Assembly: GCA_019242175.1 (NCBI GenBank)
Contig: JAFAVZ010000622.1
Coordinates: 1-33,832 of the forward strand
DNA length: 33,832 nucleotides
Direction: 5' to 3'
DNA from: Acidobacteriota bacterium
GTDB taxonomy: Bacteria; Acidobacteriota; Thermoanaerobaculia; Gp7-AA8
Below are positions 1 through 33,832 of this stretch, piece after piece. The notes below the pieces were generated by a model, which saw only the letters and a list, made by a program, of their open reading frames with translations, did not search any database and had not been told where the DNA came from. Position 1 is the first letter of the stretch. Each line of letters begins with the position of its first letter. A program made the position numbers and the translations under genes.

Positions 1-269
1 ATCCACACGACGACTTCGGCGCCGAAGAGCGCCACGCCGTTCTTCGCATGCCACTGCACCTCGGCATCATCCTTCTTCATGAAGAAAGGGATGAGCGAGA
101 GGATGCCGAGGTAGGAGAGGACGAGCATGATCGTCCGGTCGCTGCTCGGCGCGCCGCCCACGGGTGGAGGCGGCGGTGGATACGACCCGCCCGGCGGCGG
201 CGTGTACGATCCGCCTCCCGGGGGCGGGGGAGTCGCGGGGGGAACAGTGGGCGGGGGATACTCGCTCAT
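1..269 (-). CDS. DUF4870/Tic20-like membrane protein, partial
   Basis: The gene starts at the ATG at 269-267 and runs off the left edge, so only the first 89 residues are visible. Residues 1-42 are low-complexity, proline/glycine-rich and cytoplasmic-looking. They are followed by SSDRTIMLVLSYLGILSLIP, the start of a first membrane helix, and then FFMKKDDAEVQWHAKNG, which resembles the conserved segment between the first helices of DUF4870 proteins (small multi-helix membrane proteins of unknown function with Pro-rich N-termini). A good Shine-Dalgarno (aaggaga) lies 5 nt before the ATG. A TAGAAT -10-like box sits about 45 nt upstream and overlaps the stop codon of the permease gene at 318, so the gene may have its own promoter. 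The family call rests on one segment and the Pro-rich head; the function is unknown. Confidence 0.85.
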   Translation of the reverse strand, partial: MSEYPPPTVPPATPPPPGGGSYTPPPGGSYPPPPPPVGGAPSSDRTIMLVLSYLGILSLIPFFMKKDDAEVQWHAKNGVALFGAEVVVW

Positions 270-314
270 GTTGTCTCCTTGTCGGACCAGGCTGTTTGCT
301 GTTTGACGGCGCCG

Positions 315-320
315 ATTCTA
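315..320 (-). promoter_or_regulatory. -10-like element for the DUF4870 gene
   Basis: TAGAAT on the minus strand, overlapping the TAG stop of the permease gene, 45 nt before the ATG at 269. No clear -35 was found. Prediction from sequence only. Confidence 0.4.
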
Positions 321-1985
321 CGCCTGCTCGCCCAGTCGGGCGAGGCGTCGTTCGGCAATCAGAATAGGAAACACCATCAGCGCGAGCGACGAAGTGACCG
401 CGGTCACGATGGGCACCACGGTCGCGATCCAGTCCCCGTCTCCCCCGGCGCCGAACATCCGCCAGAAGAAGTAGCGCACCACCGGCCGGGCCATCAGGAA
501 CATGATCGCGCCGACGTACAACATCGACACGGCCATGTAAGCGAAGCCGCCCAGCGACAGACCCACCTGCAACGGATTCTCCGCGGCGAATTGTGGCGAC
601 CACGCGCCCATCCCGACGCCGAGCGCGACGAGCGTGATGGCGAGAAGCACGGCGCCGATCAGCGTGAACGTCCAGACCACCGGGTCGGCGTCGAGGATGA
701 GATTCGCGAAGACGGTGAGCAGCACGGAGATCGCCGTCAACGGCGCGGCATAGACGAGCACCTTCACGAGCAGGAACTGCCGATAGCGGATCGGCGCGCT
801 CTGCACGATCCAGAACGCCTTCCCTTCCGCCGAAACGGACGGATATGCGAAGCGCAGACAGATCGCGGCGACGACGAAGCCGGCCATGCCGAGGTTGGCG
901 TAGGCGACGATCGTGGCGCGGGTGTCGCCGCCGAGGGGGAGCATGCGGATGTTGTACAGATAGATGAAGAGCAGCGCGCCCATCAGCATCACCTGCGACC
1001 ACTGCGCGACATCGCGACCGATCGTGCGCACCTCCTTCGCGATCATCGCCCGCGGCTGCAACGGCACTTTCTCGAGGAGGCGATCGAGGAAACGCGTGAC
1101 CTGCGTCGCGCCGAGCGCCGCCGGCGCCATGCTCTCCCGCGCGCGCACGAAAGCGACGAAGTACGCCGAACGCGCGAGGAGCACGAACAACGCGAAGAGG
1201 ACCGCGGCCGGAATCGCGATCGGCTTCAGCAGCCACGACGCGTTCTCGCCCGAGGCCGCGCGCACCATGAAGTCCGCGATCGCTGTGCCGGGATAGAGGT
1301 CCATTGACGGCAACTCGATCGCGCGCAACACGCGCGTGACGTCGTCGGTGTTGATCGCCGTGAAGAAGCGCTCCGGACGGCTCAGGCGAAACGCGATGAC
1401 CGCCGCGGTGAAGACAAGGATCGCGATCGTCGCGACGATCTGGTGCACGCGGCGCACGGGAAACCAACGCACGAGCATCACGATGACGAGGCTCGCGAGG
1501 CTCACCGGAATCGTCAGCAGCAACGCGAGATTCGCGAAGACGATCGGATAGAACGAGGCCGGCACCGCGTACTGCCGCGCGAACGCGAGAAACAGCGGGA
1601 CGAGAAACGCGAAGACGATGGCCGCGCTCTGCGCCAGCGCCTTCCCCCAACGCGCGATCGCGATGCGCGTCTTGCCGCGCGGGCCGGCGTGGTAGACGTC
1701 GAGATCGAGGTCGGTGAAGAACGCGCCGATCGCCGCCGTGAGCGCAGACGAGAACAGCACGATCGTCGCGACGAGAAAGACCATCGCCAACAGATTGCGC
1801 AACAGTCCGAGGGCGAAGAACGGCGTGGCTTCTTCGATTTGTGCCGTGGCTTTGAAGAGCCGGCGGAAGAGAAGGAAGTCGCCGGCGAGGAAGAGCGCGA
1901 AGACGGCCGCGACGATGAGGATGCGCACGATCGCCGCCGCGTTGATCGGCCGAAGGCGGGAAAAGCTGATACGCAACGGCCACAT
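318..1985 (-). CDS. ABC-2-type transporter permease
   Basis: The protein is a 555-residue polytopic membrane protein with about 10-12 hydrophobic segments in two halves. Large cytoplasmic loops lie between them, including a region with KEVRTIGRD and the segment SAEGKAFWIVQSAPI, typical of the large ABC-2-like exporter permeases usually annotated 'putative ABC transporter permease subunit'. It would form the membrane half of an exporter, substrate unknown. I start it at the ATG at 1985-1983 (MWPLRIS). A longer frame reaching 2069 reads through palindromic repeat DNA and is not credible. There is no Shine-Dalgarno, because the repeat array lies immediately upstream. No ATPase gene is adjacent: ddl lies beyond the array, and a DUF4870 gene lies downstream. 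The partner may be elsewhere, or this may be an orphan. Confidence 0.85.
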   Translation of the reverse strand: MWPLRISFSRLRPINAAAIVRILIVAAVFALFLAGDFLLFRRLFKATAQIEEATPFFALGLLRNLLAMVFLVATIVLFSSALTAAIGAFFTDLDLDVYHAGPRGKTRIAIARWGKALAQSAAIVFAFLVPLFLAFARQYAVPASFYPIVFANLALLLTIPVSLASLVIVMLVRWFPVRRVHQIVATIAILVFTAAVIAFRLSRPERFFTAINTDDVTRVLRAIELPSMDLYPGTAIADFMVRAASGENASWLLKPIAIPAAVLFALFVLLARSAYFVAFVRARESMAPAALGATQVTRFLDRLLEKVPLQPRAMIAKEVRTIGRDVAQWSQVMLMGALLFIYLYNIRMLPLGGDTRATIVAYANLGMAGFVVAAICLRFAYPSVSAEGKAFWIVQSAPIRYRQFLLVKVLVYAAPLTAISVLLTVFANLILDADPVVWTFTLIGAVLLAITLVALGVGMGAWSPQFAAENPLQVGLSLGGFAYMAVSMLYVGAIMFLMARPVVRYFFWRMFGAGGDGDWIATVVPIVTAVTSSLALMVFPILIAERRLARLGEQA

Positions 1986-1987
1986 GA

Positions 1988-2645
1988 TGCGACTGTCATC
2001 CTGAACAGCGAAGACTGTGAAGGATCTCCCGGCACGTGCGCGTCTCGTCCTGGCCGGGAGATCCTTCACAGTCTGCGCGGCTCAGGATGACACGGAAACG
2101 ATCGCCGAGGGTTTGCCGACAAGCGCGGCGCGACAGGATGCGACTGTCATCCTGAACAGCGAAGACTGTGAAGGATCTCCCGGCACGTGCGCGTCTCGCC
2201 CTGGCCGGGAGATCCTTCGCCGTCTTCGCGGCTCAGGATGACACGAAGGCGGTGTCCTCCTGAGCACAGCGAAGGATCCGTACCTTCAGGCGCGGCGCGA
2301 GATCGGTACGGATCCTTCGCCGTCTGCGCGGCTCAGGATGACACGGAAATGATCGCCGAGGCTTTGCCGACAAGCGCAGGGCGACATGATGCGACTGTCA
2401 TCCTGAACAGCGAAGACTGTGAAGGATCTCCCGGCACGTGCGCGTCTCGTCCTGGCCGGGAGACCCTTCGCCGTCTGCGCGGCTCAGGATGACACGAAGG
2501 CGGTGTCCTCCTGAGCACAGCGAAGGATCCGTACCTTCAGGCGCGGCGCGAGATCGGTACGGATCCTTCGCCGTCTGCGCGGCTCAGGATGACACGGTAA
2601 AACGATCGCCGAGGCTTTGCCGACAAGCGGCGCCACATGACGCGA
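1988..2645. repeat. Family III palindromic repeat array
   Basis: Composite array filling the space between ddl and the permease. Unit A (1994-2092, 2145-2243, 2396-2494) is about 99 bp, bounded by tgtcatcctga and tcaggatgaca, with a long stem built on aaggatctccc/gggagatcctt. Unit B (2253-2343, 2504-2594) is about 91 bp with the same ends but an inner stem on ggatccgtacc/ggtacggatcc. A spacer S (2093-2144, 2344-2395, 2595 to about 2645) contains a gaggctttgccgacaagcg segment. The order on the plus strand is A-S-A-B-S-A-B-S, so the A-B-S block is tandemly repeated with a 251-bp period. There is no coding content. The strong dyads could form long hairpins in DNA or RNA. Confidence 0.9.
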
Positions 2646-2662
2646 CACGTAACGTGCCCGCC

Positions 2663-3763
2663 TCACGAGGACACGAGCGATTGCCCCTCGTCGAACCAGC
2701 GCATCGAAGACGTCCAGCGTTCCGCGCGTGCCTTCGAGCGCTCGATCCCCAGCTCAAGCAGGCGCTCGATGAGCCGCGGGTACTTCAGCTCCGTCGCCTC
2801 CCACAGCTTCGGATACATCGAGATGCGGGTGAAGCCGGGCATGGTGTTGATCTCGTTCACGTAAAGCCGGTTCGTGCCGCGTTCGAGGAAAAAGTCGACG
2901 CGCGCCAGGCCGCTCGCACCGATCGCCCTGAACGCGGCGATCGCGAGCCGCCGCGTCTCCTCCACTTTCTCCTTGGGCAGCTTCGCCGGGATCACGAGCT
3001 GCGACTTGTCCTCGATGTACTTGTCGGCGTAGTCGTAGAACTCCCGCCCGGCGACGGTCTCGCCGGCGACGCTCGCTTCCGGTTTGTCGTTGCCGAGCAC
3101 CGCGATCTCGATCTCCCGCGCGTCGATGCCGCGTTCCACGAGCACCTTCTCGTCGAACCGCAGCGCGAAGGCGATGGCGTTCGCGAGATCCTCGTCGTTC
3201 TTCACCTTCGTCACGCCGACGGACGAGCCGCTGTTCGCCGGCTTCACGAAGTAGGGAAGGCGCAGCGCATTGTTCACGGCGCGCGTCACGCGTTCCCGTT
3301 CGCTGCGCCAGTCGCTGTCCTGCACCACGACCGACTCGACCATCGGCAGCTTCGCCGCGGCGAACGCATGCTTCATGTGCGCCTTGTCCATCCCCACCGC
3401 GGACGCCGTCACGCCGCTGCCGACGTAAGGCAGACCGAGGATGTCGAGATAGCCCTGGAGCGTGCCGTCTTCCCCGCCCGAGCCGTGGATCAGCGGAAAC
3501 AGGATGTCCGGCGCCTGCCCGCGAATCCACGTTTCAAACGAGAAATCGGCGTCGCCGCGTTCGCTCTTGTCGTCGCCGGCGAGGATGCGCGCGCTCCGCT
3601 CCGGCGTGCAGAACCGGCCGTCTTTCGCGATGCACATCGGCACGATCTCGATCCGCGGCTTCGGCGCCGCGTCGGCCACCGAGCGCGCGGAGAGGATCGA
3701 GACCTCGTGCTCCGCGGACCGGCCGCCGAACAGGAGGATCGTCTTGATGACGGCCGTGATCAT
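2663..3763 (-). CDS. ddl: D-alanine--D-alanine ligase
   Basis: ATP-grasp ligase joining two D-Ala for peptidoglycan precursors, cytoplasmic. At 366 residues it fits the long (VanA/DdlA-type) branch. Visible features are the N-terminal LLFGGRSAEHEVS with the substrate-binding Glu near residue 20, IHGSGGEDGTLQGYLD, the ATP-binding region VKPANSGSSVGVTKV, the EFYDYADKY segment of the omega loop whose Tyr is typical of true D-Ala-D-Ala ligases, and the C-terminal NEINTMPGFT with metal-binding Glu/Asn. The ATG at 3763 overlaps the stop of the MCE gene by 4 nt (ATGA), so translation is probably coupled; it is the last gene of the galU operon. The C-terminus ends LVSS, and the stop codon lies in repeat-like DNA (tgtcctcgTGAgg), so the last few residues may come from the family III repeat. 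Confidence 0.95.
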   Translation of the reverse strand: MITAVIKTILLFGGRSAEHEVSILSARSVADAAPKPRIEIVPMCIAKDGRFCTPERSARILAGDDKSERGDADFSFETWIRGQAPDILFPLIHGSGGEDGTLQGYLDILGLPYVGSGVTASAVGMDKAHMKHAFAAAKLPMVESVVVQDSDWRSERERVTRAVNNALRLPYFVKPANSGSSVGVTKVKNDEDLANAIAFALRFDEKVLVERGIDAREIEIAVLGNDKPEASVAGETVAGREFYDYADKYIEDKSQLVIPAKLPKEKVEETRRLAIAAFRAIGASGLARVDFFLERGTNRLYVNEINTMPGFTRISMYPKLWEATELKYPRLIERLLELGIERSKARAERWTSSMRWFDEGQSLVSS

Positions 3764-5301
3764 TTCCCGAGGGGGACGCTTCCCAGGAGGTACTTCAGAT
3801 CGTCGTCCCGCCAGCGCACGCCGCCGCCGAACGTGAACGCCGTGTCGTTGAGCGCGTTGTCGACGCCGCCGGTGACGAACAGCATCGGCGTCCGCGGCTT
3901 CTCCTTGCGCACGACGTATTCGCCGAACACGCGCACGTGCGGGTTCGGATCGCGGCGTTTGCTGAAGTCGAACATCTCGCCCGTGATCCGGATCCGGTCG
4001 TTGAGCTTGTAGTCGAGGCCCGCGCCGCCGGTGTTGTCGAAGAGGCCGAGGCGAACGGCGTAGTTGTCGAGGTTCCAGCCCGCCTGCGCGGAGATGAGGA
4101 AGTCGCGATCGAACTTCGTCTCCTTCGTTACCTGCGTCGAGCTGGCGCCGGTGAGCGGATCGACGATCGTCGTCTCGAAGATCTTGTCGCGCCGCCGTCC
4201 CTTCGGATCGTCGGCGAGCTCGATGTTGTAGAAGCGGTTGCGATCGGGATTCGGAACGAGCCGCAGCTCGACCGCCGCGCGCGACGTGCCGACGATGTCC
4301 TGGTCGATGTTCGAAGCGCCGGTCACGTTCTTGTCGAGGCCCGCGTAGTAGTTCGACTTGATGCCGAGGTCCATGCCGATGCGGTTCGCGCGGCCGAGGG
4401 TGTTCTTCAGCTCGTTCACGCCGCTCTCGACCGACGACAACGCGCTGGTCAGCTTCTCGTGCGCTTCGTCGCTGTAGAGCAGCTTGCCGACGGTGCCTTC
4501 GCCGCTCTTCACCTGGCCCGTGATCGAGTTGAGGTTGTCTGCCGTGGTGCGCAGATCGTGGGAGAGGCCTTTGAGATTGTCGACGACCACGCGGATGTCT
4601 TCCCGATTGTCTCCGACCGTGCCGCCGATCTGGTTCGCCACGCGGTCGATGTCCGCCGCGAGCCGCGGGATCTCGACCTTCAGCGCCGCGGTGATCTCCC
4701 GCGCGTTCGCCATCGTCGCATCGACGTTCGTGCGGTTCGCCGCGATGAGCGCGCGCACTTCCGCCGTGATGCCGCGAACGTTCTCGACGATGTCTTCCAG
4801 CCGCTGCTGGCCCGTCTGTCCGGCCATGACGTTGCGCAGCGACGCGGTGATCGCCTTCACGTCTGTGGCGATGTCCGAAACCTGATTCGTCACGTCGTCG
4901 AAGCTCGGAGGCGCGCTGCCCTTCAGCACGATCTCCTTCTGGGCCATGACCGGAGCCGCTTCCGTACCCGGATCGAGCTCGACGTACTTCTCGCCGAGCA
5001 GGCCGAGGTTTGCCACGCGCGCCGCGGCGTTGCTGCGCAGCGGCACGTCGTCGTCGACCTCCAGCGTCACTTCCGCCTTGCCCGTCGGCAGCACCTGGAT
5101 CTTCGTGACCTTTCCCTTGCGCACGCCGGCCACGCGCACGGGCGACTTCTCATCGAGGCCGGCCACGTTGTCGAACGTCACTTTGATCGTGCGCGTGTTT
5201 TTGCCGCGGGAGAGGTCGATGTCCTCGATCCTCAAAGCGAAGTAGCCGAGGATGGCCAGGACGACGAGCATGAAGGCGCCGATTTTTGCTGCGGAAGACA
5301 T
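3760..5301 (-). CDS. MCE/MlaD-family protein with beta-rich C-terminus
   Basis: Periplasmic lipid-transport protein of 513 residues. One N-terminal membrane anchor (about 6-24) is followed by a single MCE domain (about 37-112; VTFDNVAGLDEKSPVRVAGV and NLGLLGEKYVELDPG are characteristic). A long helical, coiled-coil-like region follows (about 125-310), with many amphipathic repeats such as VRALIAANRTNVDATMANAR. A C-terminal domain (about 320-513) alternates polar and hydrophobic residues like a beta-barrel or beta-sandwich, with segments such as AAVELRLVPNPDRNRFYNI, FLISAQAGWNLDNYAVRLG and DYKLNDRIRITGEMFDFS. MCE proteins shuttle phospholipid or other lipids between the membranes. No MlaE/MlaF permease or ATPase gene is nearby. 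It sits 3 nt after maf and overlaps ddl by 4 nt, inside an envelope-biogenesis operon. The barrel-like reading of the C-terminus is inference. Confidence 0.88.
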   Translation of the reverse strand: MSSAAKIGAFMLVVLAILGYFALRIEDIDLSRGKNTRTIKVTFDNVAGLDEKSPVRVAGVRKGKVTKIQVLPTGKAEVTLEVDDDVPLRSNAAARVANLGLLGEKYVELDPGTEAAPVMAQKEIVLKGSAPPSFDDVTNQVSDIATDVKAITASLRNVMAGQTGQQRLEDIVENVRGITAEVRALIAANRTNVDATMANAREITAALKVEIPRLAADIDRVANQIGGTVGDNREDIRVVVDNLKGLSHDLRTTADNLNSITGQVKSGEGTVGKLLYSDEAHEKLTSALSSVESGVNELKNTLGRANRIGMDLGIKSNYYAGLDKNVTGASNIDQDIVGTSRAAVELRLVPNPDRNRFYNIELADDPKGRRRDKIFETTIVDPLTGASSTQVTKETKFDRDFLISAQAGWNLDNYAVRLGLFDNTGGAGLDYKLNDRIRITGEMFDFSKRRDPNPHVRVFGEYVVRKEKPRTPMLFVTGGVDNALNDTAFTFGGGVRWRDDDLKYLLGSVPLGK

Positions 5302-5304
5302 GGG

Positions 5305-5895
5305 TTACTCCGATTTGGTTTTCAGCGGATCGAGCCCCGCGGCGCGGAGCATTCGGAAAAGCAAAGCAAGTGGCAATCCAACAACGTTCGTATAACTACC
5401 GTGAATGGAGTCGATGAACAACGCTCCGATGCCTTGTACGGCGTAGGCACCGGCCTTGTCGAGCGGCTCGCCGGTACGGACATACCATTCGATGTCGTCC
5501 GCGTCGAGAGAAAGCATGGAGACTTCCGACTCCGCGACGCGCGTGTCGCGGTAATCGTTGGCGACATTTTGCAGCGTGACGCCCGTGTACACGATGTGCG
5601 TTTGTCCTGCGATCGTGGCCAGCATGCGCTCCGCGTCTTTCGCATCGACCGGCTTCTCCAGCAGTTGCTCGCCGAGGAGCACCGTCGTGTCGGCCGCGAT
5701 GATCCATCGATCGGGATACGTGCGCGCGACTTCGGCAGCCTTCTCCCGCGACAACCGCGCAACGTAGTCCGTCGGCGTCTCGTCTTCACCGCGCACTTCG
5801 GGGATGTGGCTTGGCACGACGTCGAACTCTGCGCCGATCGAAGCAAGCAACTCCCGCCGCCTCGGCGAAGCTGAGGCTAGAACGAACCGGGTCAT
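5305..5895 (-). CDS. maf: Maf-family nucleoside triphosphate pyrophosphatase
   Basis: House-cleaning nucleotide pyrophosphatase that hydrolyses dTTP/UTP or modified NTPs to monophosphates. The 196-residue length matches the family. The signature LASASPRRRELL is at residues 6-17, the catalytic IIAADTTVLLGEQLLEKP at about 65-82, and the typical end GSYTNVVGLPLALLFRMLR is present. A longer frame exists upstream to 5988, but the family signature begins right after the ATG at 5895, and this ATG overlaps the stop of the upstream fusion gene by 4 nt (ATGA). Downstream, the MCE gene starts 3 nt after the stop. In many bacteria maf sits among cell-shape or envelope genes, which fits this operon. Confidence 0.95.
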   Translation of the reverse strand: MTRFVLASASPRRRELLASIGAEFDVVPSHIPEVRGEDETPTDYVARLSREKAAEVARTYPDRWIIAADTTVLLGEQLLEKPVDAKDAERMLATIAGQTHIVYTGVTLQNVANDYRDTRVAESEVSMLSLDADDIEWYVRTGEPLDKAGAYAVQGIGALFIDSIHGSYTNVVGLPLALLFRMLRAAGLDPLKTKSE

Positions 5896-6383
5896 GGCGT
5901 CGCTCTCCCCACATTCACCACCAAAATGAACCGAGCCTCGGGGAAGATGCGATAAACGATGCGCAGATGTTCGGTGCGATAGCTCCACAGCCCGCGCAAC
6001 GGTTCGAAGAGTGGCGCGCCCGCGATCGGATCTTCGTCGATGCGCTCGTACGCCTTCGCGACGAATGCGCGCTCGTTCTCGGCGAGCGGAAACGCCGCGA
6101 CGGAGTCGGGGATGCGTACCCGGTCGTTCGCGACGTTCGGCTCCGGCGTGTCGATCATTCCTTTGCGCGCTTCTTCGTCGGCGGTGTCGATGAGCGCGCG
6201 CAACGCGTCGTCCGCCGCGATGGCGATCGTCTCGCGCAACGCGAGGTACTCGTCATGCGAGATCAAAATCGCCACCGCCCGGCCGTTGCGCTCGAAAGTC
6301 GTCCGGCTGCCGGTCAGCTCACACTCGCCGACGATCGTTCTTACGTCGCTCGGGAGGTCGAGAATCTCCAGCCGCTTTTCCAT
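5892..6383 (-). CDS. Antitoxin-toxin-like fusion (Phd/YefM-like + ParE/RelE-like)
   Basis: A single uninterrupted 163-residue frame that reads like two halves of a type II toxin-antitoxin pair. Residues 1 to about 75 resemble a Phd/YefM antitoxin: a short strand-helix head, then TTFERNGRAVAILISHDEY (the family's 'G+xvAvLvs..eY' core), then an acidic helix. Residues about 88-163 resemble a ParE/RelE-fold toxin: VRIPDSVAAFPL, a helix pair, then LRGLWSYRTEHLRIVYRIF and a final strand ILVVNVGR. The usual C-terminal 'gHRxxVY' is replaced by GRATP, so activity may be lost. The ATG at 6383 lies inside galU (65-nt overlap) with a weak GAGGGA 11 nt upstream; the stop overlaps maf by 4 nt. Either a domesticated TA module or a self-neutralised RNase-fold regulator is possible. 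Domain calls are by pattern only. Confidence 0.72.
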   Translation of the reverse strand: MEKRLEILDLPSDVRTIVGECELTGSRTTFERNGRAVAILISHDEYLALRETIAIAADDALRALIDTADEEARKGMIDTPEPNVANDRVRIPDSVAAFPLAENERAFVAKAYERIDEDPIAGAPLFEPLRGLWSYRTEHLRIVYRIFPEARFILVVNVGRATP

Positions 6384-7245
6384 CGCCGAACAGTCCCTCG
6401 AGATACGCCCGGAAGTCTGCGCCGAGCTTCGGATGCTTCAGCGCGTAGTCGACCGTCGCCTTCAGATAGCCGAGCTTCTCGCCGGCGTCGTAACGCTTGC
6501 CGTCGAACACGTAACCATAGAACTCACCGCTCCGCGCCAGCTCGCGCAAAGCGTCCGTGAGCTGGATCTCGCCACCCGCGCCGCGCTCCGTCTTCTCCAG
6601 GAGCGGGAAGATGTCCGGCGGCAGGATGTAGCGCCCGATGATCGCGAACCGCGACGGCGGACTGACCTTCGGCTTCTCCACCATGTCCCGCACGCGGAAC
6701 ACGCGGTCGCGAATCTCTTCGCCTTTGATGATGCCGTACCGCGAGGTCTCTTCCTGCGAGACTTCCATCAGCGCGATCACCGGCCGCCCGGTCTCTTCGA
6801 ACACGCGCCGCATCTGCATCAGACACGGATCGTCGGCGAGGATGACGTCGTCCGGCAACACGACCGCGAACGGATGATCGCCGACCGCGTCGTGCGCCAT
6901 CAGTACGGCGTGGCCGAGGCCGAGCGCTTCTTTCTGGCGGACGGTGATGAGGTCGACCATGCTGCTGACCGCATCGACTTCGGCGAGCAGGTCCGTCTTG
7001 CCGCGTTCCTTGAGGGAGCGCTCGAGCTCCGACGTGCGGTCGAAGTGATCGATGATCGTGTCTTTGCCCTTCGACGAGACGATGATCAGCTTGTCGAGCC
7101 CTGACCCCAACGCCTCCTCGATGCCGTACTGCAGAATCGGCTTGTCGACCAACGGGAGCATCTCTTTCGGGATGACCTTGGTGGCCGGAAAGAACCTCGT
7201 GCCGAATCCGGCGCAGGGAAAAACACACGTGCGGAGGCTGGGCAT
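6319..7245 (-). CDS. galU: UTP--glucose-1-phosphate uridylyltransferase
   Basis: Makes UDP-glucose from UTP and glucose-1-phosphate for envelope polysaccharides. The protein is 308 residues from the chosen ATG at 7245. The nucleotidyltransferase signature CAGFGTRFFPATKVIPKEML lies at the N-terminus, followed by LPLVDKPILQYGIEEAL, a metal-binding Asp in VVLPDDVIL, EKPKVSPPSRFAIIGRY and GEIQLTDAL, all typical of bacterial GalU. Frames extending to 7383 run through a family I repeat and are rejected. An alternative ATG at 7260 overlaps a TATGCT -10-like box whose position favours 7245. The last 21 residues (GKAAGDSRPPERRKNDRRRV region) are a basic tail beyond the usual GalU end and overlap the start of the fusion gene by 65 nt. 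First gene of the galU-fusion-maf-mce-ddl operon. Confidence 0.95.
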   Translation of the reverse strand: MPSLRTCVFPCAGFGTRFFPATKVIPKEMLPLVDKPILQYGIEEALGSGLDKLIIVSSKGKDTIIDHFDRTSELERSLKERGKTDLLAEVDAVSSMVDLITVRQKEALGLGHAVLMAHDAVGDHPFAVVLPDDVILADDPCLMQMRRVFEETGRPVIALMEVSQEETSRYGIIKGEEIRDRVFRVRDMVEKPKVSPPSRFAIIGRYILPPDIFPLLEKTERGAGGEIQLTDALRELARSGEFYGYVFDGKRYDAGEKLGYLKATVDYALKHPKLGADFRAYLEGLFGDGKAAGDSRPPERRKNDRRRV

Positions 7246-7255
7246 GGCGGCGCGT

Positions 7256-7261
7256 AGCATA
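7256..7261 (-). promoter_or_regulatory. -10-like element of the galU operon
   Basis: TATGCT on the minus strand, 10 nt before the ATG at 7245. If a sigma-70-type TSS lies 6-8 nt downstream, the mRNA leader would be only a few nt. It argues against a galU start at 7260. Confidence 0.4.
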
Positions 7262-7270
7262 ACGCGAGAA

Positions 7271-7369
7271 CGTAGGGCCGGCTCTCCAGCCGGCCCAGCA
7301 GACAAGGTCGCGGCGGGCAACGCCCGCCGCATCATTCTCGACTGCGGCCGGCTGAGAGCCGGCCCTACG
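7271..7369. repeat. Family I palindromic element, long form
   Basis: Outer inverted arms of about 25 bp (cgtagggccggctctccagc... and its complement ending ggccctacg) enclose about 50 bp with an inner hairpin, ggcgggcaacgcccgcc. The only other long-form copy is at 23733-23842 and carries the inner segment in the opposite orientation. It lies between the divergent galU and propeller genes, upstream of the predicted promoters of both. Confidence 0.9.
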
Positions 7370-7388
7370 TGCCCGCCGTGCACCGTTA

Positions 7389-7417
7389 TTGCTTAGCGAC
7401 ATCAGCTGATACAGAAT
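7389..7417 (+). promoter_or_regulatory. Predicted sigma-70-type promoter for the propeller gene
   Basis: TTGCTT (7389-7394), a 17-bp spacer and CAGAAT (7412-7417), 18 nt before the ATG at 7436. This is the only site in the window where I see both boxes at canonical spacing. Confidence 0.4.
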
Positions 7418-7435
7418 CCCATCGAACGGGCGGGC

Positions 7436-9337
7436 ATGCGTAAGTTCCTCATTTTCCTGGTCATCCTCATCATCACGGTCCCGGCGGGCGCGGCGTGGCG
7501 CAGGGCGGGGCTATTTGGCGCCGATGTCCGCGCGCTCATCGTCGATCCCTCCAATCCCGACACCCTCTACCTCGGCACCAGTGGCGGCGAGCTTTACGTC
7601 AGCCACGACGGTGCGCGCAGCTGGTCCTTGCCCCGCGGCGGGATGCCGTTCGCGGGCTACGTCGTCGACAACCTCATGCTCGATCGCAAAGGGCGGCTCT
7701 GGGCCGCTTGCTGGGGGCTGTGGGGCGGTGGCGTGATCGCCGTCTCCGAAGACGGCGGCAAGACGTGGGCGCGGCGGGACGCGGGACTCGAAGATTTCTC
7801 CGTCCGCGCCATCGCCATCGATCCGAAAGACGACGACTTCCTCCTCGTCGGTGGCCTGACCGGCGTGTATCGCAGCGCGAACGCCGGCGAGACGTGGGAG
7901 AAGATCTCCGATCAGGAAAACGTCGAGTCGCTGGCCATCGACCCGCGGTCGCGCGACCGCATCTACGTCGGCACCTGGCGCCAAGGTATCCGCACCGAAG
8001 ACGGCGGCAAGACCTGGAAGCTGATCAACAACGGGATGGTGCTCGACACCGACATGTTCTCGATCACGATCGAGCCGGACGATCCCGACAGCCTGTGGGT
8101 CTCGACCTGCGGCTGGGTCTACAACACGAAGAATCGCGGCGACCTCTGGACGCGCTACCGCGACGGTTTCAACAACCGGCGCATCCACGACATCGAAGTG
8201 GACGCCTGCAACCGCGACACGGTCTACGCCGGTTCCGTCGCCGGTCTCTACCGGTCGGAGGATCGCGGAAAGTCGTGGTATGTCGTGTCCGACGAAGGCC
8301 TCGTCGTCAACTCCATCGTCGTCCATCCCCAACGCCCGCGCCGCATCATCCTCGGCGTCGAAGGCGACGGCGTGTACGTCTCCAACGACGGCGCGAAGAC
8401 CTTCACCCGTTCCTCGGACGGCCTGCGCAATCTGCACATCACGACCGTCGTGGCCGATCCGCTCGTCCCGAACCGCGTGTTCGCGGCGGTGATGAACGGC
8501 GGCGCCGCCTCCGGCATCTATCGCTCCGATGACGCGGGCGCGAACTGGATGCGCGTCAGCACGACGAAGCTCCCCGAGATCCTGTCGCTCGCCGTCTCGC
8601 CCGACGTCGGTGGCGATCCGCATCTCGTCGCCGGTACGGAGAAGGGCTTCTTCTGGAGCAACGACGGCGTCGAGTGGACGCAGTCGGAGCCGGCGAATAC
8701 GCCGATCCGCGTCGACAAAGTCCTGCGCTTCAATCGTTCCCGTCTCTTCGCCGCGACGTCGGAAGGCGTGCTCACGTCGCGCGACGCGGGCAAGAGCTGG
8801 TATCGCCTCGCCGGCGCGGATGATCGTACGGTCGACATCGCCGTCGGCGCGCTCGGCCCGAATCCCGCGCTTTTCGCGCTCTCCGAAAGCGGCGTGAAGG
8901 TCTACGACGGTGCGGCGTGGAACACGATCGCCGACGCCCCGACGCGCGGCCGCACGCTCGCGATCCGCAAGCTGAACGGCTCGCAATTCGTCTTCGTCGC
9001 CGGCTTCCACGGCGTGAAGTCGGGCCGGGTCGACATCGACCGCATCTGGCACTCCGCCGAAGCTCCCGACGCGCAATACGCGTCGGTCTTCGGGAGCGCG
9101 AACGAGCTGTTCCTCACGTCCCGCCAGCAACGCGAAGTGCTCGTCGGCGACCCGGCGGAATCGGATTGGATGGCCCTTTCGCTGCCGTCGCGGAATACCG
9201 AGGTGACGACGATCTCGCGCGACCCGAACACGTCGGACCGGTTCTACGTGGGAACGCTCGGCGAAGGCGTGTACGTGTTCGAAGGCAAAGCGCAAAAGTA
9301 CGTGGCGCAAGCGCCGGAGATGGCTTCTTCCCGGTAG
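7436..9337 (+). CDS. Secreted Asp-box (BNR/sortilin-like) beta-propeller protein
   Basis: A 633-residue exported protein. The signal peptide MRKFLIFLVILIITVPAGAA is followed by a series of Asp-box repeats spaced about 45-60 residues apart (VSHDGARSW, VSEDGGKTW, RSANAGETW, RTEDGGKTW, RSEDRGKSW, VSNDGAKTF, RSDDAGANW, WSNDGVEW, TSRDAGKSW), interleaved with 'VDPSNPDTLYLGT'-like strands. This is the architecture of the VPS10/sortilin-like and glycosyl-hydrolase-BNR propellers found in secreted proteins of many bacteria. No catalytic motif could be recognised, and a binding or structural role is as likely as an enzyme. The gene stands alone between a repeat and the convergent unit at 9560. Its last 27 codons are duplicated downstream at 9402-9492, between two family II repeats. 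Confidence 0.9.
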   Translation: MRKFLIFLVILIITVPAGAAWRRAGLFGADVRALIVDPSNPDTLYLGTSGGELYVSHDGARSWSLPRGGMPFAGYVVDNLMLDRKGRLWAACWGLWGGGVIAVSEDGGKTWARRDAGLEDFSVRAIAIDPKDDDFLLVGGLTGVYRSANAGETWEKISDQENVESLAIDPRSRDRIYVGTWRQGIRTEDGGKTWKLINNGMVLDTDMFSITIEPDDPDSLWVSTCGWVYNTKNRGDLWTRYRDGFNNRRIHDIEVDACNRDTVYAGSVAGLYRSEDRGKSWYVVSDEGLVVNSIVVHPQRPRRIILGVEGDGVYVSNDGAKTFTRSSDGLRNLHITTVVADPLVPNRVFAAVMNGGAASGIYRSDDAGANWMRVSTTKLPEILSLAVSPDVGGDPHLVAGTEKGFFWSNDGVEWTQSEPANTPIRVDKVLRFNRSRLFAATSEGVLTSRDAGKSWYRLAGADDRTVDIAVGALGPNPALFALSESGVKVYDGAAWNTIADAPTRGRTLAIRKLNGSQFVFVAGFHGVKSGRVDIDRIWHSAEAPDAQYASVFGSANELFLTSRQQREVLVGDPAESDWMALSLPSRNTEVTTISRDPNTSDRFYVGTLGEGVYVFEGKAQKYVAQAPEMASSR

Positions 9338-9346
9338 AAAAACGAA

Positions 9347-9398
9347 CGTGGGGGCGGGCTTCAGCCCGCCCCAGGACCGGCTGAAGCCGGTCCTCCCA
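9347..9398. repeat. Family II double-hairpin repeat
   Basis: First hairpin gggcgggcttcagcccgcccc, second aggaccggctgaagccggtcct. It begins 10 nt after the propeller gene's stop and separates the real gene end from its duplicated tail. Confidence 0.9.
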
Positions 9399-9401
9399 TT
9401 C

Positions 9402-9492
9402 CCTCGGCACGCTCGGCGGAGGCGTGTACGTGTTCGAAGGCAAGGCGCAGAAGTACGTGGCGCAAGCGCCAGAGAAGGCGAGCTCGCGCTGA
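9402..9492 (+). pseudogene. Duplicated 3' tail of the propeller gene
   Basis: Reads GTLGGGVYVFEGKAQKYVA..., ending SSR and stop. It matches the last 27 residues of the gene ending at 9337, with two replacements (E to G, M to K). The DNA differs mainly at third positions. The final Ser-Ser-Arg-stop is tct-tcc-cgg-tag in the gene and agc-tcg-cgc-tga here, all synonymous. It has no start codon and is not expected to be translated alone. Confidence 0.85.
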
Positions 9493-9496
9493 CAAA

Positions 9497-9547
9497 CGTG
9501 GGGACGGGCTTCAGCCCGTCCCAGGACCGGCTGAAGCCGGTCCTCAC
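9497..9547. repeat. Family II double-hairpin repeat
   Basis: Second copy at this locus, with stems gggacgggcttcagcccgtcc and aggaccggctgaagccggtcct. It closes the region between the convergent propeller and BamE-like genes. Confidence 0.9.
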
Positions 9548-9559
9548 ATTTCATCTCCA

Positions 9560-10012
9560 TTACCGCGGGTCGAAGTAGCGCACTGCCAGCATCGGCAGGC
9601 CTCGTTCCTTGTTCTCCGTCATCACCACGAACACATTCGGCGTTTTTGCGTCGTAGATGATCGTCGCGTAGGGCTTCATCACGCGAGGGGCGCCGAGGAG
9701 TTGAGCGAGCGCGGTCTTCTGTTCGTCGAACGCCTGGTGCACCTCGGGCAGCATGCCGAAGAGCTCGAAGCGGATCGAGGTCAGCCGGTTCTGCCGGAAC
9801 TGCAGCGTGAGCGCCTTCGTCGACGTGTAGTCGATCAGCAGCTCATCCTCGTCGCGGCCCTTCTTCGCCTGCCACGCGTTGTCGGAGAGCGTCTTCATCA
9901 CCGCGGCGCGGGGCATGCCCACGGTCAGGTGAAACGATTCCGGCGTCATCCAGCCGGTGCGCGTCGCCGCCGGCAGCGCGGTGGCGACGAGGAGCACGAT
10001 CGCGTGCAGCAT
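9560..10012 (-). CDS. Small exported protein, possibly BamE/SmpA-like
   Basis: A 150-residue protein with a signal peptide (MLHAIVLLVATALPAAT) and a mature domain of about 130 residues. The pattern FHLTVGMPRAAVMKTLSDNA, then an acidic DEDELLIDYTSTKALTLQF and NRLTSIRFELFGML, resembles the SmpA/OmlA (BamE) fold, where a 'vGmtr.eV...lG' helix is followed by three strands. There is no lipobox Cys. The start at 10012 overlaps the eda stop by 1 nt (TGATG), so it is the second gene of an eda unit; a longer frame into eda is rejected because the signal peptide begins here. Function unknown; the BamE-like fold is inference. Confidence 0.75.
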   Translation of the reverse strand: MLHAIVLLVATALPAATRTGWMTPESFHLTVGMPRAAVMKTLSDNAWQAKKGRDEDELLIDYTSTKALTLQFRQNRLTSIRFELFGMLPEVHQAFDEQKTALAQLLGAPRVMKPYATIIYDAKTPNVFVVMTENKERGLPMLAVRYFDPR

Positions 10013-10689
10013 CAGTGGACGTAAGCCTCGGGCTGCAACAGATGCCGACGCCCGTTGAGGATCGAGATCGCCATCGTGACGCGGCGTCCGATCTCGTCCC
10101 ACTGCTGATTGCGCACGAGGTCGGGCACGGCGAGCGAGGCGCCGAGGTTGACGGCGATGCAGCCGGCGTCGAGATAGGTATCGATCTCGTCGAGCGGCAC
10201 CGGGCCGCCGGCGAGCATCGGGATGTCGCGGATCGGGCCGCGGAGCGTGCGGATGTAGTCGGGGCCGCCGAGGAAGTGGGCGGGGAAGATTTTGACGATG
10301 TCCGCGCCCGTTTCCCAGGCGTGGATGATCTCCGTCGCCGTGCCGGCGCCGGCGATGCAGAGCAGGTCGTTCTCGTTCGCGTATTCGACGACCTGCGGGT
10401 TCATGTGCGGCGAGACGATGACGTCCGCCCCTGCACGCCGGGCGAGCGCTGCGTCGTTCGAGCTGCGGACGGTGCCGGCGGCGATGATCACTTCGCTCGC
10501 GGCGAATTTCTGCGCGAAACGCGACATCAATTCGAAAGCGTCCGGCGTGGTGAGCGTGACTTCGAGGATGCGGATGCCGTTCTTCGCATACGCATCGGCC
10601 ACCGCCTCGGCGGCCTCGACACTGTCCTCGCGGACGACGCCGATCACCTGCTCATGCCGCACTTTTTCAAGGAGAAGTTTGCGTGACAT
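10012..10689 (-). CDS. eda: 2-dehydro-3-deoxy-phosphogluconate (KDPG) aldolase
   Basis: Class I aldolase that cleaves KDPG to pyruvate and glyceraldehyde-3-phosphate in the Entner-Doudoroff pathway; relatives also act on KHG. The 225-residue length fits. EVTLTTP with the catalytic Glu43 and DIVKIFPAHFLGG with the Schiff-base Lys133 are both in place, as are AAGTV and the phosphate-binding AGGPV and GASLAV segments. It starts at the ATG at 10689 without a Shine-Dalgarno but with an extended -10-like TGCTAACCT only 6 nt upstream, predicting a leaderless mRNA. No edd or gnd gene is near. The related DgoA aldolase cannot be excluded. Confidence 0.93.
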   Translation of the reverse strand: MSRKLLLEKVRHEQVIGVVREDSVEAAEAVADAYAKNGIRILEVTLTTPDAFELMSRFAQKFAASEVIIAAGTVRSSNDAALARRAGADVIVSPHMNPQVVEYANENDLLCIAGAGTATEIIHAWETGADIVKIFPAHFLGGPDYIRTLRGPIRDIPMLAGGPVPLDEIDTYLDAGCIAVNLGASLAVPDLVRNQQWDEIGRRVTMAISILNGRRHLLQPEAYVH

Positions 10690-10695
10690 GAGGAA

Positions 10696-10704
10696 AGGTT
10701 AGCA
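10696..10704 (-). promoter_or_regulatory. Extended -10-like element of eda
   Basis: TGCTAACCT on the minus strand ends 6 nt before the ATG at 10689, placing the expected TSS at or next to the A of the ATG. Confidence 0.45.
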
Positions 10705-10713
10705 CGCACGTGG

Positions 10714-10795
10714 GCGGGAAAATGTAGGGCCGGCTCTCCAGCCGGCCCAGCGTCGATATTGGCCCGGCTAGAGAGCCGGCCCTACATTTTCCCGC
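10714..10795. repeat. Family I palindromic element, short form
   Basis: Inverted arms gcgggaaaatgtagggccgg.../...ccctacattttcccgc surround a short core, cagcgtcgatatt. It fills the space between eda and the kinase gene; the kinase stop TAA begins at its edge (10796). Each arm holds a ccggctctccagccgg-type mini-hairpin. The sequence after the second arm has a short T run, so weak terminator activity is possible. Confidence 0.9.
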
Positions 10796-13084
10796 TTAGT
10801 GCAAACGCGCCGTCAGTCTGCGGAAAGCGACCTCGTCGCGTAAACCATCCAATCTCGGATCGACTTCGAGGAAGACCATCCACGACGAGCGGTCGTCGTA
10901 GGCGCGTTGCAGGCGGTTCATCGCCTCTTCTTTTTCGCCCAATCCGGCGTTGATCACGGCCAGGTCGTAGTGCGAAACGTAACGCGTCTCTTCCTGCTCG
11001 TGCAGCACCTGCAGCACACGTTTCGCCTCCGCGCTCTTGCCCGCGATGGCGTACGTGTGGCCGAGCATCGCGAGCAGGATCGGCGAGCGCTCGACTTCCA
11101 TGGCGCGACGGAAGGCGTCGACCGCCTCGTCATAACGGCGTTGTTGCCCGAGGGCGAGGCCGAGCCAGCCGTGGGCGGGGATGAAATGCTCGTCGAGCTC
11201 GAGCGCCTTGCGGAAACGACGCACGGCGGATTCGTAATCGCGAGCGAAGAAAAACGGCCAGCCGGCGTGCACGCCGATGATGAGCGACAACGGATCGAGA
11301 TCCGCGGCGCGGTTGATTTGCTGGATCGCCTCATCGAAACGGCCGCGCGCGCAGAGGAGCATGCCGTAGCCGTCGTGCGCCGTCGCGTAATTCGGATTGA
11401 GCTCGATCGCCTTCTTGTACGCGCTTTCCGCGCCTTCCCAATCCCAGTCGTACCACCAGAGCACCGCGCCGAGCGATGCCCACGCTTCGGCGAGACTCTC
11501 ATCGATCTCGATCGCCTTCTGCGCAGCGGCTTTCGCCTTCGGCATCGTGTCCTGCGGCAACAGCGGAACGTTCGTCGCGAGACTGACGAAGCTGTCCGCG
11601 AGCCCGGCGTACGCGCTGGCAAACGAGGGATCGGAATCGATGGCATCGCGGAAAAATCCGATCCCGCGTTTCAGCGACTCCTCGGTCCGTTTGTTCCAGT
11701 GATAGCGACCCTTGAGATACAGCTGATACGCCTCGGTGTTCTCGGTCGTGCGTTTGCGGAGCTTCTTCTTCTCCGCGCCGGTGAGCCTGAGGCGGAGCTT
11801 GTCGGCGATCTCGCCGGACATCTCTTCCTGCAGCTGCACGAGGTCGGCGAGCTCGCGGTTGTACGTCTCACCCCAGAGCTGCGAGCCGTCGACGGAATCG
11901 ACCAATTCGACGTTGATCAGCAGCCGCTCGCCAATCTGCTGCAACCGTCCCGACAGCACGGCGCGAACGCGCAGCTCGCGGCCGACGGCTTGCGCGTCGG
12001 CATCGCGGCCGCGGTAACGGAACACCGTGCTCCGCGCCATCACCTTCAGCTTCGGCAGTTGCGATAGCTTGTTGATGATGCCTTCCGTGATGCCTTCGCT
12101 GAGGTACTCGGCATTCGGATCGTTTGTGACGTTGCGGAACGGCAGGACGGCGATCGAGTCGATCGACGACGTACCGCGTTTGCGCCGCCGCGTGACCTGC
12201 TCCAGCAGCGGCGACTTCATGATCGACGAGCTGCTGCCGATCGCGCGCAGCGTGAGCGAGAGATCGCGCGCCGACTGGAACCGCGCGCCGGCCGATTTCT
12301 CGACACAGCCTTCGATGATGCGTTGCACTTCCTGCGGTACCACGGCGGCCAGCTCGTCGCGCGGCAGGTCTTCCTTGAGGATCGCGGCGATCGTCGCCGC
12401 ACCGGATTGACGATGGAACGGCTTCTTCGCCGTCACCATCTCGAAGAGGACGCAGCCGAGGGAGAAGATGTCGGCCGTCGGGTCGACGACCTCGCCGCGC
12501 AGCTGTTCGGGCGACATGTAGCCGAGCGTGCCGATCACCGTGCCAGGGTCGGTCTGGAACCATTTCGCGGTCGGCATGTCCCCTTCGTCCTGCTGGGCCG
12601 CGAGCATCGGATCGTGCTGCGCGAGGCCGAAGTCGAGAATCTTCACGCGTCCGTCTGCCGTAAGGAAGATGTTCTCCGGCTTGAGATCGCGATGCACCAC
12701 CGACTTCGAATGCGCCGCCGCCAATCCCTCGGCGATCTCTGCGCCGACGTCGACCGCCTTGCGCCAATTCAGCGGCGCTTCCTCGATGCGCTTGCGCAGC
12801 GTCTTGCCTTCCAACAGTTCGGTGACGACGAAGAACGTGCCGTCGTGCGAGCCAAAATCATGGATGGCCAGGATGTTCGGATGGGAGAGCGCGGCAACGG
12901 CGCGCGCCTCGCGCTCGAAGCGGCCGATGGAATCGGGATCGTGCGCCGAATCCTTCGCCAGAACCTTGATCGCGATCTCTCGCCCCAGGCGCGGATCGCG
13001 GCCCCGATAAACCTGGCCCATGCCTCCTTCGCCGAGGAGTCCGAGCACTTCGTAGGGACCGATGCGCGTGCCGGCGGGGAGCAT
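10796..13084 (-). CDS. Ser/Thr protein kinase with TolB-like and TPR domains
   Basis: A 762-residue soluble signalling protein. The kinase domain (about 10-275) has the glycine loop GLLGEGGMGQVYRG, the ATP-binding Lys40 (IAIKVL), HRDLKPEN at 131-138, DFG at 151-153, and SPEQ for APE. Residues about 310-435 (SIAVLPFRNVTNDPNAEYLS, LKVMARSTVFRYRG, VRAVLSGRLQQIGERLLINV) match the FlgO/TolB-like N-terminal domain often found between a kinase or cyclase and TPRs. From about 455 there are roughly seven TPRs (for example AEAWASLGAVLWW, FIPAHGWLGLALGQQRRYDE). There is no transmembrane segment, unlike many bacterial Hanks-type kinases. It is head-to-head with mglA across 60 nt. Target unknown. Confidence 0.93.
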   Translation of the reverse strand: MLPAGTRIGPYEVLGLLGEGGMGQVYRGRDPRLGREIAIKVLAKDSAHDPDSIGRFEREARAVAALSHPNILAIHDFGSHDGTFFVVTELLEGKTLRKRIEEAPLNWRKAVDVGAEIAEGLAAAHSKSVVHRDLKPENIFLTADGRVKILDFGLAQHDPMLAAQQDEGDMPTAKWFQTDPGTVIGTLGYMSPEQLRGEVVDPTADIFSLGCVLFEMVTAKKPFHRQSGAATIAAILKEDLPRDELAAVVPQEVQRIIEGCVEKSAGARFQSARDLSLTLRAIGSSSSIMKSPLLEQVTRRRKRGTSSIDSIAVLPFRNVTNDPNAEYLSEGITEGIINKLSQLPKLKVMARSTVFRYRGRDADAQAVGRELRVRAVLSGRLQQIGERLLINVELVDSVDGSQLWGETYNRELADLVQLQEEMSGEIADKLRLRLTGAEKKKLRKRTTENTEAYQLYLKGRYHWNKRTEESLKRGIGFFRDAIDSDPSFASAYAGLADSFVSLATNVPLLPQDTMPKAKAAAQKAIEIDESLAEAWASLGAVLWWYDWDWEGAESAYKKAIELNPNYATAHDGYGMLLCARGRFDEAIQQINRAADLDPLSLIIGVHAGWPFFFARDYESAVRRFRKALELDEHFIPAHGWLGLALGQQRRYDEAVDAFRRAMEVERSPILLAMLGHTYAIAGKSAEAKRVLQVLHEQEETRYVSHYDLAVINAGLGEKEEAMNRLQRAYDDRSSWMVFLEVDPRLDGLRDEVAFRRLTARLH

Positions 13085-13095
13085 GAACGGCCCGT

Positions 13096-13112
13096 ATTCT
13101 AAGTGCTAATCT
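13096..13112. promoter_or_regulatory. Divergent -10-like elements, kinase/mglA
   Basis: Minus-strand TAGAAT (13096-13101) lies 11 nt before the kinase ATG. Plus-strand extended TGCTAATCT (13104-13112) lies 32 nt before the mglA ATG. The two sites are 2 bp apart, so polymerase binding at one should exclude the other. Confidence 0.4.
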
Positions 13113-13144
13113 GTATCGCGGTCCGACACGGAGAACGCCAGCAA

Positions 13145-14008
13145 ATGGTCCTCATCAATAAAGCCATTAATGAAGTCACGGTCAAGCTCGTGTACTACGG
13201 GCCAGGTCTCTGCGGAAAGACGACGAACCTCGAAAAGATCTACGCGAATCCGAAGCTCGAGAACAAAGGCAAGATGATCTCGATGTCGACGGAGACCGAC
13301 CGCACGCTCTTCTTCGACTTCATGCCGATGGAGCTCGGCACGATCGCGGGCCAAAAGGTGCGCGTGCAGCTTTACACGGTGCCGGGCCAGGTGTTCTACG
13401 ACGCGACGCGCAAGCTCGTGCTGCGCGGTGCAGACGGCGTGGTGTTCGTCGCCGACTCGCAACGGACGATGCAGAACGCGAACCTCGAAAGCCTCGAGAA
13501 TCTGCGCACGAACCTGCGCGTGAACCGCATCGATCCCGACAAGGTCGCCATCGTGTTCCAGCTGAACAAACGCGACCTCCCCAATGTCTCGACGGTCGAA
13601 GAGATGACCGCGTATTTGCAGCCCGGCCATCATCCCGTCGTCGAAGCGACGGCGATCAACGGCGGCGGCGTGACGCAAACGCTGCGCACCGCCGTCGCGC
13701 AGATCCTGGACAACCTGAAGAAGAACGTCGACACGACGCTCTACGAACTGCCGCCGCTCTCCGCCCCCGACATGACCGCCCGCGCCGGCGTCACGCAGTC
13801 GTCGGCCGGCACGCCGAAGCTGTCCGTGACGCCGTTCATCGCCGAGGAGCCCGAGGAGGACCCGTTCGGGGATGTAGCGGTGGCGGAGATCGAGCCTTTC
13901 GCGGATGAGGCTGCGGCCGATCCCGCGTTGGAGTCGGCCCGCGCGCTCGTGCAGACGTTGGAACTGGCGCTGGAGCAAGCCCGCGAACACTTGCGGCGCT
14001 TGGAGTAG
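13145..14008 (+). CDS. mglA: MglA-type small Ras-like GTPase
   Basis: Bacterial Ras-like GTPase; MglA sets cell polarity for motility in Myxococcus and related proteins act in other phyla. From the ATG at 13145 (287 residues) it has INKAINEVTVKLVYYGPG, Walker A GPGLCGKTT (19-27), ETDRTLFFDF (switch I), YTVPGQVFYDATRK (PM3/switch II) and LNKRD (141-144), close to the MglA consensus. A frame starting at 13103 adds 14 residues without support; GGAG at 13130-13133 favours 13145. The GTPase core ends near residue 195. An unusual extension of about 90 residues follows, with a Pro/acidic linker and a terminal amphipathic helix, ESARALVQTLELALEQ. That helix-coding tail is repeated three more times downstream. 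No MglB/roadblock gene is next to it. Confidence 0.93.
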   Translation: MVLINKAINEVTVKLVYYGPGLCGKTTNLEKIYANPKLENKGKMISMSTETDRTLFFDFMPMELGTIAGQKVRVQLYTVPGQVFYDATRKLVLRGADGVVFVADSQRTMQNANLESLENLRTNLRVNRIDPDKVAIVFQLNKRDLPNVSTVEEMTAYLQPGHHPVVEATAINGGGVTQTLRTAVAQILDNLKKNVDTTLYELPPLSAPDMTARAGVTQSSAGTPKLSVTPFIAEEPEEDPFGDVAVAEIEPFADEAAADPALESARALVQTLELALEQAREHLRRLE

Positions 14009-14013
14009 AAGAA

Positions 14014-14065
14014 CGTGGGGACCGCCTTCAGCCGGTCCCGGAGCGGGCTGAAGCCCGCTCCCACG
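14014..14065. repeat. Family II repeat, mglA array copy 1
   Basis: The hairpin near ggaccgccttcagccggtcc has one stem mismatch (c for g) compared with copies 2-4; the second hairpin is ggagcgggctgaagcccgctcc. In the mglA frame the element is open and in phase with both flanking tails. Confidence 0.9.
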
Positions 14066-14146
14066 TTGGAGTCGGCCCGCGCGTTGGTGCAAACGTTGGA
14101 ACTGGCGCTGGAGCAGGCTCGCGAACACTTGCGGCGCCTGGAGTAA
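14066..14146 (+). pseudogene. mglA 3' tail, duplicate 1 (frame intact)
   Basis: Encodes the final 26 residues of the GTPase again (LESARALVQTLELALEQ..., ending RRLE and stop). Seven nucleotides differ from the functional tail and all are synonymous, including tag/taa. The unit is 138 bp (46 codons), so this copy is in frame with mglA beyond the TAG at 14006-14008. Confidence 0.88.
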
Positions 14147-14150
14147 GGAA

Positions 14151-14202
14151 CGTGGGGACCGGCTTCAGCCGGTCCCGGAGCGGGCTGAAGCCCGCTCCCA
14201 CG
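14151..14202. repeat. Family II repeat, mglA array copy 2
   Basis: Perfect stems ggaccggcttcagccggtcc and ggagcgggctgaagcccgct; copies 2, 3 and 4 look identical. Confidence 0.9.
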
Positions 14203-14284
14203 TTGGAGTCGGCGCGCGCGTTCGTGCAGACGTTTGGAACTGGCGCTGGAGCAAGCTCGAGGGCACCTGCGGCGCTTGGAGTAA
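14203..14284 (+). pseudogene. mglA 3' tail, duplicate 2 (frameshifted)
   Basis: Same tail with a 1-nt insertion (acgtttgg for acgttgg) that breaks the frame. Most other changes are synonymous, with L to F and E to G as exceptions. Confidence 0.85.
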
Positions 14285-14288
14285 GGAA

Positions 14289-14340
14289 CGTGGGGACCGG
14301 CTTCAGCCGGTCCCGGAGCGGGCTGAAGCCCGCTCCCACG
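14289..14340. repeat. Family II repeat, mglA array copy 3
   Basis: Identical in sequence to the copy at 14151-14202, as far as I can read. Confidence 0.9.
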
Positions 14341-14419
14341 TGGGAGTCGGCGCGCGTTGGTGCAGACGTTGGAGCTCGCGCTGGAGCGGGCTCGAGAGCA
14401 CTTGCGGCGCCTAGAGTAA
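14341..14419 (+). pseudogene. mglA 3' tail, duplicate 3 (2-nt deletion)
   Basis: The most diverged tail: 2 nt are missing in the gcgcgcg run, and there are L to W and Q to R changes, but many synonymous differences (for example gag/gaa, gct/gcc, cga/cgc, cta/ttg). Confidence 0.85.
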
Positions 14420-14423
14420 GGAA

Positions 14424-14475
14424 CGTGGGGACCGGCTTCAGCCGGTCCCGGAGCGGGCTGAAGCCCGCTCCCACG
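14424..14475. repeat. Family II repeat, mglA array copy 4
   Basis: Last repeat of the array. Unique DNA with the promoter of the methyltransferase operon begins right after it. Confidence 0.9.
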
Positions 14476-14495
14476 TTTCGCGCGTCCACCTGCGA

Positions 14496-14501
14496 TACAG
14501 T
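14496..14501 (+). promoter_or_regulatory. -10-like element of the bacillithiol operon
   Basis: TACAGT, 11 nt before the ATG at 14513, within 21 bp of the end of the repeat array. No Shine-Dalgarno precedes the ATG, consistent with a leader of about 4 nt. Confidence 0.4.
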
Positions 14502-14512
14502 CCGCTCCGCGA

Positions 14513-15226
14513 ATGACCTGGTATCAGGAATGGTTCGGCGAGGAGTATCTCGAGCTGTACTCCTATCGCGACGACGATGAGGCGAAGCAGCAGGTCGCAT
14601 TCTTCAAGAGCCAGTGCGGACATCTGAACGGGCCGGTGCTCGACCTCGCTTGCGGCCGCGGCCGGCACATGCAGGAGCTGCAGGCGCACGGCTATCGGGC
14701 CATCGGCTGCGACCTTTCCTACACGATGCTCCGCGCCGGCATTGCGGAGTACGGCCCGATCGCGGTCACGCGGGCGGACATGCGCCAGCTCCCCTTCTGC
14801 AACGCGAGCTTCGCGGGGCTCGTCAACTTCTTTACCAGCTTCGGCTACTTCGCCACGGAGGCGGAAAATCTCCAGGTCGTGCGCGAGATGGCGCGCGTGT
14901 TGATGCCGCGCGCTCCGTTTCTCTTCGACTACCTCAACGTCCATCGCGAGCTGGAAAAGCTCGTGCAACGGGAGTCGCGCGCGACCCCGTTGGGCGAGGT
15001 CAACATCGAGCGTTGGTTCGACGGATCTGACCGCTCGTTCAACAAACGGATAACGATCGGACACAAGCGCTATCTGGAGCGGGTGCGAGGCTACGATCTC
15101 GACGAGATTTCGATGATGTTTACGTCGTGCGACCTTTCGATTCATACCGCGTTCGGCGATTTCACGGGCGCCCCCTACGACCACACCTCGCCGCGGCTCA
15201 TTCTGGTCGGGAGCAGGATGCGATGA
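14513..15226 (+). CDS. SAM-dependent methyltransferase at head of bacillithiol operon
   Basis: Class I SAM methyltransferase of 237 residues. The SAM-binding motif I is VLDLACGRGRHMQELQAHG, followed by AIGCDLSYTML (acidic motif II), VTRADMRQLPF, and FFTSFGYFATEAENLQVVRE with the typical 'vlkPGG'-like strand EMARVLMPRAPFLFDYLN. It resembles the Methyltransf_25/11 type acting on small molecules. It is the first gene of a unit in which bshC overlaps its stop by 4 nt, and bshB1 and bshA follow with overlaps. In green sulfur bacteria a SAM methyltransferase (NmbA) makes N-methyl-bacillithiol, so this gene may methylate bacillithiol. That role is inferred from position; similarity to NmbA was not tested. 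Confidence 0.85.
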   Translation: MTWYQEWFGEEYLELYSYRDDDEAKQQVAFFKSQCGHLNGPVLDLACGRGRHMQELQAHGYRAIGCDLSYTMLRAGIAEYGPIAVTRADMRQLPFCNASFAGLVNFFTSFGYFATEAENLQVVREMARVLMPRAPFLFDYLNVHRELEKLVQRESRATPLGEVNIERWFDGSDRSFNKRITIGHKRYLERVRGYDLDEISMMFTSCDLSIHTAFGDFTGAPYDHTSPRLILVGSRMR

Positions 15227-16740
15227 GCGACTCGGGATGTATCCGCGTTCCGCTCGCGAAGTACCCCGGCTTCAATCGTTTCGTTCTCGACTGGCTCCGA
15301 GGTGATCAACGCTTCCTCCCACGTGAAGCTGCGCGCCATCGCCCCGCGGCCGACTTCACGTCTCCGCCGCAGTCACTCGTCGACGCGTTGATCGAGTCGA
15401 ACCGCCGTTGGGGCTCATTCGTCGGCCCCGAAGTGCGGCGCTGGGCCGCGGGGGGAACGGTTACGCTCGTCGCCGGCCAGCAGGTCGGCTTCGCCGGCGG
15501 GCCGCTGTACACGCTGGCCAAGATCGCGACGTTGCTGAAGATGCGCCGCGAGCTGGAGTCGGAGGGAACGCCGGCGACGGTCTTCTTCTGGCTCGCGACT
15601 GAGGATCACGATTTCAACGAGGTGGCGACGCTCGCGCTGCAGGCGAAAGAGCGCGCGCAACTCGATCTCGTGCACGTGCGCACGACGCGCGCCGTCGATT
15701 CGCACGCGACCGTCGGATCGCTTCCCCTCCCCGAATCGCTCATCGTCGAGCTCCTCGCCATCCTCGGCATCGAGCGTCCGCAATGGCTCCGTCCGGGCAT
15801 CACGTTCCGCGACTCGTTCGCGGAGCTGCTCGCGACCGTGCTCGCGGACGAGAAGGTGATCTTCATCGACGCGCTGCTCCCCGAGCTGCGCGCGCAAGGC
15901 GCGCCGTTGTTCGATGCGATCAACGCTCGTTGGGACGAAGTGCAACGCGCGGTCGGCGATCGGTCTCGCGAGATCGCGGACGCCGGGTACACGCCGCAGG
16001 TGGTGCCGCGCGAGGCGGGCGAGCCGTACACGCTCTTCTTCGCGCTCGATGATGACGGCAATCGCATCGCGTACGACCGCGCGCATCCGCCGGCGCCTGA
16101 ACGGACGTCGACGTCGGCGATCACGCGTCCTCTGCTGCAGGACTCCGTGATCCGGCCCGACGTCTTCGTCGGCGGACCCGCGGAGATCGCCTACTACGCG
16201 CAAATCGCCCCGCTCTACGATCTCCTGGGCGTGCGCATGCCGCGCATCGCGTTGCGTGGACACGCGCTCGTCGCGCCGAAACGCGTCGTGCGCATCTTCG
16301 AGCGCTTCTCGATCCAACCTGCCGACGCGTTCACGAACGTCGACCGCTTGCTCGCGGACCGCGAGCCGGAAGGCGTCGCCGAGATTCGCCGCCTCGCCGA
16401 TGAAGCGCGCGAAGCGCTGGCGGAAAAAATGACCGCCATCGGCGAGCTCGCATTGCCCGCCGAGCATGCGCTGGCGCGCGCCATCAACAAGTCCATCGGC
16501 CACATCGAGTATCACTTCGAGAAATTGACCGAGCGTTCCATCCGCGGCCTCGCGCGCAAGGATCGCGAACGCTTCGCCGCCGTGCGCGAGCTCGTCGCCA
16601 CGCTCCATCCCGATCGCCACGTGCAGGATCGCGTCGTCGGCTGGATCGCGTACTGGTGCGAATACCGCAACCTCCTCACCGAGCGGCTCGTCGACTGCAT
16701 CGAGCCGGACTCCGACCACTTCAGGATCATCAGCCTTTGA
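15223..16740 (+). CDS. bshC: Bacillithiol synthase (cysteine-adding enzyme) BshC
   Basis: Catalyses the last step of bacillithiol synthesis, addition of cysteine to GlcN-malate. The protein is 505 residues (usual 520-545) from the ATG at 15223, which overlaps the methyltransferase stop (ATGA). Family features are VTLVAGQQVGFAGGPLYTL and KIATLLKMRRELE near the N-terminus, PATVFFWLATEDHDFNEV (the nucleotidyl-binding-fold segment), VIRPDVFVGGPAEIAYYAQI in the middle, and a C-terminal coiled coil from about 395 to 480 (VAEIRRLADEAREALAEK). A longer frame back to 15127 runs inside the methyltransferase gene and is rejected. With bshB1 and bshA downstream, the assignment is secure. Confidence 0.95.
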   Translation: MSDSGCIRVPLAKYPGFNRFVLDWLRGDQRFLPREAARHRPAADFTSPPQSLVDALIESNRRWGSFVGPEVRRWAAGGTVTLVAGQQVGFAGGPLYTLAKIATLLKMRRELESEGTPATVFFWLATEDHDFNEVATLALQAKERAQLDLVHVRTTRAVDSHATVGSLPLPESLIVELLAILGIERPQWLRPGITFRDSFAELLATVLADEKVIFIDALLPELRAQGAPLFDAINARWDEVQRAVGDRSREIADAGYTPQVVPREAGEPYTLFFALDDDGNRIAYDRAHPPAPERTSTSAITRPLLQDSVIRPDVFVGGPAEIAYYAQIAPLYDLLGVRMPRIALRGHALVAPKRVVRIFERFSIQPADAFTNVDRLLADREPEGVAEIRRLADEAREALAEKMTAIGELALPAEHALARAINKSIGHIEYHFEKLTERSIRGLARKDRERFAAVRELVATLHPDRHVQDRVVGWIAYWCEYRNLLTERLVDCIEPDSDHFRIISL

Positions 16741-17459
16741 TGGAAAACGTCGACCTTCTCTTCTTCGGCGCGCATCCCGACGACGTCGAGCTCTCCGCCT
16801 CCGGCACGATCGTGAAGTCCGTCGCGGACGGTCTGCGCGTCGGCATGATCGATCTCACGAGCGGCGAGATGGGCACGCGCGGCACGCCTCAAACCCGCAA
16901 GCGTGAAGCCCAGGCCTCGGCCCGAATCCTCGGCGCCACCTTCCGAGAACAGCTCGACTTCGGTGACGGCGCGTTGCGCACCGGCCGCGAAGAGGAGCTG
17001 ATCCTTGTGGACGTCATCCGCCGTTGCCGGCCGAAGCTCGTTTTCACTCCGTATCCCGACGATCGCCATCCGGATCACACCCGCGCCGGGCGCCTCGTGA
17101 CCGAGGCTTCTTTTTATGCGGGGCTGAAAGCGCTGGAGACCGGATTGCCCGCGCATCGCCCACAGACGACCATCTACTACCTGCAGAATTACATGTTCCC
17201 GCCGTCGTTCGTGGTAGACGTCACGAAGGCGTGGAAAAAGAAGATGCGCTCCATCGCGGCGTTCAAGTCGCAGTTTCACGATCCGAAATCGAAGGAGCCG
17301 CAGACGTTCATCTCCGATCCGAAGTTCCTGGAGATGATCGAGGCTCGCGGCAAGCACTTCGGCGCGCTGATCGGCGTGGAGTACGGCGAGGCCTTCGTGA
17401 CGAAGCAGCCGCCGCGCGTCGATGACCTCATCGGTGCCTACGGCGGGAGGGAAGTGTGA
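16740..17459 (+). CDS. bshB1: Bacillithiol biosynthesis deacetylase BshB1
   Basis: Zn-dependent LmbE-like deacetylase that removes acetyl from GlcNAc-malate, the second step of the pathway. The protein is 239 residues. The zinc motif AHPDDVE is at 11-17 and HPDH at 110-113, with DLTSGEMGTRGTPQTRKRE being characteristic of BshB1. The start overlaps the bshC stop by 1 nt (TGATG); a longer frame from 16656 would lie within bshC. The stop overlaps the bshA start by 3 nt. BshB1 is the dedicated enzyme; the conjugate amidase BshB2/Bca is distinct. Confidence 0.95.
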   Translation: MENVDLLFFGAHPDDVELSASGTIVKSVADGLRVGMIDLTSGEMGTRGTPQTRKREAQASARILGATFREQLDFGDGALRTGREEELILVDVIRRCRPKLVFTPYPDDRHPDHTRAGRLVTEASFYAGLKALETGLPAHRPQTTIYYLQNYMFPPSFVVDVTKAWKKKMRSIAAFKSQFHDPKSKEPQTFISDPKFLEMIEARGKHFGALIGVEYGEAFVTKQPPRVDDLIGAYGGREV

Positions 17460-18583
17460 GGATCGGCATCACCTGCTACCCAACGTTCGGCGGCTCGGGC
17501 GTCGTTGCGACGGAGCTCGGGATCGCGTTGGCGAAGGGTGGCGACGACGTGCACTTCATCAGCTACGCGTTGCCGTCGCGCCTCAACATCCTCCACGAAC
17601 GCGTGCGTTTTCACGAAGTGATCGTGACGCCGTACCCGCTCTTCGATCCCTATCCGCCGTACACGCTCGCGCTGGCGACGAAGATGGCGGAAGTCGCGTC
17701 GTATGAACGACTTGACGTGCTCCACGTTCACTACGCGATCCCTCACGCGATCAGCGCGCATCTCGCGAAACAGATCCTGAAGTCGGATCGCCTGAAGGTG
17801 ATCACGACGCTGCACGGGACGGACATCACGCTCGTCGGCCGCGACGAAAGCTACCTGCCGATCACGAAGTTCGGCATCGAAGTGTCGGACGGCGTCACCG
17901 CCGTTTCGCATTGGCTGCGCGACCAGACCCTGAACAATTTTTCGACGCCGAAGCCGATCGAAGTCATCCCGAATTTCGTCGATCCGAAACGCTTCCACCG
18001 CCACGAATCACCGTTCCGGCACATGTTCGGCGGCGGCCAGGAAAAGCTGATCACGCACGTCTCGAACTTCCGGCCAGTGAAGCGGGTGATGGACGTGCTC
18101 AAGGTCTTCGCCCGCGTCGCGCCGGTCGTGCCCAGCCGCCTGCTGATGATCGGCGACGGCCCCGATCGGAGCCGCGCCGAGGCGTTTTGCCGCGAACAGC
18201 ATCTGGTCGATCGCGTCTACTTCCTGGGGAATGTGCCGAACCTCGAGGAGCTCGTCGGCGCCTCCGATCTGTTCCTCCTGCCGTCCGACGCCGAGTCGTT
18301 CGGCATGGCCGCCCTCGAAGCGATGGCCTCCGAAGTCCCGGTCATCGGCACGAACCTCGGCGGCCTCCCCGAGGTGGTGGAGCACGGCGAGACCGGCTTC
18401 CTGCACGATGCCGGCGACGTCGAGGCGATGGCCGCCCACGCAATCGAGATCCTCAGCGACGCCGACCTCCGCGAATGGATGGGCAAACGCGCGCGCGAAG
18501 TCGCGATCGAACGCTTCGACGTGAACCGCGTGGTCCCGATGTACCGCGAGCTCTACGAACGAGCGATCGCGGGGAAAATGTAG
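17456..18583 (+). CDS. bshA: GlcNAc-malate synthase BshA
   Basis: GT4-family glycosyltransferase that joins UDP-GlcNAc and L-malate, the first step of bacillithiol synthesis. The protein is 375 residues. The N-terminus RIGITCYPTFGGSGVVATEL is nearly diagnostic; LDVLHVHYAIPHAISAHLAK, TLHGTDITLVG and the donor-site motif DAESFGMAALEAMASEVP follow. It starts at GTG 17456 within the bshB1 stop (GTGA), with GGAGG 5 nt upstream. The TAG stop at 18581-18583 is the first part of a family I repeat (aatgTAGggccgg), so the repeat supplies the stop. The operon order C-B-A is the reverse of the pathway order. Confidence 0.96.
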   Translation: MRIGITCYPTFGGSGVVATELGIALAKGGDDVHFISYALPSRLNILHERVRFHEVIVTPYPLFDPYPPYTLALATKMAEVASYERLDVLHVHYAIPHAISAHLAKQILKSDRLKVITTLHGTDITLVGRDESYLPITKFGIEVSDGVTAVSHWLRDQTLNNFSTPKPIEVIPNFVDPKRFHRHESPFRHMFGGGQEKLITHVSNFRPVKRVMDVLKVFARVAPVVPSRLLMIGDGPDRSRAEAFCREQHLVDRVYFLGNVPNLEELVGASDLFLLPSDAESFGMAALEAMASEVPVIGTNLGGLPEVVEHGETGFLHDAGDVEAMAAHAIEILSDADLREWMGKRAREVAIERFDVNRVVPMYRELYERAIAGKM

Positions 18584-18643
18584 GGCCGGCTCTCCAGCCG
18601 GCCCGATGTCGACGCTGGGCCGGCTGGAGAGCCGGCCCTACAT
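18578..18643. repeat. Family I palindromic element, short form
   Basis: Arms atgtagggccggctctccag and complement around a gatgtcgacgctg core, which is the complement of the core at 10750. It separates the convergent bshA and 18654 genes; the bshA stop codon is inside its left arm. Confidence 0.9.
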
Positions 18644-18653
18644 TGCAGCAGAC

Positions 18654-19076
18654 TTACAACGTGAAACGCGCCGACGCGGAGCCCTGCTCGGCGAAGACCA
18701 GGACGGCGTATTCGCCGGGCGTGAGCGGCGCTGCGGGCGCCTTCTCGCGATAGCCCGGAGGCACGACGCCGTACTCGACCACCGTGTTGAGCGGCTGCGA
18801 GGGTCCGTGCTCTTCGAGCTCTCGTTGCGCGCTCTCTTCGACCTGCTGGAGAAGCGCGAGCAACGCGGGCGGCGCTTCGTCGATGGACCAACTCTGAGCG
18901 AGCCCAACCTCGATCCCGGACCCGACCTCGACTTCCTGAAAGTCGTCCGCAATGACCTGCCACATCATCCTTTCGGAGGGATCAGTCACGTCGACCGTCA
19001 GGATCGACACCGGCTCCCCAAACGAGAACGTCACCTTCCCGTTCTCCACCTGCACGCTCATCGCAATCTGTCGCAT
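18654..19076 (-). CDS. Unknown protein, third gene of the slt unit
   Basis: I do not recognise this 140-residue protein. It has no signal peptide or membrane segment. The N-terminal half has strands (KVTFSFGEPVSILTVDVTD), the middle is helical (PPALLALLQQVEESAQRELE), and the end, TPGEYAVLVFAEQGSASARF, looks like a final beta-hairpin of an immunoglobulin-like or sandwich fold. The ATG at 19076 comes 1 nt after the stop of slt, so it is probably cotranscribed. An internal ATG at 19061 (MSVQVENGK) is an alternative start. Codon use resembles its neighbours. Confidence 0.7.
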   Translation of the reverse strand: MRQIAMSVQVENGKVTFSFGEPVSILTVDVTDPSERMMWQVIADDFQEVEVGSGIEVGLAQSWSIDEAPPALLALLQQVEESAQRELEEHGPSQPLNTVVEYGVVPPGYREKAPAAPLTPGEYAVLVFAEQGSASARFTL

Positions 19077-19077
19077 G

Positions 19078-21459
19078 TCACGGCTCCGCCCGTAGCCCTC
19101 CCTGCACGCCCGCCCGGCCGTAAAGCTCGTCGTAGCGGCGATACGAGTTCATCACTTTGCGCACGTAGTGTTTCGTCTCGTCGAAGTTTACTGACGAGAG
19201 GAAGAAATCGTCGCCGGGGGCGGGGGAGAGGCGGGACCAGAGCGCGGTTTGTTTCGGGCCGGCGTTGTAAGCGGCGGCAGCTTTGTAGCGGTTGCCGTCG
19301 AACGTCGTCGTGAGCGTCGCGATGTACTTCGCGCCGAGCCGGATGATCACGCGGGGGTCGTAGAGGTCCTCGGGGGAAACGTCGACGAGGCCGACGTCGC
19401 GGCCGATGCTGCGCGCGGTCGTGATGATGAACTGCAGCAGCCCGCGCGCCGCGGCCTCGGACTTCGCGCGTGGATTGAAGCGCGACTCCTCGCGCATGAT
19501 CGACAGCACCAGCGTCGGGTCGGCCTTGTACTTCGCAGAGTCCTCTTCGATCGCGTCATAGAAGTAGCGCGGATAGAGCAGCTGGCGGACGGACTGCGGC
19601 AGAAGCTCGGGCACGTAGTCGGTCGGCAGGCCGTTCGTCAGCACCTCGATCGCGTAGATCGACTCGCGCGACGCGTTGCCGCGATTGAGCGCGAGCGATT
19701 GCGTGAGCCCGTCGCGCATCGGGCGCAACCCGTAACGGCGCGGCACATCGTCGGCCGCCTCGTCGAAGAGGCCCATCGCCATCAGGAGCGCCGGCCGATC
19801 CTTCGCGTCGACGGAAGGGAAAGCCGGAAACGACAGCGGCGTCAGCTCCAGCACGGCGCGATACGGCGGCAACTCCTTGTAGATCGATTCCAGCTGTTGG
19901 AGAGCTTCCTTCGTCGGCGCGAGCAGCACGCGATCGGTCGCGAGCGGGCGGGCGGCCGCGAAGTTTTTCGTATGGACGAGCGCGGCGATCTGCGCGTCGC
20001 GCGTCGCCAACTCCTGCGCGAGATGCGGCTTCATCGCCGGCGCGTCGAGGCGCTCTCGGGTGAAGTAGGCGAAGTGCGTCGGCGCATCGGCGCGGAGCAC
20101 GGTGAGATACGCCGCGAAGGCCGCGCGCGGATCGCGTCCTTCGAGCGCACGCGCGCGCCAGTACGCGACTTCGGCGCGATCGTACGGATCGAGCAGCTTC
20201 GGCGGAATCGAGTTGAGGACGGACAACGCGCCGGTCGGATTGCCGCCGGCGATGAGGCCGAGCGCATACGCGATCGACCCTTCCACGAGCGCGTGATCGT
20301 TCGGCGCGGTCTTGCGCAGCAGCTGCAGATCGGTCGCCGCTTCGACGACGCGTTTCTGATGCAAACGCGTCCGGATGCGTTGCGTGATGGCCGCGGTCGT
20401 TGCGGGGAAGCGACCGGGAACTGCGATGGTCTGCGTCAGAAGCTGCTCGCCCGCTTTGTCGTCTCCGAGGAGCTGCGATGCGCGGGAGGCGTGGAAAAGG
20501 AACGTCGCCTTCCATTTCGGATCGACGGTGGACGCAGCGCCGCGCAGGTACGTCGCGCGCGCTTCTTCGAACTTCTCGTCGCCGAACGCGCTCCGGCCGA
20601 TGGCGAACGTCAAGTCGTCGCGACGCGGAGGCAGCCCACCGACGGCCGCGGAAAGCAAGGCGACGGCGCGATCGAAACGGCGATGGCTCTGCATCGATTC
20701 GCCGAGGAGCGCTTTCTGCTGCGGCGTCATCTTCGCGACGAGCGCCGGCTGGTCGATCACGCGGCTGGCGCGATCCGCGGGATCGTCGGTCGTCCCTCCG
20801 GCGAGCACCGCGAGCCCGCGCGCGAGAGCGTCCGCCGTGTTCCCCGCCTTCATTTGCGCCTCGCAGATGTGCGCCGCGAGATCGCGACGCCGTTTCGCGT
20901 CGGCGGACGGATAGAGTTTCGTCGCGAACGCGATCAGCTGCTTCGCATCCGTCTCCGCGAGGTACTCCGTCTCCTCGTCGATCGCCTCGTCGCGATAGAA
21001 GCCGCGCGGGTACTCGAAGATGAGCGTCGTTCGCGACTTGCTGGCGAGCGCGCGTTCGTTGCGCGCGTCGTCGATCTCCGCCTGATGATACAGCGCGAGA
21101 TCGCGCATCGGATTGCCGGCGCCGAGAAACGGCGCGAGCTTCTCCGCCGCCTCGGCTGGCTGATCATCTTCCAGCAAAGCGCGGGCATGCAGGTACTGGA
21201 GCGACCACTGGTTGTAGAGATTGGGTTGCTGCTGGGCGATCTGTGTTAGCAGCGCCGCGAGGTTTTTCGCGGGCATGCGGCGGAACGTGTCCGACCACTG
21301 TTCCACGGGCGGGATGCCGGCGGGCGCAGGCGCTTTTTCGGCAGGCGCGAGACGGAACACGCGATGCCGTTGCAGCCGCTGCCGCGACAACACGATCCCG
21401 AAGACGATGAGAACGACGGCGAGGGCGGCCGCGGAGCCGATGAGGAGACGTTTCTTCAA
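19078..21459 (-). CDS. slt: Slt70-like soluble lytic transglycosylase
   Basis: Cleaves the MurNAc-GlcNAc bond of peptidoglycan in the periplasm. The protein is 793 residues. An N-terminal anchor (KKRLLIGSAAALAVVLIVFG) is followed by a long alpha-superhelix (about 60-640) as in the Slt70 ring. The C-terminal SLT domain has MREESRFNPRA with catalytic Glu near 658, GLLQFIITTAR (the GLMQ motif) and AAAYNAGP at about 728-735. I choose TTG at 21459 as start. It overlaps the stop of the upstream gene by 3 nt and sits directly before the anchor; no ATG exists in the right place, and the frame further upstream to 21759 is the shadow of the upstream gene. Rare start codon use and overlap suggest coupled translation. 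Confidence 0.9.
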   Translation of the reverse strand: MKKRLLIGSAAALAVVLIVFGIVLSRQRLQRHRVFRLAPAEKAPAPAGIPPVEQWSDTFRRMPAKNLAALLTQIAQQQPNLYNQWSLQYLHARALLEDDQPAEAAEKLAPFLGAGNPMRDLALYHQAEIDDARNERALASKSRTTLIFEYPRGFYRDEAIDEETEYLAETDAKQLIAFATKLYPSADAKRRRDLAAHICEAQMKAGNTADALARGLAVLAGGTTDDPADRASRVIDQPALVAKMTPQQKALLGESMQSHRRFDRAVALLSAAVGGLPPRRDDLTFAIGRSAFGDEKFEEARATYLRGAASTVDPKWKATFLFHASRASQLLGDDKAGEQLLTQTIAVPGRFPATTAAITQRIRTRLHQKRVVEAATDLQLLRKTAPNDHALVEGSIAYALGLIAGGNPTGALSVLNSIPPKLLDPYDRAEVAYWRARALEGRDPRAAFAAYLTVLRADAPTHFAYFTRERLDAPAMKPHLAQELATRDAQIAALVHTKNFAAARPLATDRVLLAPTKEALQQLESIYKELPPYRAVLELTPLSFPAFPSVDAKDRPALLMAMGLFDEAADDVPRRYGLRPMRDGLTQSLALNRGNASRESIYAIEVLTNGLPTDYVPELLPQSVRQLLYPRYFYDAIEEDSAKYKADPTLVLSIMREESRFNPRAKSEAAARGLLQFIITTARSIGRDVGLVDVSPEDLYDPRVIIRLGAKYIATLTTTFDGNRYKAAAAYNAGPKQTALWSRLSPAPGDDFFLSSVNFDETKHYVRKVMNSYRRYDELYGRAGVQGGLRAEP

Positions 21460-21908
21460 GTTTCGTCGCGCGCGAGCGTCCCGCTGAACACCGCGTGCGG
21501 CGCGCGCCTGAGGATCTCCGCCCGTGCAATCGCGTAGCCAAAGATCGCGTCGACCAGCATCCGCCGCCCGTCCCTCGACAGTAGAATCAGCACCCGGTCG
21601 CGAATCTCCCGCACCTCCACGATGTCCTCCCAATGCATCCACCGCCCGTGTTTGCCCAGGCGTTTCAGGAGCCAGTTCTCGTACATCACGCCGTCGGCAT
21701 CGCTCACGTAGATGTGATCGCCGTACTGCACGAACGCCGTCGCCAGCGTGAGCAGGCAAAGCAGGGCCAGACCGAGGAGGGGGAGGAGGTCGATGGGCGG
21801 CTCGGAGAGATAGGAAAAGAAGAGCGCGCCGGCGGCGCAGCTGGCGGCGATCGACACGATGCGCGCCACGGGCGTTCGATCGAAGACGAGAATTCGCTTT
21901 TCGCTCAT
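21456..21908 (-). CDS. Small membrane protein with PH-like domain
   Basis: A 150-residue protein. Two adjacent hydrophobic helices (about 16-36 and 41-62) are followed by a cytoplasmic domain with GDHIYVSDADGVMYENWLLK, HWEDIVEVREIRDRVLILL and a final helix, like the bacterial PH-like proteins that follow a helical hairpin. The function is unknown. It starts at the ATG at 21908 with GAGAG upstream; a longer frame to 22016 adds repeat-relic sequence and is rejected. It is the first gene of the unit with slt and the 18654 gene, and divergent from proS. Confidence 0.75.
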   Translation of the reverse strand: MSEKRILVFDRTPVARIVSIAASCAAGALFFSYLSEPPIDLLPLLGLALLCLLTLATAFVQYGDHIYVSDADGVMYENWLLKRLGKHGRWMHWEDIVEVREIRDRVLILLSRDGRRMLVDAIFGYAIARAEILRRAPHAVFSGTLARDET

Positions 21909-21953
21909 CGCCACTCTCTCAAGCAAACGGCAGTACCCCGAAGTTGCCGTGAC

Positions 21954-21977
21954 GTGGCCCACTGACGCCGCGGGCCG
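21954..21977. repeat. Relic of family III spacer segment
   Basis: tggcccactgacgccgcggg matches tggccaacaaacgcagcggg at 23878 at most positions; on the minus strand both read like the 'ALVGKAS' frame of the S spacers at 2093-2645. A short degenerate remnant just upstream of the proS -10-like box. Confidence 0.4.
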
Positions 21978-21986
21978 CGGCCGCTG

Positions 21987-22010
21987 TAGAATGCCGGCTT
22001 TTTCCGAGGA
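21987..22010 (+). promoter_or_regulatory. proS -10-like element and Shine-Dalgarno
   Basis: TAGAAT at 21987-21992 and GAGGA at 22006-22010, 5 nt before the ATG at 22016. The predicted leader is about 16 nt, one of the few in the window with a normal SD. Confidence 0.45.
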
Positions 22011-22015
22011 ATCCA

Positions 22016-23734
22016 ATGCGCTGGACTCAGTATTTCATCACGACGCTCCGCGAAGTCCCGGCCGACGCCGACGTCATCAGCCAGAAGCTGATGATGCGCG
22101 CGGGCATGATCCGCAAAGTCGCTGCCGGCATCTACACCTACCTCCCCCTCGGCCTCCGCTCCATCCAGAAGCTGGAAGCCATCGTCCGCGACGAAATGAA
22201 CCGCGCGGGCTCCGTCGAGCTGCTCATGCCGGCCATCCAGCCGGCAGAGTTGTGGATGGAATCGCAACGCTGGCAGAAGTACGGCAAAGAGCTGCTGCGG
22301 ATCAAGGACCGCCACGACCGCGACTTCGTCTTCGGCCCGACGCACGAGGAAGTCATCACCGACACCGTGCGCGACGCGGTCAACTCCTACCGCCAGCTGC
22401 CGGTCAACCTCTACCAGATCCAGATGAAGTTCCGCGACGAAGTGCGGCCCCGTTTCGGCCTCATGCGCGGCCGCGAATTCATCATGAAGGACGCGTATTC
22501 GTTTCACAGCTCGACGGAATCGCTCGACAAGACCTACGAGGCGATGCGCGACGCGTACACGAGAGTCTTTCATCGTTGTGCGTTAGACCACGTTCCGGTC
22601 GAAGCCGATACCGGCAACATCGGCGGCTCCGCCTCGCACGAGTTCATGGTCCTTGCCCAGTCGGGCGAAGACGCCGTCGTGAGCTGCCCGAACTGCCGTT
22701 ACGGCGCGAACCTGGAGAAGGCCACGTCGAAGTTCTTCGACGACGAGCCGGAGCCCTTCGTGTCCGAGGAGTTGCTGGCGATCGATACGCCGGGGACGCA
22801 GTCGATCGATGACGTCGGCAAGTTCCTGAACAAGCCGACGTCCGAGCTCGTGAAGACGCTCGTCTTCGACACCGAGAATGGGCCGGTCATGGTCCTCGTC
22901 CGCGGCGACCGCGAAGGCAACGAGATCAAGATCAAGAACTACCTCGGCGTCAACATGCTGGAGATGCTCTCCGACGCGAAGTTCGAAGACGCGACGGGTG
23001 GCCCAGTCGGGTACTGCGGCCCGGTCGGCACGAAGTGCAAACGCGTGCTCGCGGACAACTCGCTGAAGGGCCGCGGCAACTGGGTCGTCGGCGGCAACAA
23101 GAAGGACACGCATCTCGGTGGCGCGAACGTCGGGCGCAACTTTCCGGAGCCCGAGTGGGGCGACTTCACGACCGTGTTCGTGGGCGATCCCTGCCCGCGC
23201 TGCGGCCACCAGCTGGAGATCCACCGCGGCATCGAAGTCGGCCACATCTTCAAGCTCGGCACGAAGTACTCCGATGCGATGCATTGCGAGTATCTCGACG
23301 AGAAGGGCGAACGGCAGCCGATGATCATGGGCTGTTACGGCCTCGGCATCGGGCGCACGGTGGCTTCGGCGATCGAGCAGAGCCACGACGCCGACGGGAT
23401 CATTTGGCCGATGCCGATCGCGCCCTTCGAAGTCGTGGTGACGTCGCTCGGCCGGGACGAGGCAGTGATGACGGCGGCGACGGACGTTTACGACAAGCTG
23501 CGGAACGCCGGCATCGACGTGCTGTTCGACGACCGCGACGAACGTCCGGGCGTGAAGTTCAAAGACGCGGACCTGATCGGCTTCCCGCTGCGGGTGGCGG
23601 TCGGGGCGAAGAGCCTGGCGAACGGGCAGATCGAGTGGAGCTGGCGCAAGGACAAAGCGAAGCAGCTCGGCGCGCCGGAAGATGTCATCCCCCAGATTGT
23701 GGATCTGGTGCTCGCGGCGCGCGTCTCGCTGTAA
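22016..23734 (+). CDS. proS: Prolyl-tRNA synthetase, bacterial type
   Basis: Class II aminoacyl-tRNA synthetase charging tRNA-Pro. The 572-residue length matches the bacterial (E. coli-type) form with the inserted editing domain. Motif 1 region AAGIYTYLPLGLRSIQKLE is at about 37-54. FGPTHEEVITD is at 107-117, and motif 2 FRDEVRPRFGLMRGREFIMK at about 139-158. The INS/YbaK-like editing domain lies at about 225-390 (SELVKTLVF holds the conserved Lys). RGIEVGHIFKLGTKYS and motif 3 GCYGLGIGRTVAS follow. Two CxxC pairs (CPNC before the insertion, CPRC after it) may bind zinc. The anticodon-binding domain is C-terminal. Single-gene unit, ending against a family I repeat. Confidence 0.97.
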   Translation: MRWTQYFITTLREVPADADVISQKLMMRAGMIRKVAAGIYTYLPLGLRSIQKLEAIVRDEMNRAGSVELLMPAIQPAELWMESQRWQKYGKELLRIKDRHDRDFVFGPTHEEVITDTVRDAVNSYRQLPVNLYQIQMKFRDEVRPRFGLMRGREFIMKDAYSFHSSTESLDKTYEAMRDAYTRVFHRCALDHVPVEADTGNIGGSASHEFMVLAQSGEDAVVSCPNCRYGANLEKATSKFFDDEPEPFVSEELLAIDTPGTQSIDDVGKFLNKPTSELVKTLVFDTENGPVMVLVRGDREGNEIKIKNYLGVNMLEMLSDAKFEDATGGPVGYCGPVGTKCKRVLADNSLKGRGNWVVGGNKKDTHLGGANVGRNFPEPEWGDFTTVFVGDPCPRCGHQLEIHRGIEVGHIFKLGTKYSDAMHCEYLDEKGERQPMIMGCYGLGIGRTVASAIEQSHDADGIIWPMPIAPFEVVVTSLGRDEAVMTAATDVYDKLRNAGIDVLFDDRDERPGVKFKDADLIGFPLRVAVGAKSLANGQIEWSWRKDKAKQLGAPEDVIPQIVDLVLAARVSL

Positions 23735-23842
23735 AACGTAGGGCCGGCTCTCCAGCCGGCCGCAGTCGGGAATGATGCGGTGGGCGATGCCCGCCGCGAC
23801 CATGGTTCATGGGGCCGGCTGGCGAGCCGGCCCTACGTTTTT
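23733..23842. repeat. Family I palindromic element, long form
   Basis: Same outer arms as at 7271-7369, but the inner segment (gcagtcgggaatgatgcggt... with ggcgatgcccgcc) is its reverse complement. It starts 1-2 nt from the proS stop. The second arm ends ccctacgttttt, so it could act as a proS terminator. Confidence 0.9.
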
Positions 23843-23864
23843 CCCTCGTCGTGTGCCCGCCTTG

Positions 23865-23921
23865 TAGTGGAGGCTTGGCCAACAAACGCAGCGGGCCGTG
23901 CCCGCCTCAGGATGACACCTG
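23865..23921. repeat. Degenerate family III element
   Basis: ggaggcttggccaacaaacg followed by gtgcccgcctcaggatgacac. Both halves match the ddl-proximal end of the 1988-2645 array, showing that the S spacer belongs to the repeat family itself. It lies in the proS-fadL gap. Confidence 0.7.
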
Positions 23922-23943
23922 TCACATTGTGCGGGGGCGCATT

Positions 23944-23952
23944 TGCTATCCT
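23944..23952 (+). promoter_or_regulatory. Extended -10-like element of the FadL-like gene
   Basis: TGCTATCCT ends 6 nt before the ATG at 23959; the intervening tccccc contains no SD. Predicts a leaderless transcript. Confidence 0.45.
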
Positions 23953-23958
23953 TCCCCC

Positions 23959-25338
23959 ATGCGTAAATGGCTCTTGTTGTTGGCCCTCGCCGCGTTGCCT
24001 GCTGCGGCTCAGAACACGGATATCGAGTCGCTCTCCGGTCTGCAATTCAACTTCGGCAATCCGGGAGCGCGTTCGCTCGGCATGGGCGGCGCCTTTCTCG
24101 GCTTGGCCGACGACGCCTCGGCGGCCGAGGCGAATCCCGCCGGCCTCACGATCCTGCGCAAGCCGGAGATCTCGATCGAGGCGCGCAACTACCTCGAGCA
24201 GCAGGTGCTCACGACGAGCGGCACGTTCCCGAACGTCAACCGCACGCCGTTCACGCATTACAGCGATCGCGTGGTGATCTCCTTCGCCAGCGTCGTGTAT
24301 CCGATCAAGAACTTCACGATCGGCGCGTACTACCACGAGCCGCTGAAGAACGGCGGCGCGGGGCAGGTCGTGCCGCAGCGCAACGAGTTCACCGGCGCCG
24401 TGGAGACGGACGTGCCGAACTTCTTCCTCCCCAAGAACGGCCAGGCGCCGGTGACCGCGACGGAGTGCAACAACATCCGCCGCCAGGCGAACGATCCGTT
24501 CGCGTGCCTCGAATACACCGTGAACCCGTTCCTGACCGCGGTCGACGTGCGGCAGCGGACGTTCGGCCTCGCCGGCGCGTGGAAGTTCGGCAAGCTCTCC
24601 CTCGGCGCGAACGCGCGTTACCAGACGTTCAGCGAGTCTTCGTTCACGTTCCGCGTGACGCCGACGTTCGCATTCGACAGCATCAGCGTGCAGGCCACCG
24701 CGGACGTGAAGAACGGCGCGCTGGTGATGAAAGACCAGAACGACCTCACGTTCGGCGCCGGCTTCAAGTTCGAGGCGACGGACAAGATCAGCGTCGGCGG
24801 CGTGTTCAAGCAGGGGCCGAAGTTCGTCGCCCCGACGTTCATCGCCACGGCGAGCAACAACCTCGAGTTCGAGAAGCTCGCCGACACGACGTTCCACATC
24901 CCCGACATCTACGGCCTGGGCGTCTCCGTCCGTCCGATTCCGACGCTGACGATCAACGGCGATGCGGTGCACGTGAAGTACTCGAATCTCACCGACGACT
25001 TCGTTTCGACCGTCGCCGACGTGCGCGACATCGAGAATCCGTACGAGGCGAAAGACGTGACCGAGCTTCGGCTCGGCACGGAGTACTTCTTCTCGACGAA
25101 GATCCCGTTCGCGCTGCGCGCCGGCTTCTGGCGCGATCCCGCGCACTCGATCGAATGGCGCGGTCCGCTCAACGCGCCGGATGCCGTCGCCGCCGCGCTG
25201 CTCTACCCGAAGGGCGAGGCGCAGAATCACTGGTCGGTCGGCGCCGGCCTGGCGTGGCCGCGCTTCCAGGTCGACTTCGCGTACGACAGCTCGAAGTTTT
25301 ACAAGGTGGGATCGCTCTCGATGGTGACGCGGTTCTAA
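23959..25338 (+). CDS. OmpP1/FadL-type outer-membrane transport protein
   Basis: Outer-membrane beta-barrel for uptake of hydrophobic compounds such as long-chain fatty acids or aromatics. The protein is 459 residues. The signal peptide MRKWLLLLALAALPAAAQ is followed by GARSLGMGGAFLGLADDASA and EANPAGLTIL, the conserved N-terminal hatch region of the family (GRAGMGGAF...NPA). Alternating strands follow (FGLAGAWKFGKLSLGANARY, LTFGAGFKFEATDKISVGG, LRLGTEYFF) and an aromatic C-terminus ends MVTRF. The end residue Phe is typical for barrels handled by BamA. A longer frame from 23809 reads repeat DNA and is excluded. The gene is a single unit; ligand unknown. Confidence 0.92.
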   Translation: MRKWLLLLALAALPAAAQNTDIESLSGLQFNFGNPGARSLGMGGAFLGLADDASAAEANPAGLTILRKPEISIEARNYLEQQVLTTSGTFPNVNRTPFTHYSDRVVISFASVVYPIKNFTIGAYYHEPLKNGGAGQVVPQRNEFTGAVETDVPNFFLPKNGQAPVTATECNNIRRQANDPFACLEYTVNPFLTAVDVRQRTFGLAGAWKFGKLSLGANARYQTFSESSFTFRVTPTFAFDSISVQATADVKNGALVMKDQNDLTFGAGFKFEATDKISVGGVFKQGPKFVAPTFIATASNNLEFEKLADTTFHIPDIYGLGVSVRPIPTLTINGDAVHVKYSNLTDDFVSTVADVRDIENPYEAKDVTELRLGTEYFFSTKIPFALRAGFWRDPAHSIEWRGPLNAPDAVAAALLYPKGEAQNHWSVGAGLAWPRFQVDFAYDSSKFYKVGSLSMVTRF

Positions 25339-25411
25339 AAAACGTAGGGCCGACTCTCCAGTCGGCCCAGCGTTGATATTGGGCCGGCTGGAGAGCCGGC
25401 CCTACGTTTTA
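25339..25411. repeat. Family I palindromic element, short form
   Basis: Arms cgtagggccgactctccagtcggccc / gggccggctggagagccggccctacg around cgttgatatt. The left mini-hairpin has a paired change (ccgactctccagtcgg against ccggctctccagccgg elsewhere) that keeps the stem. It lies between the convergent fadL-like and vanX-like genes. Confidence 0.9.
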
Positions 25412-26062
25412 TTGCCCTACGTTCTCCAGCGGGATGTCCATCAACTCGAACTTCTGCCAGCCGCCGAAGTCGAAGTGCCACCATTCCGACGGGAGCGGCT
25501 CGAAGCCGTGCTTCGTCATCACCTCGCGGAGCTTCGCGCGGTTCGCAATCGCCTCGGCCGGCAGGTCCATGAAGTCCTGCCGCGCCTTCGCCGTGAAGTC
25601 GTCGTACGGCGTCGGCATCACGAGCTCCTGGCCGGTGCGCAAATCGATGAGCGTCAAGTCGACGGCGGCGCCGCGATTGTGGCGTGAGCCTTTCGCCGGG
25701 TCGGCGACGAAATCGGGGTTCTTGATCGGCTCCCACATCGCCTTCGTCACGCGGTACGGGCGGTAGCCGTCGAAGACTTTCACGCTGAGGTTTTCCTTCG
25801 CCAGCTCCGCCTGAATGTCGCGCAACGCGTCGGCGGCCGGCTTGCGCAACAGCACGCGCGCGACGGGGTACAGCTGCATCTTCATGAAGTTGTTCGTCGT
25901 GGCGTAGCGGACGTCGATCGGCGCGAACGTCGAGACGTCGACGAGTTCCTTCGACGGGTCGGCCGCGACGGTGCGCTGGTACGTGGCAAGGTCGGGGACG
26001 ACGTAGAGCCCGCTGGACGCGCACGCGACGAGAAGAAGCAGAAGGACGACGGGACGGCGCAT
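25409..26062 (-). CDS. VanX-type D-Ala-D-Ala dipeptidase, lipoprotein
   Basis: Zn-dependent M15D peptidase of 217 residues. Zinc and catalytic residues are all present: SRHNRGAAVDLTL (His128, Asp135), SEWWHFDF (Glu193, His196), and FDGYRPYRV with Arg101. The N-terminus MRRPVVLLLLLVACAS has a lipobox (LVAC, Cys14), so it is probably a membrane-anchored periplasmic lipoprotein. That makes a role in recycling or digesting free D-Ala-D-Ala or murein dipeptides (DdpX-like) more likely than resistance. No VanH/A/R/S genes are nearby. The ATG at 26062 lies 6 nt after a TACATT box shared with the divergent gene. The stop lies at the edge of the family I repeat. Confidence 0.93.
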   Translation of the reverse strand: MRRPVVLLLLLVACASSGLYVVPDLATYQRTVAADPSKELVDVSTFAPIDVRYATTNNFMKMQLYPVARVLLRKPAADALRDIQAELAKENLSVKVFDGYRPYRVTKAMWEPIKNPDFVADPAKGSRHNRGAAVDLTLIDLRTGQELVMPTPYDDFTAKARQDFMDLPAEAIANRAKLREVMTKHGFEPLPSEWWHFDFGGWQKFELMDIPLENVGQ

Positions 26063-26067
26063 TGCGC

Positions 26068-26074
26068 TAATGTA
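26068..26074. promoter_or_regulatory. Shared bidirectional -10-like element
   Basis: Plus strand TAATGT (26068-26073), 9 nt before the luciferase-like ATG at 26083. Minus strand TACATT (26074-26069), 6 nt before the vanX-like ATG at 26062. Six base pairs serve both -10 boxes in a 20-bp intergenic gap, predicting mutually exclusive, leaderless or near-leaderless transcripts. Confidence 0.5.
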
Positions 26075-26082
26075 CCGCGCGC

Positions 26083-27270
26083 ATGGAATTCGACGTCTTT
26101 TTCTCCATCTGCCAAACCGAAGTGCACGGCTACTTGCCCGACGAGGCGACGATGTTCCGCAACTTCTTCGAGCAGGTGGAGCTCGCCGACCGCCTCGGTG
26201 CCGGCACCGCCTGGGTCGCCGAGAGCCATCTCTCCACCGAGACTCAGAAGACGAATCCCGGCGCGGTGATCCCGCACTTCGTCGGCGAGATCGGCCTGAA
26301 CACGGACATCCTCCAGCTCGCGACGCGCGTGTTCGCGCGCACCCAGCAGATCGGCGTCGGCTCGGCGATCCTCAACATCCTCTGCAACGGCGGCCCGATC
26401 GCGCACGCGGAACGCATCCGCACGTTTCTCGCGCTGCACGGCCTCGATCCGGAGGAGCAGCGGCTGCTGACGATCGGGTTCGCGTCCGGCCGCTTTCCGT
26501 TCATCAACGTCCCGTACGGCATCGTGCCGCGCAATCCGGTCGAGGCCGCGGCGTGGCCCGTGGTCAAGAACAAGATCTTCGAAGAGGCGACGGAGATCTT
26601 TCTCCGCCTGATCCGCGGCGAGACGCTCAGCTCGTCGATGGTCCGCCGCCGTTCGTTGAAGCGCGCGGACTTCCGCAAAGATGAAGACTGGCAGCGCGTG
26701 CAGGAAGCGTTCGGCGCGTATCGCGACGAGATCGAGGTCGAGCCGCGTTGGACGTTTCCGAATTTGAAGATCGTCCCGCAGGAATCGCGTCTCGATCTGC
26801 TGCGGCTCTCGATCGGCTCGCACGATCCGGCGACCCAGCTCTTCGCGAACACGCTCCTCCCCGTCGGCGTCTTCAACCTCTCGATCACGCCGGGCGACGA
26901 GATCGAAAAGACGAACGAGCGGATGCAGACCGGCTATCACCCTGACGGCGGCGGTTGGCAGCGCCGCCTCATGCCGCGCACGGTCCTCGTCTTCTACAAC
27001 GACGATGCGGCGCAGGCGGCCGAGGAGGCACGAGATGCGCTATCGAATTACTGGCGCGCCCTGGAAGGCACGCTGGACGAGGAGAAGGTGCGACGGGCGA
27101 CGAACAACGCGCTCGTCGGCGACGCGGAGGCGATCCGCCAACAGATGCGCGAACGCTTCCATCCGGACGATCGGCTCATGCTCTGGTTCGACTTCAACAA
27201 CCACGATTCGAAGCGGGTGATGGCGAACATGGACGCGTTCTTCACCCGCGTCGCGCCGGAATTCCGATGA
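26083..27270 (+). CDS. Luciferase-like flavin monooxygenase
   Basis: A TIM-barrel, FMN/F420-dependent oxidoreductase of the bacterial luciferase family, 395 residues. It has an N-terminal barrel strand MEFDVFFSIC, FFEQVELADRLGAGTAWVAE (the classic 'aE..Gfd..w..Eh' segment), ESHLSTETQKTNPGA, a long barrel body, and SIGSHDPATQLFANTLLPVG, then a helical end with WFDFNNHDSKRVMANMD. The substrate cannot be told from sequence. It starts without an SD but next to the shared -10 at 26068. The small gene at 27267 overlaps its stop by 4 nt and is probably cotranslated. Substrates in this family include alkanesulfonates, amines and aldehydes. Confidence 0.88.
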   Translation: MEFDVFFSICQTEVHGYLPDEATMFRNFFEQVELADRLGAGTAWVAESHLSTETQKTNPGAVIPHFVGEIGLNTDILQLATRVFARTQQIGVGSAILNILCNGGPIAHAERIRTFLALHGLDPEEQRLLTIGFASGRFPFINVPYGIVPRNPVEAAAWPVVKNKIFEEATEIFLRLIRGETLSSSMVRRRSLKRADFRKDEDWQRVQEAFGAYRDEIEVEPRWTFPNLKIVPQESRLDLLRLSIGSHDPATQLFANTLLPVGVFNLSITPGDEIEKTNERMQTGYHPDGGGWQRRLMPRTVLVFYNDDAAQAAEEARDALSNYWRALEGTLDEEKVRRATNNALVGDAEAIRQQMRERFHPDDRLMLWFDFNNHDSKRVMANMDAFFTRVAPEFR

Positions 27271-27515
27271 GCGACCTGATCGGCCGTTGGGTGATGTCCG
27301 GCGGCGAAGAAGTCCGCGTCGCCGAGTTTCGCGAGGACGGCACGATGAGCTACCTGATCGAGCTCGGCGGCCGGGAAATCGCGATGGAGCTGCGCTACCG
27401 CGTGGAAGGCGAACAGATCGTGACCGACCGCGGCATCACATCGCATTTTCGGCTGCAGAACGACGTCCTGACGATGGAGCACGAAGGCGAGACATTCACG
27501 TTCCGACGAACTTGA
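27267..27515 (+). CDS. Small unknown protein, lipocalin-like beta strands
   Basis: An 82-residue protein whose ATG overlaps the luciferase-like stop by 4 nt (ATGA). It reads LIGRWVMSGGEEVRVAEFRE, then YRVEGEQIVTDRG, then LQNDVLTMEHEGETFTFRR. The 'l.G+W......f..dG.....' start and the strand pattern resemble short lipocalin-like or copper-chaperone-like beta-barrel domains. There is no signal peptide. It may be a partner or stability factor of the monooxygenase; the function is unknown. Confidence 0.7.
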   Translation: MSDLIGRWVMSGGEEVRVAEFREDGTMSYLIELGGREIAMELRYRVEGEQIVTDRGITSHFRLQNDVLTMEHEGETFTFRRT

Positions 27516-27519
27516 CGGA

Positions 27520-27571
27520 CGTGGGGACGGGCTTCAGCCCGTCCCGGAGCGGGCTGAAGCCCGCTCCCACG
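27520..27571. repeat. Family II double-hairpin repeat
   Basis: Stems gggacgggcttcagcccgtcc and ggagcgggctgaagcccgctcc; a single copy 4 nt after the 27515 stop. No copy of the upstream gene's tail is seen here. Confidence 0.9.
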
Positions 27572-27585
27572 TTGCCCATTTTCAT

Positions 27586-27591
27586 TACACT
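27586..27591 (+). promoter_or_regulatory. -10-like element of the asparaginase-ALDH unit
   Basis: TACACT ends 9 nt before the ATG at 27601; no SD is visible. The same hexamer precedes the dioxygenase at 33447. Confidence 0.4.
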
Positions 27592-27600
27592 TCCACCGCG

Positions 27601-28665
27601 ATGTTCGACGAATCCGCCGCCCCCAACTTCATCCGCCCCATGCCGAATTGGCAGCCGCTCATCGAGTACCGCCGCAATGGCGTCGCGGAGAACACCATCC
27701 ACGGCGCGGTCTCGTGGGTCACGGGGCGCGACCTTCTCTACTCCTTCGGCGGCAACGTCGAGGTCTACGGCCGTTCGATGGTGAAGCCGATCATGATGAA
27801 GGTCTTCGCCAAAGACTTCGGCAAGCATCTCGACGGCGAGCAGCAGGCGATATCCGTCGCGTCGCACAATGGCGACACCGAGCACGTCCGCGTGGCGCGT
27901 TCCATCCTCAAACAAGCCGAGTGGGGACTCATGCAGACGCCGCACGACGTTCCGCTCGTGCAGTTCGGGCGTCAGGTGCGCCGTCCGCGCCGCTGGTACC
28001 ACTGCTGTTCCGGCGAGCACGCGGCGATCCTGCGCGGATGCCGCATTCGCGGCTGGTCGCGCGTCGGCTACGTGTGGCCGCATCACGAGTTCTTCCAGGA
28101 GTACATGGCCTACATCCAACGCGTTCTCGGTTCCGAGTGGAAGCCGGGCGTGATCGCGAAAGACGGCTGCGGACTCCCGACTGTCTCGATGACGGTGACC
28201 GATCTGGCCAAGCTCTTCGCGAACCTCGTCACCGAGAAAGACGTCGATTGGATCTGGAAGGCGATGGTCGACCATCCCGATCTCATCGGCGGCTTCAATC
28301 GCCTCGACTCCACGATCCTCAAGGCTTGCCACGGCCGCGTCATCGCCAAGGAAGGTGCCGACGGCCTGCTTGGCCTGGCCATCGAGCATCCCGAATATCC
28401 GGACGGCCTCGGCGTCGTCGTCAAAGTCGCGCACGGCTGGAATCCGCAAGCCGCCTGGTACATCGCCCGTTACATCCTCGGCGTCCTCGGCTTCGAGTTC
28501 CGCAATCCTTACAAACTGCGGCGCCAGAAGGCGTTCATCGTGCCCGAGGTGATTGCGCCCGAGCTCAGGGAACGAATGGCGGGGATCGTGCCGTGGGACT
28601 CGTGGGATCCCGACATCGACCGTTGGGAGTTCGAGCCGGAGGAGTTCGTTGCAGCGGCTCGCTAA
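27601..28665 (+). CDS. R. etli-type asparaginase homologue (variant zinc site)
   Basis: A 354-residue member of the thermolabile R. etli asparaginase family (Asparaginase_II), which hydrolyses L-Asn by a serine mechanism unlike type I/II asparaginases. Alignable blocks are GRSMVKP (the Ser59/Lys62 pair), VASHNGDTEHVRVAR, YHCCSGEHAAILRGC, KDGCGLPT (Cys190) and KEGADGLLGLAIE. In characterised enzymes the third block is CSGKH, and its Cys, Lys and the later Cys bind zinc. Here the Lys is Glu139 and an extra Cys precedes it, so metal binding or substrate may differ. The gene overlaps the ALDH gene by 17 nt. Asparaginase activity is not assured; hydrolysis of another amide coupled to the ALDH step is possible. 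Confidence 0.87.
   Translation: MFDESAAPNFIRPMPNWQPLIEYRRNGVAENTIHGAVSWVTGRDLLYSFGGNVEVYGRSMVKPIMMKVFAKDFGKHLDGEQQAISVASHNGDTEHVRVARSILKQAEWGLMQTPHDVPLVQFGRQVRRPRRWYHCCSGEHAAILRGCRIRGWSRVGYVWPHHEFFQEYMAYIQRVLGSEWKPGVIAKDGCGLPTVSMTVTDLAKLFANLVTEKDVDWIWKAMVDHPDLIGGFNRLDSTILKACHGRVIAKEGADGLLGLAIEHPEYPDGLGVVVKVAHGWNPQAAWYIARYILGVLGFEFRNPYKLRRQKAFIVPEVIAPELRERMAGIVPWDSWDPDIDRWEFEPEEFVAAAR
28638..28651 (+). promoter_or_regulatory. Shine-Dalgarno deciding the ALDH TTG start
   Basis: GGAGGAG at 28638-28644, 4 nt, then TTG at 28649-28651. No ATG lies near the ALDH N-terminus, so this site sets the start inside the preceding gene. Confidence 0.6.
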
Positions 28666-30076
28666 CTTCATCGGCGGCGCGTTCGTGCCGCCCGCTTCCG
28701 GCTCCTATCTCGAGGACGTCGGCCCTGCGACCGGCGAGGTGATCGCGGAGATTCCGGACAGCGATGCGCGCGACGTCGATGCCGCCGTCGCCGCCGCACG
28801 CGCCGCGTTTCCTGTATGGTCGCGCACGCCGACGGAACAGCGCTCCCGTTTGCTGCTGCGGCTCGCGGACCTGATCGAGCAGAACCTCGAAGAGCTCGTG
28901 CAGATGGAGTCGCGCGACAACGGGAAGAGCGTGTCGCTCGCGCGGCGGCTCGACATCCCGCGCGCGGTGCTCAACTTCCGCTTCTTCGCCACGGCGATCC
29001 TGCATCAGGCGAGCGAGGCGCACGTCACCGATGCGACGGCGCTCAACTACACGCTGCGCCAGCCGCTCGGCGTCGCCGGCCTCATCTCGCCGTGGAACCT
29101 GCCGCTGTATCTGCTGTCGTGGAAGATCGCACCGGCGATCGCGAGCGGGAACACGTGCGTCGCGAAACCGAGCGAGCTGACGCCGCTCACGGCAAATCGT
29201 CTCGCCGAGCTCTCGCTCGAAGCAGGCATCCCCGCCGGCGTGATCAACATCGTCCACGGCCTCGGCGGCAAAGCCGGCGCCGCGCTGACGAAGCATCCCA
29301 ACGTGCCGCTGATCTCGTTCACCGGCGGCACCGTAACCGGTGCGAGCGTCGCCGCGAACGCCGCGCCGCTCTTCAAGAAGCTGTCGCTGGAGCTCGGCGG
29401 CAAGAATCCGAACCTGATCTTCGCCGACGCCGACCTCGACGACGCCGTCGCGACGTCGCTTCGTTCGAGCTTCTGGAACCAGGGCGAGATCTGCCTCTGC
29501 GGCTCGCGCATCTTCGTCGAACGCAGCGCATACGACGCTTTTCTCGAACGTTTCATCGCGGCGACGAAGCAGCTGCGGATCGGCGATCCGTCCGAGGAGA
29601 CGACCGACATCGGCGCGCTCGTCAGCGAAGCGCACATGCAGAAGGTCCTGGGCTACATCGAGCTCGCGAAGGAGGAAGGCGGGACGGTCGCGACCGGCGG
29701 AAACCGCGTCGACCGCCCCGGCTTCTTCGTCGAGCCGACGATCATCACCGGCCTCGGATGCGACCGCCGCGTGCTGCAGGAAGAGATCTTCGGCCCCGTC
29801 GTGACCGTGACGCCGTTCGACAGTGAAGACGAAGCGATCGCGTTCGCGAACTCGACGCGCTACGGCCTGTCCGCGACCGTTTGGACGCGCGACCTGCAAC
29901 GCGCGCACCGCGTCGCCGCCGCGCTCGACAGCGGGACGATCTGGATCAACACCTGGCTCCTCCGCGACCTCCGCGTACCTTTCGGCGGGATGAAGGAGAG
30001 CGGGGTGGGCCGGGAGGGCGGGATGCACTCGCTGGAGTTCTTCACCGAGGCAAAGAACGTTTGCGTGAAGCTGTGA
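28649..30076 (+). CDS. Aldehyde dehydrogenase, ALDH8/2-aminomuconic-semialdehyde type
   Basis: NAD-dependent dehydrogenase, 475 residues. Active-site motifs are SPWNLPLYLLSWK with the oxyanion Asn150, LELGGKNPNLIF with general-base Glu248, and NQGEICLCGSRIF with nucleophile Cys282. The 'WNLPLYLL' and 'GEICL' versions and the length fit the ALDH8 group that includes 2-aminomuconic and 2-hydroxymuconic semialdehyde dehydrogenases. I start it at TTG 28649, inside the asparaginase-like gene, with a strong GGAGGAG 4 nt upstream. The frame open back to 28553 lies entirely in the upstream gene. A class III extradiol dioxygenase 3.4 kb away supports a ring-cleavage substrate, as inference. Confidence 0.9.
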   Translation: MQRLANFIGGAFVPPASGSYLEDVGPATGEVIAEIPDSDARDVDAAVAAARAAFPVWSRTPTEQRSRLLLRLADLIEQNLEELVQMESRDNGKSVSLARRLDIPRAVLNFRFFATAILHQASEAHVTDATALNYTLRQPLGVAGLISPWNLPLYLLSWKIAPAIASGNTCVAKPSELTPLTANRLAELSLEAGIPAGVINIVHGLGGKAGAALTKHPNVPLISFTGGTVTGASVAANAAPLFKKLSLELGGKNPNLIFADADLDDAVATSLRSSFWNQGEICLCGSRIFVERSAYDAFLERFIAATKQLRIGDPSEETTDIGALVSEAHMQKVLGYIELAKEEGGTVATGGNRVDRPGFFVEPTIITGLGCDRRVLQEEIFGPVVTVTPFDSEDEAIAFANSTRYGLSATVWTRDLQRAHRVAAALDSGTIWINTWLLRDLRVPFGGMKESGVGREGGMHSLEFFTEAKNVCVKL

Positions 30077-30077
30077 A

Positions 30078-30188
30078 ATGTAGGGCCGTTGTCATCCTGA
30101 GCCCCGCAGAGGGCGAAGGATCTCCTGATGCGGGCGATGGGCGCACGTGCCGGTAGATCCTTCGCCGTCTTCGCGGCTCAGGATGACA
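30078..30188. repeat. Family III element joined to a family I fragment
   Basis: About 10 bp of a family I arm (atgtagggccg) are followed directly by a full family III palindrome, from tgtcatcctgagc to tcaggatgaca (30090-30188). It separates the convergent ALDH and lodB-like genes. The lodB-like stop (TGA, 30178-30180) lies within it. Confidence 0.85.
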
Positions 30189-31216
30189 GCGTCCGTCTCT
30201 GCCAAAACTTCTCCCCCACCCAGCGCTTCTCCATCGCGTAATACGCGCCGCGGCGATCGAGATACGCGTCGAAGTGGCGCGCCACATCCGCGGCGTATGT
30301 CGCGAGGTGATCGCGATTGCCACGGAGCCAGCTGTCGGCGGCGCGGGCGGCGTTGATGCCGGACGTCAGCGCGTAGCCGATCCCCATCGATGAGAGCGGA
30401 TCGAAGCTCGCTGCCGCCTCGCCCGCCGCCGCCCACCCTTCCCCGCAGATGCGATCGAGGCGCGCGGAGTGGGCGGGGAGGATCGCCGGCTCGCGAATGA
30501 GCACGGCGTTGCCGACGCGCGCGTAAGTCGCGGGCGCCTCGAGCAAGGCGTCCTGCCAGGCGAGATGGAGACGGCGGTCGCGCACGATGTCGGCGTCGGT
30601 CATCAGCGCGACCACGAGCTGTTCGCCGGGAATCGGCGCGGAGTACCACCAGCCGTACGGCCTCGACTCCACGAGCGTCGACGGCTCGATCTCGCCGCTC
30701 GTGTTGAACACGCCGATGAGTCCCGTCAGCTGATCGTGCAGTTGCGCACGTGCGCCGGTGTGACGCGCGAACGAAGCATGGCGCCCGCTCGCATCGATCA
30801 CGAACTCGGCGTCGATCGACGAGCCGTCGTTCAGCGAGAGCGTCCAGCCGGGAGCGACGTCGACGACGTGCGTCCGCGTGCGGACGTCGGAGAGCTGCGC
30901 GACGAGCGCGCGGTCGAACGCGAGGCGATCGAGATTGACGCCGTCGCCGGCGCCGGTGAAGAAGAAATCGCGGCTCACGACGCGCGAGCTGCCCCACGCC
31001 GCGGCGGTGCCCGACGCGCGCAGATGCGAGCCGTTGAGCGAGACGCCGAGATACGTCAGCAGCGGCGTGACGCCGGGCGAGAGCGTCTCGCCCGGGCGCC
31101 ACGCTTCGTAGCTCGAGCGTTCGATCACGACGACGCGGCGTTGCGTGTAACGCGCGAGCGTCAACGCGGCGGCGGCCCCCGCAGGACCGCCGCCGATCAC
31201 CGCGACGTCGTAAGCC

Positions 31217-31227
<11 letters not shown>
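30178..31227 (-). CDS. LodB-like FAD-dependent maturation protein
   Basis: A 349-residue flavoprotein with an N-terminal Rossmann fold (YDVAVIGGGPAGAAAALTLA), an FVIDASGRHASFAR motif and GWAAAGEAAASFDPLSSMGI (FAD site), as in the tryptophan-halogenase/geranylgeranyl-reductase-like group. It directly follows a LodA-like gene and overlaps it by 11 nt, so it is most likely the LodB partner that makes the cysteine tryptophylquinone (CTQ) cofactor of LodA. There is no signal peptide, so it acts in the cytoplasm. Its start is GTG 31227; no clear SD. The last residues (TLSS and stop) are read from the family III repeat, so the native C-terminus may have been replaced. Confidence 0.87.

Positions 31228-33832
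<2,605 letters not shown>

What the first reader, a model, noticed from the sequence alone, without database searches (positions are those of the whole stretch)
5892..6383. One-chain antitoxin-toxin-like protein inside the galU-maf operon
A Phd/YefM-like N-terminal half and a ParE/RelE-like C-terminal half are read in a single 163-residue frame. It is locked between housekeeping genes, with a 65-nt overlap into galU and a 4-nt overlap into maf. TA partners are normally separate chains, so permanent 1:1 linkage would remove the usual release of toxin by antitoxin decay. The toxin's usual C-terminal HRxxVY is replaced by GRATP, while two RGLW/YR-type arginines remain. It may be a domesticated regulator, for example autorepressing the envelope operon, or a protease-activated RNase.
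Basis: partly seen in the sequence, partly recalled or inferred. Interest (0 to 1): 0.62.

Follow-up and report, generated by a model that had tools for sequence, protein, structure and literature searches.

The report
Fused, probably disarmed RelBE-like antitoxin-toxin protein
A bacterial antitoxin and its toxin, which most related species still make as two separate proteins from the same spot in a sugar/cell-wall operon, are here joined into one protein whose toxin half has lost residues that such toxins need to cut RNA, so it is probably a tamed regulator rather than a poison.

Summary
Window 5892-6383(-) is one conserved 163-residue frame: a Phd/YefM-type antitoxin half joined to a RelE-fold half, overlapping galU by 65 nt and maf by 4 nt. 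The halves independently match the two chains of Mycobacterium RelBE1/RelBE2. All 16 genomes of its Acidobacteriota family in which the junction is assembled carry the pair, 14 with galU just upstream; the order-level outgroup checked has galU-maf with nothing between. Twelve genomes keep two genes; four, including this one, are fused, each with a different junction. Housekeeping genes reject the fused genomes as one clade, so the fusion arose more than once or moved by recombination. The missing HRxxVY tail is not a feature of the fusion: all 16 toxins lack the tyrosine and 15 lack the arginine that RelE toxins need; class relatives keep both. Best reading: a RelBE-type pair disarmed and domesticated at the base of the family, probably a Phd-type DNA-binding regulator, which made fusion tolerable. 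Protease release of an RNase is unlikely. Antitoxin-toxin fusions, including YefM-YoeB and one Phd-RelE, are already published: a new variant of a known kind. Toxicity and DNA binding are untested.

The parts
5892..6383 (-). fused antitoxin-toxin-like gene, 163 aa
   Evidence: ORF; Pfam; relatives; predicted structure
6156..6383 (-). Phd/YefM (RelB)-like antitoxin half, residues 1-76; acidic residues E45 (codon 6249-6251) and E51 (codon 6231-6233) invariant in all 16 relatives
   Evidence: Pfam PF02604; alignment A3; profile match to RelB1 and Rv2865
6129..6155 (-). junction/linker, residues 77-85 (IDTPEPNVA), replacing the antitoxin tail PEDLF(G/E)E-stop and the toxin start codon of two-gene relatives
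   Evidence: junction comparison
5895..6128 (-). RelE-fold half, residues 86-163; R136 (codon 5976-5978) and R141 (5961-5963) kept, catalytic Arg position is A161 (5901-5903), C-terminal Tyr helix absent
   Evidence: Pfam PF05016; PDB profile; fold search; catalytic columns
6319..7245 (-). galU, overlaps the fused gene by 65 nt
   Evidence: TIGR01099 above cut-off; ORF frame
5305..5895 (-). maf, overlaps the fused gene by 4 nt (ATGA)
   Evidence: TIGR00172 above cut-off
3760..5301 (-). MlaD/MCE-domain gene, next in the conserved gene order
   Evidence: PF02470; synteny
2663..3763 (-). D-Ala-D-Ala ligase, next in the conserved gene order
   Evidence: TIGR01205 above cut-off; synteny

Best explanation
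A two-gene RelBE-type module (Phd/YefM-like antitoxin, RelE-fold toxin) entered the galU-maf junction in the ancestor of this Acidobacteriota family and was kept by descent. Its toxin half lost the general-acid Arg and the C-terminal Tyr helix, so it probably no longer cuts RNA, while the fold, two substrate-side arginines and the antitoxin-toxin clamp were kept. With little or no toxicity left to neutralise, joining the genes was tolerable, and in more than one lineage (or in one whose allele later spread) the frames were joined. Inferred: the fused chain dimerises through its Phd half with the RelE half docked on the antitoxin helices and acts as a DNA-binding repressor that tunes its own operon, without releasing a toxin. 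Shown by computation: homology, fold, synteny, empty outgroup site, catalytic losses, two-gene relatives, purifying selection on those relatives. Not shown: absence of toxicity, DNA binding, regulation.
For: Both halves independently match the two partners of RelBE1/RelBE2. All family genomes with the junction assembled carry the pair; outgroup G018 has galU-maf-mlaD with an empty site. In RelE1, R60A, R65A, R85A and Y89A impair toxicity (PMC12620021): R60/R65 equivalents are kept (15/16 and 16/16), the R85 position is A/V/S in 15/16, no member has the Tyr, while three class relatives from other families keep Arg and Tyr. Two-gene toxins evolve under purifying selection, dN/dS 0.045-0.13. Antitoxin E51, aligned to RelB1 E50 that pairs with RelE1 R65, is invariant in all 16, as is the matching toxin Arg. 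The fused window chain lost the antitoxin tail but kept 23 of 25 toxin sites invariant in two-gene forms. No plasmid or phage copies.
Against: No operator was found (a crude scan). Loss of catalytic residues predicts but does not prove lack of toxicity; RelE-fold toxins of the ParE type act without them. Strong conservation of R136 and R141 could mean that some nucleic-acid activity remains. No two fused genomes are close enough to measure selection on the fused form. The alignment of the catalytic Arg could be off by one, since R160 is next to A161.
Confidence: 0.5

Rival explanations
1. Working single-chain toxin-antitoxin: the antitoxin half holds a still-active toxin in cis, and proteolysis, a phage protein or a conformational change frees it, as in EzeT or CapRel.
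For: Covalent antitoxin-toxin chains that work this way exist (PMC4826407, PMC4803016; CapRel). The fold, R136, R141 and the clamp residues are conserved.
Against: General-acid Arg and Tyr are missing in fused and two-gene forms alike. In the window and G016 the antitoxin tail is lost. The locus is inherited with housekeeping genes, unlike most defence genes.
Confidence: 0.2
2. Relic: a disarmed pair kept open mainly because its frame couples galU and maf translation; the fusion is a neutral step of decay.
For: Overlaps couple it to galU and maf. The G016 fusion has lost 9 of 25 otherwise invariant toxin sites. A Phd-RelE fusion in Ralstonia eutropha was proposed to be inactive.
Against: Two-gene forms show dN/dS as low as galU; three of four fused forms keep 23-24 of 25 invariant sites; amino-acid conservation exceeds what coupling alone needs.
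Confidence: 0.17
3. ParE-like inhibitor of gyrase or of another target that does not need the RelE catalytic residues, still held by its antitoxin half.
For: Pfam calls the half ParE_toxin, and ParE toxins lack BECR catalytic residues (PMC11980606).
Against: Sequence profiles and fold search rank mycobacterial RelE first; ParE structures come later.
Confidence: 0.09
4. Artefact: a sequencing or assembly indel joins two genes.
For: Draft assembly of 686 contigs; the junction differs from two-gene relatives by 1 nt in length.
Against: No frame at the junction encodes the lost PEDLF tail, the TGA codon is gone, and three other genomes carry fusions with different junctions.
Confidence: 0.03

Closest known systems
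Mycobacterium tuberculosis RelBE1 (Rv1247c-Rv1246c, PDB 9g12) and RelBE2 (Rv2865-Rv2866, PDB 3g5o)
   Same: Phd-like antitoxin followed by RelE-fold toxin; both halves are best matches by sequence profile, the toxin half also by fold; clamp residues aligned.
   Different: Two chains there; RelE1 has R85 and Y89 and cleaves 16S rRNA; here one chain, Arg and Tyr lost, placed in the galU-maf operon.
YefM-YoeB and other RelE/ParE-superfamily antitoxin-toxin fusions (PMC11980606)
   Same: N-terminal Phd/YefM half and C-terminal BECR-fold half in one chain.
   Different: YoeB-type toxins, reported as scattered examples; here RelBE1/2-type, in one operon position across a family with two-gene sister forms and catalytic losses.
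Phd-RelE fusion of Ralstonia eutropha (cited in PMC4826407)
   Same: Same domain pair in one chain, also proposed to be inactive.
   Different: Reported as truncated in both parts; sequence not compared here.
EzeT of Escherichia coli
   Same: Antitoxin and toxin in one chain, antitoxin at the N-terminus.
   Different: Zeta-type kinase toxin, shown active once the N-terminus is removed; unrelated fold.

Membership tests
Type II toxin-antitoxin module, RelBE (mycobacterial RelBE1/2 type) | Phd/YefM-like antitoxin gene followed by RelE-fold toxin gene | tested here: met
   Both domains present in that order; two separate genes in 12 relatives, one chain here
Type II toxin-antitoxin module, RelBE (mycobacterial RelBE1/2 type) | Toxin carries the residues needed for activity (R60, R65, R85, Y89 of RelE1) | tested here: not met
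   R60 and R65 equivalents kept; R85 position is Ala here and Tyr absent
Type II toxin-antitoxin module, RelBE (mycobacterial RelBE1/2 type) | Toxin arrests growth and antitoxin neutralises it | not testable with these tools
   Needs expression experiments
Type II toxin-antitoxin module, RelBE (mycobacterial RelBE1/2 type) | Operator palindrome bound by the antitoxin at the operon promoter | tested here: inconclusive
   Simple palindrome scan upstream of galU or of the antitoxin gene in 15 loci showed none shared; no binding data
Single-chain antitoxin-toxin fusions | Antitoxin and toxin domains in one uninterrupted frame | tested here: met
   163-aa frame; same in G014, G011, G016
Single-chain antitoxin-toxin fusions | Toxic when the antitoxin half is removed | not testable with these tools
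   Needs expression of residues 86-163
ParDE | ParE-type toxin closest to solved ParE structures | tested here: not met
   RelE structures rank first by sequence and fold
ParDE | ParD-type ribbon-helix-helix antitoxin | tested here: not met
   Antitoxin half matches Phd/YefM and RelB1

The most novel reading that the evidence does not exclude
A RelE toxin lost its RNase residues but not its fold or antitoxin clamp, became a fixed member of a housekeeping operon across a whole bacterial family, and was then joined to its antitoxin several times independently, by different frame changes at or near the short gene overlap: a replicated natural experiment in which disarming comes before fusion and the complex works as a one-chain regulator.
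Probability: 0.35. Interest if true: 0.62.

Novelty: new variant of a known kind. Interest (0 to 1): 0.45.

Why it matters
It gives a within-family series (empty site, two adjacent or overlapping genes, one chain) for how a toxin-antitoxin pair can be tamed. It separates two steps usually guessed at together: the loss of catalytic residues is shared by two-gene and fused forms, so it most likely came first, and the fusion came later, in some lineages only. It also warns that a conserved fused antitoxin-toxin gene need not be a one-chain toxin or a defence protein.

Tried and rejected
Sequencing error as the cause of the fusion: rejected on junction sequence and independent genomes. Mobile module: no plasmid or phage match. 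Fusion as a general habit of Phd-RelE pairs in these genomes: neighbouring PF02604/PF05016 pairs elsewhere in the family (about nine, read from the tables by eye) lie in different frames, but the numbers are too small for a test. A single fusion inherited by descent: rejected by housekeeping genes (AU p 0.002), but the short antitoxin and toxin sequences do not reject a fused clade (p about 0.6), so recombination of one fused allele remains open. Deeper branches of the housekeeping tree are poorly supported, so the exact number of fusions is not known. Shared operator palindrome upstream: none seen. Internal start for a toxin-only isoform: ATG at residue 76 follows AAAGGA directly, too close to be convincing. 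Docking of the two halves in the predicted models could not be examined, since only confidence and secondary structure are returned. Literature search for such a locus in Acidobacteriota: nothing relevant.

Full report
Observation. The window carries one frame of 163 codons at 5892-6383 on the minus strand. galU ends at 6319, so the overlap is 65 nt; the stop overlaps the maf start in ATGA. Pfam finds a Phd/YefM antitoxin match in the first half (below its curated cut-off) and a RelE/ParE-superfamily toxin in the second. The gene is single-copy in its genome. NCBIfam names the neighbours galU, maf and D-Ala-D-Ala ligase; the MlaD/MCE gene matches at domain level.

Relatives. A search of the 18 available genomes of the same family found the protein in 16. 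Of the other two, G002 has contigs that end inside galU and maf, and in G005 neither galU nor maf was found. The gene order galU, antitoxin, toxin, maf, mlaD, ddl is conserved wherever the contigs reach, in 14 of 16 genomes. Two genomes (G004, G011) have no galU here or elsewhere in the assembly; there the antitoxin gene lies beside the same divergent BNR/YCF48-like gene. Named relatives are Acidobacteriota and Thermoanaerobaculia assemblies. The order-level outgroup G018 has galU, maf and mlaD with nothing between galU and maf: an empty site. Outside the family the best toxin homologues score far lower (5e-14 against 1e-32 or better).

Two genes or one. In 12 genomes the halves are separate genes. 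In five they overlap by 11 nt, in G008 they are 2 nt apart, and in six a spacer of 82-147 nt separates them. In four genomes (the window, G014, G011, G016) they form one frame. The four junctions differ: G011 keeps the antitoxin tail PEDLFG and adds a short linker; G014 keeps EDL; the window has lost the tail (PEPNVA) with a 1-nt frame change; G016 has also lost the toxin's NDR start. G016 is fused while its congener G017 is not, and housekeeping genes join these two with 100% support. A tree with all fused genomes as one clade is rejected by the housekeeping genes (AU p 0.002). The short antitoxin and toxin sequences do not reject a fused clade (p about 0.6), and all four fused toxins share a His (EHLRI) found in none of the 12 others. 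So either the fusion arose more than once, or one fused allele moved by recombination.

What the halves are. Profiles of each half were compared with solved structures separately. The toxin profile finds Rv2866 and RelE1 first; the antitoxin profile finds RelB1 and Rv2865. These are the partners in two solved complexes. The predicted structure of the window protein has mean pLDDT 81.6 (RelE half about 95), and its best fold matches are the same toxins; the G011 fusion gives the same answer.

Is the toxin armed? In RelE1, R60A, R65A, R85A and Y89A impair toxicity (PMC12620021). Across the family the R60 and R65 positions are kept (R136 and R141 here; 15 and 16 of 16). The R85 position is Ala, Val or Ser in 15 of 16 (A161 here), and no family member has a Tyr in the tail. 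Three homologues from other families of the same class keep both Arg and Tyr. The Arg alignment could be off by one residue (R160 is adjacent).

Selection. In close pairs of two-gene relatives the toxin has dN/dS 0.045-0.13 and the antitoxin 0.07-0.24, similar to galU and mlaD. The fused toxins keep 23, 23, 24 and, in G016, 16 of 25 sites invariant in the two-gene forms. No pair of fused genomes is close enough to measure dN/dS directly. E45 and E51 of the antitoxin are invariant in all 16. In the ungapped alignment, E51 falls on RelB1 E50, which forms a salt bridge with RelE1 R65 in the solved complex (PMC12620021); R65 corresponds to R141 here. The clamp therefore appears conserved even in the fused chains; this is inferred from homology.

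Mechanism. The most likely reading is a disarmed RelBE complex kept for its Phd-type dimer with the RelE half as a structural partner, tuning the operon it sits in. DNA binding, an operator and lack of toxicity are not shown; a simple scan of the upstream region found no shared palindrome. Rivals are an active cis-neutralised toxin, a relic kept open by translational coupling, and a ParE-like activity.

Known kinds. Fused antitoxin-toxin genes are published: EzeT, 195 RelE/ParE-superfamily fusions including YefM-YoeB, and a Phd-RelE chain in Ralstonia eutropha thought to be inactive. This is therefore a new variant of a known kind. What is unusual is the whole-family conservation in a housekeeping operon, the empty site in the outgroup, and the side-by-side two-gene and fused states after the catalytic loss.

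Noticed in passing
window 7376-7396 (+), and the same place upstream of the divergent BNR/YCF48-like gene in relatives (L035-L047, L077): A GG-N10-GC element (typically GGCAGC-N4-TTGCTT), resembling a sigma-54 -24/-12 promoter, lies 24-57 nt before the divergent gene in 11 of the 15 loci scanned; in the window, G011 and G001 the GG is degenerate while TTGCT is kept. The genome encodes a sigma-54.
   Followed up: partly
window about 7268-7369: A roughly 100-bp element with matching inverted ends (ACGTAGGGCCGGCTCTC ... GAGAGCCGGCCCTACGT) sits between galU and the divergent gene, like a small non-autonomous repeat element.
   Followed up: no
G004 (L048) and G011 (L035): galU is missing from the locus and was not found elsewhere in these assemblies (97% and 99% complete), although the rest of the operon is kept.
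   Followed up: partly
antitoxin-toxin spacers of L037, L038, L042-L045 and the galU upstream regions of L042 and L043: Where the two genes are apart, the 82-147 nt spacers differ between genomes and several contain short tandem or inverted repeats, as do some galU upstream regions, as if small repeats had inserted repeatedly into this operon.
   Followed up: no
fused toxins: window residues 138-139 and the same columns of L034, L035, L036: All four fused toxins carry EH before LRI, while none of the 12 two-gene toxins has the His: either common origin of the fused alleles or a convergent change.
   Followed up: partly
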